Shown here piece by piece: positions 1 to 64,000 of a stretch of DNA of 64,000 nucleotides. Made by a program: the position numbers and the translations under genes. The notes under the pieces were generated by a model, which did no database searches, was not told the DNA's origin, and was given only the letters and a program-made list of their open reading frames with translations. The DNA is from Mycolicibacterium parafortuitum (GTDB lineage Bacteria > Actinomycetota > Actinomycetes > Mycobacteriales > Mycobacteriaceae): contig NZ_AP022598.1 of NCBI RefSeq assembly GCF_010725485.1, positions 806,001 to 870,000 on the forward strand. The letters run 5' to 3'. Positions within the stretch are counted from its first letter, which is position 1. Each line of letters opens with the position of its first letter.

Positions 1-1
1 G

Positions 2-1663
2 GGTTCGGTCCTGACGACGGTGTACAGCCTGCGGTTCGTGTTCGGCGCCTTCGGCCGCAAGGGTCTGCCGCACCCCAGCACCCGGGTCGAGGAGATGCAC
101 CGGCCCGGTCCCGGCTTCCTGATCCCGCCGGCGATCCTGGCCGCGGCGGGCCTGCTGTTCGGCCTGTGGCCGAAGCCGCTGGACACCGTGCTGAGCAACT
201 ACAGCGACACTGTCCCCAACCCGCAGGGCTATGACGGCGACTACTACCTGTCGCTGTGGCACGGGGTGAACCTGCCGCTGATCCTGTCGGCGCTGGTGCT
301 GGTCGCGGGCATCGCGATCTACTTCGGGCGCAAACGGCTGCGCCGCGCCCGCGCGGACTTCGTGCCCCTGGGCAACGCCGACCGCATCTACGACGCCGTC
401 ATCCGCGGCGCGGACGTGCTGTCGGTGCGGGTCACCGCGCTCACCCAGCGTGGCTCGCTGCCCCAGACCCAGTCGTTCATCCTGGTCACCCTCGCCGTGC
501 TGCCGATCGTCGTGCTCGGGCTCGGCGCGCGCACCCAGCCCCGGTTCGAGATCTGGGATTCGCCCCCGCAGGTGGTCGTCGGCCTGCTGATGGCCGCGGC
601 GGCGCTGACCGCGGTGGTCCTGCGCAACCGGCTCGCGGCGGTGCTGATGGTCGGCGTCACCGGGTACGGCTGCGGCGCGATCTTCGCGTTCCACGGCGCT
701 CCTGACCTGGCGCTGACGCAGTTCCTGGTCGAGACGCTGACGCTGGTCGCGTTCGTGCTGGTGCTGCGCACCCTGCCCGCGGAGACCAGCCGCGAGGAGA
801 CCACCCGCTACCGCGGGCCGCGCGCCGCTCTGGCGATCGCGGTGGGCGCGACCGTCACCACGCTGGCCGCGTTCGCGATGGCCGCCCGCAACACCAGGCC
901 GCTGGCCGAACTGCTGCCCGAAGCCGCGTACAAGCTCGGCCACGGTTCGAACACCGTCAACGTGATCCTGGTCGACATCCGCGCCTGGGACACCATGGGC
1001 GAGGTGTCGGTGCTGCTGGTGGCCGCGACCGGCGTCGCGTCGATGGTGTTCCGCAGCCGGCGGTTCGGTTCCGCCCCGAGGGTCTCCGACGCCGGCCAGC
1101 CCGATATCGGCAGGCTTCCGGTGTCCGCACACCACAGCCCGGCCGCCGGTGACATCACGTGGCTGCGCGGCAGCGAGCTGCGTGACCCACGGCACCGCTC
1201 ACTGGTCCTCGAGGTCGCCACCCGGCTGATCTTCCCGGTGATGATGGTGCTGTCGGTGTACTTCTTCTTCGCGGGCCACAATGTGCCGGGTGGCGGTTTC
1301 GCCGGCGGTCTGATGGCCGGCCTCGCGCTGGTGCTGCGCTATCTGGCCGGTGGCCGTTACGAACTCGGCGAGACGCTGCCGCTGGACGCGGGCAAGATCC
1401 TCGGCGCCGGCCTTACGCTGGCGGCCGGCACCGCGGCGGCCTCCCTGTTGCTCGGCGCCCCGGCGCTGTCCTCGGCGGTGATCGAGTTCGACGTCCCCGT
1501 GCTGGGCAGCATCAAGTTCGTCACCGCACTGTTCTTCGATCTAGGGGTGTATCTGATCGTCGTCGGATTGGTGCTCGACGTGTTGCGCAGCCTCGGCGCG
1601 CGCATCGACGTCGAGATGAGCGAGCTGGCCGAGCAGAACAAGCAGGCGGTGCGGCAACGATGA
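2..1663 (+). CDS. mrpA: Mrp Na+/H+ antiporter subunit A/B fusion, 3' part
   Basis: The reading frame is open from the left edge, so the start lies outside the window; 553 residues are visible. The polytopic protein corresponds to the C-terminal part of MrpA: a helix-rich segment containing GYGCGAIFAFHGAPDLALTQ, as in the MbhD/MbhE-type region. It is followed in the same chain by an MrpB domain, with VPGGGFAGGLMAGLALVLRY at about 420-445. This A-B fusion is usual in actinobacteria. Mrp complexes exchange cytoplasmic Na+ for external H+ in the plasma membrane and serve sodium and alkali tolerance. The stop overlaps the mrpC start by 4 nt, the first link in a coupled operon. Confidence 0.93.
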   Translation, partial: GSVLTTVYSLRFVFGAFGRKGLPHPSTRVEEMHRPGPGFLIPPAILAAAGLLFGLWPKPLDTVLSNYSDTVPNPQGYDGDYYLSLWHGVNLPLILSALVLVAGIAIYFGRKRLRRARADFVPLGNADRIYDAVIRGADVLSVRVTALTQRGSLPQTQSFILVTLAVLPIVVLGLGARTQPRFEIWDSPPQVVVGLLMAAAALTAVVLRNRLAAVLMVGVTGYGCGAIFAFHGAPDLALTQFLVETLTLVAFVLVLRTLPAETSREETTRYRGPRAALAIAVGATVTTLAAFAMAARNTRPLAELLPEAAYKLGHGSNTVNVILVDIRAWDTMGEVSVLLVAATGVASMVFRSRRFGSAPRVSDAGQPDIGRLPVSAHHSPAAGDITWLRGSELRDPRHRSLVLEVATRLIFPVMMVLSVYFFFAGHNVPGGGFAGGLMAGLALVLRYLAGGRYELGETLPLDAGKILGAGLTLAAGTAAASLLLGAPALSSAVIEFDVPVLGSIKFVTALFFDLGVYLIVVGLVLDVLRSLGARIDVEMSELAEQNKQAVRQR

Positions 1664-2127
1664 CGACCTACCTTGTCCCGCTGATGATCATCGGGGTGCT
1701 CACCAGCGCCGGCGTCTATCTGCTCCTCGAACGCAGCCTCACCCGGATGCTGTTGGGGCTGCTGCTGATCGGCAATGCGATCAACCTGCTGCTCCTCAAC
1801 ACCGGCGGCCCGTCGGGCAACCCGCCGGTGCGCGGGCGCACCAGCGCTGACTCCACCACGATCGCGGATCCGTTGGCGCAGGCGATGATCCTGACCGCGA
1901 TCGTGATCACGATGGGTGTGGCCGCGTTCGTGCTGTCGTTGGCCTACCGCTCCTACCGGATCAACACGATCGAAGAAGTCAGCAACGACCCCGAGGACAC
2001 CAGGGTCTCGCAGCTGTCGGGCAAAGAGGACGACGAGCTCGACGACCGTCCGCAGCCCGACGTCACCCGTGACACCGATCTGCCCGACGAATTGGACGCG
2101 CTACCCGGTTACGAGGGGTCGCGATGA
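1660..2127 (+). CDS. mrpC: Mrp Na+/H+ antiporter subunit C
   Basis: NuoK-like membrane subunit of 155 residues. Three predicted helices lie at about 5-25, 28-45 and 75-97, with the family stretch LLLIGNAINLLLLNTGG and the conserved DPLAQAMILTAIVI segment. An acidic, non-membrane tail of about 55 residues makes it longer than most MrpC proteins (about 110-130). It starts inside the mrpA stop and its own stop overlaps mrpD (ATGA), so translation is probably coupled. The subunit has no known activity alone; it is part of the Mrp membrane complex. Confidence 0.93.
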   Translation: MTTYLVPLMIIGVLTSAGVYLLLERSLTRMLLGLLLIGNAINLLLLNTGGPSGNPPVRGRTSADSTTIADPLAQAMILTAIVITMGVAAFVLSLAYRSYRINTIEEVSNDPEDTRVSQLSGKEDDELDDRPQPDVTRDTDLPDELDALPGYEGSR

Positions 2128-3740
2128 TCGGCAGTCATCTCGCGCCGGTCCTGGTGCCGTTGCCGGTGCTGGTACCGCTGCTGGGTGCGGCGATCACCTT
2201 GTTCGCCGGCCGACGTCCGAGGCTGCAGCGCTCGCTGGTGGTGTTCGCACTGTCCACCGTCGTCGTGGTGTCGGGTGTGCTGCTCTACCTGGCCGACCGC
2301 GACGGCACGATCGCGGTGCAGGTCGGCGGCTGGGGCGCGACAGAACCCGGGATGGGCCCGCTGGGCGTGACGCTGGTGGTGGACCGGTTGTCGGCACTGA
2401 TGCTGGTGGTGTCGTCGATCGTGCTGCTGGCGGTGGTCTTCTACGCCATCGGCCAGGGCATCCGCGACGGCGACGACCGCCAGCCGGTGTCGATCTTCCT
2501 GCCCACCTACCTCGTGCTGTCGACGGGCGTGTTCATGGCCTTCCTGGCCGGGGACCTGTTCAACCTGTTCGTCGGCTTCGAGGTGCTGCTGACGGCGAGC
2601 TTCGTGCTGCTGACCATCGGGGCCAGCAAGGAACGGGTGCGCGCGGGCATCTCGTACGTGATGGTGTCGATGGTCTCGTCGCTGGTGTTCCTGTTCGGTA
2701 TCGCGCTCGTGTACGCGACCACCGGCACGCTGAACCTGGCGCAGATCGCGGTGCGACTCGACGACGTGCCGTCGGGCACGCGGATGGCGTTGTTCGCCGT
2801 GCTGCTGGTCGCGTTCGGGATCAAAGCCGCGGTGTTCCCACTGTCGGCGTGGCTGCCCGACTCCTACCCGACCGCACCCGCCCCGGTCACGGCCGTGTTC
2901 GCCGGCCTGCTGACCAAGGTCGGCGTCTACGCGATCATCCGCGCGCACACACTGCTGTTCCCCGGCGGCGGGATGGACGGGGTGCTGATGGTCGCCGGCG
3001 TGCTGACGATGATCATCGGCATCCTCGGTGCGATCGCCCAGAGCGACATCAAGCGTCTGCTGTCGTTCACATTGGTCAGCCACATCGGCTACATGGTGTT
3101 CGGCATCGCGTTGTCCAACCACCTCGGCATGTCCGGCGCGATCTACTACGTCGCGCACCACATCCTGGTACAGACCACGCTGTTCCTGGTGGTCGGCCTG
3201 ATCGAGCGACAGGCAGGCGCGTCGACGCTGGAGCGGCTCGGCGGCCTCGCGGCGGCGAGCCCGCTGCTGGCCTTCCTGTGGGTGATTCCGGCGCTGAACC
3301 TCGGTGGCATCCCGCCGTTCTCGGGTTTCATCGGCAAGGTCGCTCTGCTGGAGGCGGGTGCGGAATCCGGCTCGGTGCTGGCCTGGATCCTGGTGGCCGG
3401 CGGCGTCATCACCAGCCTGCTGACGCTGTACGTGGTGGCCCGGGTGTGGACCAAGGCGTTCTGGCGACTGCGCAAGGACGCGCCCGAAGGGCACCTGGCC
3501 GGGCCGGCTCCGTCGGCGCTGCTGGACAACACCGACGACACCATGGACATCGAACTCATCGAGCGCGACGATGTCGGCAAGATGCCGCTCGGGATGCTGG
3601 TCCCGACCGGCGCGCTGATCGTGGTCGGGTTGCTGCTCACGGTGCTCGCCGGGCCGATCTTCGCGTTCAGCGACCGCGCTGCCGACGAGGTGCTGGACCG
3701 CGGTCAATACATCAGCGCGGTGCTGGGAGGTGCGCCGTGA
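2124..3740 (+). CDS. mrpD: Mrp Na+/H+ antiporter subunit D
   Basis: A 538-residue polytopic protein of the NuoM/NuoN (proton-translocating subunit) family. The core has the family residues around FNLFVGFEVLLTASFVLLT, the lysine-containing AFGIKAAVFPLSAWLPDSYP segment at about 235-255, and IAQSDIKRLLSFTLVSHIGY at about 305-325. All are hallmarks of MrpD and complex I antiporter-like subunits. A charged insertion (about 455-490) separates the last helices. Start and stop overlap mrpC and mrpE by 4 nt each. Long open frames on the opposite strand here are codon-bias shadows. Confidence 0.95.
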   Translation: MIGSHLAPVLVPLPVLVPLLGAAITLFAGRRPRLQRSLVVFALSTVVVVSGVLLYLADRDGTIAVQVGGWGATEPGMGPLGVTLVVDRLSALMLVVSSIVLLAVVFYAIGQGIRDGDDRQPVSIFLPTYLVLSTGVFMAFLAGDLFNLFVGFEVLLTASFVLLTIGASKERVRAGISYVMVSMVSSLVFLFGIALVYATTGTLNLAQIAVRLDDVPSGTRMALFAVLLVAFGIKAAVFPLSAWLPDSYPTAPAPVTAVFAGLLTKVGVYAIIRAHTLLFPGGGMDGVLMVAGVLTMIIGILGAIAQSDIKRLLSFTLVSHIGYMVFGIALSNHLGMSGAIYYVAHHILVQTTLFLVVGLIERQAGASTLERLGGLAAASPLLAFLWVIPALNLGGIPPFSGFIGKVALLEAGAESGSVLAWILVAGGVITSLLTLYVVARVWTKAFWRLRKDAPEGHLAGPAPSALLDNTDDTMDIELIERDDVGKMPLGMLVPTGALIVVGLLLTVLAGPIFAFSDRAADEVLDRGQYISAVLGGAP

Positions 3741-4273
3741 GGCACAACGCGCTGCGGATCTGGATCGTCTGCTGGCTGGTGTTCGTCTGGGTTCTGTTGT
3801 GGGGCAACATCTCTGCGGCCAACCTGCTGTCGGGTCTGGCCGTCGCGCTGGTGATCACGGTGCTGCTTCCGCTGCCACCGGTGCCGGTGGAAGGCCGTAT
3901 GCACCCGCTGTCGACGCTGCGGCTGGTCGTGACCGTGGCGTACTGGCTCGTGGTGTCCTCGATGCAGGTCGCGTATCTGGCGATCAAACCGGGCAAGCCG
4001 CCGCTGACCGCGGTGCTGCGCGCACACCTCAACGTCAAGTCCGACCTGGTGCTCGCGCTGGCGGTCAACATCATGAACCTGACGCCGGGCAACATCGTGC
4101 TGGAGATCGACCAGACCCGAAGGATGGTGTACGTGCACGTCCTCGACGTCGGATCGGACCGCACGGTGAACCGGTTCTACAGCCAGGTCGAGCAACTGCA
4201 GCGGATGCTGGTCGCGTCGTTCGAACGCGACGCCGACTGGAAGCCTGCGGCGGAGAAGGAGGCCGACGCATGA
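3737..4273 (+). CDS. mrpE: Mrp Na+/H+ antiporter subunit E
   Basis: 178 residues starting at a GTG that overlaps the mrpD stop (GTGA). Two or three N-terminal helices are followed by a soluble part carrying the MrpE signature NIMNLTPGNIVLEI and a C-terminal HVLDVGSD segment. MrpE is the peripheral membrane subunit needed for full complex activity. The stop is part of an ATGA that also opens the first 12-codon ORF of the tandem repeat that follows, so the usual direct mrpE-mrpF coupling is replaced by a chain of small ORFs. Confidence 0.93.
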   Translation: MRHNALRIWIVCWLVFVWVLLWGNISAANLLSGLAVALVITVLLPLPPVPVEGRMHPLSTLRLVVTVAYWLVVSSMQVAYLAIKPGKPPLTAVLRAHLNVKSDLVLALAVNIMNLTPGNIVLEIDQTRRMVYVHVLDVGSDRTVNRFYSQVEQLQRMLVASFERDADWKPAAEKEADA

Positions 4274-4374
4274 CGGTTCAGCGAGAAGCGAAGGCGGATC
4301 GCGCATGACGGTTCAGCGAGAAGCGAAGGCGGATCGCGCATGACGGTTCAGCGAGAAGCGAAGGCGGATCGCGC
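4270..4374 (+). repeat. Three 35-bp tandem repeats forming chained 12-codon ORFs (MIRU-like)
   Basis: Three identical 35-bp units begin at 4270, 4305 and 4340. Each starts with ATGACGGTTCAGCG and ends with GGCGGATCGCGC. Because 35 is not a multiple of three, each unit shifts frame, yet each carries an ORF for MTVQREAKADRA whose TGA overlaps the next ATG. The ORFs are 4270-4308, 4305-4343 and 4340-4378; the last stop overlaps the mrpF start. A GAAGGCGG Shine-Dalgarno-like stretch sits 7 nt before every following ATG. The design (in-operon, overlapping stop/start at both ends, tandem) is that described for mycobacterial interspersed repetitive units. I cannot confirm sequence relatedness to known MIRUs. 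Confidence 0.9.
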
Positions 4375-4662
4375 ATGACATTCGTCTGGATCGCCGCCGG
4401 CACGATGCTGTCGCTGGCGGCGTTGGCCACCATGTTCCGCATGCTGCTCGGGCCGACGACGTTGGACCGGCTCGTCGCGCTGGACACCCTTGTCGCGGTG
4501 ACGATGTGCGCGATCGGGACATGGGCGGCGTTCAGCCTGGACACCACGGTCACCTACAGCCTGACGGCGCTGGCGCTGATCACGTTCATCGGATCGGTCA
4601 GCGTGGCGAGGTTCCGTGTTCCGGACGTCGCCGACCCTGCCGACAAGGGGCCGTCCCGATGA
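4375..4662 (+). CDS. mrpF: Mrp Na+/H+ antiporter subunit F
   Basis: 95 residues, the usual MrpF size, with three helices and the family motif FRMLLGPTTLDRLVALDTL at about 22-40, which includes the conserved acidic residues of the second helix region. It starts at the ATG that overlaps the stop of the third repeat ORF and ends in an ATGA overlap with mrpG. Its translation would therefore be coupled through the repeat array rather than directly to mrpE. It is a membrane subunit of the Na+/H+ antiporter. Confidence 0.93.
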   Translation: MTFVWIAAGTMLSLAALATMFRMLLGPTTLDRLVALDTLVAVTMCAIGTWAAFSLDTTVTYSLTALALITFIGSVSVARFRVPDVADPADKGPSR

Positions 4663-5036
4663 TCTCCGATGTCATCGCCGGTGTGCTTATCCTGCTCGGG
4701 TCGGCGCTGGCGCTCACCGCCGCGATCGGCGTGGTGCGGTTCCCCGACACCCTGTCGCGGATGCATGCGGCGACCAAGCCGCAGGTGCTCGGTCTGCTGC
4801 TGGTGCTCATCGGCGCGGCACTGCGCCTGCGCGGCCACGTCGATATCGGCATGCTGATCCTGACCGGTCTGTTCACGATCATCACCGCACCCGTGATCGC
4901 GAACCGGGTGGGCCAGCTCGCGTACCGCGAACAGAACATCCGGGACGATCTGCTGACCAGGGACGAGATGCATGATTTCGCGGCCGAACGGGAATCCGGC
5001 GGTCATGACGGTTCTGGACAGCCCGGGAGTACCTGA
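4659..5036 (+). CDS. mrpG: Mrp Na+/H+ antiporter subunit G
   Basis: 125 residues with three helices and the diagnostic MrpG stretch GVVRFPDTLSRMHAATKP at about 25-42. The C-terminal 40 residues are hydrophilic. It starts in an ATGA overlap with mrpF and is the last subunit of the operon. Its 3' end overlaps the start of the following methyltransferase by at least 32 nt, suggesting the two are cotranscribed although the products look functionally unrelated. Confidence 0.93.
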   Translation: MISDVIAGVLILLGSALALTAAIGVVRFPDTLSRMHAATKPQVLGLLLVLIGAALRLRGHVDIGMLILTGLFTIITAPVIANRVGQLAYREQNIRDDLLTRDEMHDFAAERESGGHDGSGQPGST

Positions 5037-5748
5037 CTCCGGGTGTGACGCGATCGCCCTTGCCAACGCGATCGCGCGGGTCCGCGAAACCGCAAGGAGA
5101 CAACCGCTTTTCACGGATCCCTATGTCCAGCTGCTGGTCGACGCCTCCCGTTCGGGCGAACCCGACCCGGTGCCGCCGGCGGTCGCCGATCACATCGCGG
5201 CCCGGACCAAGTGGTTCGACGACTACTTCCTCACCGCCGGCTCGGCCGGCGTGGTCCAGGTGGTGATCCTGCAGGCCGGCTTCGACACCAGGGCGTGGCG
5301 CCTGCCGTGGCTGTCCGACACCGTCATCTACGAGGTGGACCGCCCGGAAGTGCTTGCGTTCAAACAGGACACGCTGCGACGGGCCGGCGCGGTCCCGTCC
5401 GTCGGCTATGTGCCGCTGCCGGCGGTGGCCGGCGACGACTGGACGAGGGCGTTGACGGCCGCCGGGTTCGCCCATGACGAGCCGACCGCGTGGGGTATCG
5501 AGGGACTGATGCCCGCGTTGGACCCGCAGGCGCGCGAAGAACTGCTGGAGCGCATCGACCTCTACAGCGCCCGCGGCAGCCGGATCGCGATCGAGACGGA
5601 GGCCGACAGCGATCCCGACGTCGACTGCTGGTTGTGCGCGCGACACTGGGAAATGGGCTCGGTCGCCTCGGCGGATCTGTTGGAGCGCTACCACCGCGAT
5701 CGCGCCCACGCCACGTCGGGCATCTTCGTCGGCGGTCGCAAGCACTGA
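5005..5748 (+). CDS. Class I SAM-dependent methyltransferase, PPM1/LCM type
   Basis: About 247 residues of the leucine-carboxyl-methyltransferase-like group that is much expanded in mycobacteria (TIGR00027-type). Visible features are the N-terminal ARRQPLFTDPYVQLLVDA segment, the arginine/tryptophan motif ARTKWFDDYF, the SAM-binding region VILQAGFDTRAWRLPW, the acidic VIYEVDRPEVLAFK that would bind ribose, and AWGIEGLMPAL. The consensus AGLDSR is seen here as AGFDTR. The substrate is unknown for nearly all members. The start is uncertain: an in-frame ATG at 4972 with a slightly better upstream purine run would add 11 residues and overlap mrpG further. Confidence 0.8.
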   Translation: MTVLDSPGVPDSGCDAIALANAIARVRETARRQPLFTDPYVQLLVDASRSGEPDPVPPAVADHIAARTKWFDDYFLTAGSAGVVQVVILQAGFDTRAWRLPWLSDTVIYEVDRPEVLAFKQDTLRRAGAVPSVGYVPLPAVAGDDWTRALTAAGFAHDEPTAWGIEGLMPALDPQAREELLERIDLYSARGSRIAIETEADSDPDVDCWLCARHWEMGSVASADLLERYHRDRAHATSGIFVGGRKH

Positions 5749-5808
5749 GACTCGGGCCCTGAATTTTGGTGCGCGCAGGGCCTCCAGGCGCCGGTAACGT
5801 CGGATGCC

Positions 5809-6099
5809 ATGACGTTGATGGTGGATCCGGACATCCTGCGAGCCTTCGCGGGCCAGGTGGACACCACCTCGACGGTGATCGCCGACGGTGACGCCGGCGC
5901 GAAGGTGTCGACGGCGGCCGACGGACTACCCGGTTCGACGACGCAGTGGGCCGCGCACCTGGTCGGTACCCACGTGGGCGATCAGGCGGCGGCCCTCGCG
6001 GCGGACGTCGGCAGGATCGGTTCCGCGGTGCGCGGATCCGCCGGGGATTACGAGGTCACCGACTCCGATCTGGCCAAGAACTTCCAGGGCCTCTTCTGA
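5809..6099 (+). CDS. EspC-like (DUF2580) type VII secretion-associated protein
   Basis: 96 residues, helical, with the N-terminal pattern MVDPDILRAFAGQVD typical of the EspC/DUF2580 family of ESX-associated proteins. Near the C-terminus is YEVTD (Y81-D85), which matches the general type VII secretion signal YxxxD/E, placed after the second predicted helix as expected. It has no classical signal peptide. The next gene begins 4 nt after its stop, so the two are probably cotranslated and may form a secreted heterodimer or a substrate/chaperone pair. The family call is from pattern; the identity of the secreting ESX system is unknown, and none is encoded in this window. Confidence 0.72.
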   Translation: MTLMVDPDILRAFAGQVDTTSTVIADGDAGAKVSTAADGLPGSTTQWAAHLVGTHVGDQAAALAADVGRIGSAVRGSAGDYEVTDSDLAKNFQGLF

Positions 6100-6103
6100 C
6101 GCC

Positions 6104-7468
6104 GTGCTTCCCTCTCGTTCGCGCCTGGAATCGTGGAATCCCGACTCGTTGTCCTTCACCGGTCCCACCGTCAAGGCGGCCGGGGACGCCGTCGAACAGT
6201 CGGTCGGGCGCATCGACGTGAACCTGCGGCAGATGCCGGAGACGCGGAGTTGGGCGGGCACCGCGCACGACGCCGCGACCGACATGCTGGGTCGTGCGCA
6301 CAGATCGGCCGAGAAGTTCCGTGACCACCTCTCGTCCGTCGCCGGCGCGCTGACCGCAGGTGCGAGCACGCTCGGGGCCGCACGCCGTGCGTTGCTGGAC
6401 AGAGCGGATCAGATCGACGCGGGCCCACTGAACGTGTCGGAGGGCTGGGCGGTGCTGATCGATCCCGGCGCCCAGTCGGGCGAGCAGATCGCCGAGTTGA
6501 TGGAACTGGTCGTCACCGAGCAGGCGGCCGTGAACACCCTCCTTCTCGCTGTCGGCGACGCCGACGCCGCGCTGGCCGAGAAGCTCATGGCGGCCGCTGC
6601 GGTATTCGGTTTCACTCCCCCTCCCGCCGAGGGACTGCCCGGCATGCTCACCCCCGCGGCCCGGCGGCCGGCCGACGACGTCCCGAGCCCGCGTGATCCG
6701 CTCGGCCTGTTGCAGCAGGACACCGTGCGCGCCGAGGCCATGGCGACGACCGTGCGCGAAACACAGTCCGGATTCACCGACGACGGTCACTTCGAGAAGA
6801 CGATGATCATGCAGGACGGCAGCAAGATCCGGATGACGGAGTACGAGTACGACTACGCGCGCGGCGTGCCCGACATGGTCAAGGAAGAGCATTTCGACGC
6901 CGACGGACAGCTGATCTCGTGGACGACGTCCAGCCGCACCCCGGGCGGATACGAGAACACGACTTTCAACTGGGCCGACGGCTCGCAATACGTCGTCGAC
7001 CGCTCCCCCGAGGGTGTCGTCACCGGCCACTTCAACCTTCCGGATGGCCGCCGGGTGCTGCTCGATCCCGACAGCCCGCTGCTCACCACGGTTCCCGCCC
7101 GCATCGGCGACGTCATGACCGGCCTCGACGCGCACATCGCGGGCGGTGGACGGATCCCGATGCTCTCGATGGACAACGTGGAGAAGCTCGGTGCGGGCGC
7201 GAAATACGGCGGGGCGGCGCTGGGCACGATGACGGCGATGTATGACTTTCTGAAGGCGGCGACACCCGAGGACAAATGTGTCTCGGTGTTCGCGGGCGCG
7301 TTCGGGTTGGCCGGCAACGCCCTCGGCGGTGCCGGGGGTGCGGCGGTCGGTGCACCGATACCGCTTCCCGGCACCACCGCGGGAGGGGCCATCACAGGTG
7401 CACTGGTGGTCGGCGGGTTGTTCACGCAGGCGGGAACCAAGGTCGGGGAGGTGTTGTGCGGCAGCTAG
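6104..7468 (+). CDS. WxG-domain protein with glycine-zipper C-terminus, putative type VII substrate
   Basis: 454 residues from a GTG 4 nt after the upstream stop. The first 190 residues are helical, with a WxG turn (W50-A-G52) between two helices, as in WXG100/LXG-type secretion domains. A linker at about 190-215 is followed by a beta-rich segment (about 215-320) of FEKTMIMQDGSKIRMTEYEY-like strands. The last 63 residues are a hydrophobic, glycine- and alanine-rich zipper bounded by C392 and C452. That order (targeting domain, linker, hydrophobic effector-like tail) resembles type VII toxins. Function is unproven; it could also be a structural envelope protein. I recognise no enzyme motif. 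Compare with M. tuberculosis Rv0025/Rv0026. Confidence 0.6.
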   Translation: MLPSRSRLESWNPDSLSFTGPTVKAAGDAVEQSVGRIDVNLRQMPETRSWAGTAHDAATDMLGRAHRSAEKFRDHLSSVAGALTAGASTLGAARRALLDRADQIDAGPLNVSEGWAVLIDPGAQSGEQIAELMELVVTEQAAVNTLLLAVGDADAALAEKLMAAAAVFGFTPPPAEGLPGMLTPAARRPADDVPSPRDPLGLLQQDTVRAEAMATTVRETQSGFTDDGHFEKTMIMQDGSKIRMTEYEYDYARGVPDMVKEEHFDADGQLISWTTSSRTPGGYENTTFNWADGSQYVVDRSPEGVVTGHFNLPDGRRVLLDPDSPLLTTVPARIGDVMTGLDAHIAGGGRIPMLSMDNVEKLGAGAKYGGAALGTMTAMYDFLKAATPEDKCVSVFAGAFGLAGNALGGAGGAAVGAPIPLPGTTAGGAITGALVVGGLFTQAGTKVGEVLCGS

Positions 7469-8226
7469 ACAACGCTCCACCGCCGCCGCACTGGCGCCCG
7501 AACCTCACCGCGTGGACGTGGGTGGGCGTCGTGGTTTTCGTCGTCGGGACCATCTACTGCGTGGTGCGGGCCGCGACGTCGGTGGCGCAGGGTTCGGTGT
7601 TGGGGGCGCTGATCGCGGGCGGTCTGGCGCTGATGTGTGTGGGCTTACTGGCGGTTCTCGCAGTGACCTTCACCGTCTCGGCGGCCCGATACCGGGAGTC
7701 GGGCGGGTCCGCGACGACCCTTCGGGTCAATCCCGTGATCGCGGTTCTCTACGGGGTCGCGCTCGCCGGCGCGGTGTTGGCGTCGTCGCTCTACGTGATC
7801 TTCTCCGGCCGGGAGTCGGTCCGGATGTTGTTCGGCGCCGACGAGGTCGTGCGTTTCCTGATGGCCGCGCTGCTGGGGATCTCCCTACTCGGGCTGATCG
7901 GTCTGGTCAGGTCCCGCGAGCCCGGACGTCTGCGGCTGACCGCGGCCGGGGTCGAGCACGCCACGTTCCTCGGAACCCGTTCGGCCGGCTGGAATCAGAT
8001 CACCGACATCGCCGACTCGGCAGGCAATCGGGCCCTGAATCCGATCGTGCTGACCGTCCGGGACGCCAAGCCCATCGTGGTGTCGAACGCCGACCGCTAC
8101 GGGGACGGCGGGCCGGCGGTTTACTGGCTGGTGCGCCACTACTGGCGGCACCCGCAGGACCGAGGCGAGCTTGCCGACGGCCGTGCCCTGCAACGGCTTG
8201 CCGCCGCACAGTTCACCACCGACTGA
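7456..8226 (+). CDS. Four-helix membrane protein with PH-like C-terminal domain
   Basis: 256 residues from a GTG that overlaps the preceding gene by 13 nt. Four predicted transmembrane helices lie at about 17-37, 47-74, 92-116 and 132-152. A soluble domain of about 100 residues follows, beginning GRLRLTAAGVEHATFLGTRS, which resembles bacterial PH-like domains (strand pattern ending in a tryptophan-rich helix, YWLVRHYWRHPQD). The overlap with the WxG protein suggests obligatory co-expression. It could be a membrane partner or an immunity protein for that product. No functional family is recognised with confidence. Its stop abuts the stop of the convergent LON-domain gene with no spacer. Confidence 0.6.
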   Translation: MRQLDNAPPPPHWRPNLTAWTWVGVVVFVVGTIYCVVRAATSVAQGSVLGALIAGGLALMCVGLLAVLAVTFTVSAARYRESGGSATTLRVNPVIAVLYGVALAGAVLASSLYVIFSGRESVRMLFGADEVVRFLMAALLGISLLGLIGLVRSREPGRLRLTAAGVEHATFLGTRSAGWNQITDIADSAGNRALNPIVLTVRDAKPIVVSNADRYGDGGPAVYWLVRHYWRHPQDRGELADGRALQRLAAAQFTTD

Positions 8227-8859
8227 TCACTCCGAGAGCTGGAACTCCACCATCGCGATGATGGTGTCGACCGCCTCGGACAATGCCGTCACCCGCTCGG
8301 CGACGGTGGGCGCGGCCAGGATCGCATATCGGTCGGCCTGCCCCATCGGGAGCCGGTTCGTCAACGCGTACAACCACTGTGCGGCATCGCCGGATGCGTC
8401 GGCGCCGAGGATGATGTCACGAGCGTTGACCTGCGCGCCGCGCGCGGCGGCGATGCGCTCGAACAAACCGACGATCCGTTCCTCGATGTCGCGGATCGCG
8501 TCGACGTCGACCGCGGGCCCGGGCTCATCGGGCCACACCTCGATCACCGCCCGGGGATACGGGTCGTCCGGCAGCCATTCGAGCACCCGGATACGCTCCC
8601 CCAGCTGACATTTCAAACGGTAGAGGCCGGTGCCGGTCTCCGTGTATTGGGTGATGCGGGCCAGCACCCCGACGTCGCTGCGGGTGTCACCGCCGCCGAC
8701 CTCACGCCCCGCCGCGATCATCACCACACCGAACACCGGCTCGTCACCGGCCAGGCACGCCCGCACCAGCGCGGTGTATCTCGGCTCGAAGATCCGCAGC
8801 GGAAGCTCCTCACCGGGCAGCGTCGCCACCTCGAGCGGGAACATCGGCAGGGTCGGCAC
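8227..8859 (-). CDS. LON peptidase N-terminal substrate-binding domain protein
   Basis: 210 residues consisting essentially of the LON N-terminal substrate-binding domain alone: it opens with LPMFPLEVATLPGEELPLRI and continues with IFEPRYTALVRACLAGDEPV. No AAA+ or protease domain follows, so it is not an active Lon protease. It probably binds protein or small ligands, but its role is not established. It starts at a GTG one nucleotide after the ybdK stop and is the last gene of the virR-sodC-ybdK run. It is syntenic with M. tuberculosis Rv0434. Confidence 0.85.
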   Translation of the reverse strand: MPTLPMFPLEVATLPGEELPLRIFEPRYTALVRACLAGDEPVFGVVMIAAGREVGGGDTRSDVGVLARITQYTETGTGLYRLKCQLGERIRVLEWLPDDPYPRAVIEVWPDEPGPAVDVDAIRDIEERIVGLFERIAAARGAQVNARDIILGADASGDAAQWLYALTNRLPMGQADRYAILAAPTVAERVTALSEAVDTIIAMVEFQLSE

Positions 8860-8860
8860 G

Positions 8861-10003
8861 CTAGAGCACCAACTCGCTCACCAGGGCGTCGACGACGGCA
8901 CGCAGGTCGCCGTCGTGTTCCTCGGCGACGCGGCGCTGCCGTTGGTAGGACGCCCCGTTGTGGTAGATGTCGGGGACCCGGGCGAGCTCGTCGACGCAGC
9001 CCAGCCGCTTGGCGACGGGCTGCAACCGCTCGAGCAGATCATCGAGGTCGTCGGTGACGAGCCGCTCGTTGCTGTCGGCGTCGAGGATGATGATCGCGTC
9101 CAGGCCGTAACGTGCTGCGCGCCACTTGTTCTCCTGCACATGCCACGGCGGCATCACCGGCAGCGAGTCGCCGGCCTCGATCCGGCGGTCCAGGTCGACG
9201 ATCAAGCAATGGGTGAGCGCAACCAGCGCGGAGAGCTCGCGCAGATTGGAGACGCCGTCGAAGATCCGGACCTCGATGGTGCCGAGATGAGGGGACGGCC
9301 TGATGTCCCAGCGGATCTCGTTCATGTGGTCGATGATCCCGGTCTTCTTCTGATCGCTGACGAAGCGTTCCCATTCCCGCCACTCCTGAAAGTGGAACGG
9401 CAACCCGGCCGTCGGCAACTGCTGGAACATCATGGCGCGGTTGCTCGCATAGCCGGTGTCCTCACCGTCCCAGAACGGCGAGGACGCCGACAGCGCCAGC
9501 AGGTGCGGGTACTGGTGCAGCAGCGACGTGATGATCGGCATGACCTTGTGCGCCGACGAGATGCCGACGTGCACGTGCACGCCCCAGATCGTCATCTGCC
9601 TGCCCCACCACTGGGTCCGCTTGATCAGCTCGGCGTAGCGGGGCGCATCGGTCAGCTTCTGCGCCGACCAGTCCGCGAACGGATGGGTGCCCGCGCAGAA
9701 CAACTCCATACCGCGCTGACGCACGACCTCGCGCACCGGGCGCAGGGTCGAGGCGAGGTCTTCCATCGCCTGGCCCGAGTTCTCGCAGATGCCCGTCACC
9801 ACCTCGACGGTGTTACGCAGCAATTCCTTGTGGACGTGCGGGTTCTCGCCGATCTCGGCGATGACGGACGCGGCCTCGTTGCTGAGGTCCCTGGTCTCGG
9901 CGTCGACGAGAGCGAACTCCCATTCGACGCCGACAGTCGGACGTACCGACCCTTTGAAATCGATACGGCTGCTTGCGCTTCCGTCAGGAACCGGTGATGA
10001 CAC
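8861..10003 (-). CDS. ybdK: YbdK-type carboxylate-amine ligase (glutamate-cysteine ligase 2 family)
   Basis: About 380 residues from the GTG at 10003. Family landmarks are [20 protein letters not shown] near the N-terminus (metal and ATP-binding glutamates), [10 protein letters not shown] with the paired histidines, and [20 protein letters not shown]. The protein matches the weak glutamate-cysteine ligase family GCS2. Mycobacterial thiols are built by other enzymes, so the true substrate is uncertain. The start lies within the 3' end of sodC (20-nt overlap). The alternative of initiating upstream is unlikely because the added residues would not align with the family. Syntenic with Rv0433. Confidence 0.88.
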
Positions 10004-10700
10004 CGCAGGCCACCCGCGCTCCGGCGTCGCCGGTCGCCAGGGTGTTCTGATCCGGCGGGGGTGCACCGTCGATCTGCTGGTAGCGCTCCGGCGGGATGTT
10101 GGCGAAGTTGTCCGGCTTCTCGTGGATGATGATCGCGGTGCCCGCACCGTCGAGCAGATCCTCGGCGGTGAACGCATCCGTCGTCGTCACCAGCATGGCC
10201 GAACCGTCCTCACGCACCTGCAGCGACGACAGGTCGCCGCTTGCGGGGTGGCCACTGTGGCCCGGCACCTGGAAATGCCCGCCGGCGGAGTTGAAGTTCG
10301 CGGGAGCACCGCCGGTCGGGGCGACCGAGTTGGCCTCGCACTTGCCCACCGAGTGGATGTGCATGCCGTGGAATCCCGGTGCCAGCTGGCCGGTTCCGGT
10401 GGTCTCGACGGTCACGGTGGCGTAACCGTCGGAGAACACGATTTCGGCGTTGGCGACCATGGTGCCGTCAGCCAGGTTGAGTTCGGCGGTCAGGGTTTCC
10501 CCACTGGCCTGACCGGAGCCGCTTCCGTGTCCGGATCCGTGTTCGCCGGGCGCCGCGGACGGCGACGGCGAACCGGTCCACACCGGCGGTGTGGTGCCCG
10601 GAGAATCCGAGGGCACTTCTCCCGGAGGGGCGCACGCACTCAACACAAGCGCGGGCACTGCAAACAACGTGGCGGCAGCGACGGACCTGAGCATGGGCAA
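9984..10700 (-). CDS. sodC: Periplasmic Cu/Zn superoxide dismutase lipoprotein
   Basis: 238 residues with a lipoprotein signal (LVLSAC lipobox, Cys at about 22), a low-complexity linker rich in Pro, Ser and Gly, and a Cu/Zn SOD domain. Metal-ligand candidates are visible in [25 protein letters not shown] and [13 protein letters not shown]. The cysteines in GKC and ARVACGV would form the conserved disulfide. The enzyme dismutates superoxide at the outer face of the membrane and protects against oxidative burst. It is in a minus-strand run behind virR (4 nt apart) and overlaps ybdK. Syntenic with Rv0432. Confidence 0.95.
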
Positions 10701-10704
10701 GAGC

Positions 10705-11160
10705 CTAACCGGTGACCAGTACGACCACGCCCGGTGGCTGCTCTATGAGCTCCGGAACCCTCGGTGCGACCGGCGCCTGCAGCAGTCGGCCGACCTCTTC
10801 GGCGGCTTCCTGCTCGCCCTCGGTTTCACCGAAGTACACCGTGGTGACCGTGACTTCCGGCACCACCAGGTTGCCGACCTCGGTGACGTCCCACTTGTCG
10901 TCGCGCAGTCGCGTGGCGGTCGATTCCGCGGCGCCGGGGATCTCGGAGATGTTGAACACACGGACTTCGGGGCGCGCCGGTTCGGGCGCCGCCGATGTGG
11001 TGGTCGTGGTCGTGGTCGTGGCGGTGGTCGCGGCCGTCGACGCGTCGTCGTCGGAACCGCTCAACGCCTGGAACCCGACGAGCAGGAACACCACGCCGAG
11101 GAACAGCAACACCATGACGATGGCACGTAGGGGCAGTCCCGAAGACTCTCGCTGGTTCAT
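10705..11160 (-). CDS. virR: VirR-like membrane protein with LytR C-terminal domain
   Basis: 151 residues: a short cytoplasmic start, one transmembrane helix at about 13-34, a threonine-rich linker (11 or more Thr among about 20 residues) and a LytR_C domain ([20 protein letters not shown] onward). It is syntenic with M. tuberculosis Rv0431, known as VirR, which restrains membrane vesicle release and interacts with LytR-CpsA-Psr ligases at the cell wall. The assignment rests on domain order and position between DUF3263 and sodC. The Thr tract is encoded by imperfect triplet repeats and could vary in length. Confidence 0.88.
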
Positions 11161-11201
11161 CGGCGCCTACTGTATCGCGGGCCGGCGCCCGGACCGGTGA
11201 C

Positions 11202-11510
11202 CTAAGTGACGTCGAAGCCGAGTCGACGCGCAGCCCTGGCCTTCTGCCTGCTGGCCCGCAGCCTGCGCAGCCGCTTCACCAGCATCGGGTCCGCGGCCAG
11301 CGCCTCGGGCCGGTCCACCAGGGCGTTGAGCACCTGGTAGTAGCGGGTTGCCGACATCGAGAACAGCTCCTTGATGGCGTCTTCCTTGGACCCGGCGTAC
11401 TTCCACCACTGGCGCTCGAACGCCAAGATGTCGTGCTCGCGACGGGTCAGACCGTCGGTGGGCTCGGTGTCGTCCCCAGAACGCTCAGCCCGCGCGATGG
11501 CGCCGTCCAT
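11202..11510 (-). CDS. DUF3263 family protein
   Basis: 102 residues from the ATG at 11510, the same length as I recall for M. tuberculosis Rv0430. The DUF3263 core [20 protein letters not shown] is followed by [19 protein letters not shown] and a highly basic C-terminal end ([17 protein letters not shown]). The predicted helix-turn-helix character and basic tail suggest nucleic-acid binding, but function is unknown. A longer frame exists upstream, but the added residues do not look conserved. It precedes virR on the same strand by 41 nt and is divergent from def. Confidence 0.85.
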
Positions 11511-11659
11511 ATCGCTACTTGGACCCTTCCGGAAATCGAAATGACATAGATGTGGTTTCGGCGAGTATTCAATCACGGTTGGGTCACGCGCATCGTCACA
11601 AACGCCGCGAGTCGGCAGCCGAAAGCACCGCGTGCGCGCTGCCGCCTAAGCTTTCCGGC

Positions 11660-12253
11660 ATGGCCGTCAGACCGATCTGCATCGTCGGAGATCCCGTCCT
11701 GCACACCCCGACCGAACCCGTGCCCGTCGGGCCGGACGGTTCGCTGCCCGCCGAGATCGCAGACCTGATCCAGGACATGTACGACACGATGGACGCCGCC
11801 AACGGAGTCGGGTTGGCCGCCAACCAGATCGGGGTGAACAAGCGCCTCTTCGTCTACGACTGCGCCGACTCGCGCAAGAAGACCACCCGTCGCCGCGGTG
11901 TCGTCGTCAACCCGGTGTTGGAGACCTCGGAGATACCCGAGACCATGCCCGACCCCGATGACGACGACGAGGGCTGCCTGTCGGTGCCCGGCGAATCGTT
12001 CCCGACCGGGCGGGCCGACTGGGCGCGGGTGACGGGGCTGGATGCCGACGGGAACGAGATCGTGCTAGAGGGCACCGACCTGTTCGCGCGCATGCTGCAG
12101 CACGAGACCGGCCATCTCGACGGCTTCCTGTATTTGGACCGGTTGATCGGCCGCAACGCCCGTGCGGCGAAGAAGGCAGTCAAGTCCAACGGCTGGGGTG
12201 TTCCCGGGCTGACCTGGATGCCCGGTGAGGATCCCGATCCGTTCGGGCACTGA
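11660..12253 (+). CDS. def: Peptide deformylase
   Basis: 197 residues, normal for mycobacterial Def. All three catalytic motifs are present: [18 protein letters not shown] with metal ligand Cys106, and QHETGHLDG with His148 and His152 as the other ligands and the catalytic Glu149. It removes the formyl group from the N-terminal methionine of new proteins. An acidic insertion (PDPDDDDE) precedes motif 2, as in mycobacterial forms. The following GNAT gene begins 3 nt downstream. Syntenic with Rv0429c. Confidence 0.97.
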
Positions 12254-12256
12254 CCG

Positions 12257-13156
12257 GTGAGCGAGTTGCCCGAGGTCGGGACCCGGGTCAGCCTGCGGTA
12301 TCGGCTGCCGACCGACACCGACCGGCCGATGACCGACGTAGTCGGCCACATCGTCGACCCGGGTGACGACGCCGGCGACGTGGTCCGGATCAGGACCCGC
12401 CGCGGTGACGTCGTCGACGTCGTCCGCGAGGATGTGCTGGCCGTCCGCGTCGTCCCGGAGATGCCGGTGCGCACCGGCGAGATCCGCAACCTGGAACACG
12501 CCGCGGCACTGGGGTGGCCGGGCACCGAAAGCCAGTGGCTGGGCGGCTGGTTTCTGCGGCATGGTCGCGGTGTCACGCGGCGCGCCAACTCCGCGGTGCC
12601 GCTGCAGTACTCGTCGTTCTCCGAGATCGCGCAGGTGGCCGACTGGTACCGCGCCCGCGGTCTGCCGGCGCTGATCTCGGCCCCGGACCGGCTGTTGCGG
12701 CTGCCCGACGCAACGCCGACCGACGCCGAAAACCTGGTCATGACTGCCGATATCGCACCATCCGGGGAGATCCCGGTTTCGCAGACCCCCGACGATGCGT
12801 GGCTGGGCATCTATCAGCGCGACGTGCCGGTCGACGTCCTGACCGCGGTCGTCGACGGCGAGGTCGGCTTCGGCATGCTCGACGAGGCGGCCGTCGGGCG
12901 GGTGGCGGTGACGGAGGCACCCGACGGCACCAGGTGGGCGGGCGTCTCCGCGGTGCGGGTGGACGAGGGCGCGCGGCGGCAGGGGCTGGCCCGGAAGCTC
13001 TGCGACGGGCTGCTGACCTGGGCGCATCAGCGCGGTGCTACCCGCTGCTATGTCCAAGTCGTCGCCGAGAACACCGGTGCCCGTGCACTTTACGAGAAGA
13101 TGGGCTTCGTGGTCCATCACCGGTCGCGGTACGTCGACGCCGAGGACCTACTGTAG
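12257..13156 (+). CDS. GNAT family N-acetyltransferase (Rv0428c type)
   Basis: 299 residues from a GTG 3 nt after def. The N-terminal 65 residues form a small beta-rich domain (GTRVSLRYRLPTD...). The C-terminal half is a GNAT fold with acetyl-CoA-binding segment VRVDEGARRQGLARKLCDGL at about 234-253 and the terminal NTGARALYEKMGFV motif. The acceptor is unknown. Coupling to deformylase and the nuclease xthA is conserved in the M. tuberculosis order Rv0429c-Rv0428c-Rv0427c. It probably has a housekeeping role linked to protein N-termini or translation, though that is inferred from context only. Confidence 0.9.
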   Translation: MSELPEVGTRVSLRYRLPTDTDRPMTDVVGHIVDPGDDAGDVVRIRTRRGDVVDVVREDVLAVRVVPEMPVRTGEIRNLEHAAALGWPGTESQWLGGWFLRHGRGVTRRANSAVPLQYSSFSEIAQVADWYRARGLPALISAPDRLLRLPDATPTDAENLVMTADIAPSGEIPVSQTPDDAWLGIYQRDVPVDVLTAVVDGEVGFGMLDEAAVGRVAVTEAPDGTRWAGVSAVRVDEGARRQGLARKLCDGLLTWAHQRGATRCYVQVVAENTGARALYEKMGFVVHHRSRYVDAEDLL

Positions 13157-13161
13157 GGCCC

Positions 13162-13980
13162 ATGCGTCTGGCTACCTGGAACGTCAACTCGATCCGTGCC
13201 CGCGTCGACCGCGTCACCGACTGGCTCGAGCGCGCCGACGTCGACGTGTTGGCGATGCAGGAGACGAAGTGTTCCGACGACCAGTTCCCGACGATGCCGT
13301 TCGCGGCGTTGGGCTACGAGGTGGTGCACTGCGGGTTCAGCCAGTGGAACGGGGTCGCGATCGCCTCCCGGATCGGAATCGACGCTGCCGAGGTCGGTTT
13401 CGACGGGCAGCCGGCATGGGGGGACAAGCCCGAGGTGGAGGCTGCCGCCGAGGCGCGCGCACTGGGCGCCACCTGCGGCGGGGTCCGGGTGTGGAGCCTC
13501 TACATACCGAACGGGCGCACGGTGGATTCACCGCACTACGCCTATAAGCTGGAATGGCTTGCCGCGCTGCGGGACACGGCCGCATCATGGCTGGCAGCCG
13601 ACCCGTCCGCGCCGATCGCACTCGTCGGCGACTGGAACATCGCCCCGTTCGATGACGACGTGTGGGACATCTCGCTGTTCCAGGAGAGCACACATGTGAC
13701 ACCGCGGGAGCGGGACGCCTTCAACGCCCTCATCGACGCCGGATTCACCGACGTGGTAAGGCCTTTCACGCCCGGGCCGGGCACGTTCACCTATTGGGAC
13801 TACACGCAGCTGCGGTTCCCGAAGAACCGCGGCATGCGCATCGATTTCATCCTGGGATCCCCGGCGTTCGCGTCCCGTGTCACCCACGGGGAGATCGCCC
13901 GCGACGAGCGCAAGACGGGCAAGAACCGGGTCGGGTCCCCGAGCGATCACGCGCCGGTCGTGGTGGATCTGGACATCTGA
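13162..13980 (+). CDS. xthA: Exodeoxyribonuclease III / AP endonuclease
   Basis: 272 residues of the ExoIII branch of the EEP superfamily. Motifs in order: ATWNVNSIRARVDRV, LAMQETKCSDDQFP with the metal-binding Glu, YIPNGRTVDSPHYAYKLEWL, GDWNIAPFDDDVWD with catalytic Asp-Asn, MRIDFILGS and the final SDHAPVVVDLDI. It cuts at abasic sites and removes 3' blocking groups during base-excision repair. The start lies 5 nt after the GNAT stop. It is followed at once by a strong hairpin. Syntenic with Rv0427c. Confidence 0.96.
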   Translation: MRLATWNVNSIRARVDRVTDWLERADVDVLAMQETKCSDDQFPTMPFAALGYEVVHCGFSQWNGVAIASRIGIDAAEVGFDGQPAWGDKPEVEAAAEARALGATCGGVRVWSLYIPNGRTVDSPHYAYKLEWLAALRDTAASWLAADPSAPIALVGDWNIAPFDDDVWDISLFQESTHVTPRERDAFNALIDAGFTDVVRPFTPGPGTFTYWDYTQLRFPKNRGMRIDFILGSPAFASRVTHGEIARDERKTGKNRVGSPSDHAPVVVDLDI

Positions 13981-14008
13981 AAAGGGGCGCCCCGAAGGAC
14001 GCCCCTTT
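13981..14008. terminator. Hairpin between convergent genes, likely bidirectional terminator
   Basis: A perfect 9-bp stem, AAAGGGGCG pairing with CGCCCCTTT, around a 10-nt loop starts directly after the xthA stop. The A-rich left end and T-rich right end would give short U runs in either direction. The next gene on the minus strand ends 16 nt away, so the element could stop transcription from both sides. Confidence 0.8.
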
Positions 14009-14024
14009 CGTCACGTGTCGCCGG

Positions 14025-14324
14025 TCAGCGGACGTTGACGTGGTACACGTAGCCGGTGATCGTGTTCTGGTAGGTCCGGTCGTTGCGGAAGTCGCGCACG
14101 GTGCCGCGGATCGCCGGGCCGCGGTTGACGCCCACGACGCTGGCCTCACCGAGCGGGGTGTCCGACAGCCGGTGCACGATCACGCGATGGCCTTCGCGCT
14201 CCAGCGCAGCGATGGTCGCCTGCGCGTCCGAACCCGTCGGAGCCGCGGCGGCCGGTGCTGCCAGCCCCACGACAGCGGCCGACAGAGCTGCTACGACTGC
14301 GGCTGCGATGTTGAACTTCTTCAT
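14025..14324 (-). CDS. Small secreted protein
   Basis: 99 residues: a Sec signal peptide (MKKFNIAAAVVAALSAAVVG, cleavage probably after APAAAA near residue 28) and a mature part of about 70 residues with TIAALEREGHRVIVHRLSDT and ending in NTITGYVYHVNVR. Several mycobacterial secreted proteins of this size share the alternating strand/helix pattern, but I do not recognise a function. It has no cysteine in the mature part. An AGGAAAAG-like ribosome site precedes the ATG. It replaces, together with the next genes, the Rv0426c-Rv0423c segment of M. tuberculosis. Confidence 0.75.
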   Translation of the reverse strand: MKKFNIAAAVVAALSAAVVGLAAPAAAAPTGSDAQATIAALEREGHRVIVHRLSDTPLGEASVVGVNRGPAIRGTVRDFRNDRTYQNTITGYVYHVNVR

Positions 14325-14440
14325 TTTCTTTTCCTGCCCTTCCCTGTTGGCGGTGGGTCGGAGCCGTGGAGCGTGTCGCGCGGTCTCGACTTACGGTGGT
14401 GCTCGATCTTGATGATCTGCACTGGTAAACCCGCAGTTCA

Positions 14441-14456
14441 ACCGGATAATTCCGGT
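14441..14456. promoter_or_regulatory. Inverted repeat in divergent intergenic region
   Basis: ACCGGATAATTCCGGT is a perfect 6-4-6 inverted repeat about midway between the divergent secreted-protein gene and the 13E12 gene. Its symmetry and AT centre suit an operator for a dimeric regulator. The rest of this 205-bp gap holds only the SOS box and promoter described separately. Confidence 0.4.
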
Positions 14457-14516
14457 GGCAGGAAATGATCGTCGGGTGGCAGAACTACGACGATGAAACT
14501 TGTCGGCGGGCCGCAC

Positions 14517-14537
14517 TACACTCGAACACATGTTCGA
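14517..14537 (+). promoter_or_regulatory. SOS (LexA) box overlapping a leaderless start
   Basis: TCGAACACATGTTCGA at 14522-14537 is a perfect palindrome matching the mycobacterial LexA consensus TCGAAC-N4-GTTCGA. A TACACT -10 element (14517-14522) lies 7 nt before the ATG at 14530, so transcription would begin at or next to the start codon and the transcript would be leaderless. LexA bound here would cover the -10 and the initiation site. 13E12-family genes are known members of the mycobacterial SOS regulon. Confidence 0.88.
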
Positions 14538-16236
14538 TGCATCGTTGCCGGGGCCCGACATCGTGGCCACCCTCGACGACGCCGAACTCTGCGCCGCCAT
14601 CGCGGGCTGGGCCGCCGCGTCGGCGGCCGCGGACGCCCGGAAACTCGCCGCCATCGCCGAACTCCACCGCCGCGCCACCACAGACCGACTCCGCGAACGC
14701 GATGCCGTCGACGACACCGACGCTGCCGCCGCCCAACTCTCCTGCACTCTGACCCTCAGCCACGGCAAGGCCCTGGCAATGATCGACCTCGCCATCACCC
14801 TCCGCGACCGACTCCCCCAAACCGCCGCCCGCTACCTCGCCGGCCAGATCAGCCCCACCCTGATCACCACCATCGCCTACCGCACCTTCCTCGTCACTCC
14901 CGCCGCACTGCCCGCCATCGACACCGCCATCGCCGAACGTGCCCACCGCTGGGGCACTCTGACCCAACACCAACTCAGCACCGCGATCGACACCTGGATC
15001 CACCGCCACGACCCCGACGCCGTGCGACGCACCCGCAACGCCATGCGCGGGCGCTACTTCACCATCGACACCCAACCCCGCTCCGGCACCGACCCCGCCG
15101 CCGGCACCGTCACCGTCCACGGCCGCCTCACCGGGCCCGACGCAGCCCTCGCCCGCGCGCGTCAAGCCGAGATGCAAGCCCACCTCTGCCCTGATGACCC
15201 CCGCACCCAAGACCAACGCAACGCCGATGCCGCCGGCGCCTCCCTGGCCGGATTCCACCGGCTGGCCTGCGCCTGCGACAACGCCGAGTGCCCCGGCAAA
15301 GCCGGCGACGGCTACACCTCCCACATCACCATCCACGTCCTGACCGACCCCGAGAGCCTGCACGCCGAACCCGACCCCGATTACCACGGCCACACCCCAC
15401 CGGCCACCCGCGACGAACACGCCGGATTCGAGGCGGAGACAGCGGCGCCGGTCCAGGATCAGCCCACCGCTGACTCCACCGAGGACACCGCACTCAAGTC
15501 TGAGGAAGCGGCCCCGAAACCCGCGCCCACTACGAAACCCCCTGTGCCGGTGCAGGATCTTCCCGCCGTCATCGCCGGCGGCACCATCGTGCCCGCACCC
15601 CTGCTGGCCGAACTCATCGCCCGCGGCGCGACCATCCGCCTCATCAACGCCGAAACGATGACCACCGAGCCCCGGTACCGTCCCTCAACGGCCCTGGACC
15701 GCTTCATCCGCACCCGCGACATGACGTGCCGCTTCCCCGGGTGCGACCGCCCCGCCACAAACTCCGACATCGACCACACCACCCCGTGGCCCATCGGAGC
15801 CACCCACCCCGCCAACACCAAGTGCTACTGCCGCCTGCACCACCTGGTCAAGACCTTCCTCCCCGGCTGGACCGACACCCAACACCCCGACGGCACCATC
15901 ACCGTCACCACCCCCGCCGGAACACGCTGCAGCAGCAAACCTCTCAGCACCCTGCTGTTCCCCAACTGGCGCACCACCACCCCCCCCCCACAACCCGCCA
16001 CACTCAACCCACCGGCCGCCCCCGGCCGGCACCTCAAAATGCCCACCCGCCGACACACCCGCGCCCACAACCGGGCGACCTACATCACCCGCGAACGCAA
16101 ACTCAACAACACCGAACGTAAGGCCGAACGTTCTGGCCGCACAACCACGACCACATCCACACCCCGCGCCCGACCCAGCACCTTCGACACACCCACGCCC
16201 CCACCCGACTACGGCAACGACCCACCACCTTTCTGA
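14530..16236 (+). CDS. 13E12 repeat family / DUF222 HNH endonuclease-like protein
   Basis: 568 residues. The N-terminal DUF222 region (about 10-300) is followed by an acidic, low-complexity linker (about 300-345) and an HNH domain with RDMTCRFPGCDRPATNSDID, an HTTPWPIG segment and TKCYCRLHHLVKT, carrying the Cys pairs and His residues of the HNH fold. Members form the repetitive REP13E12 family of mycobacteria; one copy serves as the phiRv1 phage integration site. The gene's third positions are even more C-rich than its neighbours. A C10 homopolymer (15980-15989) lies after the HNH domain. A TTG at 14500 is in frame, but the ATG fits the promoter. Confidence 0.92.
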   Translation: MFDASLPGPDIVATLDDAELCAAIAGWAAASAAADARKLAAIAELHRRATTDRLRERDAVDDTDAAAAQLSCTLTLSHGKALAMIDLAITLRDRLPQTAARYLAGQISPTLITTIAYRTFLVTPAALPAIDTAIAERAHRWGTLTQHQLSTAIDTWIHRHDPDAVRRTRNAMRGRYFTIDTQPRSGTDPAAGTVTVHGRLTGPDAALARARQAEMQAHLCPDDPRTQDQRNADAAGASLAGFHRLACACDNAECPGKAGDGYTSHITIHVLTDPESLHAEPDPDYHGHTPPATRDEHAGFEAETAAPVQDQPTADSTEDTALKSEEAAPKPAPTTKPPVPVQDLPAVIAGGTIVPAPLLAELIARGATIRLINAETMTTEPRYRPSTALDRFIRTRDMTCRFPGCDRPATNSDIDHTTPWPIGATHPANTKCYCRLHHLVKTFLPGWTDTQHPDGTITVTTPAGTRCSSKPLSTLLFPNWRTTTPPPQPATLNPPAAPGRHLKMPTRRHTRAHNRATYITRERKLNNTERKAERSGRTTTTTSTPRARPSTFDTPTPPPDYGNDPPPF

Positions 16237-16246
16237 GGAGGAAACG

Positions 16247-16627
16247 ATGAAGATCCTTGTGGCGACCGGACATACACAGGGAACACACCCCGGCGATTAC
16301 CACTACTGCGTCGAGCGGGAGCTGGTGTGGATCCAGGAGCCGTGCGGACGCGACCTGCGCGATCCTGACGGCCCGTGCGGGTGCGGCCGCGGATTCGCCG
16401 GCGCCGCATCACATCGGGCCACCACCACGGCCATGGTGGTGGAGTCCGAGATGACCAGGGACGAAATGATTCTCGCGTTTCAGACCAGCCTCGAAGACGG
16501 CGGGTGGCCACCGGAGTGGGCCGAGGACGTCACCGACGAGAACCTCGACATCGCGGCGCGTCTGCCTGCCGGGGCGATCATCACGCGGAAACTGGAGAGC
16601 TTCTTCGTGCGCGGCGCGATGTTCTAG
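16247..16627 (+). CDS. Hypothetical protein downstream of 13E12 gene
   Basis: 126 residues from an ATG with a strong GAGGAGG ribosome site, 10 nt after the HNH gene, so probably in the same SOS-controlled transcript. The N-terminal part has HTQGTHPGDYHYCVERELVW and a cysteine-rich PCGRDLRDPDGPCGCGRGF stretch. The second half is acidic. I do not recognise a characterised family; similar small proteins occur in other mycobacteria. The stop codon shares the palindrome CTAG with the stop of the convergent exporter gene. Confidence 0.8.
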   Translation: MKILVATGHTQGTHPGDYHYCVERELVWIQEPCGRDLRDPDGPCGCGRGFAGAASHRATTTAMVVESEMTRDEMILAFQTSLEDGGWPPEWAEDVTDENLDIAARLPAGAIITRKLESFFVRGAMF

Positions 16628-18357
16628 ACGTCTTCGGGCGCTTCGGAGTAGCGGCCGGGATTGAACAGCGAGGCGACCATTCCGAGCACCATCATGATCG
16701 CCGCGGCGACGAACACCACGACCAGACCGGAGTGGAAGGGCTCGGTGATGAGATTGGGGAAGAACGTCTGCCCGGTCAGCACCTCGGCGTTGACGCCGGG
16801 TTGCTGCAGCGCGTGATACGGCTCCAGCAGTTCGGCGATCGGGTTGTAACCCAGGAACGCCGCGAACAAGCTCCCGACCGGCGGCAGGTCCGCGACCTGG
16901 CGCGCGACATCAGCCGAAACACCCTGCGCCTGAAGACCAGTGCTCAACGCTGTCGGCAACGTGTTGGCCAGACCGACGATCATCAGCGAGAAGAAGATGC
17001 CGATCGACAGCGACGAGCCCGCGTTGAAGAACGTCGCGCGCACCCCGGACGCGGCGCCCCGCTCCGACGCCGGCACACTCGACATGATCGCCGCGGTGTT
17101 CGGCGCGGTGAAGATGCCGCCTCCGACGCCGTTCAGAAAGATCAGCAGCGCGAAGATCCAGTAGTCGAAGTCCACCGGGATCAACACGAGCGCGATGAAC
17201 GACGCGGCCATCAACGCCATCCCGCCCACCGTCAGCGGCCGCGCGCCGTAGCGGTCCGACAGCCAGCCGGCGACCGGCCCGGCGAGCAGGAAGCCTATCG
17301 TGATCGGCAGCATGTAGATCGCCGACCACAGCGGCGTCGCCTCGAAGTCGTAGCCGCGCAGCGGAAGCCAGATCCCCTGCAGCCAGATGATCAGCATGAA
17401 CTGCAGGCCACCGCGTCCCATCGACGACATCAGCCCCGCGAAGTTGCCCATACCGAACGCCGTCGACCGGAACAACCGCATGTTCACCATCGGTTGCGCG
17501 ACACGCAGTTCGACGACACAGAACACCACCAGCAACGCGAACCCGGCGGCGATCGCACCGACCACCCACGGATTGGTCCAGCCGGTGGTCGACTCCCGGT
17601 AGGGCTGGATGCCGTAGGTGATCCCGATCAGCAGGACGGTCAAACCGATCCCGAAGGTCAGCGTGCCCGCCCAGTCCAGCCTGCCCGGCGTGCGCACCCC
17701 GATCTCGCGCAGCGAGCGCATGCTCCAGATGGTGCCCGCCAGCCCGATCGGCACCCCGACCCAGAAGATCGCCTGCCAGTGCCATTCCGACAGCACGCCG
17801 CCGATCAGCAACCCGAGGAACGAACCAGCCACCGCCGCAACCATGTTGACGCCCAGAGCCATTCCGCGCTGGTTCGCGGGGAACGCGTCGGTCAGGATCG
17901 CCGACGACGACGCCATCAGCATCGCGCCACCGAAGCCCTGCACGACCCGCCACGCGATCAACCAGATCGCGCCGCCGTCGAGATGAAACGGGTCGAACGA
18001 CAGCGCGATCGCCGCCACGGTGAACACCGCGAAGCCGATGTTGTAGATGCGGACCCGGCCGAACATGTCCCCGAGACGGCCGAACGGCACCACCAGCACC
18101 GCCGTCACCACCAGGTACCCCATCAGCATCCACAGCAGGTAGCTGATGTTCGACGCCGACAGCGGATTGAGGCCGATACCGCGGAAGATGGCGGGCAACG
18201 AGATCAACACGATCGACGCGTTCACCGTCGCAAGCAGCGTTCCCAGCGTCGTATTCGACAGGACGATCCACTTGTAGTGCGGGTGGTCGGCATCGAAACG
18301 GCGCCGTGCCGTGGCTTTGGCACCGGCGGCCTTCGTGCCGGTCCGGGTTTCCGTCAT
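16624..18357 (-). CDS. MFS multidrug exporter, EmrB/DHA2 type
   Basis: 577 residues with about 14 predicted transmembrane helices, a drug:H+ antiporter-2 topology. Motifs include VVPFGRLGDMFGRVRIYNIG (MFS motif A) and GFGGAMLMASSSAILTDAFP after helix 4. The long loop between helices 13 and 14 is typical of EmrB. It probably exports hydrophobic compounds and resembles the mycobacterial EmrB-like Rv0783c. The ATG at 18357 is chosen because GAGGTGA lies just upstream; an ATG at 18375 is also possible. The AT-rich upstream region should carry the promoter, divergent from the thiD riboswitch. Confidence 0.88.
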   Translation of the reverse strand: MTETRTGTKAAGAKATARRRFDADHPHYKWIVLSNTTLGTLLATVNASIVLISLPAIFRGIGLNPLSASNISYLLWMLMGYLVVTAVLVVPFGRLGDMFGRVRIYNIGFAVFTVAAIALSFDPFHLDGGAIWLIAWRVVQGFGGAMLMASSSAILTDAFPANQRGMALGVNMVAAVAGSFLGLLIGGVLSEWHWQAIFWVGVPIGLAGTIWSMRSLREIGVRTPGRLDWAGTLTFGIGLTVLLIGITYGIQPYRESTTGWTNPWVVGAIAAGFALLVVFCVVELRVAQPMVNMRLFRSTAFGMGNFAGLMSSMGRGGLQFMLIIWLQGIWLPLRGYDFEATPLWSAIYMLPITIGFLLAGPVAGWLSDRYGARPLTVGGMALMAASFIALVLIPVDFDYWIFALLIFLNGVGGGIFTAPNTAAIMSSVPASERGAASGVRATFFNAGSSLSIGIFFSLMIVGLANTLPTALSTGLQAQGVSADVARQVADLPPVGSLFAAFLGYNPIAELLEPYHALQQPGVNAEVLTGQTFFPNLITEPFHSGLVVVFVAAAIMMVLGMVASLFNPGRYSEAPEDV

Positions 18358-18459
18358 CGCATTCACCTCACCCATAGAAAAACATATATTAGCTATGCAA
18401 ATCATTGGGTCGCAATTCGGGATTTCGCGGGCTCCGGCGCTGCGCTAGCGTGGCTACCC

Positions 18460-18552
18460 GACCACACGGGAGCGCGTGCCGAGCGCGCTGAGAGGACGGG
18501 TAGGCCCGTCGACCGTACGAACCTGACCGGGTAATGCCGGCGTAGGGAGAAC
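18460..18552 (+). promoter_or_regulatory. TPP riboswitch (THI element) upstream of thiD
   Basis: The conserved blocks are present in order: ACACGGGAG, GCGCTGAGAGGACGG, a variable P3 arm with GGGTAGGCCCGT, ACCTGACCGGGTAATGCCGG and CGTAGGGAGA. The last block doubles as the thiD ribosome-binding site, 5-11 nt before the ATG. Binding of thiamine pyrophosphate would hide it, which implies control of translation initiation. A TAGCGT -10 candidate lies at 18446-18451. In M. tuberculosis the equivalent element precedes thiC; here thiD follows directly. Confidence 0.95.
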
Positions 18553-18557
18553 GAGAG

Positions 18558-19403
18558 ATGACCGAAGGCATGTATCTGCCGTTGAGCCTGACCGGCCAGA
18601 CCCCGCTGCGGGTGCTGACCATCGCCGGATCCGACTCCGGCGGCGGCGCGGGGATCCAGGCCGACATGCGCACCTTCGCGCTGCTCGGTATCCACAGCCT
18701 CGTCGCGGTCACCGCCGTCACCGTGCAGAACTCCATGGGCGTCAAGGGCTTTCACGAGATGCCGGTCGACGTCGTCGGGGGCCAGATCGAGGCCGTCGCC
18801 TCCGACATCGGCATCCACGCCGCCAAGACCGGCATGCTCGCGTCCTCGGCAATCATCGAGACCATCGCCGACGTCTGGGTCGGCCAGGGCCTCGACGGCG
18901 CGGTGCCGCTGATCGTGGACCCGGTGTGCGCGTCCATGCACGGCGACCCGCTGCTGCACCCCGATGCGCTCGCGGCGCTGAAGGAGAAGCTGTTCCCGCT
19001 GGCCACCCTCGTCACCCCCAACCTCGACGAGGTCAAGTTGCTCGTCGGTATCGACGTCGTGGACGAGGAATCCCAGCGCGAGGCCGCCCGCGCGCTGCAC
19101 GCGCTCGGCCCGAAATGGTCGCTGGTCAAGGGCGGACACCTGCGCAGGTCGGCGCAGAGCCCCGATCTGCTGTTCGACGGCACCGAGTTCCACCGGTTCG
19201 ACACCACCCGCATCGACACCGTCCACGACCACGGCGCCGGTGACACCCTGGCCGCCGCGACCGCGAGCGCACTCGCGCACGGCTACTCGATGCCCGATGC
19301 TGTCGGCTTCGCCAAACGCTGGGTCACCGAATGCCTGCGCGCCGCCTATCCGCTGGGTCAGGGGCACGGGCCGGTGTCGGCGATGTTCCGGTTGCCGTCA
19401 TGA
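18558..19403 (+). CDS. thiD: Hydroxymethylpyrimidine/phosphomethylpyrimidine kinase
   Basis: 281 residues of the ribokinase-like fold. VLTIAGSDSGGGAGIQADMR at the N-terminus binds HMP, VTAVTVQNSMGV follows, and DHGAGDTLAAA near residue 225 is the anion-hole/catalytic region. It phosphorylates HMP and HMP-P to HMP-PP, the pyrimidine half of thiamine. It is preceded by the TPP riboswitch and coupled by ATGA to the downstream hydrolase. No thiC is next to it in this window, so the HMP source gene must lie elsewhere. Syntenic with Rv0422c. Confidence 0.95.
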   Translation: MTEGMYLPLSLTGQTPLRVLTIAGSDSGGGAGIQADMRTFALLGIHSLVAVTAVTVQNSMGVKGFHEMPVDVVGGQIEAVASDIGIHAAKTGMLASSAIIETIADVWVGQGLDGAVPLIVDPVCASMHGDPLLHPDALAALKEKLFPLATLVTPNLDEVKLLVGIDVVDEESQREAARALHALGPKWSLVKGGHLRRSAQSPDLLFDGTEFHRFDTTRIDTVHDHGAGDTLAAATASALAHGYSMPDAVGFAKRWVTECLRAAYPLGQGHGPVSAMFRLPS

Positions 19404-20023
19404 CCCTCCCGGAGATTCCCGAGATCGCGGGCGTCCTGCACCACCCCGACGCGGCCCCGCGCGGTGTCGTCGCGCTGACCCACGGCGCCGGCGGCAGCCG
19501 CGAATCCCCGATGCTGGTCGCGCTGTGCGACGAATGGGCCCGCCGCGGCTGGCTCGCCGTGCGCTACAACCTGCCCTACCGCAGGCGCAAGCCGAAGGGT
19601 CCGCCGTCGAACTCCGCGGCGACGGACATGGCCGGCATCGTCGAGGCGGTCAGCACGGTGCGCGACCTCGTCGACGGACCCGTCATCGCCGGCGGCCACT
19701 CCTACGGGGGACGGCTGACGTCGATGGCCGTCGCCGACGGGCTCGAGCTCGACGTACTGACGCTGTTCTCCTATCCGCTGCACCCACCCGGCAAGCCGGA
19801 ACGCGCCCGCACCGAACACCTGCCCCGGATCACGGTGCCGACGGTGTTCACCCATGGCACCGCGGACCCGTTCGGCACGCCCGAGGAGATCCGGGCCGCG
19901 GTCGCGCTGGTCGGCGCGCCCACCGAAATCGTCGAGGTGACCGGTGCACGGCACGACCTCGCATCCAAGAAGCTCGATGTGCCCGCGCTCGCCGTCGAGG
20001 CAGCACTCCGCCGTCTCGGCTGA
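19400..20023 (+). CDS. Alpha/beta-hydrolase (dienelactone hydrolase-like, Rv0421c type)
   Basis: 207 residues. ALTHGAGGSRESPMLVALCD forms the oxyanion region, GGHSYGGRLTSM holds the nucleophile Ser in a G-x-S-x-G-type elbow, FTHGTADPFGTPEE the acidic residue, and GARHDLASKK the histidine. Its start is in the thiD stop (ATGA), so it depends on the same riboswitch-controlled transcript. M. tuberculosis keeps this pair as Rv0422c-Rv0421c. The substrate is unknown, and the link with thiamine may be only transcriptional. Confidence 0.88.
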   Translation: MTLPEIPEIAGVLHHPDAAPRGVVALTHGAGGSRESPMLVALCDEWARRGWLAVRYNLPYRRRKPKGPPSNSAATDMAGIVEAVSTVRDLVDGPVIAGGHSYGGRLTSMAVADGLELDVLTLFSYPLHPPGKPERARTEHLPRITVPTVFTHGTADPFGTPEEIRAAVALVGAPTEIVEVTGARHDLASKKLDVPALAVEAALRRLG

Positions 20024-20037
20024 GCTACTGTCGCAAC

Positions 20038-20769
20038 GTGACCGTACCGCCACCGCCGGGGCCGCCTGGGCCGCCTGAGCCGCCTTACGGGCAGCCCCAG
20101 TGGGGGCAGCCTCAGTACGGTCAGCCCGGCCCCGGTCAACCCGCATATGGCCACCCCTATCCGCCGCCGCCACCGCTGCCCTACCCCGACGATCCTGGGC
20201 AGCATCCCTACACCCCGGCGCGGCGGACCAACTGGTGGGCCGTCGTCGGGCTGATCTTCGGCGCCATCGGCGGGGTCGTGGTGGGTTTCGTCTGCGGCGT
20301 CGTCGGCCTGATCAAGGCGAAGGAGTACGGCAGCGGCCGCAACATGGCGCTCGGAGCGATCGTGCTGTCGGCGCTGTGGACGGTCGGGTTGCTGATCTTC
20401 GTGGTCGCTGTCGTCAACAGCGACCGGGTCACCGCGACCGACGTCGAGGTCGGCGACTGCCTCGCCGAGATCCCCGACGGCGAACGCGTGCTGACGGTCA
20501 AGACGATCAGCTGCGATGAGCCGCACGCCGGCGAGGTGTTCGCCGTGCTGACCATGCCGGGCGGCGACTTCCCCGGCCAGGAGGTGGTCGAGGCCTACCA
20601 CGAGCGGTGCAGCCCGGAGCTGGTGTCGTACTCGCCGCAGTCGATGTTCGACGACTCCGTGCAGCTCTACGTGCTCTACCCGACGAGGGAGACCTGGGAC
20701 AACGGCGATCGCGCCGTGACCTGCATCGCCACCCTGGATCCGCCGCGCACCGGCTCGATCCGGGGCTGA
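20038..20769 (+). CDS. DUF4190 membrane protein with septum-formation-type domain
   Basis: 243 residues from a GTG 14 nt after the hydrolase. The first 60 residues are Pro/Gly/Tyr/Gln-rich (GQPQWGQPQYGQPGPG repeats), then two helices at about 67-95 and 105-130 form the DUF4190 region. An extracytoplasmic domain begins ATDVEVGDCLAEIPDGERVL, with paired cysteines (GDC, ISCDEPHAGEVF, ERCSPE, VTCIA) as in Septum_form proteins. Probably a cell-envelope or division-associated protein. The proline-rich tail may bind partners in the cytoplasm. Function is inferred from domains only. Confidence 0.82.
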   Translation: MTVPPPPGPPGPPEPPYGQPQWGQPQYGQPGPGQPAYGHPYPPPPPLPYPDDPGQHPYTPARRTNWWAVVGLIFGAIGGVVVGFVCGVVGLIKAKEYGSGRNMALGAIVLSALWTVGLLIFVVAVVNSDRVTATDVEVGDCLAEIPDGERVLTVKTISCDEPHAGEVFAVLTMPGGDFPGQEVVEAYHERCSPELVSYSPQSMFDDSVQLYVLYPTRETWDNGDRAVTCIATLDPPRTGSIRG

Positions 20770-20790
20770 CCTCGCGATTCCGGCAACTAC

Positions 20791-20807
20791 CGGTACCTCG
20801 GGTACCG
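20791..20807. promoter_or_regulatory. Inverted-repeat operator before the monooxygenase
   Basis: CGGTACC-TCG-GGTACCG is a perfect 7-3-7 inverted repeat ending 7 nt before the monooxygenase ATG. Its position would block either a leaderless promoter or initiation, as TetR-family repressors do at mycobacterial monooxygenase genes. The matching regulator is not identified; the nearby double-TetR gene has a different palindrome at its own promoter. Confidence 0.5.
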
Positions 20808-20814
20808 TTTGCGC

Positions 20815-22305
20815 ATGACTTCGGAGCGGTTCGACGCGGTCATCGTGGGTGCAGGATTCGCGGGAATCGGCGCGGCGATCCAATTCAAGCGGATGGGGAT
20901 CGACGACTTCGTCATCCTGGACCGCGAGGACGATCTCGGTGGCACGTGGCACGTCAACCACTACCCCGGGCTGGCGGTCGACGTGCCGACCACCACCTAC
21001 TCGTACTTCTTCGAGCCCAACCCGAACTGGTCGCGGCTGTTCGCCACCGGAGACGAGATCAAGCAGTATTGCGATGACGTCGCCGACAAGTACGGCGTGC
21101 GCCGCCACATCCGCTTCGGCGTGACCGTCGAGGGCGCGCGCTGGGACGACGAAGCCAAGCTGTGGCAGGTCGGCCTCGCCGACGGCACAACGCTGTCGGC
21201 CCGGTACCTGGTGACCGCCACCGGGTTCCTGTCCCAGCCGCGGATGCCCGAGATCCCGGGCATCACCGAGTTCGCGGGCCGGGTCATCCACACCACCGCC
21301 TGGGACGACTCCTACGACCCCGCCGGCGAGCGGATCGCCGTCATCGGCACCGGCGCGACCGCGGTGCAGCTGATCCCCGAATTGGCCAAGACGGCGGGTG
21401 AGCTCACGGTCTACCAGCGCACCCCGATCTGGGTCGCGCCCAAGCTCGACTTCCGCATCTCCGAGCGCACCAAGCGACTGTTCGCCCGGATGCCGTGGAC
21501 TCAGCGCGTCATCCGTGCGATCACCGACAACATCTACGAGACGATGATCAACGTCGGCGTGGTGCACTACCGCGTCCCGTTCTTCCGCCGGCTGAACATC
21601 TCCGCGATGGACCTGTGCAAGATCAACCAGTTCATCCAGGTCCGCGACAAGGACCTGCGCCGCCGCCTGACACCGGACTACGACATCGGCTGCAAGCGAC
21701 CGACGTTCTCCAACAGCTACTTCCGCACGTTCACCAAACCGCACGTGCACCTACAGAGCGACGGCATCGACCACGTCACCTCCGACGGCATCGTCAACGC
21801 CGACGGCACCAAGACCGTGATCGACACCCTGGTGCTGGCCACCGGTTTCGACCTGTGGGAGGCCAACTTCCCAGCCATCGAGGTGATCGGACGCGACGGC
21901 CGTAACCTCGGAAAGTGGTGGCGGGAGAACAGGTTCCAGGCATACCAGGGTGTGTCGATGCCCTGCTTCCCGAACTATCTGAGCCTGGCCAGCCCGTATG
22001 CGTTCCTGGGGTTGAACTTCTTCAACACCATGGAGTACCAGATGCGGCTGATGGACCGGCTTTTCGGTGAGCTCCGGCACCGCGGCGCCACCACGTTCGA
22101 GGTCACCGAGCAGGCCAACACCGCCTACCTCGACCGGATGACCGAACTCCTCGGCGACTCACTCTGGACCCTCGGCAACTGCGCGTCCTCGCGGTCCTAC
22201 TACTTCAACCCGCACGGCGAACCGAGCCTGCTGCGGCCGATGTCGACGCAGGACGCCATCACCGAAGCATCGACTTTCCCGCTCAGCGACTACTCCTTCG
22301 TCTAA
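20815..22305 (+). CDS. FAD/NADPH flavin-containing monooxygenase (Baeyer-Villiger type)
   Basis: 496 residues. The first Rossmann motif is VGAGFAGIGAAIQFKRMG, followed by DDLGGTWHVNHYPGLAVDVP and the monooxygenase fingerprint-like FAGRVIHTTAWDD near residue 165. The second nucleotide site is VIGTGATAVQLIPELA. ATGFDLWEANFP matches the conserved ATG(F/Y) motif. These enzymes insert one oxygen into ketones or oxidise soft N/S atoms, and mycobacteria have many (EthA, MymA, Rv0892). The length is close to that of Rv0892. The natural substrate is unknown. ATG at 20815 is preferred over a TTG two codons upstream. Confidence 0.9.
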   Translation: MTSERFDAVIVGAGFAGIGAAIQFKRMGIDDFVILDREDDLGGTWHVNHYPGLAVDVPTTTYSYFFEPNPNWSRLFATGDEIKQYCDDVADKYGVRRHIRFGVTVEGARWDDEAKLWQVGLADGTTLSARYLVTATGFLSQPRMPEIPGITEFAGRVIHTTAWDDSYDPAGERIAVIGTGATAVQLIPELAKTAGELTVYQRTPIWVAPKLDFRISERTKRLFARMPWTQRVIRAITDNIYETMINVGVVHYRVPFFRRLNISAMDLCKINQFIQVRDKDLRRRLTPDYDIGCKRPTFSNSYFRTFTKPHVHLQSDGIDHVTSDGIVNADGTKTVIDTLVLATGFDLWEANFPAIEVIGRDGRNLGKWWRENRFQAYQGVSMPCFPNYLSLASPYAFLGLNFFNTMEYQMRLMDRLFGELRHRGATTFEVTEQANTAYLDRMTELLGDSLWTLGNCASSRSYYFNPHGEPSLLRPMSTQDAITEASTFPLSDYSFV

Positions 22306-22314
22306 GATCCGCCT

Positions 22315-22581
22315 GTGCCCAAAGAGAATTCACGTGCAGCCACCGTCGCAGGCCTGGCCCTCGCCGGAACCGGCCTGTCCCACTTCGTCGCTCCCCAGAT
22401 CTACGACGATCTGACCAAGTCGGCGTTCCCGACCAACACCCGGCAGCACGTGTACATCGACGGCGCCATCGAGACCGCGGTCGGCCTCGGCATCGCGTCG
22501 CCGAAGACCCGCAAGTGGGCGCTGATCGGCTTGGCCGCGTACGGGGTCTACATGCTGGGCAACGTCGCCCGTAACCGGTAG
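22315..22581 (+). CDS. Small membrane protein
   Basis: 88 residues from a GTG 9 nt after the monooxygenase stop, likely cotranscribed with it. One helix at about 9-28 (VAGLALAGTGLSHFVAP) and one at about 66-84, separated by an amphipathic part with HVYIDGAIETAVGLGIAS. It resembles small DoxX-like or unknown mycobacterial membrane proteins; no function can be assigned. Its last 34 nt overlap the 3' end of the convergent TetR gene. Confidence 0.75.
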   Translation: MPKENSRAATVAGLALAGTGLSHFVAPQIYDDLTKSAFPTNTRQHVYIDGAIETAVGLGIASPKTRKWALIGLAAYGVYMLGNVARNR

Positions 22582-23774
22582 CCGCCGAGCAACACCGCAT
22601 CCATCAGGCGCTGCACGATCTGGCGGGCCTCGTCGGTTCGCGAGTCGCCGACGAGTCGTCCGAGATCGATCACCAGCGACGACGCGGCGTACACCGCGAA
22701 GCGCCCCTCGGCCGGCGTCCACTCCGGGCGAACCGCGACCACGAGTTCGACCCATGATTCGAGCGTGGCGCGTTGCAGGCCCCTGATGATCCGCTGGTCG
22801 GCGGGCGTCATGTTGAGCCGTTCGCTGTAGTAGACCCGTTCGAGCTCGGGCTGATCGAAAGCGCGGGCGATGTAGGCGTCGGTCACCGCGGCCAACGCGT
22901 CCGCGGGGTCAGGAACCGACGCGATGATCGCCGCGAGGGCGGCCGACATCCGGTCGGACGCGCGACGGAAGATCGCGGCCAGGATGTCGCTCTTGCCCGA
23001 GAAGTACTTGTAGATCCCGGATGCCGGAATCCCGACCGCCGACGCGATCTGCTCCATGCTGGTGTCGCGGTAGCCGTTGTGCGCGAACAGACGGATCGAT
23101 TCGGTCAGCAGCGCTTCGTATTTCGACGTCTCGACGGTGAGGCGGACCGGGTCCTGCGGCACCGGTGCGTCCGCCACATCCGTGGGTAGCTCGACGGCGA
23201 CGACGGCCCGGCAGATCTGCTGCATCACCCGATGCACCTGTGCGGCGGGGAGTTTGGCCCGGTGATCGACGATGCTGCCGACCACCGACAGCACAGCGGT
23301 CGTCAGCGTGACCAGTTGCGGGTGGGTCAGTTCGGGCCGCAGCATCGACAGCGGGCCGCGGATGCGGCGGTGCACGGTGCGCGCCTGATCGAGCAGCGCC
23401 TCGTGATCGTCGCCACGCAGGTACCTGCCTTCCCATCGGTACAGCCCACCGGAACTGCGGTTCGCCAGCGCGATGTCGGTCAGCGCCGCGACCAGCCCGT
23501 CGAGGACGGTCTGCGGATCGTCGCCGGCGATGTCGGCGGTGCCCTCGACCAGTTGCCGGCCCAGGTTGAGCACCGCACCGCGGAACAGTTCGTACTTGCC
23601 CGCGTAATGGCGGTAGAGGGCGGGCGCGGAGATGCCCACCCGCGACGCGATCAGCTCCATGCTCACGCCGTTGTAGCCCAGCTCGCTGAACGCCTCGGCC
23701 GACGCACGCGCAATCTGCGCTTTCCGGTCCTTAGGCCGACGTCTGATGCCGATCTCGTCGGCGGATCGCCTCAC
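22548..23774 (-). CDS. TetR-family regulator with two DNA-binding domains
   Basis: About 408 residues containing two complete TetR N-terminal helix-turn-helix modules. One is at about 18-64 (ELIASRVGISAPALYRHYAG) and a second at about 215-262 (MEQIASAVGIPASGIYKYFS), each with its own ligand-domain-like helical region after it. Most TetR proteins have one module and about 200 residues. Two GTG codons (23780, 23774) can serve as start, the first abutting a 12-bp palindrome. It is divergent from the APC permease with only about 20 bp between the starts, so it probably represses the permease genes and itself. Confidence 0.85.
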   Translation of the reverse strand: MRRSADEIGIRRRPKDRKAQIARASAEAFSELGYNGVSMELIASRVGISAPALYRHYAGKYELFRGAVLNLGRQLVEGTADIAGDDPQTVLDGLVAALTDIALANRSSGGLYRWEGRYLRGDDHEALLDQARTVHRRIRGPLSMLRPELTHPQLVTLTTAVLSVVGSIVDHRAKLPAAQVHRVMQQICRAVVAVELPTDVADAPVPQDPVRLTVETSKYEALLTESIRLFAHNGYRDTSMEQIASAVGIPASGIYKYFSGKSDILAAIFRRASDRMSAALAAIIASVPDPADALAAVTDAYIARAFDQPELERVYYSERLNMTPADQRIIRGLQRATLESWVELVVAVRPEWTPAEGRFAVYAASSLVIDLGRLVGDSRTDEARQIVQRLMDAVLLGGYRLRATLPSM

Positions 23775-23779
23775 CTGCA

Positions 23780-23791
23780 CACGATATCGTG
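23780..23791. promoter_or_regulatory. 12-bp palindrome between divergent tetR and permease starts
   Basis: CACGATATCGTG is perfectly symmetric and occupies most of the gap between the two GTG start codons. A repressor bound here would cover the start of both transcripts, which must be leaderless or driven from promoters inside the opposite gene. It is the best candidate operator for the double-TetR protein. Confidence 0.55.
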
Positions 23792-23796
23792 GGCCC

Positions 23797-25059
23797 GTGA
23801 CCGCGGCCGACGAGCCGGTACTGCACCGAAGACTGGGCATGTTCGACACCGTCACCCTCGGCCTCGGGTCGATGGTCGGGGCGGGGATCTTCGTCGCGCT
23901 CGCCCCCGCCGCGGCGGCCGCGGGCAGCGGCCTGCTGATCGCGCTGGGCCTGGCCGCGGTGGTCGCGGTGTGCAATGCGATGTCCTCGGCCCGGCTGGCG
24001 GCGCGCTATCCGCAGTCCGGCGGCACCTATGTGTACGGCCGCGAACGCCTCGGGCCGTTCTGGGGGCACACCGCGGGCTGGAGCTTCGTCGTCGGCAAGA
24101 CCGCGTCGTGTGCGGCGATGGCGCTGACTATCGGTTACTACGTGTGGCCGGACCACGCCCATGCGGTGGCCGTCGGGTGCGTCGTCGCGCTGACCGCCGT
24201 GAGCTGTGCCGGCGTGCAGCGCTCGGCGACGCTGACCCGGGTCATCGTCGCGGTGGTGCTGGGCGTGCTCGCGACGGTGGTGGTGCTGATCCTCGGATTC
24301 GGCGGCGCCGACGCGTCGCGGCTGGCGCTCGGCGCGGACGTCACCGCGTACGGCGTGCTGCAGGCCGCCGGGCTGCTGTTCTTCGCGTTCGCCGGCTACG
24401 CGCGGATCGCGACGCTGGGTGAGGAGGTGCGCGACCCGGCGCGCACGATCCCGCGGGCGGTCGCGCTGGCACTGGCGATCGCGCTGGCGGTGTACGCGGT
24501 GGTCGCGGTGGCGGTGCTGGCCCAGCTCGGCGCCTCGGGGCTGGCGTCGTCGCGGGCCCCGCTCTCGGATGCGGTGCGCGCCGCCGGGTTCCCCGCGGTC
24601 ACGCCGGTGGTCGCCGCCGCGGCGGCACTGGCCGCGCTGGGCGCCCTGCTGGCGCTGCTGCTGGGGGTGTCGCGGACGACGCTGGCGATGGCCCGCGACC
24701 GCCATCTTCCGCACGTCCTTGCCGGCGTCCATCCGCGGCACGGGACACCGCAGCGGGCAGAGCTGACCGTCGGCGTCGTGGTCGCGGTCGTGGCGGCCGT
24801 CGCGGATGTCCGCGGCGCGATCGGGTTCTCGTCGTTCGGGGTGCTGCTGTACTACGCGGTCGCGAACGCGTCGGCCTGGACGTTGACCGCCACGTTCGGC
24901 GCGCGGCTGGTGCCCGCCGTCGGCCTTGCCGGTTGCCTGGTGCTCGCGTTCACCCTGCCGCCGGTGGCGGTGGCCGCCGGGGCGGTGGTGGTGGTGCTCG
25001 GCATGCTCGCCTACGCGGTGCGCGGGTGGACTGGCGGCGCCGCGCGCCGTGGTGTGTAG
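23797..25059 (+). CDS. APC-superfamily amino-acid permease
   Basis: 420 residues with about 12 helices. RLGMFDTVTLGLGSMVGAG at about 11-29 is the conserved APC first-helix motif with unwound glycines. FAGYARIATLGEEVRDPART at about 200-219 is the family motif after helix 6. It is a plasma-membrane importer or exchanger for amino acids or amines; the specificity is not readable. It begins at a GTG next to the tetR palindrome and is followed 7 nt later by a nucleobase permease, so the two are likely cotranscribed. Confidence 0.9.
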   Translation: MTAADEPVLHRRLGMFDTVTLGLGSMVGAGIFVALAPAAAAAGSGLLIALGLAAVVAVCNAMSSARLAARYPQSGGTYVYGRERLGPFWGHTAGWSFVVGKTASCAAMALTIGYYVWPDHAHAVAVGCVVALTAVSCAGVQRSATLTRVIVAVVLGVLATVVVLILGFGGADASRLALGADVTAYGVLQAAGLLFFAFAGYARIATLGEEVRDPARTIPRAVALALAIALAVYAVVAVAVLAQLGASGLASSRAPLSDAVRAAGFPAVTPVVAAAAALAALGALLALLLGVSRTTLAMARDRHLPHVLAGVHPRHGTPQRAELTVGVVVAVVAAVADVRGAIGFSSFGVLLYYAVANASAWTLTATFGARLVPAVGLAGCLVLAFTLPPVAVAAGAVVVVLGMLAYAVRGWTGGAARRGV

Positions 25060-25066
25060 TTCTCCC

Positions 25067-26356
25067 GTGGCCCTCACCTGGAACCGTGTTGATTCGAAGT
25101 CCGATCCAGATTTCGTCGTCGCCCCCGACGAGCGGCTGAGCTGGCCGAGCACGATCGGCCTCGGCGCCCAGCACGTGGTCGCGATGTTCGGCGCGACGTT
25201 CCTGGTCCCGGTGCTCACCGGCTTCCCGCCCGCCACCACGCTGCTGTTCTCCGGTATCGGCACCATCGCGTTCCTGCTGATCACCGGCAACCGGCTGCCC
25301 AGCTACCTGGGCTCCAGCTTCTCGGTGATCGCGCCGGTCACCGCGGCGACGGCTTCGAACGGCATGGGCAGCGCGCTCGGCGGGATCATCGCGGTCGGCG
25401 TGCTGCTGATCCTGATCGGCGCCGTCGTGCACGTGGCGGGCACCCGCTGGATCGACATCACGCTGCCGCCGGTGGTGACCGGCGCGATCGTGGCGCTGAT
25501 CGGGTTCAACCTGGCGCCCGCGGCGAAGAACAACTTCGAGCAGGGCCCGCTGATCGGGTTCGTGACGCTGGTGCTGCTGGTCGCGGTGCTCGCCGCGTTT
25601 CGGGGACTGGTCGGGCGGTTGGCGATCTTCCTCGCCGTCGCGGCCGGCTATCTGCTGGCGCTGTTCATGGGCGAGGTCGACACCTCGGGCATCAAGGCCG
25701 CGGCGTGGATCGGGCTGCCCGAGTTCCACACTCCGACGTTCTCGCTGTCGGTGCTCCCGTTGTTCCTGCCCGCGGTGATCGCGCTCGTCGCGGAGAACAT
25801 CGGCCACGTGAAGTCCGTGGGCCAGATGACCAAACGCGATATGGATCCGCTGACGGGCCGCGCATTGGCGGCCGACGGCGTGGCGACGACGCTGGCCGGG
25901 TTTGGGGGCGGCTCGGCGACGACGACGTACGCCGAGAACATCGGCGTGATGGCCGCGACGCGGGTGTATTCGACTGCCCCGTACTGGATCGCCGCGTTCG
26001 TCGCGGTGCTGCTGTCATTGTGCCCCAAGGTCGGCGCGGTGATCGCCGCGGTTCCCGCGGGGGTGCTCGGCGGTGCGACGGTGGTGCTCTACGGTCTGGT
26101 CGGCATCATCGGGATCCGGATCTGGCTGACCAACCACGTCGACTTCGCCAAGCCCGTCAACCAGATGACCGCGGCGATCCCGCTGATCATCGGCATCGCC
26201 GACTTCACCTGGAGCGCGGGCGATCTGACCTTCACCGGGATCGCGCTGGGCTCGATCGCCGCGCTGGTGATCTACCACGGTATGCGGCTGTTGGGCTTCC
26301 GGCCGGGTCGAGAAGAGCCGACGGACCGCGATTCAGCAGCTGCCTCGCCACGATGA
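25067..26356 (+). CDS. NCS2-family uracil/xanthine permease
   Basis: 429 residues from a GTG, about 14 helices. Family signatures are LGAQHVVAMFGATFLVPVLT near residue 35, ALVAENIGHVKSVGQMTKRD with the substrate-binding Glu, and GFGGGSATTTYAENIGVMAA with the second conserved Glu. It imports a purine or pyrimidine base with protons. Its position behind an amino-acid permease and before a DUF861 cupin, under a divergent TetR, points to a nitrogen-source uptake operon. That is inference. Confidence 0.92.
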   Translation: MALTWNRVDSKSDPDFVVAPDERLSWPSTIGLGAQHVVAMFGATFLVPVLTGFPPATTLLFSGIGTIAFLLITGNRLPSYLGSSFSVIAPVTAATASNGMGSALGGIIAVGVLLILIGAVVHVAGTRWIDITLPPVVTGAIVALIGFNLAPAAKNNFEQGPLIGFVTLVLLVAVLAAFRGLVGRLAIFLAVAAGYLLALFMGEVDTSGIKAAAWIGLPEFHTPTFSLSVLPLFLPAVIALVAENIGHVKSVGQMTKRDMDPLTGRALAADGVATTLAGFGGGSATTTYAENIGVMAATRVYSTAPYWIAAFVAVLLSLCPKVGAVIAAVPAGVLGGATVVLYGLVGIIGIRIWLTNHVDFAKPVNQMTAAIPLIIGIADFTWSAGDLTFTGIALGSIAALVIYHGMRLLGFRPGREEPTDRDSAAASPR

Positions 26357-26405
26357 CGCGCTGGTGCACTTGCTCCGAACACCTTCTACGAGAGGATATT
26401 TTTCG

Positions 26406-26756
26406 ATGATGACCCCTGCCGTGCTCACCACTCTGCTGCCCGGCGCCGCCGAGGCCGAACTGGAGGACTGGGGGCCACTGAAGGAGGCCACCGGCGATGC
26501 CATGACGGTGCACGGCCTGGAGTTGTGGGTCGACGGCGCGAAGTCGGCCGGGATCTGGCAGGTGACCCCGGGTCCGTCGTACTGGCGCCAGGACGAGCAC
26601 GAGGTCATCTACGTGCTTTCCGGCAGGATGACCGTCACCCCGGACGGCGGTGAGCCGCTGGAGGTGAAAGCCGGTGATGTCGCGGTGTTTCCGCTGGGAT
26701 GGTCCGGCACCTGGGTCATCCACGAGACACTGCGAAAGGTGTATGTCGTCTTCTAG
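26406..26756 (+). CDS. Cupin-domain protein (DUF861 type)
   Basis: 116 residues forming a single cupin barrel. RQDEHEVIYVLSGRMTVTPD is motif 1, and KAGDVAVFPLGWSGTWVIHE is motif 2 with a C-terminal WVIHETLRKVYVV typical of DUF861/Cupin_3. Relatives are linked to ureidoglycine and ethanolamine metabolism, which agrees with the purine-type permease upstream, but the reaction is unknown. It starts 49 nt after the permease with an AGAGGATA ribosome site. Two tandem ATGs (26406, 26409) are possible. Confidence 0.85.
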   Translation: MMTPAVLTTLLPGAAEAELEDWGPLKEATGDAMTVHGLELWVDGAKSAGIWQVTPGPSYWRQDEHEVIYVLSGRMTVTPDGGEPLEVKAGDVAVFPLGWSGTWVIHETLRKVYVVF

Positions 26757-26773
26757 CTCTTCGTCACCCGGGG

Positions 26774-28240
26774 CTAGGGCGCACGCCGGTCCCGCTGGTC
26801 CCGCGCCGGAACCCCGTTGACGCCGTCGATCGACTGCGCGTAGGTCCCGACGGCGTACGCCGCCGCCGACGCCATGATCCCGAGCGCGTCGCGGTCGATG
26901 TTGTCGATGTTGTCCAGCCGGGTGTGATAGTTCGGGTCGAACGGGGCGCCGGCCTTTCCGCCCCACAGCCGCGCCTGTACCTCGGTCTTGCGCTGGGACG
27001 ATCCGGAGGTCAGCCCGCCGACCGGGATCCCGGCGGCCAGGAACGGCGCGTAGTCGGTGGTGCGCGCCAGCGGTATGTCGGCCGGCCGCACCCCGGCGAG
27101 GTTCAGGATGCCGGCCAGGGTGCGTTCGATCCCGGCCGAACCCTCCGGCACCGCACGGACATTCGGCTCGGTTTGGGTGGACTGGTCGCCGTCGTCGGTG
27201 AAGTAGCCGGCGTTCGGTGAACCCAGCATGTCGAAGTTCAGGTACAGCGCGATGTCGTCGAGTTGGTCCGGGCTCAGCGAGCGCAGATACTTCGTCGACC
27301 CGTCCCTCGAGATCTCCTCGGCACCCCAGAACGCGAACCGCACCGCGTTGGCGGTCTGCGGCTGTGCGCCGAGCTGCAAGGCGGTCTCCAGCACCGCGGC
27401 CACCCCGGAACCGTTGTCGTTGATCCCGGGACCGGACTGCACGCTGTCGAGGTGGGCGCCGACCACCACCACGTTGCCGGTGTCGCCGGTCGCGGTCTGC
27501 GCGATCACGTTTCGCGACGTGCTCATCACGGGCTTGTTGTCCAGCACCAGCGTCACCGGCGCCTCGGTACGCCGCAGCGCGGCGTCGGCGCTCGGGTCGA
27601 TAACGCCCACCGGCACTTTCAGGTCGTTGTAGTAGCCGGAGGTGAACAGCGTCGGCGGGGCGCCGACGGGTCGCGCCGGGGTGGCCTGACTGACCACCAG
27701 CACGCCGACCGCGCCCTGGTCGACGGCCACCCGCTGCTTCTGGACGATCGAGCAGCCGCTGTCGTCGACCACGGCGATCGCGTCGTCGACGTCGACGTTT
27801 CCGTAGTCCGCCGCCGCGCACCCGGCCGGTTTGCGCGGCCGCAGGGTGATGGCCTTGAGCCCACCGGGCGGCGTGGTGATCATCAGCGAGGCCTGCTCGA
27901 CGCGGAACGGCCGGCCGGCCACCGTCAGGGCCGGCTTCCCGCCGCGCGAACCCGACAGCCGCTCGAACTCGGGGGTCTGGACGTCGAAACCCTCGTCGCG
28001 CAACAGTCCGGCCACATAGTCGACGCTGGCCTGGAAACCCGGGGAGCCGTCGGCGCGGTTGCCGTCGTTGGCATCGGCGATCTGCTGCAGCTTCTCCAGA
28101 TGTCCGTAGACGGCGTCGATGGTGACCTTGCCTGCCAGTTCCGGACCCCACTGCGGCGGCGGCGCGGGCTCCGAAGACGAGCAGGACACCACCAGGGCGC
28201 CCACCGCGGCGAGCGTGACGGCGGCTCGGCGGGCGCTCAC
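26774..28240 (-). CDS. M28-family aminopeptidase lipoprotein, second LpqL-like copy
   Basis: 488 residues: lipobox LVVSC (Cys at about 20), then a PA-inserted M28 zinc peptidase. Metal and catalytic residues are in VVVGAHLDSV, GINDNGSGVAA, FAFWGAEE, YLNFDMLGSPNAGYF and DPNYHTRLDNIDNI. It is homologous throughout to the gene upstream, with identical blocks such as GINDNGSGVAAVLETALQLG, so the pair arose by tandem duplication. The two have diverged most in the PA domain. It starts in a GTGA overlap with the first copy. It releases N-terminal amino acids from peptides at the cell surface. Confidence 0.88.
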   Translation of the reverse strand: MSARRAAVTLAAVGALVVSCSSSEPAPPPQWGPELAGKVTIDAVYGHLEKLQQIADANDGNRADGSPGFQASVDYVAGLLRDEGFDVQTPEFERLSGSRGGKPALTVAGRPFRVEQASLMITTPPGGLKAITLRPRKPAGCAAADYGNVDVDDAIAVVDDSGCSIVQKQRVAVDQGAVGVLVVSQATPARPVGAPPTLFTSGYYNDLKVPVGVIDPSADAALRRTEAPVTLVLDNKPVMSTSRNVIAQTATGDTGNVVVVGAHLDSVQSGPGINDNGSGVAAVLETALQLGAQPQTANAVRFAFWGAEEISRDGSTKYLRSLSPDQLDDIALYLNFDMLGSPNAGYFTDDGDQSTQTEPNVRAVPEGSAGIERTLAGILNLAGVRPADIPLARTTDYAPFLAAGIPVGGLTSGSSQRKTEVQARLWGGKAGAPFDPNYHTRLDNIDNIDRDALGIMASAAAYAVGTYAQSIDGVNGVPARDQRDRRAP

Positions 28241-29742
28241 GACGCGGTCAACCGGTGCCGGGTGCGATCTTCTCGAAGCGGGATCCCGTTGCGGCCCCGC
28301 TGGTCCTGCGCGTAGAGGCCGGTGACATACGCGACGCCGCTGCCGTGGATTCCCAGCGCGGTGCGGTCGATGTGGTCGATGGTGTCGGAGGCCTTGTGAT
28401 AGTTGGGGTCGAACGGTTCGTCGGCCTGCCCACCCCACAGGTCGGCCTCCTCGGCCGTCTTCTTCTCCTCGGCGCCGGAGAACAGTCCGCCGGCCGGGAT
28501 CCCGGCCCTGGTGAACGCGTCGTAGTCCGACCGGCCGTCGAAATCGGTGTCCCGGCCTGGCTTTCCGGCCTTGTCGAGATAACCCATCAGGGTGCGTTCG
28601 ATTCCCGCCGAGCCCTCCGGGATCCGCGGCACGGGAAGCCGGGGATCCGGCGGTGCGGACTGGTTGCCGTCGTAGATGAAATAGCCCGGGTTCGGGGAGC
28701 CCAGCATGTCGAAGTTCAGGTACAGCGCGATGTCGCGCAGCGCGTCCTCGTCGAGAGAGCCGACATAGTTACCCGACCCGATCAGCCCGTGTTCCTCGGC
28801 GCCCCAGAACCCGAACCGGACGGCGTTGCGCACGTCGGGTGAACCACCCAGCTGCAGTGCGGTTTCCAGCACCGCGGCCACCCCGGAACCGTTGTCGTTG
28901 ATGCCGGGGCCGTCCTCGACGCTGTCGAGGTGGGCACCGAGCATGACCACGTCCTCGGTCGAGCCCGTGGTGGTCTGGGCGATCACGCTGCGGGTGTTCT
29001 CGACCCGCACGCCGGCGTTCAGGTTGAGCACCGCGCGGGCACCGGACTGCTCGCGCAACCGGTCCCCGGAAGCCTTGCTGACACCGATGACGGGGATCTT
29101 GACGTCGGTGCCCCCGCCGAGGGTCCCGCCGGCCAGCGCGGCGACGTCCTCGTTGTTGGCCACGATCAGCGCGACGGCGCCGAGCTTGGCGGCGACGGCC
29201 TGTTTGCCGCCGAACGGGCATGAGCCCCGGTCGACGACCACGATGGCGCCGTCGACCGGCAGCCCGTCGTAGTCGTCCTCGGTGCAGCCCGGGGTGTCCT
29301 CCGAGCGGGCGATGACCAGCGGGCCGGACACCCCGTCGGATCCGGTACCGACCGTGAAGACCATCGGTCGGGCCTCGACCTTGGTGCCGGCCACGGTCAG
29401 CGACGGTTCGTCGGCCCAGGGCAGCTTGACCTCGAACTCCGGGGTCTCGACATCGAACCCGTTGTCCCGCAACGCGTCCGCGACATAGTCGACGCTCGCG
29501 TCGTAGCCGGGGGATCCGAGCCCACGGTTGCCACCGTGCTCGTCGGCGATCTCCTGCAGTTTCCTCAGGTGGGCGAACATCGCGTCGACGGTGACCTTGC
29601 CGGACAACTCGTCGGCGAACGCGGCGGCCGCGGCCGGGTCCGGGTCGGTCTGCGGCACGGGTTTCGGGTCGCTGCCGCCACCGCATCCGCCCGCGGCCAG
29701 CACAGCGCACGCCAGCACCACGGCGAGTCGTCTCGGGGTCAC
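28237..29742 (-). CDS. lpqL: M28-family aminopeptidase lipoprotein LpqL
   Basis: About 501 residues from GTG 29742 (GTGs at 29748 and 29751 also fit). A lipoprotein signal ends in LAAGGC. The PA domain includes GAIVVVDRGSCPFGGKQAVA. The M28 core has VVMLGAHLDSVEDGPGINDN, FGFWGAEEHGLIGSGNYVGS and DPNYHKASDTIDHIDR. This copy matches M. tuberculosis LpqL (Rv0418) most closely by memory, including GLFSGAE and a C-terminal DRTRH. It is a surface-anchored zinc aminopeptidase. It lies 10 nt after the hydrolase in the long minus-strand run that begins at the thiO riboswitch. Confidence 0.92.
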   Translation of the reverse strand: MTPRRLAVVLACAVLAAGGCGGGSDPKPVPQTDPDPAAAAAFADELSGKVTVDAMFAHLRKLQEIADEHGGNRGLGSPGYDASVDYVADALRDNGFDVETPEFEVKLPWADEPSLTVAGTKVEARPMVFTVGTGSDGVSGPLVIARSEDTPGCTEDDYDGLPVDGAIVVVDRGSCPFGGKQAVAAKLGAVALIVANNEDVAALAGGTLGGGTDVKIPVIGVSKASGDRLREQSGARAVLNLNAGVRVENTRSVIAQTTTGSTEDVVMLGAHLDSVEDGPGINDNGSGVAAVLETALQLGGSPDVRNAVRFGFWGAEEHGLIGSGNYVGSLDEDALRDIALYLNFDMLGSPNPGYFIYDGNQSAPPDPRLPVPRIPEGSAGIERTLMGYLDKAGKPGRDTDFDGRSDYDAFTRAGIPAGGLFSGAEEKKTAEEADLWGGQADEPFDPNYHKASDTIDHIDRTALGIHGSGVAYVTGLYAQDQRGRNGIPLREDRTRHRLTAS

Positions 29743-29752
29743 GGCCACCACG

Positions 29753-30664
29753 TTAGCGTGGCGCCGGACGGGCACTCAGATAGTCGAGGACCGCACCGGC
29801 GGCGACCTGCGGACGTTCGATCTGTAGGAAGTGTCCCGCGTCCGGGACGAAGACCACCCGGCTGCCTTCCGGGAGGACCGATTCGATCGGTTCGGCGTAG
29901 GCGGCCTCCATCGCCCCGTCCTGTTCGCCCTGCAGGTGCAGCATCGGCACCCGGGGCGGGTCGAACACCCACTTGTGCAGATCGGCGTATCTCGCCAGCG
30001 GGCGCGAGGGCCGCACCATGGCCCGGTAGTACCCGACCGCGGCCTGCCGGTGCGCCGGGCTGGGCAACGCGGCCAGCGCGTCGTCGAGTTCGGCGTCGGT
30101 GTCGTATCCGCGCGGCCCCCAGTCCTGCCACAGCCGCGGGATGACGCGCGGGAGCAGCCGTTCCGGCAGCGCCGGGACCTGGAAGAACAGGATGTACCAG
30201 CTGTTGCGCAGTTGACGCGGCAGCAGGCGCAACTGGCGGCCGATCGGGCCGCGGGTCCTGCTGATCGCGCCGATCGGCGCCACGGCCATCGAAACGTGCT
30301 CGGCGAAGGGCGAATCCGGGTAGGCCGCCAGCCCGCTGACCACGAACCCGCCCCAGTCGTGCCCGATCACCACCGCGTCGTCGGGGGCGCCCAGCTCGCG
30401 GTGCACGGCCAGCGCGTCGTACATCAGCGCCCCGATGTGGTAGTCGCCGTCAGGTGCGGGCCCGGTCGGTGCGTACCCGCGGGCGAACGGGGCGACCACC
30501 CGGAACCCCTGCTCGGCGAGCAGCGGCGCGAACTTGCGCCAGCCCCACGCGCTGTCGGGGAACCCGTGCAGGCACAACACCAACCGACCGTCGGCCGGTC
30601 CCCAGGACAACGCGCTGATGTCCAGGTGGGGCAGCGTGAAGGTGAGTGTCTGCGGGTCGGTCAT
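29753..30664 (-). CDS. Alpha/beta-hydrolase, epoxide-hydrolase-like
   Basis: 303 residues. The oxyanion motif LCLHGFPDSAWGWRKFAPLL is followed by GHDWGGFVVSGLAA, where the nucleophile is Asp, as in epoxide hydrolases and haloalkane dehalogenases. The acidic residue is likely in LQGEQDGAMEAA and the His in VPDAGHFLQIERP. Its single-tyrosine lid region is hard to place by eye. Mycobacteria carry several such epoxide hydrolases for lipid or xenobiotic epoxides. It lies between the ABC permease and lpqL on the same strand. Confidence 0.87.
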   Translation of the reverse strand: MTDPQTLTFTLPHLDISALSWGPADGRLVLCLHGFPDSAWGWRKFAPLLAEQGFRVVAPFARGYAPTGPAPDGDYHIGALMYDALAVHRELGAPDDAVVIGHDWGGFVVSGLAAYPDSPFAEHVSMAVAPIGAISRTRGPIGRQLRLLPRQLRNSWYILFFQVPALPERLLPRVIPRLWQDWGPRGYDTDAELDDALAALPSPAHRQAAVGYYRAMVRPSRPLARYADLHKWVFDPPRVPMLHLQGEQDGAMEAAYAEPIESVLPEGSRVVFVPDAGHFLQIERPQVAAGAVLDYLSARPAPR

Positions 30665-30675
30665 GGGCAGCCATG

Positions 30676-31434
30676 CTAGGCGTCGCGGCGGTTCACCGTC
30701 AGCAGTGCCACGACAAACACCGCGCCGACCACGGCGGCGAAGTAGCCGAGCGAACCGGTCACGCCCCAGCGCATCGGATAGTCCGGGAACAGCCACTGCA
30801 CGTCGAGGAACCTGAACATGTTCGCGAACGGCAGGTACGGGCCGATATCCCAGCTGCGCCCGGGCAGGTTCCCCAGCAGCGGCTCGAGCAGAAGCGGCCA
30901 CAGCAGCAACGCGGTCACCGCGCCCGCGGTGTGGCGCACCAGCACCGCGACCCCGACGCCGAGCACGGCGGTCAGCGCCGCGTAGATCGCGATCGACACC
31001 GCGAACCCCGCCGCGGCGGGCACCGTCAGGCCTGCCGCGGCACGCGGTGCGGCGACCAGCCGTGCGACCAGAACCGCGCCGAACACCATCACCACCGAGG
31101 CCACCACCGAGAACACCGCGGCGGCAACCGCTTTGGCACACACCACGAGGGTTCGGCGCGGGGTGGCCAGGAACGTGGTCGCGATCAGACCGCTGCGGTA
31201 CTCCCCCGTCACCGTCATCGCCGCGACGACCATCAGCACCGGCACCCCGAACACCGCGACCCCCATCGCCGCCCGCTGCACCGGCATCGGCGTGTAACCC
31301 GAGGACACGGAGGCCTGCAACGCCGCGAGCGCCAAGGCCAGGACGGCCGCGGCGACCGCCGCCCACAGCGGGGACCGCAGGGTTGTCAGCTTGATGCGTT
31401 CGGCGTTCAGCGCCGCGCCGGCCGCGCGCATCAC
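30676..31434 (-). CDS. ABC-2 type transporter permease
   Basis: 252 residues with six predicted helices, beginning NAERIKLTTLRSPLWAAVAA, the usual cytoplasmic start of ABC-2 permeases. TGEYRSGLIATTFLATPRRT in the first cytoplasmic loop is the conserved coupling segment. It pairs with the ATPase encoded just upstream (GTG start overlapping the ATPase stop by 4 nt; ATG at 31431 also possible). It most likely exports a lipid, drug or peptide; the substrate is unknown. Confidence 0.88.
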   Translation of the reverse strand: MMRAAGAALNAERIKLTTLRSPLWAAVAAAVLALALAALQASVSSGYTPMPVQRAAMGVAVFGVPVLMVVAAMTVTGEYRSGLIATTFLATPRRTLVVCAKAVAAAVFSVVASVVMVFGAVLVARLVAAPRAAAGLTVPAAAGFAVSIAIYAALTAVLGVGVAVLVRHTAGAVTALLLWPLLLEPLLGNLPGRSWDIGPYLPFANMFRFLDVQWLFPDYPMRWGVTGSLGYFAAVVGAVFVVALLTVNRRDA

Positions 31435-32336
31435 CGGGTCATCCCGCGGTACTCGGTGGCGTCATCGGTCAGCGCCAGATACGCCTGCTCAAGGGTGGCT
31501 TGCTGCGGGCTCAGCTCGTGCAGCGGGATCGCATGCCGCGCAGCCAGTTCACCGACCTCCTCGATCGCGGCGCCGGACACCAGCAGCGCGTCACCGTCGC
31601 GCCCGACGGTCCAGCCGGCCGCGGCGAGCGCGCCGGCCAACTCGTCGCGGCGCGGGCTGCGCACCCGGACCGCGGCACCGTGACCGACGAACTCCGCGAC
31701 GGTGGTGTCGGCGATCAGCCTGCCCTTGCCGATCACCACCAGGTGGTCGGCGGTATTGGCCATCTCGGAGAGCAGATGGCTCGACACCAGCACCGTGCGT
31801 CCTTCCCCAGCCAGGGTGCGCATCAACGTGCGCACCCAGTGGATGCCCTCGGGGTCGAGGCCGTTCACCGGTTCGTCGAACAGCAGCACCGGCGGATCTC
31901 CGATCAGCGCGGCCGCGATGCCGAGGCGCTGGCTCATGCCGAGCGACAACGTGCCCGCGCGTGCCCCGGCCACCCCGGCCAATCCGACCATGCCGAGGAC
32001 CTCGTCGACGCGCTGCGACGGGATCCGGTTGCTCGCGGCGATCCAGCGCAGGTGGTTGCGCACCGTCCGGTTCGGGTGCACCGCACGGGCGTCGAGCAGC
32101 GCGCCGACCGTGCGCAGCGGATCGGTGAGCTGCCGGTAGGTCTTGCCTTCGATGGTCGCGGCGCCCGAGGTGGGCCGGTCCAGGCCGAGGATCATCCGCA
32201 TCGTGGTGGTCTTGCCCGCGCCGTTGGGCCCGAGGAACCCGGTCACCACGCCGGGTTCGATCGTGCACGTCAACCCGTCGACGGCGGGGGCGCCGCGACC
32301 GCGGAACACCTTCGTGAGCCCGTCGAGGCGGATCAC
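31431..32336 (-). CDS. ABC transporter ATP-binding protein
   Basis: 301 residues. Walker A is GPNGAGKTTTMRMI, the signature LSLGMSQRLGIAAALIG (degenerate form of LSGGQ), Walker B VLLFDEPVNGLDPEG, and the H-loop VSSHLLSEM. A C-terminal extension of about 80 residues is typical of DrrA/CcmA-like exporters. The start is the GTG preceded by GAGGAGG at 7-8 nt. It begins 40 nt after thiG on the same strand with no obvious terminator between, so it may be read from the thiamine transcript. Confidence 0.92.
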   Translation of the reverse strand: MIRLDGLTKVFRGRGAPAVDGLTCTIEPGVVTGFLGPNGAGKTTTMRMILGLDRPTSGAATIEGKTYRQLTDPLRTVGALLDARAVHPNRTVRNHLRWIAASNRIPSQRVDEVLGMVGLAGVAGARAGTLSLGMSQRLGIAAALIGDPPVLLFDEPVNGLDPEGIHWVRTLMRTLAGEGRTVLVSSHLLSEMANTADHLVVIGKGRLIADTTVAEFVGHGAAVRVRSPRRDELAGALAAAGWTVGRDGDALLVSGAAIEEVGELAARHAIPLHELSPQQATLEQAYLALTDDATEYRGMTR

Positions 32337-32376
32337 CGTGACACCTCCTCGATCACGAGGTCGGCGACCGTGTTCA

Positions 32377-33336
<960 letters not shown>

Positions 33337-33340
<4 letters not shown>

Positions 33341-34341
33341 GTGACGCTCGCTCCTTCCAGCTCGGCGGCGATCGTTTCCGCGGTCCACGGCGCCAGCAGG
33401 AAACCCGACCTGCCGTGCCCGGCGGCGACCAGGGTGCGCTCGTCGAGCCTGCCCACGATCGGCAGGTTGTCCGGTGTCATCGGGCGCAGACCCGCTGCCG
33501 CCTCGGAGAATTCGTACTCCCCCAGCGCGGGGATCACGGTGCACGCGTCGTCGAGCAGGTCGCGCACACCGCTGACGGTGGGGGTGGTGTCGCGGCCGTG
33601 TTCATACTGGGTGGCGCCGACGACCACCCCGTCGGCGCGCGGCACGACGTAGACCTGCCTGCCGCGCACCCGGGCCCGGATCACCCGCCGCGGCGGCGCC
33701 AGACAGCCACGGCGCCAACGCAATCGGAGCACCTCCCCTTTGACCGGCCGTACCGGCAGGCCCGGCCACAGTGCCGGTGCGTCGATGCCGTTGGCGATCA
33801 GCACCGTGTCGGAGTCGGCGACCTCGGTCAGGGTCTGCACCGGTTCCGCCCACCGCACGCCGAGCCGTTCGCACGCCGCGGTGAGCGCGGCCACCACCGC
33901 GCGGTTGTCGACCGCCAGCTCGGTCTCGGCGATGAATCCATGCCGGATACCCTGTGCGAGTAGGGGTTCGACATCACGGGCGGATGCCGTCGGGGTGACC
34001 GGATGGCCCTGCGCGGTCAGCCACGTACCGACCGTCTTGAGATCGGCGGCGTCGGCGTGGTCGACGGCGACCACCAGCGACTGGCGCGCGGTGACCACAT
34101 CGGGCGGCAGCTCGCCGAGGAACCGGTCGTGCCACAGCCGCAGTGACTCCAGACCGATCGCCAGCAGCCGCTCCTCGCCGGGCCAGCCCTCGCTGTGCGG
34201 GGCCAGCATCCCGCCGGCCACCCACGAGGCCCCCGGCTGCGCGGTGCGGTGCACGCGCACGGCCCAGCCGTCGGTGGCGGCGCGGTGGGCCACCGACAGC
34301 CCGATGACGCCGCCGCCGATGACGGCCAGTGAGCGGGGCAT
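33337..34341 (-). CDS. thiO: Glycine oxidase ThiO
   Basis: 334 residues from the ATG preceded by GGGAGG. The FAD-binding Rossmann motif SLAVIGGGVIGLSVAHRA is at the N-terminus. PVRPVKGEVLRLR and AAGLRPMTPDNLPIVG are the D-amino-acid-oxidase-family signatures, and GHGRSGFLLAPWTAE is at the C-terminus. It oxidises glycine to iminoglycine for thiazole formation. First gene behind the second TPP riboswitch, syntenic with Rv0415. Confidence 0.94.
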
Positions 34342-34346
34342 CTCGC

Positions 34347-34438
34347 GTCCTCCCTTCGCCGGCATGACCCGGATCAGGTGTGACGGTAAGGGCCGGCGGG
34401 CCCACTCTCAGTCCCCGTGCCCGGGACTCCCGTGTGGT
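34347..34438 (-). promoter_or_regulatory. TPP riboswitch upstream of thiO
   Basis: Read on the minus strand, the THI blocks are CACACGGGAG, GGGGACTGAGAGTGGG, a GC-rich arm, CACCTGATCCGGGTCATGCC and GGCGAAGGGAGGA. The final block is also the thiO ribosome-binding site, so TPP would repress translation of thiO and its coupled partners thiS and thiG. The promoter must lie between here and the divergent thiE start, about 40 bp. Confidence 0.95.
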
Positions 34439-34478
34439 CGTCCGCCAGCCTACGTCGCCGCCCCGCTACGGTTCGACT

Positions 34479-35144
34479 GTGTCCGAAACCGCGCGGCTGC
34501 GAAGTGCCCGCCTCTATCTGTGCACCGACGCCCGCCGAGAGCGCGGCGACCTGGCCGAGTTCGTCGACGCCGCGCTCGCCGGGGGCGTCGACATCGTCCA
34601 GTTGCGCGACAAGGGATCGGCCGGGGAGGAGCGGTTCGGCCCGCTGGAGGCGCGCGACGAACTCGCCGCGCTGGAGATCCTGACCGACGCGGCGCGCAGA
34701 CACGGGGCGCTGGTCGCGGTGAACGACCGCGCCGACGTCGCGCTGGCGGCCGGCGCGGACATCCTGCACCTCGGCCAGGACGACCTGCCGCTGCCGACCG
34801 CCCGGGACATCGTCGGGCGGCGGCTGATCGGACGCTCGACCCATGACGCCGACCAGGCCCGCGCGGCGGCGGCCGAGGACGTGGACTACTTCTGTGTGGG
34901 GCCGTGCTGGCCGACCCCGACGAAACCCGGCCGCGCCGCGCCGGGGCTGGATCTGGTGCGCGCCGCCGCGGCGCTGGGCACCGACAAACCCTGGTTCGCG
35001 ATCGGCGGCATCGACGCCGCCCGGCTGCCCGAGGTGCTGCAGGCCGGCGCGCGCAGGGTCGTGGTGGTGCGTGCGATCACCGCCGCCGACGATCCCCGGG
35101 CGGCGGCCGAAGAGCTCGTCCGGATGCTCAGTTCTGCCGTTTGA
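34479..35144 (+). CDS. thiE: Thiamine-phosphate synthase
   Basis: 221 residues. It joins HMP-PP and thiazole phosphate to thiamine phosphate. [48 protein letters not shown] and [14 protein letters not shown] are family motifs, and the phosphate-binding end is [20 protein letters not shown]. The GTG start sits 6 nt after a TACGGT -10 element, implying a leaderless message without riboswitch control of its own. Divergent from the thiO operon and syntenic with Rv0414c; its stop overlaps the end of mutT3 by 17 nt. Confidence 0.94.
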
Positions 35145-35619
35145 TCAGCAGCGGAATCGATGCGGTGACCTCACGCAGCCGGGTCCAGCTGGCCGCGAAC
35201 CCGGGGTGCAGCGGCAGCTCCGCGACCTCGTCCTCGGCGACCCAGCGCAACTCGGCGCTCTCCCGGTTGGGGACGGTCTCGAGTTGTTCGTCGGCGTCGG
35301 CGATCACGGTCGTGTAGGTCCACCCGGAGTTCTCGGCGGTGACCACCGTGGTCCGGACGGTGAGCCGCTCCGGGGACAGCCCGGCTTCCTCGTGCGCCTC
35401 GCGCACGGCCGCTTCCTCGGGGGATTCGTGGCTGTCGCGGGCGCCGCCGGGAAGCCCCCACGTGCCGCCCTGATGACTCCACGGGGCCCGGTGCTGCAGC
35501 AGGACCGCGGCCGTTCCGTCGGGGCCGGGCGCGCGCAGCAGCAAACCGGCCGCGCCGTGTCGTCCCCAGAACGCCGCGCCCGAGTCCGACACCACCCAGC
35601 CGTCACCGTCACCGCGCAC
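35128..35619 (-). CDS. mutT3: Nudix hydrolase MutT3
   Basis: About 163 residues with the full Nudix box [20 protein letters not shown] (GX5EX7REUXEEXGU). [20 protein letters not shown] precedes it. Synteny with Rv0413 identifies MutT3, which hydrolyses oxidised or other nucleotides to limit mutation. The GTG at 35619 is chosen because TAAGCT, a good -10, lies 7 nt upstream and [12 protein letters not shown] begins the conserved part. GTGs at 35658 and 35670 are alternatives that would add 13-17 residues. Confidence 0.88.
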
Positions 35620-35681
35620 GGCGTCCAGCTTAGGTAACGGTTCGACAATTCGGAGCACCTGAATCCGCACGCGTCGCAACC

Positions 35682-35708
35682 AGAGCTCTTAGAATTCTTT
35701 TATATAGT
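35682..35708 (+). promoter_or_regulatory. AT-rich promoter region of the glnX-glnH-pknG operon
   Basis: Two adjacent 8-bp palindromes, AGAGCTCT (35682-35689) and AGAATTCT (35691-35698), are followed by TATAGT (35703-35708), a good -10 match, about 50 nt before the glnX GTG. No clear -35 is visible, which is common in mycobacteria. The palindromes may be operator half-sites. Confidence 0.4.
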
Positions 35709-35759
35709 TCTTGAACCGACCGCCGTAGAGATCGAGACCAGGATGAGGTCCGCGCAGAC

Positions 35760-37075
35760 GTGACTGTGGAGTTGGCGCACCCGTCGACCGAACCTCTCGC
35801 GTCGCGCTCTCCGACCGGGTCGTCGCATCCGCGGTGGTGGTTTCTGTGGACCACCCCGGGCCGGATCCTGACCATCGGCCTGGTGCTCGCCGCGCTGGTG
35901 ATCGCCAGCGCGTTCGCGACCTCGACCACCATCAACGACCGCCAGCAGGCGCTGACGACGGTGCTCAACCACACCGAGCCGCTGGCGTTCGCCGCGGGCC
36001 AGTTGTACACCACGCTGTCGGTCGCCGACGCCGCCGCGGCCACCGCGTTCATCGCGGGGTCGGAGCCACGCCCGGTCCGGCAGCGCTACGAGCAGGCCAT
36101 CACCGATGCGTCGGTCGCGGTGACGCGCGCCTCCAGCGGGTTGACCGAGGAGCAGCTGGTGCAGTTGCTCGGCCGCATCAACGCTCGGCTGGCCGTCTAC
36201 ACCGGGCTGGTGGAGACCGCCAGGACCAACAACCGGGCGGGCAACCCGGTCGGTTCGTCGTACCTGTCCGAGGCGTCGGCGTTGATGCAGCAGCAGATCC
36301 TGCCCGACGCGCAGCGGCTCTACGAGGAGACCTCGGCGCGGGTGGACGCCGAGACCACGGCGTCGACGCGCATCCCGATCCCGGTGATCCTGGTGGTGAC
36401 CGCGACCTTGCTGTTCGGCGTGTTCGCCAACCGCTGGCTGGCCAAGCGGACCCGGCGCCGGGTCAACGTCGGCTTCGTCGCCGGCGGTCTGGCGGTGCTG
36501 ATCATGCTGATCTGGGTCGGCACCGCGCTGATCATCTCGACCGCCGACAGCCGCAGCGCCAAGGAGACCGCCGCCGAGTCCCTCAAGACGGTGACCTCGC
36601 TGGCGATCACCGCGCAGCAGGCCCGTGCCGACGAGACCCTGGCGCTGATCCGCCGCGGTGACGAGGACATCCGCAAGCAGTCCTACTACCAGCGCATCGA
36701 CGATATGAAGGAACAGTTGGCGCGCTACGTCGCGCGCGACGACTCGATCGACAAGACCGATCTGGCCGACGCCGCGCAGCTGTTGGACCGCTGGCGCGCC
36801 GCCGACGACCGGATCACCGCCTACATCGCGGTGGGCAACTATCAGGCCGCGACGCGGGTGGCGCTCGGAACCGGTGAGGACGACGCGACGCCGGCGTTCA
36901 ACAAACTCGACGAGGCGCTGACGAAGGGCATCGACCAGAGCCGCTCCCAGCTGCGCAGCGACATCGTCAACGCGCGGCGTGTGCTGTCGGGCGCGACGGT
37001 CGGCGCCGCGCTGCTGTCGGTGGTGGCGGCGGTCGCGGTGGCGCTGGGGATCTGGCCACGACTGAACGAGTACAG

Positions 37076-37079
<4 letters not shown>
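35760..37079 (+). CDS. glnX: GlnX, membrane protein of the PknG amino-acid-sensing pathway
   Basis: 439 residues, exactly the length I recall for Rv0412c. Helices lie at about 33-53, 200-218, 233-254 and 405-430. Between the first two is an extracytoplasmic helical sensor-like region (TTINDRQQALTTVLNHTEPL). A second helical domain (about 255-400) sits between the last two helices. In mycobacteria GlnX connects the lipoprotein GlnH outside with the kinase PknG inside. It starts with GTG, and the stop overlaps the glnH ATG. No kinase or HAMP motif is obvious. Confidence 0.92.
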
Positions 37080-40389
<3,310 letters not shown>

Positions 40390-40400
40390 CCGCAACCCCG

Positions 40401-40424
40401 CAGCAACGACGGAATCCGTTGCTG
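40401..40424 (+). terminator. Hairpin after pknG
   Basis: CAGCAACG pairs perfectly with CGTTGCTG around an 8-nt loop that itself can pair (ACGGA/TCCGT). It begins 12 nt after the pknG stop. There is no U tract, as is usual for mycobacterial hairpin terminators, so termination is plausible rather than certain. Confidence 0.5.
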
Positions 40425-40505
40425 ACCGCCGGCAACCCTGCGCACCGCCCCGGCGATCCCCGGCAATAAGCGCCCGTTCCACCCGAAAACAGCAGGTGAG
40501 AGTAC

Positions 40506-40598
40506 ATGGATGGAATTCGTTTCGGTATATGGCCATGGCACGGATTCCGTAGTAATGTGACCCCACCACCTACGGTGACGTCATCGGCGCAGCTTTGA
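40506..40598 (+). CDS. Possible 30-codon ORF or leader peptide before the STAS gene
   Basis: An ATG preceded at good spacing by AGGTGAG opens a 30-codon frame (starts MDGIRFGIWPWHGF, ends in TVTSSAQL). It lies in the 278-bp gap between pknG and the STAS gene, which is more AT-rich than the surrounding coding DNA. It has no recognised homologue. It could be a real small protein, a leader peptide or chance. The rest of the gap holds the pknG hairpin and presumably the STAS promoter. Confidence 0.25.
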   Translation: MDGIRFGIWPWHGFRSNVTPPPTVTSSAQL

Positions 40599-40667
40599 GA
40601 AAACTAGGGCCGATCCCCTTGACCTCACCCGCAGTACGAATCCGCGTTCGTCTGAGGGGAACTCCAT

Positions 40668-41126
40668 ATGTCTGCCTTCGAACCCCCACTCCCGGCAGGT
40701 ACACAGCGGGTATTCCGGCCGGATCCGACGTCGTTCGAACTCCGTGAAGAGCACCACCGCGCGACCCTCTCGGCGTGCGAGCTGCCGCCGACCACGGTGT
40801 TGGTGACCATCCACGGCGAGATCGACGCGACGAACAGCATGGCGCTGGCGCGCTACATCGAGAAGCGGATCGGGGACGCCCGCAAACTCATCGTCGACCT
40901 GCAGACCGTCGAGTTCTTCGCCGCATCCGGATTTGCCGCGCTATCGAACATCAACGTCGTGTGCGCCCGCCGCGGGGTTCGATGGCGACTGCTGGCGGGC
41001 CCGCATGTGCGGCGGCTGCTCACCATCTGCGACCCCGACCGCGAGCTACCCGTCGCCAAGGCCAGCGCGAAGTACTCCCGCACACGCCCGAGCGATCGCA
41101 AGCTCCTCGTCGGTGGGTATCACTAG
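40668..41126 (+). CDS. STAS-domain anti-anti-sigma-like protein
   Basis: 152 residues. A 35-residue N-terminal tail precedes a STAS domain: [40 protein letters not shown] with the Ser that is phosphorylated in SpoIIAA-type proteins, then [19 protein letters not shown]. It probably binds an anti-sigma or other partner in an unphosphorylated state; no partner is encoded nearby. A TGAGGGGAA ribosome site precedes the ATG. Its last 81 nt are antisense to the end of ackA. Confidence 0.85.
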
Positions 41127-42206
41127 CACCGTCGTCGGGGCGCCGTCGGGTGAGATGCGGCGCGCGGTCCTGCCGGGGCTGGCGTTGAGGTGCTCGTCGA
41201 GTTCGACGCCGAACGCGGTGAGTCCCGACAGCGCGTCGCGCCGGACCGCGGCATCGTTCTCCCCCACGCCGGCGGTGAACGTGATCACGTCCGCCGAGCC
41301 GAGTACCGCCAGATACGCGCCGATGTACTTGCGCAGCCGGTGGATGTACACGTCATAGGCCAAACGTGCTGCGCTGTCGCCGGATTCGATGCGCCGGTGC
41401 AGCTCCCGGAAGTCGATCTCACCGCCGAGGCCCCGCACGCCCGAGCGGCGGTTGAGCATCGACTCGATGTCCTCGACGCTCATCCCGGCCTCCCGCCACA
41501 GGTAGAAGATCACCCCGGGATCGACATCACCGGACCGGGTTCCCATCACCAGGCCCTCCATCGGGGTCAGCCCCATCGAGGTCTCCACCGGCCGGCCGCC
41601 GACGATCGCCGACACCGACGCGCCGTTGCCGAGGTGCAGCACGATCTGGCTCAGCGACTCGAGCGGGGCGCCGAGGAATGCCGCGGCCTGCTCGCTGACG
41701 TACTGATGCGAGGTGCCGTGGAAGCCGTAGCGCCGAACCTTCCAGGTGCGGGCCAGGTCGGCGTCGATGGCATAGGTGGCGGCGGCCGGCGGCAGGTCGT
41801 GGAAGAACGCGGTGTCGAAGACCGCGACGTGCGGCAGGTCGGGCAGCGCCTTGCGGGCGACCTCGATCCCGAGGATGGCGGGCGGATTGTGCAGCGGCGC
41901 AAGCGGAGAGATCTCCTTGAGCCGCGCGATCAGCGCGTCGCCGACGACCGTGGGTTGGTACAGCTCCGGCCCGCCGTGGACCACGCGGTGCCCGACCGCG
42001 ACCAGCCCGAGGTCGTCGAGCCGGTGCCCGTCGGCGGCCAGGGATTCGAACACCGCCTCCATCGCCGCCGCGTGATCGGGCACCGAGCCCTCGTCGCCGA
42101 TCCGCTCGACGATGCCGTCGGCGATCAGCACTCCCGAATCGGGTTCGAGCACAGCGAATTTCACCGAGGACGAGCCCGAGTTCAGTACCAGTACCGTGCG
42201 ACTCAT
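41046..42206 (-). CDS. ackA: Acetate kinase
   Basis: 386 residues. [20 protein letters not shown] (phosphate 1), [56 protein letters not shown] and [15 protein letters not shown] are all present. It interconverts acetyl phosphate and acetate with ADP/ATP. It follows pta in an ATGA overlap, the usual Pta-AckA pair. The C-terminus carries about 12 residues beyond the conserved TDEELAIAR end, which create the overlap with the STAS gene. Confidence 0.96.
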
Positions 42207-44293
42207 CGTGGGTCCCCCTGTGCCTGGATCGCGGTGATGGCCACCGTGTTGACGATGTCCTCGACCAGCGCCCCGCGGGACAGGTCGTTGACCGGCTTGT
42301 TCAACCCCTGTAGCACCGGACCGATGGCGATCGCGCCTGCGCTGCGCTGCACCGCCTTGTAGGTGTTGTTGCCGGTGTTGAGGTCGGGGAAGATCAGTAC
42401 GGTCGCGCGCCCGGCCACCGGGGAGTCCGGCATCTTCGTCTCGGCGACCGACGGTTCGACCGCGGCGTCGTACTGGATCGGGCCCTCCACCGGCAGGTCG
42501 GGTTCCCGGGAGCGCACGAGTTCGGTTGCCTCCCGGACCTTGTCGACGTCTGCTCCGGTGCCGGATGTGCCGGTGGAGTACGACAGCATCGCGACTCGGG
42601 GCTCGATTCCGAACCGCGCCGCGGTGCGTGCCGAGGAGATCGCGATGTCGGCGAGTTGTTCGGCGGTCGGGTCGGGCACGATCGCGCAGTCGCCGTAGGC
42701 GAGCACCTCGTGGGCCAGGCACATCAGGAAGATGCTGGAGACCGTGGAGACACCGGGCACGGTGCGGATGATCTCGAACGCGGGCCGGATGGTGTGCGCG
42801 GTGGTGTGCCGGGCGCCCGAGACCATGCCGTCGACCATGTCGTTGTGCACCAGCATGGTGCCGAAATACGAGACATCATGCATGATCTCGCGGGCACGGT
42901 CGACGGTGACGCCCTTGTGCTTGCGCAACTCGGCGTACTGCTCGGCGAACCGGTCGCACAGCTCGCTGGTCTTCGGGTTCAGCACGTCGGCCGCCGAAAG
43001 GTCCACGCCGAGTTCGGCGGCGCGGGCCCGCACCTGGTTCTCCTCGCCGAGGATGGTCAGCTCCGCCACCGAGCGTTGCAGCAGCCGGCCCGCGGCCTTC
43101 AGGATCCGGTCGTCGTCGCCTTCGGGCAGCACGATCCGTTTGCGGTCCGCACGGGCCCGGTCCAGCAGCTGGTAGGTGAACATCTGCGGGGTGACCACGG
43201 ACGGGATCGGGATGGACAGCTGCGTCAGCAGATCCGCGGTGTCGACGTGTTCGTCCATCAGCGTCAGCGCGGTGTCGATCTTGCGCTGGGACGACGAGGT
43301 CACCCGGCCGCGGGTCGCGGCGACCCGGCTGGCCGTCTCGAAGGTGCCCAGGCCCGTCGCGATGATCGGCAGTCGCTGCCCCAGCCCCGAGACGAGTTTG
43401 TCGATCGCCGGGTGCAGCGCGAGGCCGCCGTTGAGGATCACCGCGGACAGCGACGGGAACCCGTCGGCCGAGTGGGCGGACAGAACGGCGAGCAGGACAT
43501 CGGAGCGGTCGCCGGGGGTGATCACGGCGACGCCCTCGGTCAGGCGTTCGAGCACGTGTTCGGCCGTCATCCCGGCCACCAGCACGTCGAGCACCTCACG
43601 GTGCAGCATCTCCTTGTCGCCCTGCACCACGGTGCCGTCGACGGCGACCCGCAGTTCGGCCACCGACGGCGCGACCAGCAGGGGCTCCTCGGGTAGCACG
43701 TAGCTGCGCGGTTCGATCCGCTGCAGCGCCGCGCGCACCTCGGCCAGCTGGGCCGGGTCGCATCGGTTGGCGACCACGGCCGCGGTGTGGGCGTGCTGCT
43801 CGGCGATCTCGGCGACACAGACCTCGGCGACCTGGGCGACCCGCTCGGGTGTGCGCCCCTGCGCCTTCACCGCGAGTACCACCGGGGCGCCCAGGTTGGC
43901 GGCGATGCGCGCGTTGACCGAAAGCTCGCTGGGCGCGGCGACGTCGGTGTAGTCGCTGCCGACCACCAGCACCGCGTCGCACTGGTCGGCGACGCGGTGG
44001 TAGCGGTCGACGATCTCTGCGAGCGCTGCGTCGAAGTCCTCGTGGAGCTGCTGGTAGGTGACGCCGACGCAGTCCTCGTACGGCAGGCCGGCGGTGGTGT
44101 GGTCGAGCAGCATCTCCAGGATGTAGTCGCGGTCCTCGCCGTCGTCGCGGGTGATGGGCCGGAACACCCCGACCCTGGCGACGTTCGCCGCGAGCCGGTG
44201 CAGAATGCCCAGCGCGATGGTCGATTTCCCGGTGTCGCCCTCGGGCGACGCCACATAGATGGCGGAGATGGTCGCCTTCGCAGCTTCAGGCAC
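42203..44293 (-). CDS. pta: Phosphate acetyltransferase (long form)
   Basis: 696 residues in three parts: an N-terminal dethiobiotin-synthetase-like P-loop domain ([20 protein letters not shown]), a central DRTGG domain (about 215-330), and the C-terminal catalytic PTA_PTB domain ([20 protein letters not shown] to the end, with [20 protein letters not shown] and [16 protein letters not shown]). It transfers acetyl between CoA and phosphate. GTG start. Syntenic with Rv0408; in M. tuberculosis fgd1 would be next, but here a polysaccharide operon intervenes. Confidence 0.96.
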
Positions 44294-44515
44294 AGCTCAA
44301 GCGTGCCAAAGTCTGCCGCGCACCGCACCATCCGCCCGGCAGGTGCAGATATGGCAAAAGTACTCGAGTCCCATCCGAGACAGTTTCGTTACACGTTCAC
44401 GCGATGTGAGCAATTCCATAGACTCAAATTGACAAACTCGACAAAACTTGTTGCGGTCAAAAGAGCAGGCATGACATGATCTCTAACCACCACACCTCGC
44501 GGAAATCGGCGGCCG
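44294..44515. other. Divergent intergenic region, AT-rich
   Basis: This 222-bp region between pta (minus) and the polysaccharide operon (plus) is clearly richer in A and T than its surroundings. It holds a TTGACA (44429-44434), a short dyad ACAA-AAC-TTGT just after it, and TGTGAGCAATTCCA near 44405 that resembles half of a CRP-type site. No -10 sits at the correct distance from the TTGACA, so I do not assign a promoter. Confidence 0.4.
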
Positions 44516-46000
44516 ATGACAACTACAGCAAATTTTGAGCGTTCCGTAGGCGTTCTAGGCAATGCCGATACGCTCACAATCAGCAACGCGTTGCACCGGA
44601 CGAATCGGGCCAGGCAACGGATCCAGATCCGGTGGGGGTACCGGAGCCGCCTGCTGGCCGTCGTAGCTCTGGTCGCGATCGCGTACGGCTCGGACTACGT
44701 TCACCTCGTCGGCGACGCGCTGGCCGGGTCCCGCACTCCGTTGCTGGCGCTGACCCCGCTGCTCGCATTGCTGGTGGCCACCGGCTACCGCCGGCCGCCC
44801 GACGGCGTGAACGACAACGAGTCCGACTGGTTGTTCGTCGCAATCCTGGGGATCATCGGCTTCGCCGGCATCGCACTGGTCACCGCGCGGTTCGAGGCGC
44901 TCGCCGCGGTGTGGCGGCTGGATCTGATGGGCGCGGTGCTCTGGGCTGTCTGCGCGTCGGTCATCCTGCTCGGAGCCCGGCACACCCAGCGGATGTGGCG
45001 AGTGTGGTTGTTCGCGGCGATCAGTGCGACCCCGGTGCCGTTCACCCTCGCCGCGGGCGCGCTCGGCGGCTCGGACACCGCCAACGTCGCCGTGAGCGTG
45101 TGCTTCGGCGCCACGGCGGTGTATCTGGCCGGGGCGCGGGCACCGCGGCCGAAGCGGCTGCTGGCCGCCGCTGCGTCGCTGGCACTCGGCTGGCTCACGG
45201 CAACCCTGCTGATCGACGCGCTGCCGCTGTTCGGTGTCACCGCGATCGCCGCGCTCGGGGTACCGGTGCTCGTCCACGTCGGTATGCGCCGGTGGATCGG
45301 CACCGGGGCCGATACGGGCCCGCTGGAGTCCTACCCGGCCCGGTCGTGGCGCTCGCTGCTCGCACTGCCCGTGCTGGCGCTGGTGGTCGGGTTCGCGCAC
45401 ACCTCCGCACCGACGGACACCGAGCCGCCGGTTGCCCAGGCCGACTGGGTGCGCTCGGCGGGTCTGTTCGACGCCCGCGAGCTCAGCGAAGTCCAGCACT
45501 ACCTTGGTGGTGACGCCGACTACGTCCGGTACGCGGTGCCCGCCGGCGCCGGGATGCCCGCCGCCGCCGTCGACGTGATCACCATGCCCAGCCTCGCGGC
45601 GCTGCACGACCACCACAGCACCGTCTGGTACCCGACGACGCGCCCGCTGAACTTCACCGCGGCACCGCCGCTGACGGCCGGGGCGCCGGTCGAGGTGCGT
45701 GCCGTCTACAGCAACGCCGACACCGCGATCGACAGCACCACCCCGCACTGGTACGCGCTGACCTGGGACTGGCACAGCGACGCCGGCTACCAGCGGGTCA
45801 CCGTCGTGGTGAACCAGGACACCGCGGGCGGCGAACCGCCCGCCCCGCAGCCGATGACTGTCACCGACACCCTGGTCAGCCCCGCCCTGTGGATCGGCAG
45901 GCAGCAGGCCGAGGGGCAGGGCCGCGTCGACGACCTCGTGGTGCGCCGAGCCACCGAGGTCGCTGACAGCCTGCTGGCGCACCTCGTCACCCGTGCATAG
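44516..46000 (+). CDS. Polytopic membrane protein with extracytoplasmic C-terminal domain
   Basis: 494 residues. About nine helices occupy residues 45-280. A soluble domain at about 295-494 follows, with repeated acidic/aromatic strands (STTPHWYALTWDWHSDAGYQ) and a helical end (DLVVRRATEVADSLLAHLV). The order helices then outside domain, placed first in an exopolysaccharide operon, recalls exosortase/EpsI-type proteins. However, the catalytic Cys of exosortases is not seen, so the resemblance is only architectural. Its stop overlaps the GTG of the glycosyltransferase gene. No close family is recognised. Confidence 0.6.
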   Translation: MTTTANFERSVGVLGNADTLTISNALHRTNRARQRIQIRWGYRSRLLAVVALVAIAYGSDYVHLVGDALAGSRTPLLALTPLLALLVATGYRRPPDGVNDNESDWLFVAILGIIGFAGIALVTARFEALAAVWRLDLMGAVLWAVCASVILLGARHTQRMWRVWLFAAISATPVPFTLAAGALGGSDTANVAVSVCFGATAVYLAGARAPRPKRLLAAAASLALGWLTATLLIDALPLFGVTAIAALGVPVLVHVGMRRWIGTGADTGPLESYPARSWRSLLALPVLALVVGFAHTSAPTDTEPPVAQADWVRSAGLFDARELSEVQHYLGGDADYVRYAVPAGAGMPAAAVDVITMPSLAALHDHHSTVWYPTTRPLNFTAAPPLTAGAPVEVRAVYSNADTAIDSTTPHWYALTWDWHSDAGYQRVTVVVNQDTAGGEPPAPQPMTVTDTLVSPALWIGRQQAEGQGRVDDLVVRRATEVADSLLAHLVTRA

Positions 46001-47423
46001 CTACACCCCAGGAAGTCAACTACCCGAACACTTCTCGGCGCGGAAGGTTTTCGACGGGGCGTTCCTGCTCGTCGGCGGCGCCGCGCTCGCGGCAGGCGTC
46101 GTGGCCGCGTTTCTGGCACCCGAGGCCGTCCTGCCGATAGTGACCACCGTGCTCGCGGCGCTGTATCTGGCCTCGACGATCGACCGGCACTGGCTGCTGC
46201 TGCGGGGACTGCGGGCGCCGAGCATGATCACCATCAGCGACGAGCGGGCGCGCGCGATCCCCGACGACGAGCTGCCCGTGTACACGGTGCTGCTGCCGGT
46301 CTACAACGAGCCTTCGATCGTGCACAACCTGATCGAAGGCGTCGGCAGACTCGAATATCCGAAGGACAAGCTGGAGATCCTGCTCCTCGTCGAGGAGGAC
46401 GACATCGCGACGCAGCGCGCGATGGAGGGCGTCGAACTCGAATCGGTTCGGGTGGTGCGGGTGCCGCACAGCGAACCGAAGACCAAACCCAAGGCGTGCA
46501 ACTACGGGATGGCCTCCCCCGGACTGCGCGGCGAGATGGTCACCATCTACGACGCCGAGGACATTCCCGATCCCCTCCAGCTGCGCAAGGCCGTCGCGGC
46601 CTTCGCCGATCTGCCGCCCCAAGTCGGGTGCCTGCAGGCCAGGCTCGGTTACTTCAACGAGAAGCAGAACCTGCTGACGCGCTGGTTCTCCCTGGAGTAC
46701 GACCAGTGGTTCGGAATCATGCTGCCCGCGGTGCAGGCCGCCGGGTGTGTGATCCCGCTGGGCGGTACCTCCAACCACATGCACACCGGCGTGCTGCGCG
46801 CCATCGGCGGCTGGGACGAGTTCAACGTCACCGAGGACGCCGACCTGGGGGTCCGGCTCGCCCGGCATGGCTACCACACCCGGATCCTGGACTCGGTGAC
46901 CCTCGAAGAGGCGAACTCCGATGTGCTGAACTGGATTCGGCAGCGCTCCCGGTGGTACAAGGGCTACCTGCAGACGATGCTCGTGCACCTGCGCCAGCCG
47001 GTGACCCTGTGGTCCGAGATCGGCGGCAAGGGCATCCTGCGGTTGATCAACATGACCGGTGCGGTGCCTATCGTCAACGTGATCAACCTGCTGTTCTGGT
47101 CCACGATGGCGACCTGGGTCCTCGGACGGCCCCATCTGATCGAGATGGCGTTCCCGTCGCTGACCTACTACACCTACCTCGTCATGTACCTTGTGGGAGC
47201 GCCACTTTCGGTCTACATCGGATTGATCGTCGTACAACGGCTGGACAAACCGTATCTGTGGTGGGCAGCGGCGCTGATCCCGCTGTACTGGATGCTGCAG
47301 TCGATCGCCGCGATGAAGGCGATCTTCCAGCTGCTGACCCGACCTCACTTCTGGGAGAAGACCGTGCACGGACTGTCCTCGACTCATCCCGCGCCGCTGG
47401 CGCACAGCGGGAGGGAACTCTGA
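45993..47423 (+). CDS. Family 2 glycosyltransferase, cellulose-synthase-like
   Basis: 476 residues. Two N-terminal helices (about 23-65) precede a cytoplasmic GT2 domain: VYTVLLPVYNEPSIVHNLIE, IYDAEDIPDP with Asp187 and Asp190, TEDADLG (Asp282, Asp284) and the processive-synthase motif Q317-R-S-R-W321. Four to five helices follow (about 350-450). The layout is that of inverting processive polysaccharide synthases (BcsA-like), without a PilZ domain. The GTG start overlaps the upstream stop; the stop overlaps the next ATG (TGATG). The product polymer cannot be told from sequence. Confidence 0.88.
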   Translation: MHSYTPGSQLPEHFSARKVFDGAFLLVGGAALAAGVVAAFLAPEAVLPIVTTVLAALYLASTIDRHWLLLRGLRAPSMITISDERARAIPDDELPVYTVLLPVYNEPSIVHNLIEGVGRLEYPKDKLEILLLVEEDDIATQRAMEGVELESVRVVRVPHSEPKTKPKACNYGMASPGLRGEMVTIYDAEDIPDPLQLRKAVAAFADLPPQVGCLQARLGYFNEKQNLLTRWFSLEYDQWFGIMLPAVQAAGCVIPLGGTSNHMHTGVLRAIGGWDEFNVTEDADLGVRLARHGYHTRILDSVTLEEANSDVLNWIRQRSRWYKGYLQTMLVHLRQPVTLWSEIGGKGILRLINMTGAVPIVNVINLLFWSTMATWVLGRPHLIEMAFPSLTYYTYLVMYLVGAPLSVYIGLIVVQRLDKPYLWWAAALIPLYWMLQSIAAMKAIFQLLTRPHFWEKTVHGLSSTHPAPLAHSGREL

Positions 47424-49342
47424 TGCCCGACTGGCGTTCCGCAGCCGCGTCCGTCCTCGTCGCCGGCGCGCTGGCACTCGGCGGCGGCATCCCGCACGCG
47501 TCCGCGGCGCCGCCCGAGCGCAACGCCGCGACACCGGCACCGCCGCGCGAGATCTCGTGGACCCAGCTGGGTCTGCCCCGAGAACTGGCGCTCACCGGGG
47601 CCAACCATCTGACCGAGGTGTCGGTGCCCGTGCCCACCGGTGTGACGCCCGCGGTGCTCACCGGCCTGATCGGCTCGGTGGTCAACACCACCGACGCGCG
47701 GCTCGACGTCCTCGATTCCCGCGGCGTCACGCTGGCCAGCGTCAAGGTCGGCGGCAACTCGACCACGACACCGCTGCGCGTCGACATGTCCAGGGCCGCA
47801 GTGGTCGACGGCAGGGCGCCGCTGAGGTTCGCGATCCGGGACGCCGGCACGTCCGCCGACAGCTGCACCCGCCCGCCGTCACTGGTGGTCAGTGAACTGG
47901 CCAGCGCCTATTCCCGGGCCACCCCGGACCCGACCACGGTGGCCGATTTCCTGCCCGCGTTCATCGACGGCATCACCATCCACGTCGGCCCGAACCCGAC
48001 GGACGCCCAGACCCAGGCCGCGCTGAGTCTGGTTGCGGCCCTGACGCATCTGTACCAACCCATCCCGGTCCGCATCGACGTCGACGTCAGCGACGATGTC
48101 CCGGTCCCGGGCCCCGACGTCCGGGTGATCACGCTGCGCGAGGGCAAGGACCCGAGCGTCGTGCTCAAGAACCCGGGCACGCCGCGCGCGGTCCTGGTGA
48201 TCACCGGTGACGGCGACGACCTGGTGCGCCAGGTGTCGCTGTTCGACGACCGGCGCTTCGCGATCGCGCAGACCGACTTCGCGAAGACGCTGTCGGCCAC
48301 CGACCGCAGCCCGACCACCACCACCCTGCAGACGTTCGATCAGCTCGGCATCGCCGGCGACATCGCGGTGCAGGGCAAGTCGACGCTCTACGCGGGATTC
48401 GACGCCGGCGCGTTCGGCGTCGGCTCGATCACCAACGCGAAGGTCCACCTGAAGGCCGATTACACGCCGGTCGTCGGAGGAACGGCCTCGGTGGTGATCC
48501 GGTCGGGCTCCACCGTCCTGGCCACCCGCGTGCTCGACGAGTCCGGAGTCCTCGACGTCACCGGTGATGTCCCGGCCGAGTCGATCACGTCGAAAGTCGG
48601 TATGGCCCTGGAGATCCAGTACGTGCCGGATCAGGATTGCGCGCCGCTGGACAACACGCTGCGGTTCGTCATCGACCCGAGCTCCACCGTCGAGGTGACC
48701 CCGGGCAGCAAGAACCGCGGCGGTTTCCAGGTGCTGCCGATGGCGTTCGCCCCGGAGTTCGACGTGGCCATCGAGTCACCGCAGCAGCTGAGGTTCGCCG
48801 CCGACGTCGTCAACCTGATGGCCCAGCGCTCCAGCGTCATCCTGCGGCCGCACCTGAGCACCCTTGCCGAGTCGGCGAATTCGCAGGCCGGCCTGCTCGC
48901 GGTCGGCTCCGGGGAGAACCTCACGGCCGCCGGACTGGTGGGACCGCTGATGCCCGGCGCCGCGAACTCGGTGGACATCGACGGCACCAGCGTGATCGAT
49001 GTCAATGGCGAGGTCGGTGTGGTGCAGGCCTTCACCCACAACGACCGCACGGTGCTGGCGGTCACCGGCAGCGGCGACTGGGCCGCGGTGGACGCGAGCC
49101 TGGACTACATCCGTGGGCTGCCCGACCGATGGTCATCGCTGACCGGTGACGTGGTGGCCGCAGGTCCGGACAACGAACCGGTCAATCTGACGCTGCGCGA
49201 GGGCGTCGCGCTGGTCAACGAGTACCCCGGCGACGGCTGGAAGTGGTGGGCCGTGGGTTCGGCGGCGGCCGTCGGCGCCGGTGTCCTCATCGGCGCCGGG
49301 TTCCTGATCGCCCGACGCCGGCGCCCACCCGTCATCCCGTGA
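47423..49342 (+). CDS. BcsB-like exported, membrane-anchored protein
   Basis: 639 residues: signal peptide (cleavage near ASAAPP, about 29), a large extracytoplasmic region rich in beta strands, and a single C-terminal helix (about 612-632) followed by ARRRR. In Gram-negative bacteria BcsB has exactly this design (signal peptide, carbohydrate-binding and flavodoxin-like repeats, tail anchor) and guides the growing glucan from BcsA. Position directly after the synthase and TGATG coupling support the same relationship. Similarity to BcsB is inferred from design and context; by eye I cannot align individual domains. Confidence 0.65.
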   Translation: MPDWRSAAASVLVAGALALGGGIPHASAAPPERNAATPAPPREISWTQLGLPRELALTGANHLTEVSVPVPTGVTPAVLTGLIGSVVNTTDARLDVLDSRGVTLASVKVGGNSTTTPLRVDMSRAAVVDGRAPLRFAIRDAGTSADSCTRPPSLVVSELASAYSRATPDPTTVADFLPAFIDGITIHVGPNPTDAQTQAALSLVAALTHLYQPIPVRIDVDVSDDVPVPGPDVRVITLREGKDPSVVLKNPGTPRAVLVITGDGDDLVRQVSLFDDRRFAIAQTDFAKTLSATDRSPTTTTLQTFDQLGIAGDIAVQGKSTLYAGFDAGAFGVGSITNAKVHLKADYTPVVGGTASVVIRSGSTVLATRVLDESGVLDVTGDVPAESITSKVGMALEIQYVPDQDCAPLDNTLRFVIDPSSTVEVTPGSKNRGGFQVLPMAFAPEFDVAIESPQQLRFAADVVNLMAQRSSVILRPHLSTLAESANSQAGLLAVGSGENLTAAGLVGPLMPGAANSVDIDGTSVIDVNGEVGVVQAFTHNDRTVLAVTGSGDWAAVDASLDYIRGLPDRWSSLTGDVVAAGPDNEPVNLTLREGVALVNEYPGDGWKWWAVGSAAAVGAGVLIGAGFLIARRRRPPVIP

Positions 49343-51024
49343 CCGCCACCGTCGCGGCCGCACCGCCGCAGCCCGAGGTCACCGCCACGGCGGTGCCCGG
49401 CCGCGGCGCGGCGCTGACGTTGCTCACCACGCTGTCGGTGCTGTACTTCGCCGTCGGTGCGGTTCTGGTGTTGCGCTACAACCTGTTCGACCCCGACGCG
49501 CCCAGCCGCGTCGCGAACGCCGGCTATGTGTTCATGAGCCGCGACCCGCACCTGTCGGCGATCGGGTTCGTGTGGAACCCGTTGCCCAGCCTCGCGCAAC
49601 TGCCCGTCCTGACATTCGCCGACTGGTGGCCGGCGCTCAAGACGCATGGGCTTGCCGCCGTCGTACAGAGCGCCGTCTTCATGGCCGGCGCCGCGGTGAT
49701 GATCCGCGGTATCGCGATCGACCGCGGGCTGAAACCACTGTGGCGGCGACTTGCGGTCGCATGCTTTGCGCTGCAACCGATGATCATCGTCTACGGCGCG
49801 TCGGGCATGAGCGAGGCGGCCGAGATCTTCGCCATCGTATGGTGCGCCCGGCATCTGCTGCGGTGGGTGCAGACCCGCCGGGAGGGCGACCTGGCCTGGG
49901 CCGGAATCGCCTTGGGCGTCGGGTATCTGGCCCGCTACGAGGTGGTGGTCGCGGGCGCCGGCGCGGCACTGCTGGTGGCCGCGGTGGCGATGTACGGAGC
50001 CAGGGAGCGCGGCAAGCTCGCCGGCTCGGCGCTGATGGTGCTCATCGTGGTGTTCCCGCTCGCCACCGCGTTCGCGACCTGGGCGCTCACCGGCTGGGTG
50101 GTGACCGGTGAGCTGTTCGCCACACTGTCGTCGCGGTACGGCAACGACCATCAGGTCCAGGCGGCGATGCAGAAGGCCGGACCACTGACCCGGGCCGCCT
50201 CCGACGACTGGGTGGTGATCTCGGCCCGCCTTCTCGGCATGCAACCGTTCCTCGGGCTGGCGACGGCCGCCGCCGTCGTGGTCGCCGCAGTGCGGCGCCG
50301 GGTCGATGTGCTCGTCCCGCTGGCACTGTTCGGTCCGGTGCTCGCGTTCGCGGCGTGGGGGCAGTACTCGTCCACCACGTTCGGCTGGTTCCGCTTCTAC
50401 CTGTTGGCGATCCCGATGGTGGTGTGCATCGCGCTGGCGTTCTGGTCCCCGGCCCGCGACCCCGGCGACGAGCGCGGTGCGGTCCTGACCCGCCGGGCGG
50501 GGGCGGCGCTGATCGTCGCGTCGCTGGTGATCGGATTCCCGGTGACGGTGCGGGCGACGATGGACGACCGGATCGGCAACCAGCAGCTGCAGTACGGCCT
50601 GCCGCAGTTGCACGATCCGGAACGCTATCCGCCCGGTGAGCTGTGGTACCGCAGGCTGATGGTCGACGACCGCCGGCTCGCCGAATACTTCGACCGCAGG
50701 AACCTGCCCCCGGGTTCGGTGCTGATGGACACGTTCAACACGTGGGGAGTGTGGTTGGCGTCTGACAACCCGAAGCAGTTCCTCATCACCAGCGACTACG
50801 ACTTCACCGCGGCGCTGAACAGACCCTGGGACTTCGGCGTCGAGTTCATCGTCGCGACCAGCCCGTCGCTCGGCGACTCGGATGCCGTCAGCCAGCGCTA
50901 TCCGACCATGTGGGCCGACGGCGCGGGATTCGGCACGCGTGTGCTGTCGGTGGCCGGTGCCTCCGGTGACGAACGGTTCCGGGTGTACCGGGTGACCGGT
51001 CCGCCGGCGCCACCGCGCAGCTGA
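49339..51024 (+). CDS. Polytopic membrane protein, GT-C glycosyltransferase-like
   Basis: 561 residues from a GTG overlapping the upstream stop. About 11 helices lie between residues 28 and 430, with a first extracytoplasmic loop containing FMSRDPHLSAIGFVWNPLPS, where an acidic pair typical of GT-C enzymes could lie. A soluble C-terminal domain (about 440-561) includes SVLMDTFNTWGVWLAS. The layout fits polyprenyl-phosphate-sugar-dependent transferases (GT39/GT87-like). It may add a lipid-linked sugar to the polymer made by the preceding synthase. Last gene of the four-gene coupled operon. Confidence 0.7.
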   Translation: MTATVAAAPPQPEVTATAVPGRGAALTLLTTLSVLYFAVGAVLVLRYNLFDPDAPSRVANAGYVFMSRDPHLSAIGFVWNPLPSLAQLPVLTFADWWPALKTHGLAAVVQSAVFMAGAAVMIRGIAIDRGLKPLWRRLAVACFALQPMIIVYGASGMSEAAEIFAIVWCARHLLRWVQTRREGDLAWAGIALGVGYLARYEVVVAGAGAALLVAAVAMYGARERGKLAGSALMVLIVVFPLATAFATWALTGWVVTGELFATLSSRYGNDHQVQAAMQKAGPLTRAASDDWVVISARLLGMQPFLGLATAAAVVVAAVRRRVDVLVPLALFGPVLAFAAWGQYSSTTFGWFRFYLLAIPMVVCIALAFWSPARDPGDERGAVLTRRAGAALIVASLVIGFPVTVRATMDDRIGNQQLQYGLPQLHDPERYPPGELWYRRLMVDDRRLAEYFDRRNLPPGSVLMDTFNTWGVWLASDNPKQFLITSDYDFTAALNRPWDFGVEFIVATSPSLGDSDAVSQRYPTMWADGAGFGTRVLSVAGASGDERFRVYRVTGPPAPPRS

Positions 51025-51030
51025 GAGGCG

Positions 51031-52002
51031 TCAACTCGCCGTGAGGTCGACCGGCAGGTGGAGGGTGGCCAGCAGGCCGCGATGGTCGGCGCCTGGCACG
51101 ACGACCGTCCGCACGGCCGACGCCGAGCAGTTCCTGGTCAGGATGTGGTCGATCCCGATCAGGGGCGGACGGTACCCGCGGCCGGGATAGCTGCGCGCCA
51201 GACCGGCGCCGGCGTCGACGGCCGCGTCGCCGTAGCCCTCGTCGAGCAGCTTGCGGAACGGCGCCATCTCATAGGTGGAGTTGAAGTCGCCCGCCACGAT
51301 CACCGCGCCCGCCCCTGCGCTGACGCCGATCTCGCGCAGCGTGTCGGCGAACGCCGTGAGGTCGGAACGCCACGCGTCGATCGGCATGGGCCACGGCGCG
51401 GCCAGGTGGACCGACAACACGGTCGCGTCGACGCGTACCCCCGGGACCCGGATCCTCGACCCGACCATCGGCAATGCGTAGCCGTCGATCCGGCCCGGAT
51501 GCACGAGCGGGAACCTGCTCCAGATACCGATTCCCGCCGCCATCGGCGCGGGCACGATCACCCGGTGCGGGAACACCTGGTCCATCCCGGCGGCGGACAG
51601 ACCGTCGGCGGCCTCCTGCGTCATCTCCTGTACCGCCACCACATCGGCGGAGTTCGCGGCCAGCGCGGCGAGCGCATCCGGATCCGCCTGTCCCATACCG
51701 AGATTGGCGGTCAACACGCGCAGCTCGACGGTCCCGGCCTCGGCTGCCGAGGCCACCTGATAGCGCGGGACGTAGACCCACATCAGCGCGACGGTCAGCG
51801 CCACCGCGACCAGGCTCAGCACCCAGCGCCTGCCGAGGGCGAACAGCAGCATCGCCGCCGGTGCGGCCACCGACAGGTACGGCGCGGCGGCGGCCAGGAT
51901 CAGCGTCGGGTGCCCGGAGATGGGCAGGTACCGGGCCGTGAAGCCCGCCGCCGCGACGACGAGGGCCGCCAGGCCCAGCAGCGTCGCGAGAAGCCGGATC
52001 AT
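51031..52002 (-). CDS. Membrane-anchored endonuclease/exonuclease/phosphatase-family protein
   Basis: 323 residues. Three helices (about 5-80) then an extracytoplasmic EEP domain: LRVLTANLGMGQAD, VVAVQEMTQEAADGL with the metal-binding Glu, AGDFNSTYEMAPFR, IGIDHILT and PGADHRGLLATLHL with the catalytic His. Being outside the membrane, it is more likely a phosphodiesterase or lipid phosphatase than a DNase. It lies 18 nt after fgd1 on the same strand and converges on the polysaccharide operon. Confidence 0.87.
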   Translation of the reverse strand: MIRLLATLLGLAALVVAAAGFTARYLPISGHPTLILAAAAPYLSVAAPAAMLLFALGRRWVLSLVAVALTVALMWVYVPRYQVASAAEAGTVELRVLTANLGMGQADPDALAALAANSADVVAVQEMTQEAADGLSAAGMDQVFPHRVIVPAPMAAGIGIWSRFPLVHPGRIDGYALPMVGSRIRVPGVRVDATVLSVHLAAPWPMPIDAWRSDLTAFADTLREIGVSAGAGAVIVAGDFNSTYEMAPFRKLLDEGYGDAAVDAGAGLARSYPGRGYRPPLIGIDHILTRNCSASAVRTVVVPGADHRGLLATLHLPVDLTAS

Positions 52003-52020
52003 CCCGCGGGATTCGCGACG

Positions 52021-53031
52021 TCAGCCGAGCTTGCGCAGCCTCGGCTCCAGGTCACGCTGGAACAGTTCCAGGAACCGGCGCTGATCGTGGCCGGGGGCGT
52101 GGAACACCAGATGGTTCAGGCCCCAGTCGACGTAATCCTTCACCTTGGCGACGGCCTCGTCGGGGTCCGACGCGACGATCCAGCGCTTGGCGACCTGCTC
52201 GATCGGCAGTGCGTCGGCGGCCTTCTCCATCTCGATCGGATCGTCGATGGAGTGCTTCTGCTCGGCGGTCAGCGACAGCGGGGCCCAGAACCGGGTGTTC
52301 TCCAGCGCGAGTTCCGGATCGGTGTCGTAGGAGATCTTGATCTCGATCATCCGGTCGACGTCGTCGGGGTTCTTGCCGGCGGCCTCCGCACCTTCCCGCA
52401 TGGCCGGGATCAGCTTGTCCTTGTAGAGCTCCTCCCCCTTGCCGGAGGTGCAGATGAAGCCGTCGCCGGCACGACCGGCGTACTTGGCGACCTGCGGGCC
52501 GCCCGCGGCGATGTAGATCGGGATGCCGCCCTCGGGCACGTCGTAGATCGACGCGCCCTTGGTCTTGTAGTACTCGCCCTCGAAGTCGACGCGGTCACCG
52601 AGCCACAGTTCGCGCATCAGCCGGACGGATTCGCGCAGCCGTGCGTAGCGCTCCTTGAACTCCGGCCACTCACCCTCGTAACCGGTCGCGATCTCGTTGA
52701 GCGCCTCCCCGGTGCCGACGCCGAGGAAGATCCGGTTCGGGTACAGGCATCCCATGGTCGCGAACGCCTGGGCGATGACGGCCGGGTTGTAGCGGAAGGT
52801 CGGGGTGAGCACCGAGGTGCCCAGCTGCAGTCGCTTGGTGCGTTCCCCGACGGCGGTCATCCATGCCAGCGAGAACGGGGCGTGGCCGCCCTCATGCCGC
52901 CAGGGCTGGAAGTGGTCGCTGACGGTGGCGCTGTCCATGCCGTGCTCTTCGGCGGCGACGGCGAGTTCGACGAGTTCGCGAGGCGCGAACTGCTCCGCCG
53001 ACGCTTTGTAGCCCAGTTTCAGTTCAGCCAT
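52021..53031 (-). CDS. fgd1: F420-dependent glucose-6-phosphate dehydrogenase
   Basis: 336 residues, the standard Fgd1 length. [40 protein letters not shown] with the F420-contacting residues, and [19 protein letters not shown] are strongly conserved; the C-terminus is [20 protein letters not shown]. It oxidises glucose 6-phosphate and supplies reduced F420 to the cell, including F420-dependent nitroreductases. Divergent from the metallo-hydrolase gene by 23 bp, as in M. tuberculosis (Rv0407/Rv0406c). Confidence 0.97.
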
Positions 53032-53054
53032 AGTTATGTTTCTACACTCGCTTC
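53032..53054. promoter_or_regulatory. 23-bp divergent start region of fgd1 and metallo-hydrolase
   Basis: On the plus strand TACACT (53043-53048) lies 6 nt before the hydrolase ATG, consistent with a leaderless message. The fgd1 promoter must lie within the hydrolase gene or overlap this site. The two promoters therefore overlap and may interfere. Confidence 0.5.
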
Positions 53055-53801
53055 ATGGCACCGGTAGTCACGGCCATCACCGAGCGCGTGCACTTCGCCC
53101 AGACGGACCTGGTGAACTGGACGCTGGTCACCGGCTCCGACGAGAGCGGCGGCGGGGTGATCCTGATCGACGCGGGCTTCCCCGGGCACCGCGAGGACGT
53201 GCTGGCCTCGCTGCGCGCCCTCGGCTTCGGCGCCGGCGATGTGCGCGCAATCCTGTTGACCCACGCCCACATCGACCATTTCGGCACCGCGATCTGGTTC
53301 GCAGGAACCCACGGCACCCCGGTGTACTGCCACACCGACGAGGTCGGGCACTCCAGGCGCGAATATCTCGAGCAGGCCTCCCCGGTGGCGGTGGCCCGCA
53401 ACGCATGGCAACCGAAGTGGCTCAAGTGGTCGGTGTCGATCATCCGTAAGGGCGCGCTGACCCACGAGGGCATCCCGACCACGGCGGCGCTGACCGCCGA
53501 GACCGCCACACAGCTGCCGGGCGCCCCGGTGTGCGTTCCGACGCCGGGGCACACCGGCGGGCACTGCTCGTACGTGGTGGACGGGGTGCTCGTCAGCGGC
53601 GACGCGCTGGTCACCGATCATCCGGTGTCGGGCCGCCGCGGCCCGCAGCTGTTGCCGTCGGTGTTCAACCACGACGAGGCCGCCTGTCTGCGCAGCCTCG
53701 ACGCGCTCGGCAATCTCGACACCGAGGTGCTGCTGCCCGGACACGGCCCGGTGTGGCGGGGGCCGGTGCGCGACGCGGTGGATCAGGCCAGATTGCCGTA
53801 G
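53055..53801 (+). CDS. Metallo-beta-lactamase-fold hydrolase
   Basis: 248 residues. The zinc motif LLTHAHIDHFG (HxHxDH) is near 75-80, with further ligands in PTPGHTGGHCSYV, VSGDALVTD and LLPGHGPV, so both metals can bind. ILIDAGFPGHREDVLASLRA opens the fold. The reaction is unknown; candidates are glyoxalase II-like thioester or lactone hydrolysis. It is divergent from fgd1 and conserved next to it in mycobacteria (Rv0406c). Its end overlaps the next minus-strand gene by 19 nt. Confidence 0.92.
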   Translation: MAPVVTAITERVHFAQTDLVNWTLVTGSDESGGGVILIDAGFPGHREDVLASLRALGFGAGDVRAILLTHAHIDHFGTAIWFAGTHGTPVYCHTDEVGHSRREYLEQASPVAVARNAWQPKWLKWSVSIIRKGALTHEGIPTTAALTAETATQLPGAPVCVPTPGHTGGHCSYVVDGVLVSGDALVTDHPVSGRRGPQLLPSVFNHDEAACLRSLDALGNLDTEVLLPGHGPVWRGPVRDAVDQARLP

Positions 53802-54073
53802 AAGAGCAGGAAGATCGCGGTCAGCGCCAGGCCGCACGCGACGACGATCGCCGGCATCAGGATCATCGTGTCGAGTTCGTCGTCGTCGAGGACGTCATCG
53901 GAGAAGCGGCCGAACAACACACGCGCGATGCCGGTTCGGCGGAACGTGTGCACCAGGGCGCGCACCGCCTTGGACTCGCGCCTGTTGCCGATGAACAGCC
54001 GCGACACCGCGCCCAGCACGAAGGTCAGGGCGGCAGCGGCCAGCAACAGCCAGCCCACGGTCGCCTGCGACAC
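53783..54073 (-). CDS. Small two-helix membrane protein
   Basis: About 96 residues from GTG 54073. Helices at about 8-25 (GWLLLAAAALTFVLGAVS) and 72-92 (MILMPAIVVACGLALTAIFL) flank a basic/acidic loop with RRTGIARVLFGRFSDDVLDDDE. No family recognised. It lies 10 nt after the truncated LLM gene on the same strand, so it may be the last gene of the GNAT-LLM operon. Its 3' end overlaps the convergent hydrolase. Confidence 0.65.
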   Translation of the reverse strand: MSQATVGWLLLAAAALTFVLGAVSRLFIGNRRESKAVRALVHTFRRTGIARVLFGRFSDDVLDDDELDTMILMPAIVVACGLALTAIFLLFYGNLA

Positions 54074-54083
54074 ATCGGCAAGC

Positions 54084-54749
54084 CTATAGCGCGGTCGGGC
54101 CGAGGTGCTCGACGACCGCGTCGAGGCCGTCCGGGCCGACCAGGAGAACGTCACCACCGCCGTGACGCACCTGCCGTGCGATCTCGGCGGTGATCGCGCC
54201 GGGCGGACCCGACAGCGCCCGAAGACCGGCGGTGATCAGCACTGGATACCGCTGCGGCGGGCGCGGCATCGTCGCGACGCCGCGGACGGTGAAATGGGCG
54301 CCGCGGTGCTCGACCGGCCGGATCCGGTCTGGATCGACGTAGCGGCCCGCCTCGCGGTCGGCCGGCACGGCGTCCTCGGCCCAGCTGTCCCAGAATTCGC
54401 GTGCGACGGCGGCGAACTCCCCGGCACGTTCGCGGTCGCAGGAATCGGCGATGCGCCATCCGGCCCGGCCGCCGGACAGGTGGTCGACGGTGGCCAGTTT
54501 CCGCGCTACATCGAACGGCTCAGCGGTGTCGGTGTCCACCACCGCGACGAGGCCGATGCGATCGGTCACCGCCGACAGCGCGGCCATTACGGAGAACGGG
54601 TCGGGCGCGCTCTCGTGGACGAAGTCGAGCAGGACGAAGTCGAAGCGTCCGCGCTCGGCCGACCGGGCGATGCGCATGCAGGTGTCGAACCCGGCCGTCC
54701 CGGGAATCCGCGCCGCCAGGCGAATACCGTTGGGGCGCTCAGCATCCAC
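54084..54749 (-). CDS. Short LLM-class flavin-dependent oxidoreductase-like protein
   Basis: 221 residues, much shorter than the usual 330-450. FDTCMRIARSAERGRFDFVL and MAALSAVTDRIGLVAVVDTD belong to the first half of the luciferase-like barrel, and VDHLSGGRAGWRIADSCDRE is the conserved flavin-phosphate region of the NtaA/DszA branch. The C-terminal third of the barrel is missing, so it may act only as a partner of a neighbouring full-length enzyme. GTG start overlaps the preceding LLM gene by 11 nt. Confidence 0.78.
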   Translation of the reverse strand: MDAERPNGIRLAARIPGTAGFDTCMRIARSAERGRFDFVLLDFVHESAPDPFSVMAALSAVTDRIGLVAVVDTDTAEPFDVARKLATVDHLSGGRAGWRIADSCDRERAGEFAAVAREFWDSWAEDAVPADREAGRYVDPDRIRPVEHRGAHFTVRGVATMPRPPQRYPVLITAGLRALSGPPGAITAEIARQVRHGGGDVLLVGPDGLDAVVEHLGPTAL

Positions 54750-55866
54750 CGGCCAACCCCCAGCGCTCGGCGAGCAACCGATGCGACCGCAACCGGTCGC
54801 GATGGCGGTGGGTCACCGAGGTGATCACCAACTCGTCGGCGGCGCTGACCCGTTGCAGCGCATCGAGCCGATGCGCCACCTCGTCGGGGTCTCCGACGAA
54901 TTGTGTTGCGGTGCGGTCCTTCACCACCGCCTCCTGCTCCGCGGGCAACGGCACGACACGATCCGGGTCGGGGTAGGGCGAAGCACCGTCACCGGCCCGG
55001 ATCGAATACACCCAGTGGCCGTAACTCGACGCCAGATGCCGTGCGGTGGCACTGTCCTCGGCGACCACCACATCGGCCGACACCACCACGTAAGGTTCGG
55101 CCAGCGCCGGCGAGGGCTGGAACTCGGCGCGGTACACCTCGACGGCGTCGAGCGCGGTGGCCGGGGTGATGTGGTAGCTCGCGACGAACGGCAGCCCCCG
55201 CGCGGCAGCGACCCGGGCGCTTTGACCCTTGCTGCTGCCGAACACCCACGGCGTCAGCGCAGCCCCCTCCCCCGGCACGGCGTGCGCCTCGACGTCGCCG
55301 ATCCGGTAGCGGCCGGCGATCATCGCGAGGATGTCGTCGACCTGTTCGGCGAAATCCGGTGCGACGGCCTCGGGTTGCTGCAGCACCGACATCCGGGCCT
55401 TCAGCCGCGGGTTACGCATCATCGCGGTGATGTCGAACGGCGCCGGGATCACCACGCCGTCGATCTCCTGCCACGGCGGCACGGGTTTCGGTTCCCGCTT
55501 CACGGCCGGGTCGCGCTGCGCCTCGCGGCGGCGCTGCCCCGAGCGCCCGACCCCGAGGTCGATCCGGCCTGGGTGGAAGGCGTCGAGCATGCCGAAGGTC
55601 TCGGTGACGGCGATCGCGGTGGTCTGGCCGAGCTGGACCGCCGCGGCGCCGACCCGGATACTCTGTGTCGCCGCGGCGATCTGCCCGATCAGTACCGCGG
55701 GCGCCGAACTCGCGACCGAGACGAAGTGGTGTTCGGCCACCCAGAATCGCCGGTACCCCCAGCGTTCGGCGTGCTGGGCCAGGTCGACGGTGTTGCGCAG
55801 GGCGGTGGCCGCGTCGGAGCCCTCGGGGATCGGCGCGAGATCAAGGATGGCCAGTGGAACGGTCAT
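54739..55866 (-). CDS. LLM-class flavin-dependent monooxygenase
   Basis: 375 residues. LAILDLAPIPEGSDAATALR, WVAEHHFVSVASSAPAVLIG, FGMLDAFHPGRIDLGVGRSG and VFGSSKGQSARVAAARGLPF are typical of the MsnO8/LuxA-like LLM subgroup. It probably uses FMNH2 (or F420) to oxidise a small substrate. It is linked by ATGA to the LLM gene upstream and an 11-nt overlap to the short LLM gene downstream. No flavin reductase is in the operon, so a general one must serve, or F420 reduced by the nearby Fgd1. Confidence 0.9.
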   Translation of the reverse strand: MTVPLAILDLAPIPEGSDAATALRNTVDLAQHAERWGYRRFWVAEHHFVSVASSAPAVLIGQIAAATQSIRVGAAAVQLGQTTAIAVTETFGMLDAFHPGRIDLGVGRSGQRRREAQRDPAVKREPKPVPPWQEIDGVVIPAPFDITAMMRNPRLKARMSVLQQPEAVAPDFAEQVDDILAMIAGRYRIGDVEAHAVPGEGAALTPWVFGSSKGQSARVAAARGLPFVASYHITPATALDAVEVYRAEFQPSPALAEPYVVVSADVVVAEDSATARHLASSYGHWVYSIRAGDGASPYPDPDRVVPLPAEQEAVVKDRTATQFVGDPDEVAHRLDALQRVSAADELVITSVTHRHRDRLRSHRLLAERWGLAGGC

Positions 55867-56810
55867 GGCGGGCTCGCTTTCACAGACCTGTCGGCGGGAA
55901 GTCCGAGGCGTTGCCGCAGCGTCTCACCGTCGGAGTAGCCGGTACGGAAGCCGACGCGATGTTGCAGTAGCGGGATCAGTTCGCCGGCGATGACGGGCAG
56001 GTCGGCGGAGTTCACGGCCGGGCGCAGCCGGATTCCGTGCACACCGAGGCGGTGCCAGGCGACGATGTGGTCGGCGAGTTCGCGTGGGGTCCCCGAGAAC
56101 ACCAGCGCGTCCGAGCGTTCGTCGACGGCGCCGTCGAACGTGACGTAGAGGTCGGCGTACACCTGCAGACCCCGTCCGCCGGCCTGTTCGACCTCACCGA
56201 GGATCGTCGTCACCGAGTCATCGCCCTGCGGGGTGATGAACACGAGATCGGCACCGGCGGCGGCGAACTCGTAAACGCGCGGGTTGTGCGCGAGGGCGGC
56301 GACCACCGGTTGGGGAGAAGGCCACAGGTCCCGGACCGCCGCGACAGCGCGGAGCGCGTCGTCGAACACCTCCCCGGCCGGCGGGGGCCTGCCGTACAGC
56401 CGCGCCTCGTGCGCCGCGGCGCCGACCCTGATCTGCCATCCGGCCCGGCCGCAGGAGATGTCATTGAGCGTCACAAAGGTTTTCGCCAACTGACCGGCCG
56501 GGGTGTGGGTGACGTTGGCCACCGGGACGAGCCCCACGTGCCGCGTCACCGCCGCCACCCGCGCCGCGAGCAGCACCGCATCGGGGCGGCCGGCGAGCCA
56601 GCGCGGATCGATCTCCGGGCGCCTGCGCCGTTGCGGGGACAGCGAATCGTCGAACGTGACGAAATCGACGAGCCCGCGTTCGGCGGTCCTGGCGAGGTCC
56701 GCCCAGTAGTCGCCCGCCGTCACCGGGCGGGTATCGGTCGTGTGGCGCCACGCCTCGGGATGCCAGCCGTAGCCCTCCAGTGCGACGGCGACCCGCGGCG
56801 GCGCGGTCAC
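55863..56810 (-). CDS. LLM-class flavin monooxygenase, NtaA/SnaA/DszA type
   Basis: 315 residues. VALEGYGWHPEAWRHTTDTR and YWADLARTAERGLVDFVTFD open the protein as in the NtaA/SnaA/DszA branch, followed by ISCGRAGWQIRVGAAAHEAR and VFSGTPRELADHIVAWHRLG. Branch members oxygenate sulfur- or nitrogen-bearing substrates with FMNH2 and break C-S or C-N bonds. It overlaps both neighbours by ATGA. The pairing with a GNAT acetyltransferase resembles thioether salvage operons of Bacillus (yxe, ytm). Confidence 0.9.
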   Translation of the reverse strand: MTAPPRVAVALEGYGWHPEAWRHTTDTRPVTAGDYWADLARTAERGLVDFVTFDDSLSPQRRRRPEIDPRWLAGRPDAVLLAARVAAVTRHVGLVPVANVTHTPAGQLAKTFVTLNDISCGRAGWQIRVGAAAHEARLYGRPPPAGEVFDDALRAVAAVRDLWPSPQPVVAALAHNPRVYEFAAAGADLVFITPQGDDSVTTILGEVEQAGGRGLQVYADLYVTFDGAVDERSDALVFSGTPRELADHIVAWHRLGVHGIRLRPAVNSADLPVIAGELIPLLQHRVGFRTGYSDGETLRQRLGLPADRSVKASPP

Positions 56811-57310
56811 GTCAGGACTTTCATGAACGCGATCGGGTAGACCTCGCCGTCGGCGGGCAGCGGGTCGTCGAGTCGGGTGTAGCCCAGCGAGGTGTACAGC
56901 GCCTCGGCCTCGGGCTGGCGGTCGCCGGTGGTCAGGTAGATCCGGCGGTAACCGCGGGCGGTGATCTCGGTCTCCAGCCGCGACACCAGCGCCCGCCCGT
57001 AGCCGCGGCGGCGGTGCCCACTGTCGGTCCAGATGCGTTTGAGTTCGGCGGTGTGCTCGTCGAAGCGGCGGAACGCGCCGCCGGTCACCGGCCGCTCGCC
57101 GAGCAATCCGAGGATCAGCCCGCCTGCCGGTGGTGTGAATTCATCTGCCGGATACCCGCGCAACCAGGCGTGGACGCGGTCGCGCGTGCCGCCGTAGCGG
57201 TCGGCGTATTCGGTCGCGAGCTCCTCGAGTAGCGGTGCGGCCAGCGGATCGTCCTGGCCCACCGCGACGAAGCGCAACTCACCCACCGCAGGTACGGACA
57301 TCACCTCCAT
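56807..57310 (-). CDS. GNAT family N-acetyltransferase
   Basis: About 167 residues. LKRIWTDSGHRRRGYGRALV carries the acetyl-CoA pyrophosphate loop (RRRGYG), and YLTTGDRQPEAEALYTSLGY the C-terminal motif. First gene of the coupled GNAT-LLM-LLM-LLM operon (ATGA with the next gene), so it may acetylate the substrate before flavin-dependent cleavage, as proposed for S-modified cysteines in Bacillus. Start may be the ATG at 57310 or 57301; a GGAGG directly before 57301 is too close to serve it well. Confidence 0.88.
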   Translation of the reverse strand: MEVMSVPAVGELRFVAVGQDDPLAAPLLEELATEYADRYGGTRDRVHAWLRGYPADEFTPPAGGLILGLLGERPVTGGAFRRFDEHTAELKRIWTDSGHRRRGYGRALVSRLETEITARGYRRIYLTTGDRQPEAEALYTSLGYTRLDDPLPADGEVYPIAFMKVLT

Positions 57311-57395
57311 GTCTAACGCACACCCGCCGCCGGCATTCCGCGCCACGTGTTTTGCTCGGGGTGAGGAAAACTCGAGCGCGGAAACCCGGCTCTCC

Positions 57396-58061
57396 TCAGT
57401 CGTCGTCGAGGTGTTCGATCAACAGCGTCAACGTCTCCCAGTTCTCCCGGGTCGCCTCGGCGGCCGCGTCCGCGTCGCGCTTGCGGCAGCACTCGATGAT
57501 CTTCTTGTGCTGCGCGATCGACTGCCGCCCGCACAGCGACGAGAAGCGCAGGGACTCCAGCCGCCGAAGTACCGGGGTCACCTGTTCGAGCACGGTCGGG
57601 ATCAGGTCGTTGCCGCTCGCGGCGACGACGACGCCGTGGAACCGGTCGTCGGCGCGGATCGCCGCCGCGGCGTCCCCGGCCGACACGGCATCCGCGAAGT
57701 CCTTGTTGGCGCCGGCCATTTCGGTGAAGTCCGATTTGTCCATCAGGGGGACGGCGAGGCGGGCGGCCAGCGCGTGCATGGCCGCGGCGACGGTCTGGGC
57801 ATCGAGCACCGCCTTGCGCTCGATGGTCGACACCACCGTCGAGCGCCCCGGGACGGTGTGCACCAGGCCGGCGGCCTCCATGCGTGCGAGCGCTTCCCGG
57901 ATCGGGGTGCGGCTGATGCCGAGCCACCTCTCCAAGTCGGCGTCGCGCAGTTTCTCCCCGGGCGCCAGCGTGCCCGCGATGATCGCGTCCCGGATCGACT
58001 CGTAGGCCTGCTCGCGCAGCAGTGATCGCTTGTGCTTTCCGCGCTCGTCCGGAACCGGCAT
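57396..58061 (-). CDS. GntR-family regulator (FadR/FCD subgroup)
   Basis: 221 residues. A winged helix at about 10-75 (LREQAYESIRDAIIAGTLAP, then WLGISRTPIREALARMEAAG) is joined to an all-helical FCD ligand domain with metal-binding-type residues in ADDRFHGVVVAASGN and QHKKIIECCRKRD. Divergent from the SDR gene with a 69-bp gap that holds a candidate operator, so it likely controls that gene and itself in response to a small carboxylate. Confidence 0.92.
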   Translation of the reverse strand: MPVPDERGKHKRSLLREQAYESIRDAIIAGTLAPGEKLRDADLERWLGISRTPIREALARMEAAGLVHTVPGRSTVVSTIERKAVLDAQTVAAAMHALAARLAVPLMDKSDFTEMAGANKDFADAVSAGDAAAAIRADDRFHGVVVAASGNDLIPTVLEQVTPVLRRLESLRFSSLCGRQSIAQHKKIIECCRKRDADAAAEATRENWETLTLLIEHLDDD

Positions 58062-58066
58062 GCAAA

Positions 58067-58075
58067 ATACTGTAT
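58067..58075. promoter_or_regulatory. GntR-type operator candidate
   Basis: ATAC-T-GTAT, a 4-1-4 inverted repeat in an AT-rich patch, ends 5 nt before the gntR ATG. The form matches the short dyads bound by FadR-subfamily regulators. A TTGACA for the divergent SDR gene lies at 58107-58112. Confidence 0.45.
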
Positions 58076-58130
58076 CCGGCTGCTCGCGCGGTCTTCCCCG
58101 ACAAACTTGACAGGTGTAAAGTCCGGCCGC

Positions 58131-58994
58131 ATGGACAACATCCGGGGTAAGACCATCGCGATCACCGGAGCCGCCCGCGGCATCGGCTACGCCACGGCGG
58201 AAACCCTGCTCCGGCGCGGTGCGCGCGTGGTGATCGGCGACCGCGACGTAGCGCTGCAGGAGTCCTCGGTGGCCAAGCTGTCCAACCTCGGCCCCGTCTC
58301 GGGTTATCCGCTCGACGTCACCGACCGGGAGTCGTTCTCGACCTTCCTCGACAAGGCCCGCACCGACGGCGGCGGCCACATCGACGTACTGATCAACAAC
58401 GCGGGCGTGATGCCGATCGGGCCGTTCCTCGAGCAGTCCGAGCAGGCGATCCGCTCGTCGCTCGAGGTGAACCTCTACGGCGTGATCACCGGATGCCAGC
58501 TGGCGCTGCCCGACATGATCACCCGGGGGCGCGGCCACATCATCAACATCGCGTCGCTGTCCGGCCTGATCCCGGTGCCCGGTCAGGTGGTCTACGTCGG
58601 CGCCAAATTCGGTGTGGTCGGGCTGTCGGCCGCGCTGGCCGACGAGGTGGCCCCGCACGGTGTGCACGTGTCGGTGGTGATGCCGCCGTTCACCAAGACC
58701 GAACTGATCGCAGGCACCAAGGAGAGCGGCGCGATCAAACCGGTGGAGCCCGAGCAGATCGCCGCCGCCGTCGCCAAGACGCTGGACAAGCCCAAGACCC
58801 ACGTCTCGGTGCCGCCGGTACTGCGCTTCACCGCGCAGGCCGCCCAGCTGCTCGGTCCGCGCGGAAGGCGTTGGCTGAACAGGAAACTGGGACTCGACCA
58901 GGTCTTCCTCGACTTCGACAGCACCGCCCGCCAAAGTTACGAGCAACGGGCGCGCTCAGCGCTCGGCGTGGTCGAGGGGCCGGACAAGAACTAG
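58131..58994 (+). CDS. Short-chain dehydrogenase/reductase
   Basis: 287 residues. The cofactor motif is TGAARGIGYATAETLLRRG, then DVLINNAGVMPIGPF, the catalytic Ser in INIASLSGLIPVPG and Tyr-Lys in VYVGAKFGVVGLSA. An extended C-terminus (about 45 residues, basic) is typical of mycobacterial SDRs acting on lipid-like alcohols or ketones. NAD(H) or NADP(H) choice is not readable with confidence, although the Asp in IGDRD favours NAD. Probably controlled by the divergent GntR protein. Confidence 0.93.
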   Translation: MDNIRGKTIAITGAARGIGYATAETLLRRGARVVIGDRDVALQESSVAKLSNLGPVSGYPLDVTDRESFSTFLDKARTDGGGHIDVLINNAGVMPIGPFLEQSEQAIRSSLEVNLYGVITGCQLALPDMITRGRGHIINIASLSGLIPVPGQVVYVGAKFGVVGLSAALADEVAPHGVHVSVVMPPFTKTELIAGTKESGAIKPVEPEQIAAAVAKTLDKPKTHVSVPPVLRFTAQAAQLLGPRGRRWLNRKLGLDQVFLDFDSTARQSYEQRARSALGVVEGPDKN

Positions 58995-59079
58995 CCGCGT
59001 CGCCGAATTCTGCAGTACGGTCGTCGATCCCGGCGCCCCACAGCCCTGCTGCAGAACTCGCGCGCGGGACCGAGAAGAA

Positions 59080-59493
59080 CTACCCGAAGACCGGGACCGG
59101 GTCGCCGATCCGGTAGGACTCGATCGCCTCGATGTGCTCGAACAACTCGTCGAGGTTGAACTGGTAGTCCTCGGACATCCCGGCGAACACCACGTGCGCG
59201 ATCTCGCCGCCGTCGTCGGGCGTCAGCAGGATCACCGTGACGTTCACCGCCTCGTCGGTGTCGCCGACCTTGGTGTCCTCGACCTCGGACGGTGGCCAGA
59301 ACCACACCACCCCGGTCTCGTCGTCGACGTCCTCGGCGAACACCCAGCCGCGCTCGGTCAGGCGCGCATCGAAAGCTTCGAGATCCGCGGCGATTTCGAG
59401 TTCGTCGAGCACCCCCGCCGGCAGCCAGGCACGGTCGCGGGCGGCCTGGCGCTTCTTGCGCCGCGCCTTCTTCTGGTCAGACCGTCGCGACAT
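59080..59493 (-). CDS. RraB-like ribonuclease E regulator domain protein
   Basis: 137 residues. A very basic N-terminus (SDQKKARRKKRQAARDR) is followed by an RraB-like alpha/beta domain: LEAFDARLTERGWVFAEDVD, VVWFWPPSE, VTVILLTPDDGGEIAHVVFA and YQFNLDELFEHIEAIESYRI. In Gammaproteobacteria RraB inhibits RNase E; mycobacteria have an RNase E, but a regulatory role here is only inferred. Its ATG follows the metZ stop directly (TGAATG), making it the last gene of the metZ operon. Confidence 0.75.
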   Translation of the reverse strand: MSRRSDQKKARRKKRQAARDRAWLPAGVLDELEIAADLEAFDARLTERGWVFAEDVDDETGVVWFWPPSEVEDTKVGDTDEAVNVTVILLTPDDGGEIAHVVFAGMSEDYQFNLDELFEHIEAIESYRIGDPVPVFG

Positions 59494-60735
59494 TCAGCCG
59501 AGCGCCCGGTCCAGGTCGGCGATCAGATCCTCGGTGCCCTCCAGCCCGATCGAGATCCGCACGACGCCGTCACCGAGGCCGATCGCGGCGCGCCCCTCCG
59601 GGCCCATCGCGCGGTGGGTGGTGGTGGCCGGATGGGTGATCAACGACTTCGAATCGCCGAGGTTGTTGGAGATGTCGACGATCTGCAACTTGTCGAGCAC
59701 CTCGAACGCGCGCTCCTTGGCCGCGGCTGGATTGCCGGCTCCGCCGGCGCCCCCCTTGAGCTCGAACGTCACCACCGTGCCGCCGCCGCTCATCTGCCGC
59801 TTGGCCAGCTCATACTGCGGATGCGACTCCAGGAACGGGTATTTCACCCAACTCACCGCGGAGTGCCCCTCCAGGAACTCGGCGATCCGGTGCGCCGAGG
59901 CGGTCTGGTGCTGCACGCGCAGCGCCAGCGTCTCCAGCCCCTTGAGCAGGGTCCACGCGTTGAACGGGCTCAGCGCAGGACCGGTGTGGCGCATCAGCTT
60001 CTGCACCGGGCCGTCGATGTACTCCGTGTCGCCGAGGATCGCCCCACCGAGCACCCGCCCCTGCCCGTCGATGTGCTTGGTGCCGGAGTACACCACCACA
60101 TCGGCACCCAGCGGCATCCCCTGCTGCAGGATCGGGGTGGCGAACACGTTGTCCAGCACCACTTTCGCCCCTGCGGCGTGGGCGAGCTCGCACACCGCGG
60201 CGATGTCGACCAAGGACTGCATCGGATTGGACGGGGTCTCGAAGAACACGGCCTGGGTGGGCACCGAAAGCGCCTCCTCCCACTGCGCCAGATCGTCGCC
60301 GTCGACGAAGACCGTCTCGACGCCCCAGCGCGGCAGGATCTCATTGCACACCACGAAGCACGACCCGAACAGGCTGCGCGCGGCGACCAAACGGTCTCCG
60401 GCACCCAGCAGCGCTCCCAGTGCGGTGAACACCGCCGACATCCCCGTCGACGTCGCGAAGCAGGCCGGCGCACCTTCGAGCAGCCGCAGCCGTTCCTCGA
60501 ACATCGAGACGGTCGGGTTGCCGTAGCGCGAGTACACGTACCGGTCGATCTCGCCGGTGAACGCCTTCTCCGCGTCGGCGGCCGACGAGTAGACGTAGCC
60601 GGACGTCAGGTACATCGCCTCGGCGGTCTCTTCGAACCCGGACCTCAGCAGACCGCCGCGTACGCCGATGGTGTCCTGGCTGACGCCGTCGGGCAGTTGC
60701 GCGGGCCGGCGAACCGACGGGGTCTCGTCACTCAT
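59494..60735 (-). CDS. metZ: O-succinylhomoserine sulfhydrylase
   Basis: 413 residues of the Cys/Met-metabolism PLP family. Key parts are TGEIDRYVYSRYGNPTVSMF, ATSTGMSAVFTALGALLGAG, ETPSNPMQSLVDIAAVCELA, the PLP lysine in VVYSGTKHIDGQGRVLGG, and DSKSLITHPATTTHRAMGPE. It makes homocysteine from O-succinylhomoserine (or the acetyl ester) and sulfide. Coupled by ATGA to the rhodanese gene upstream, as Rv0390-Rv0391 in M. tuberculosis, which suggests sulfide or persulfide supply by the rhodanese. Confidence 0.95.
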   Translation of the reverse strand: MSDETPSVRRPAQLPDGVSQDTIGVRGGLLRSGFEETAEAMYLTSGYVYSSAADAEKAFTGEIDRYVYSRYGNPTVSMFEERLRLLEGAPACFATSTGMSAVFTALGALLGAGDRLVAARSLFGSCFVVCNEILPRWGVETVFVDGDDLAQWEEALSVPTQAVFFETPSNPMQSLVDIAAVCELAHAAGAKVVLDNVFATPILQQGMPLGADVVVYSGTKHIDGQGRVLGGAILGDTEYIDGPVQKLMRHTGPALSPFNAWTLLKGLETLALRVQHQTASAHRIAEFLEGHSAVSWVKYPFLESHPQYELAKRQMSGGGTVVTFELKGGAGGAGNPAAAKERAFEVLDKLQIVDISNNLGDSKSLITHPATTTHRAMGPEGRAAIGLGDGVVRISIGLEGTEDLIADLDRALG

Positions 60736-61145
60736 GACTGCACCCACGGGAGTCCGACGGCCTTCCAGCCGGTGCCGCCGCGGTGCTTGTTCTCGTCGAG
60801 GTTGCCCTCGAACCCGTCGAGGATGTTGTAGGACGGACCGATGCCCGCCGCGGTGGCGGCCTCGGCCGCCCCGATCGACCGGTTGCCGGAGCGGCACAGG
60901 AACACCACGGGCCGCTCACCGGGCGTGACGCCCGCGGCCTGCAGGTCGTCGACGAACCCGTCGTTGCGCGTGCCGTCGGTACGGTTCCACTCGATGTAGA
61001 CGACGTCGCGGTGCAGCGGGGACAGATCGGGGACGCCGACGAACCGCCACTCGGCGTCGGTGCGACAGTCCACGAGCACCGCATCCGGGTTCTCGCTCAG
61101 CAGCTTCCATGCCTCCTGCGGCGTGATGTCTCCGGCGTAACTCAC
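60732..61145 (-). CDS. Single-domain rhodanese
   Basis: 137 residues. VLVDCRTDAEWRFVGVPDLS and the active-site loop FLCRSGNRSIGAA with the persulfide-forming Cys identify a rhodanese. GTG start. It probably moves sulfane sulfur for methionine synthesis by the coupled metZ, or detoxifies. Size and place match Rv0390. Confidence 0.93.
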   Translation of the reverse strand: MSYAGDITPQEAWKLLSENPDAVLVDCRTDAEWRFVGVPDLSPLHRDVVYIEWNRTDGTRNDGFVDDLQAAGVTPGERPVVFLCRSGNRSIGAAEAATAAGIGPSYNILDGFEGNLDENKHRGGTGWKAVGLPWVQS

Positions 61146-61164
61146 GGTCGAGAGTGTCCCACAG

Positions 61165-61638
61165 CTAGCTGGGGCCGGTCGAACACACCTTCCACGCCCC
61201 GTCCTCGCGCACGAACGACATCTCGACGGTCTGCTTGGCGTCTTTGTCGTTGTCGAAGTAGTAGGTGACCTCGGCGGTGGCACGGTCGCCGTCGATGGCC
61301 ACCGCCTCCACCCGGTCGACGTAGCGGTCTCCGTGCTCGGACACCGAATCCCGTTGGGCGTCCATCACTTCGGCTTCGTTGCGCTGCTGCGCGGCACAGG
61401 TGAACGCCTGGAAATCCGCATAGCTCTGCCGCTGCAGCGCGTCGTTCTGGCCGGACGCGGCCCGCGCGATCCGCTGGGTGTCGGTCATCTCCTCGCCGGA
61501 GAACACGTTCATCAACCAGATTCCGATCACGACGGCGACAATGATGGTCAGCGCGCCGAGGAACGGCGCGATCGCCGATCCGCTCGAGGTATCCGGGTCC
61601 TCCGGGGTGCCTGCCGCATCCGCCTTGCCATCCGCCAT
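61165..61638 (-). CDS. Membrane-anchored NTF2/DUF4878-like protein
   Basis: 157 residues: an acidic cytoplasmic start, one helix at about 24-46 (APFLGALTIIVAVVIGIWLM), then an extracytoplasmic domain of the small lumazine-binding/NTF2 type (TYYFDNDKDAKQTVEMSFVR and EDGAWKVCSTGPS, with two Cys, FTCAAQ and VCSTG). Many mycobacterial envelope proteins have this form; no function is known. It lies 3 nt after purT on the same strand. Confidence 0.8.
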   Translation of the reverse strand: MADGKADAAGTPEDPDTSSGSAIAPFLGALTIIVAVVIGIWLMNVFSGEEMTDTQRIARAASGQNDALQRQSYADFQAFTCAAQQRNEAEVMDAQRDSVSEHGDRYVDRVEAVAIDGDRATAEVTYYFDNDKDAKQTVEMSFVREDGAWKVCSTGPS

Positions 61639-61641
61639 GGA

Positions 61642-62757
61642 TCAGCCCTTCCTGCGCAGTGCCGACGCCACCCGGCGGGCCCGGTCACGGGCCACGATCG
61701 GGTCGGGGGCGGTCGCCAGGGACACCCGCAGCGCGGGCTCTGCCTGGGACAACCTGACGTCGCTCTCGGCGACCGCCAGGGCATCGGCGAGCAGCGGCGG
61801 CCCGTCGTCCTCGGTCGCGTAGGTCACCTCCGCCGCACCCGGGGAGACCATGATGGTGTCGACGGGTAGCCCGAGCACAGCGCGCGCATGCAACTCGAAC
61901 TGCGACAGCCGCTGCGAGCGCAGCGTCACCAGCCCGCTGTCCTGCAGCCGCGGCCGGACGTCGGAGAAGTACACCTCGTCGCCGCGCACCAGCAGTTCCA
62001 CCGCAAACACCCCGCGGCCGCCGAGCGAGTTCACGATGCGAGCCGCGATCGACTTCGCCGAATCCAACGCGGTCGGCGAAAGGCGTTGCGGCTGCCAGGA
62101 TTCCAGCGATCCACCGGTGTCCTGGTGGTGGCCGATCGGTTCGCAGAACGACACCGCGGGTCCCGACGGTCCGGTGGTGCGCACCGTCAGCAGTGTGACC
62201 TCGACGTCGACGTCGACCACCGACTCGGCGATCACCCGGGCCAGGCTGAGTTTGCCGCCCGCGACCGCGCGCTCCCACGCCGGATCGACGTCCTCGGGTC
62301 GCAACAGCACCGACTCACCCTCGCCCGGGGCGGCGGCGACCGGCTTGACCACCAGCGGGAAGCCGGCGTGCTGGGCGACCGCGGCCAGCTCGGCCGCCGA
62401 ACCGGCGAACCAGAACGGTGCGGTGGGCAGCCCCAGCTCGTCGGCGGCCAGCCGGCGCAGTCCCTCGGCGTCGAGCGCGAGCCGGGCACTGCGCGGCGTC
62501 GGGAACACCTCGACGTCGCCGCGTTCGGCGATCGCGACCAGCGTGTCGGTCGCGACCGCCTCCGCATCGCTGACCACATAGCCCGGCTTCTCGTCGTCGA
62601 CCAGCGTCGTGAGCGCATCACCGTCGACGGGCGGGTCGGCCGTGACGACGTCGGCGCCCAGACGCGCGAACGCCGCGGCCAACTCGCGGGTGCGCTCCCC
62701 GGCGCCGAGTAGCAACACCACTGTCCTGCCGTCGCGGGACGCCTCGGTATCAGTCAT
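61642..62757 (-). CDS. purT: PurT-like ATP-grasp protein
   Basis: 371 residues. It is homologous to formate-dependent phosphoribosylglycinamide formyltransferase: LLGAGERTRELAAAFARLGA, DEKPGYVVSDAEAVATD, the ATP-grasp lysine in PLVVKPVAAAPGEGES, FCEPIGHHQDTGGSLESWQP and LGGRGVFAVELL are clear. Compared with E. coli PurT (392 aa, from memory) about 20 residues after the first beta-alpha unit are missing, the SPRPHDTG motif reads RPRLQDSG, and the terminal GKPE...RRLG phosphate-binding segment is not preserved. Activity on GAR is therefore doubtful. Position matches Rv0389. Confidence 0.82.
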   Translation of the reverse strand: MTDTEASRDGRTVVLLLGAGERTRELAAAFARLGADVVTADPPVDGDALTTLVDDEKPGYVVSDAEAVATDTLVAIAERGDVEVFPTPRSARLALDAEGLRRLAADELGLPTAPFWFAGSAAELAAVAQHAGFPLVVKPVAAAPGEGESVLLRPEDVDPAWERAVAGGKLSLARVIAESVVDVDVEVTLLTVRTTGPSGPAVSFCEPIGHHQDTGGSLESWQPQRLSPTALDSAKSIAARIVNSLGGRGVFAVELLVRGDEVYFSDVRPRLQDSGLVTLRSQRLSQFELHARAVLGLPVDTIMVSPGAAEVTYATEDDGPPLLADALAVAESDVRLSQAEPALRVSLATAPDPIVARDRARRVASALRRKG

Positions 62758-62796
62758 CGATTTTCAGCCTGCCAGACGAGCCGAGAGAATCGGAAC

Positions 62797-64000
62797 ATGA
62801 GTGCCTCGTTGCTGGCGATCCTCGTCACGTCCGTGCTGCTGGCGGCGGTCGCCCGACGGTACGACCTGTCGTCACCGCTGTTCCTGGTCGTCGCCGGCCT
62901 GACGGTGGGTCTGATCCCCGGCGCCGACCACATCTCCGGCATCGAACTCGACCCCGATCTGGTGCTCTACGTGCTGCTGCCGCCGCTGCTGTGGTCGGCC
63001 GGGCTGGAGAGCAGCTATGTGAGCCTGCGCGCGAACACCCGCTCGATCGGGCTGCTCGCGATCGGGCTGCCGTTGGCGACCACGGCGGCGGTCGGCTTCG
63101 TCGCCTATCGGACGGTGCCGGAGCTGACACTGGCGGCGGCGTTCGTCCTCGGCGCGATCGTCGCACCGCCGGACGCGGTGTCGGCCAGCGCGGTCGGGCG
63201 CAGACTCGGCCTGCCACGGCGCACGATGACGCTGCTGGGCGGGGAGAGCCTGCTCAACGACGCGACCGCGCTGACCGCGTACAAGGTGGCGCTCGCCGCC
63301 GCCATCGGTGCTTCGACCAGCCTGCGCGCCGGGCTGGAGACATTCCTGGTGGCCGCCCTCGCGGGCGTCCTCGTCGGGTTCGCACTCGGCAAGATCGTCG
63401 TGTTCATCCGGTCCCGACTCGACGACCCGCTCGCCGAGAGCGCGATCGGCCTGGTCGCGCCGTTCCTGATCTACCTCGTCGCCGAGCAGGTCGAAGGCTC
63501 CGGCGTGCTCGCGGTGGTGGTCGCCGCGCTGATCGCCGGGCAGCGCCACTCGAGGGCCGGCTACGCAGCCCGGCTGCAGGACCGCGCGGTGTGGAAGGCC
63601 GTGCAGCTTGTGCTGGAGTCGTTCGCGTTCCTGATGATCGGGCTGCAACTGCCCGCAGCCGTCGAAGGACTGAAGGGCACCTCGGCGGCGCTGATCGTGA
63701 CGTCGGCGCTCGCGGTGTTCGCGACGGTCATCGCGGTCCGCCTCGCGTGGGTGTACGCGTTCGCGTATCTGCCGCGGCTGGTGCCGCGGATCCGCAGCAC
63801 CGAACCGCCGCCGGTTCCCGGGCAGGTTTTCGTGGTCTCGTGGGCCGGGATGCGCGGGGTGGTGTCGCTGGCCGCGGCCTTCGGCGTGCCGTTGACGACG
63901 CTGTCAGGCCAGCTGTTCCCCGGCCGACCGCAACTGATCTTCCTGACCTTCGTCGTGGTCGTCGGGACGCTGCTGCTGCACGGGCTGACACTGCCGTGGC
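62797..64000 (+). CDS. CPA1-family Na+/H+ antiporter, 5' part
   Basis: The frame opens at ATG 62797 and stays open to the right edge (401 codons), so the end is outside the window. About 11 helices are visible. The transport core has AAFVLGAIVAPPDAVSASAV with the paired acidic site (PPD), followed by LLGGESLLNDATALTAYKV, both diagnostic of NhaP/NHE exchangers, and VVSWAGMRGVVSLAAAFGVP. It exchanges Na+ or K+ for protons in the plasma membrane. It is divergent from purT with a 39-bp gap. Confidence 0.93.
   Translation, partial: MSASLLAILVTSVLLAAVARRYDLSSPLFLVVAGLTVGLIPGADHISGIELDPDLVLYVLLPPLLWSAGLESSYVSLRANTRSIGLLAIGLPLATTAAVGFVAYRTVPELTLAAAFVLGAIVAPPDAVSASAVGRRLGLPRRTMTLLGGESLLNDATALTAYKVALAAAIGASTSLRAGLETFLVAALAGVLVGFALGKIVVFIRSRLDDPLAESAIGLVAPFLIYLVAEQVEGSGVLAVVVAALIAGQRHSRAGYAARLQDRAVWKAVQLVLESFAFLMIGLQLPAAVEGLKGTSAALIVTSALAVFATVIAVRLAWVYAFAYLPRLVPRIRSTEPPPVPGQVFVVSWAGMRGVVSLAAAFGVPLTTLSGQLFPGRPQLIFLTFVVVVGTLLLHGLTLPW

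Follow-up and report, generated by a model that had tools for sequence, protein, structure and literature searches.

To date, several systems have been described in which a family 2 glycosyltransferase (GT2) synthase is accompanied by an anchored partner. In the Bcs system of E. coli and R. sphaeroides, these are BcsA and BcsB. The pssA–E operon of the Gram-positive Listeria places a GT2 (PssC) beside a BcsB ortholog (PssD) and also encodes a c-di-GMP receptor, PssE; PssD stands outside a proven cellulose system, and the synthase does not predict the polymer (PMC4125290). CslA–GlxA of Streptomyces and CcsA–CcsB of Clostridioides likewise combine a Gram-positive synthase with one anchored extracytoplasmic partner, and GlxA and CcsB are reported to be non-homologous to BcsB (PMC11022532, PMC7710045). 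Exosortases (EpsH family) carry the motifs Cys-x-Gly, Asn-x-x-Arg, and His-x-x-x-Gly, and their genes nearly always sit amid exopolysaccharide genes (Haft et al. 2006, PMC1569441). For mycobacteria, the literature reports no BcsA/BcsB homologues in M. tuberculosis and annotated ones in other mycobacteria (PMC6364259, PMC7952908), and describes the machinery for biofilm cellulose or exopolysaccharide as not known (PMC6364259, PMC7952908, PMC12167362). The “epsH” of the last paper is a glycosyltransferase, not an exosortase. A Nocardia paper mentions bcsB as a biofilm gene (PMC13400229). In a survey of synthase-dependent operons covering 1758 genomes, about 10% of them Actinobacteria, the word Mycobacter is absent from the main text (PMC7112194).

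The window, i.e., the whole 64,000-nucleotide stretch analysed here, is carried by a 6.04-Mb mycobacterial chromosome, and its fgd1 and pta genes share 100% and 98% identity, respectively, with their counterparts at a locus of Mycolicibacterium parafortuitum (L025). Four genes, referred to as g1, GT2, BcsB-like, and GT-C-like (Table 1), are joined by stop/start overlaps of 8 bases (g1/GT2), 1 base (GT2/BcsB-like, TGATG), and 4 bases (BcsB-like/GT-C-like). Both the overlaps and the position between pta and fgd1, as given in a preliminary description of this DNA, were borne out by the sequence and the list of open reading frames; an endonuclease/exonuclease/phosphatase-family (EEP) gene also lies between the block and fgd1. 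The four-gene observation is thus confirmed as real, and the set is not a chance one, because it recurs in other genera. This operon probably encodes a synthase-dependent exopolysaccharide machine. By analogy with BcsA, GT2 would polymerise a nucleotide-sugar in the cytosol and thread the product through its own transmembrane helices. The BcsB-fold protein, as its fold suggests, would receive and guide the chain outside the membrane, where the GT-C-like protein, judging by its class, would decorate it from a polyprenyl-phosphate sugar. The g1 protein, an exosortase-family member without the catalytic triad, may serve the synthase module without proteolysis, either as a subunit or as an assembly factor. 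The operon and its relatives provide named candidate genes for mycobacterial biofilm polymers. Among the matches listed in our literature search, which covered few subscription papers and no preprints, no paper on this operon, on g1, or on a mycobacterial exosortase relative was found.

Table 1. Features of the four-gene block and its surroundings (window coordinates).
Feature	Position	Strand	Remarks
pta	42203-44293	-	Flank of the four-gene block
Intergenic leader	44294-44515	.	pta and g1 divergent; 53.6% GC vs 69.1% in the window
g1	44516-46000	+	Exosortase-derived polytopic protein; C-terminal extracytoplasmic domain; catalytic motifs missing
GT2	45993-47423	+	GTG start; 476 aa; processive-type family 2 glycosyltransferase by sequence; no PilZ
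GT2 D136 D137	46398-46403	+	Invariant in 43/43 aligned rows, window row counted
GT2 D187-A-E-D (DxD position)	46551-46562	+	DxE in 41/43 rows, DxD in 2/43
GT2 T280-E-D	46830-46838	+	43/43 rows
GT2 QRSRW (317-321)	46941-46955	+	43/43 rows
BcsB-like gene	47423-49342	+	639 aa; N-terminus signal-like by eye; anchored at the C-terminus, with a large extracytoplasmic part
BcsB-like juxtamembrane PGDGWKWW	49226-49249	+	Conserved or slightly varied in most members of the pta-fgd1 clade
BcsB-like C-terminal membrane anchor, then RRRR	49253-49309	+	Segment and basic cluster in 78/78 rows
GT-C-like gene	49339-51024	+	GTG start; 561 aa; probable polytopic glycosyltransferase
GT-C-like D53	49495-49497	+	Candidate catalytic Asp after first hydrophobic segment; 43/43 rows
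EEP gene	51031-52002	-	Between the four-gene block and fgd1
fgd1	52021-53031	-	Flank of the four-gene block

The GC content of the operon (69.4%) equals that of its flanks (70.0 and 69.9%), and composition therefore shows no mark of recent import. No sigma-70-like site was found in positions 44100-51300, and the leader has no Rfam match, two sub-threshold mir-8338 matches falling inside pta. By eye, AT-rich leaders with recurring TTTGC/GGCAAA-like words are seen in the window and upstream of g1 in seven further loci (L018, L022, L023, L026, and L028–L030).

GT2 matches the Pfam family Glyco_tranf_2_3 (PF13641) with an E-value of 1e-28. Sequence searches with the single protein and with a 13-row GT2 family profile both put BcsA chains nearest among solved structures (2.1e-9 and 2.1e-17, respectively). 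The Bcs-type core (D,D / DxD / TED / QxxRW) is present, mostly with DxE for DxD, and the QxxRW motif expected at residues 317–321 indeed reads QRSRW. As also anticipated, no PilZ match was obtained with Pfam, and the protein stops shortly past its final membrane segments. By its motifs, GT2 is a processive-type synthase without PilZ. None of the NCBIfam equivalogs came near its cut-off (PgaC, 63.5 against 422 bits; CelA, 57.5 against 699.1; MftF, 55.7 against 280). Weak similarity to MftF and to family 2 transferases of the non-processive kind could be taken to mean that GT2 is non-processive and that the operon serves to build a short glycan or to modify a lipid or a protein; proteins and lipids are frequent targets of GT-C enzymes. 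This is improbable, however, since QxxRW and TED are invariant and a BcsB-fold partner is constant in the sampled loci; we know of no role for the BcsB fold outside polymer export.

The Pfam model of BcsB (PF03170) matches neither the window BcsB-like protein nor any other protein of its own genome, and reaches E ≤ 1 in only 7 of 66 family members (best value 4.7e-4). Structure prediction and comparison (AF2, Foldseek, VIA) nevertheless give gene 3 a BcsB fold, matching that of E. coli BcsB over 520 residues. The name BcsB-like used in the preliminary description is thus not recovered by the profile, yet the modelled fold holds although Pfam misses it. The PGDGWKWW-type motif in front of the membrane anchor was not seen in other BcsB-like groups, including other cassettes with g1.

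Compared with the Bcs system, the operon shares the GT2 catalytic core, the BcsB fold, and the C-terminal membrane anchor, but it differs in that the synthase has no PilZ domain, the CelA and PF03170 cut-offs are not passed, and the BcsZ cellulase and BcsC pore are absent among the four genes and the three flanking genes scanned. These differences bear on the possibility that the operon encodes a true cellulose synthase, equivalent to BcsA–BcsB and making plain β-1,4-glucan, the cellulose of mycobacterial biofilms. The known cellulose pathway has no place for a GT-C protein or for g1. BcsA as the nearest solved chain, the BcsB fold of the partner, and the GH6 gene found in a polysaccharide cluster at the pta–fgd1 junction of two relatives (L056 and L058) favour a cellulose synthase, as does mycobacterial biofilm cellulose, reported without a known synthase in two papers (PMC6364259, PMC7952908). 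Plain cellulose is still an unlikely product, given the missing Bcs components, the prevalence of DxE over DxD, and a CelA score far below its cut-off and lower than that of PgaC. With regard to the Listeria operon, the likeness lies in a GT2 beside a BcsB-type subunit, whereas g1 and the GT-C-like gene are present only in the mycobacterial operon, in which no gene like PssE, and no GGDEF or PilZ receptor for c-di-GMP gating of the Listeria/Bacillus type, was found. The BcsB fold also sets the mycobacterial partner apart from GlxA and CcsB.

The first gene, previously considered to have no clear family, proved to be an exosortase relative by both hhalign and hmmsearch. Pfam holds no family for the window protein and gave only chance-level matches among 20 relatives; the structure model has a pLDDT of 80.2. 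The g1 profile aligned with an exosortase-family protein from another actinobacterial family (L110, found with PF09721) over 386 columns with an hhalign probability of 98.1%. Probabilities against exosortases were 98–99%, whereas the controls (nine unrelated proteins, one reversed) stayed at or below 0.6%; a further exosortase fragment (L111) did not align (0.1%). A search with L110 yielded P0143, named exosortase by one source, and P0142, which is the L110 protein as given by a different source. These two actinobacterial proteins pass PF09721 as well as TIGR04178, the exosortase/archaeosortase signature. When 7429 sequences were searched with the g1 family HMM, P0143 and P0142 were found with E-values of 7.5e-20 and 1.6e-17, respectively, and the next unrelated sequence, with filters off, had 0.0058. 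The homology is full-length and includes the C-terminal domain.

Unlike P0142 and P0143, which served as positive controls and keep CxG, NxxR, and HxxxG, none of 65 g1 rows has these motifs in order, and g1 does not pass the two signatures; PF09721 gave no match for g1, nor for any protein of the window's own genome. In the MAFFT alignment, some 20 residues are missing from g1 directly after the Cys position, a stretch that hhalign aligns differently. Because the motifs are missing from all 65 rows, g1 should be incapable of cutting. Exosortase ancestry might instead suggest that g1 actively sorts the BcsB-like protein, reading its membrane segment and Arg cluster like a PEP-CTERM tail. Indeed, the BcsB-like C-terminus has such a segment followed by RRRR, with a PEP_CTERM score of 13 bits (below the cut-off of 16), and most of the pta–fgd1 clade retains the pre-membrane motif. 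Against this, the 33 BcsB-like rows that have neither GT2 nor g1 all carry the same tail type, the pre-membrane motif is missing from other g1-bearing cassettes, and the catalytic motifs are lost, so that sorting by g1 is highly doubtful. In this sample, g1 accompanies the synthase and never BcsB alone, an argument for a role on the synthase side and not at the BcsB tail. If the proposed reading is right, a catalytically dead exosortase would be part of a polymer synthase, which might help to explain why exosortase genes are so often found in exopolysaccharide loci. At the locus of L110 (L115:9901-13169), the exosortase-family gene, whose near-identical counterpart P0142 keeps the three motifs, overlaps a GT2-family gene; an exosortase–GT2 neighbourhood is therefore not peculiar to mycobacteria.

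Gene 4 is likely a GT-C glycosyltransferase. It scored 23.1 bits against PMT_2, under the cut-off of 26.1, a simple hydropathy scan gave nine hydrophobic segments, and its profile had no match in the PDB. Residues D53, R57, H71, S158, and E159 are invariant in 43/43 rows; in GT-C enzymes, a conserved acidic residue after the first segment has a catalytic role. Resting on the sub-threshold PMT_2 match and topology, this is the weakest of the operon assignments. The core of the preliminary reading, a polysaccharide operon with a processive-type GT2, a BcsB-like, and a GT-C-like protein, is supported on the whole.

The composition of the cassette was examined in loci hand-picked around BcsB-like genes from the search matches (78 rows, 75 different sequences). 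All 45 BcsB-like rows with GT2 within 4.5 kb also have g1 (within 4.5 kb) and GT-C (within 6.5 kb). Among the 33 rows without GT2, g1 is found in none and GT-C within 6.5 kb in four; in the three of these that can be named (L016, L018, and L057), the GT-C gene belongs to a neighbouring cassette. In other genera of the family, the four genes were all present in 20 of 20 sampled loci, drawn from 82 genomes with a match and covering 12 genera; in one of these loci (L100), they are spread over two strands. The order is BcsB–g1–GT2–GTC in 19 of 43 cassettes, g1–GT2–BcsB–GTC in 18, and a variant in six (L030 and L065 in this count being one genome), and the set has therefore been held together despite rearrangement. 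Members of the BcsB-like family occur in 112 of the 198 genus genomes and, across the family, in 92 of 201 genomes (21 of 31 genera, own genus counted). Of 296 genomes drawn from the phylum, 7 have a member, and the only convincing case beyond the family (G608) once more carries the complete four-gene set. Doubled g1 was noted in two genomes (L021 and L067), and a second BcsB-like gene lies near pta in M. sediminis (L027:1697-3835).

The window's own genome has three BcsB-like genes, namely those of the window operon, of a second full cassette, and of a Wzx/Wzy-side locus; close GT2 copies number just two, one in each cassette. The second cassette (BcsB–g1–GT2–GTC; L014:2148-12137, C1 ~263-273 kb) is flanked by the ribosomal protein L16 region on one side and a sulfatase-family gene on the other. 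The third gene (L013:3956-11615, C1 ~2.17-2.18 Mb) neighbours Wzx, Wzy, and Wzz/tyrosine-kinase-type genes; the 20-kb stretch around it holds no synthase. In a tree of the 75 BcsB-like proteins, the 30 Wzx/Wzy-linked rows need three label changes, all on supported branches; none of 500 shuffles gave a number as low. Ten of the labels were assigned by hand. A Wzx/Wzy-linked clade of 25 has full support, and a second, smaller group (L054, L066, and L076) sits among cassettes. Use of the BcsB fold outside synthase systems is thus supported, while the direction and meaning of the moves are our interpretation. As a tentative suggestion, somewhat against the balance of probability, the BcsB fold in Mycobacteriaceae might be a general exit and scaffold part for surface polysaccharides, paired with a synthase in a cassette having a dead exosortase as obligate subunit. 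It would have moved at least twice without a synthase into Wzx/Wzy-type clusters, there doing the work of Wza/BcsC in Gram-negative envelopes, and pta–fgd1 would be a surface-polysaccharide locus at which species gain and lose whole polymers.

The pta–fgd1 gap was taken in the 114 of 198 genus genomes that list both genes on one contig. It measures 0–150 bases in 42 genomes, 150–800 in one, 0.8–1.5 kb in 21, 1.5–3 kb in two, 3–6.1 kb in 15, and more than 6.1 kb in 33. A BcsB-like gene is present in all 33 of the largest gaps and in none of the 15 of 3–6.1 kb; the 2.4-kb gap of G111 (L060) also holds one. There, the lone BcsB-like gene fills the gap, perhaps as a decaying cassette, in an assembly that is 7% contaminated. 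Five of the 15 gaps of 3–6.1 kb were opened, and their genes, named by Pfam on L050, include an amino-acid permease and a class III aminotransferase (5/5), a GntR-type gene (4/5), and a phosphotransferase-family gene (3/5). Of the 13 gaps above 10 kb, eight were opened: five have a full cassette, seven have Wzx/Wzy/Wzz-type cluster genes (in L016 only Wzz and UDP-glucose dehydrogenase in the fetched stretch), three a UDP-glucose dehydrogenase, and two a GH6 gene. Across the genus, the junction (window 44294-53031, L049–L068) is thus found closed, with one EEP gene, with the permease/aminotransferase block, with the cassette, or with Wzx/Wzy-type clusters. The preliminary description had proposed an insertion here or a loss in the M. 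tuberculosis lineage. An extra block between the genes is indeed present, but the varied gap contents mean that neither a single insertion nor a single loss describes the junction, which is a site of repeated gain and loss. The GH6 (cellulase family) gene of L056 (8440-11004) adjoins a UDP-glucose dehydrogenase gene within a Wzx/Wzz-type cluster at the pta–fgd1 junction; GH6 genes also occur in L058, at the junction, and in L088, elsewhere. The window's own genome has one GH6 gene, at C1:1644913-1645629, far from the cassette.
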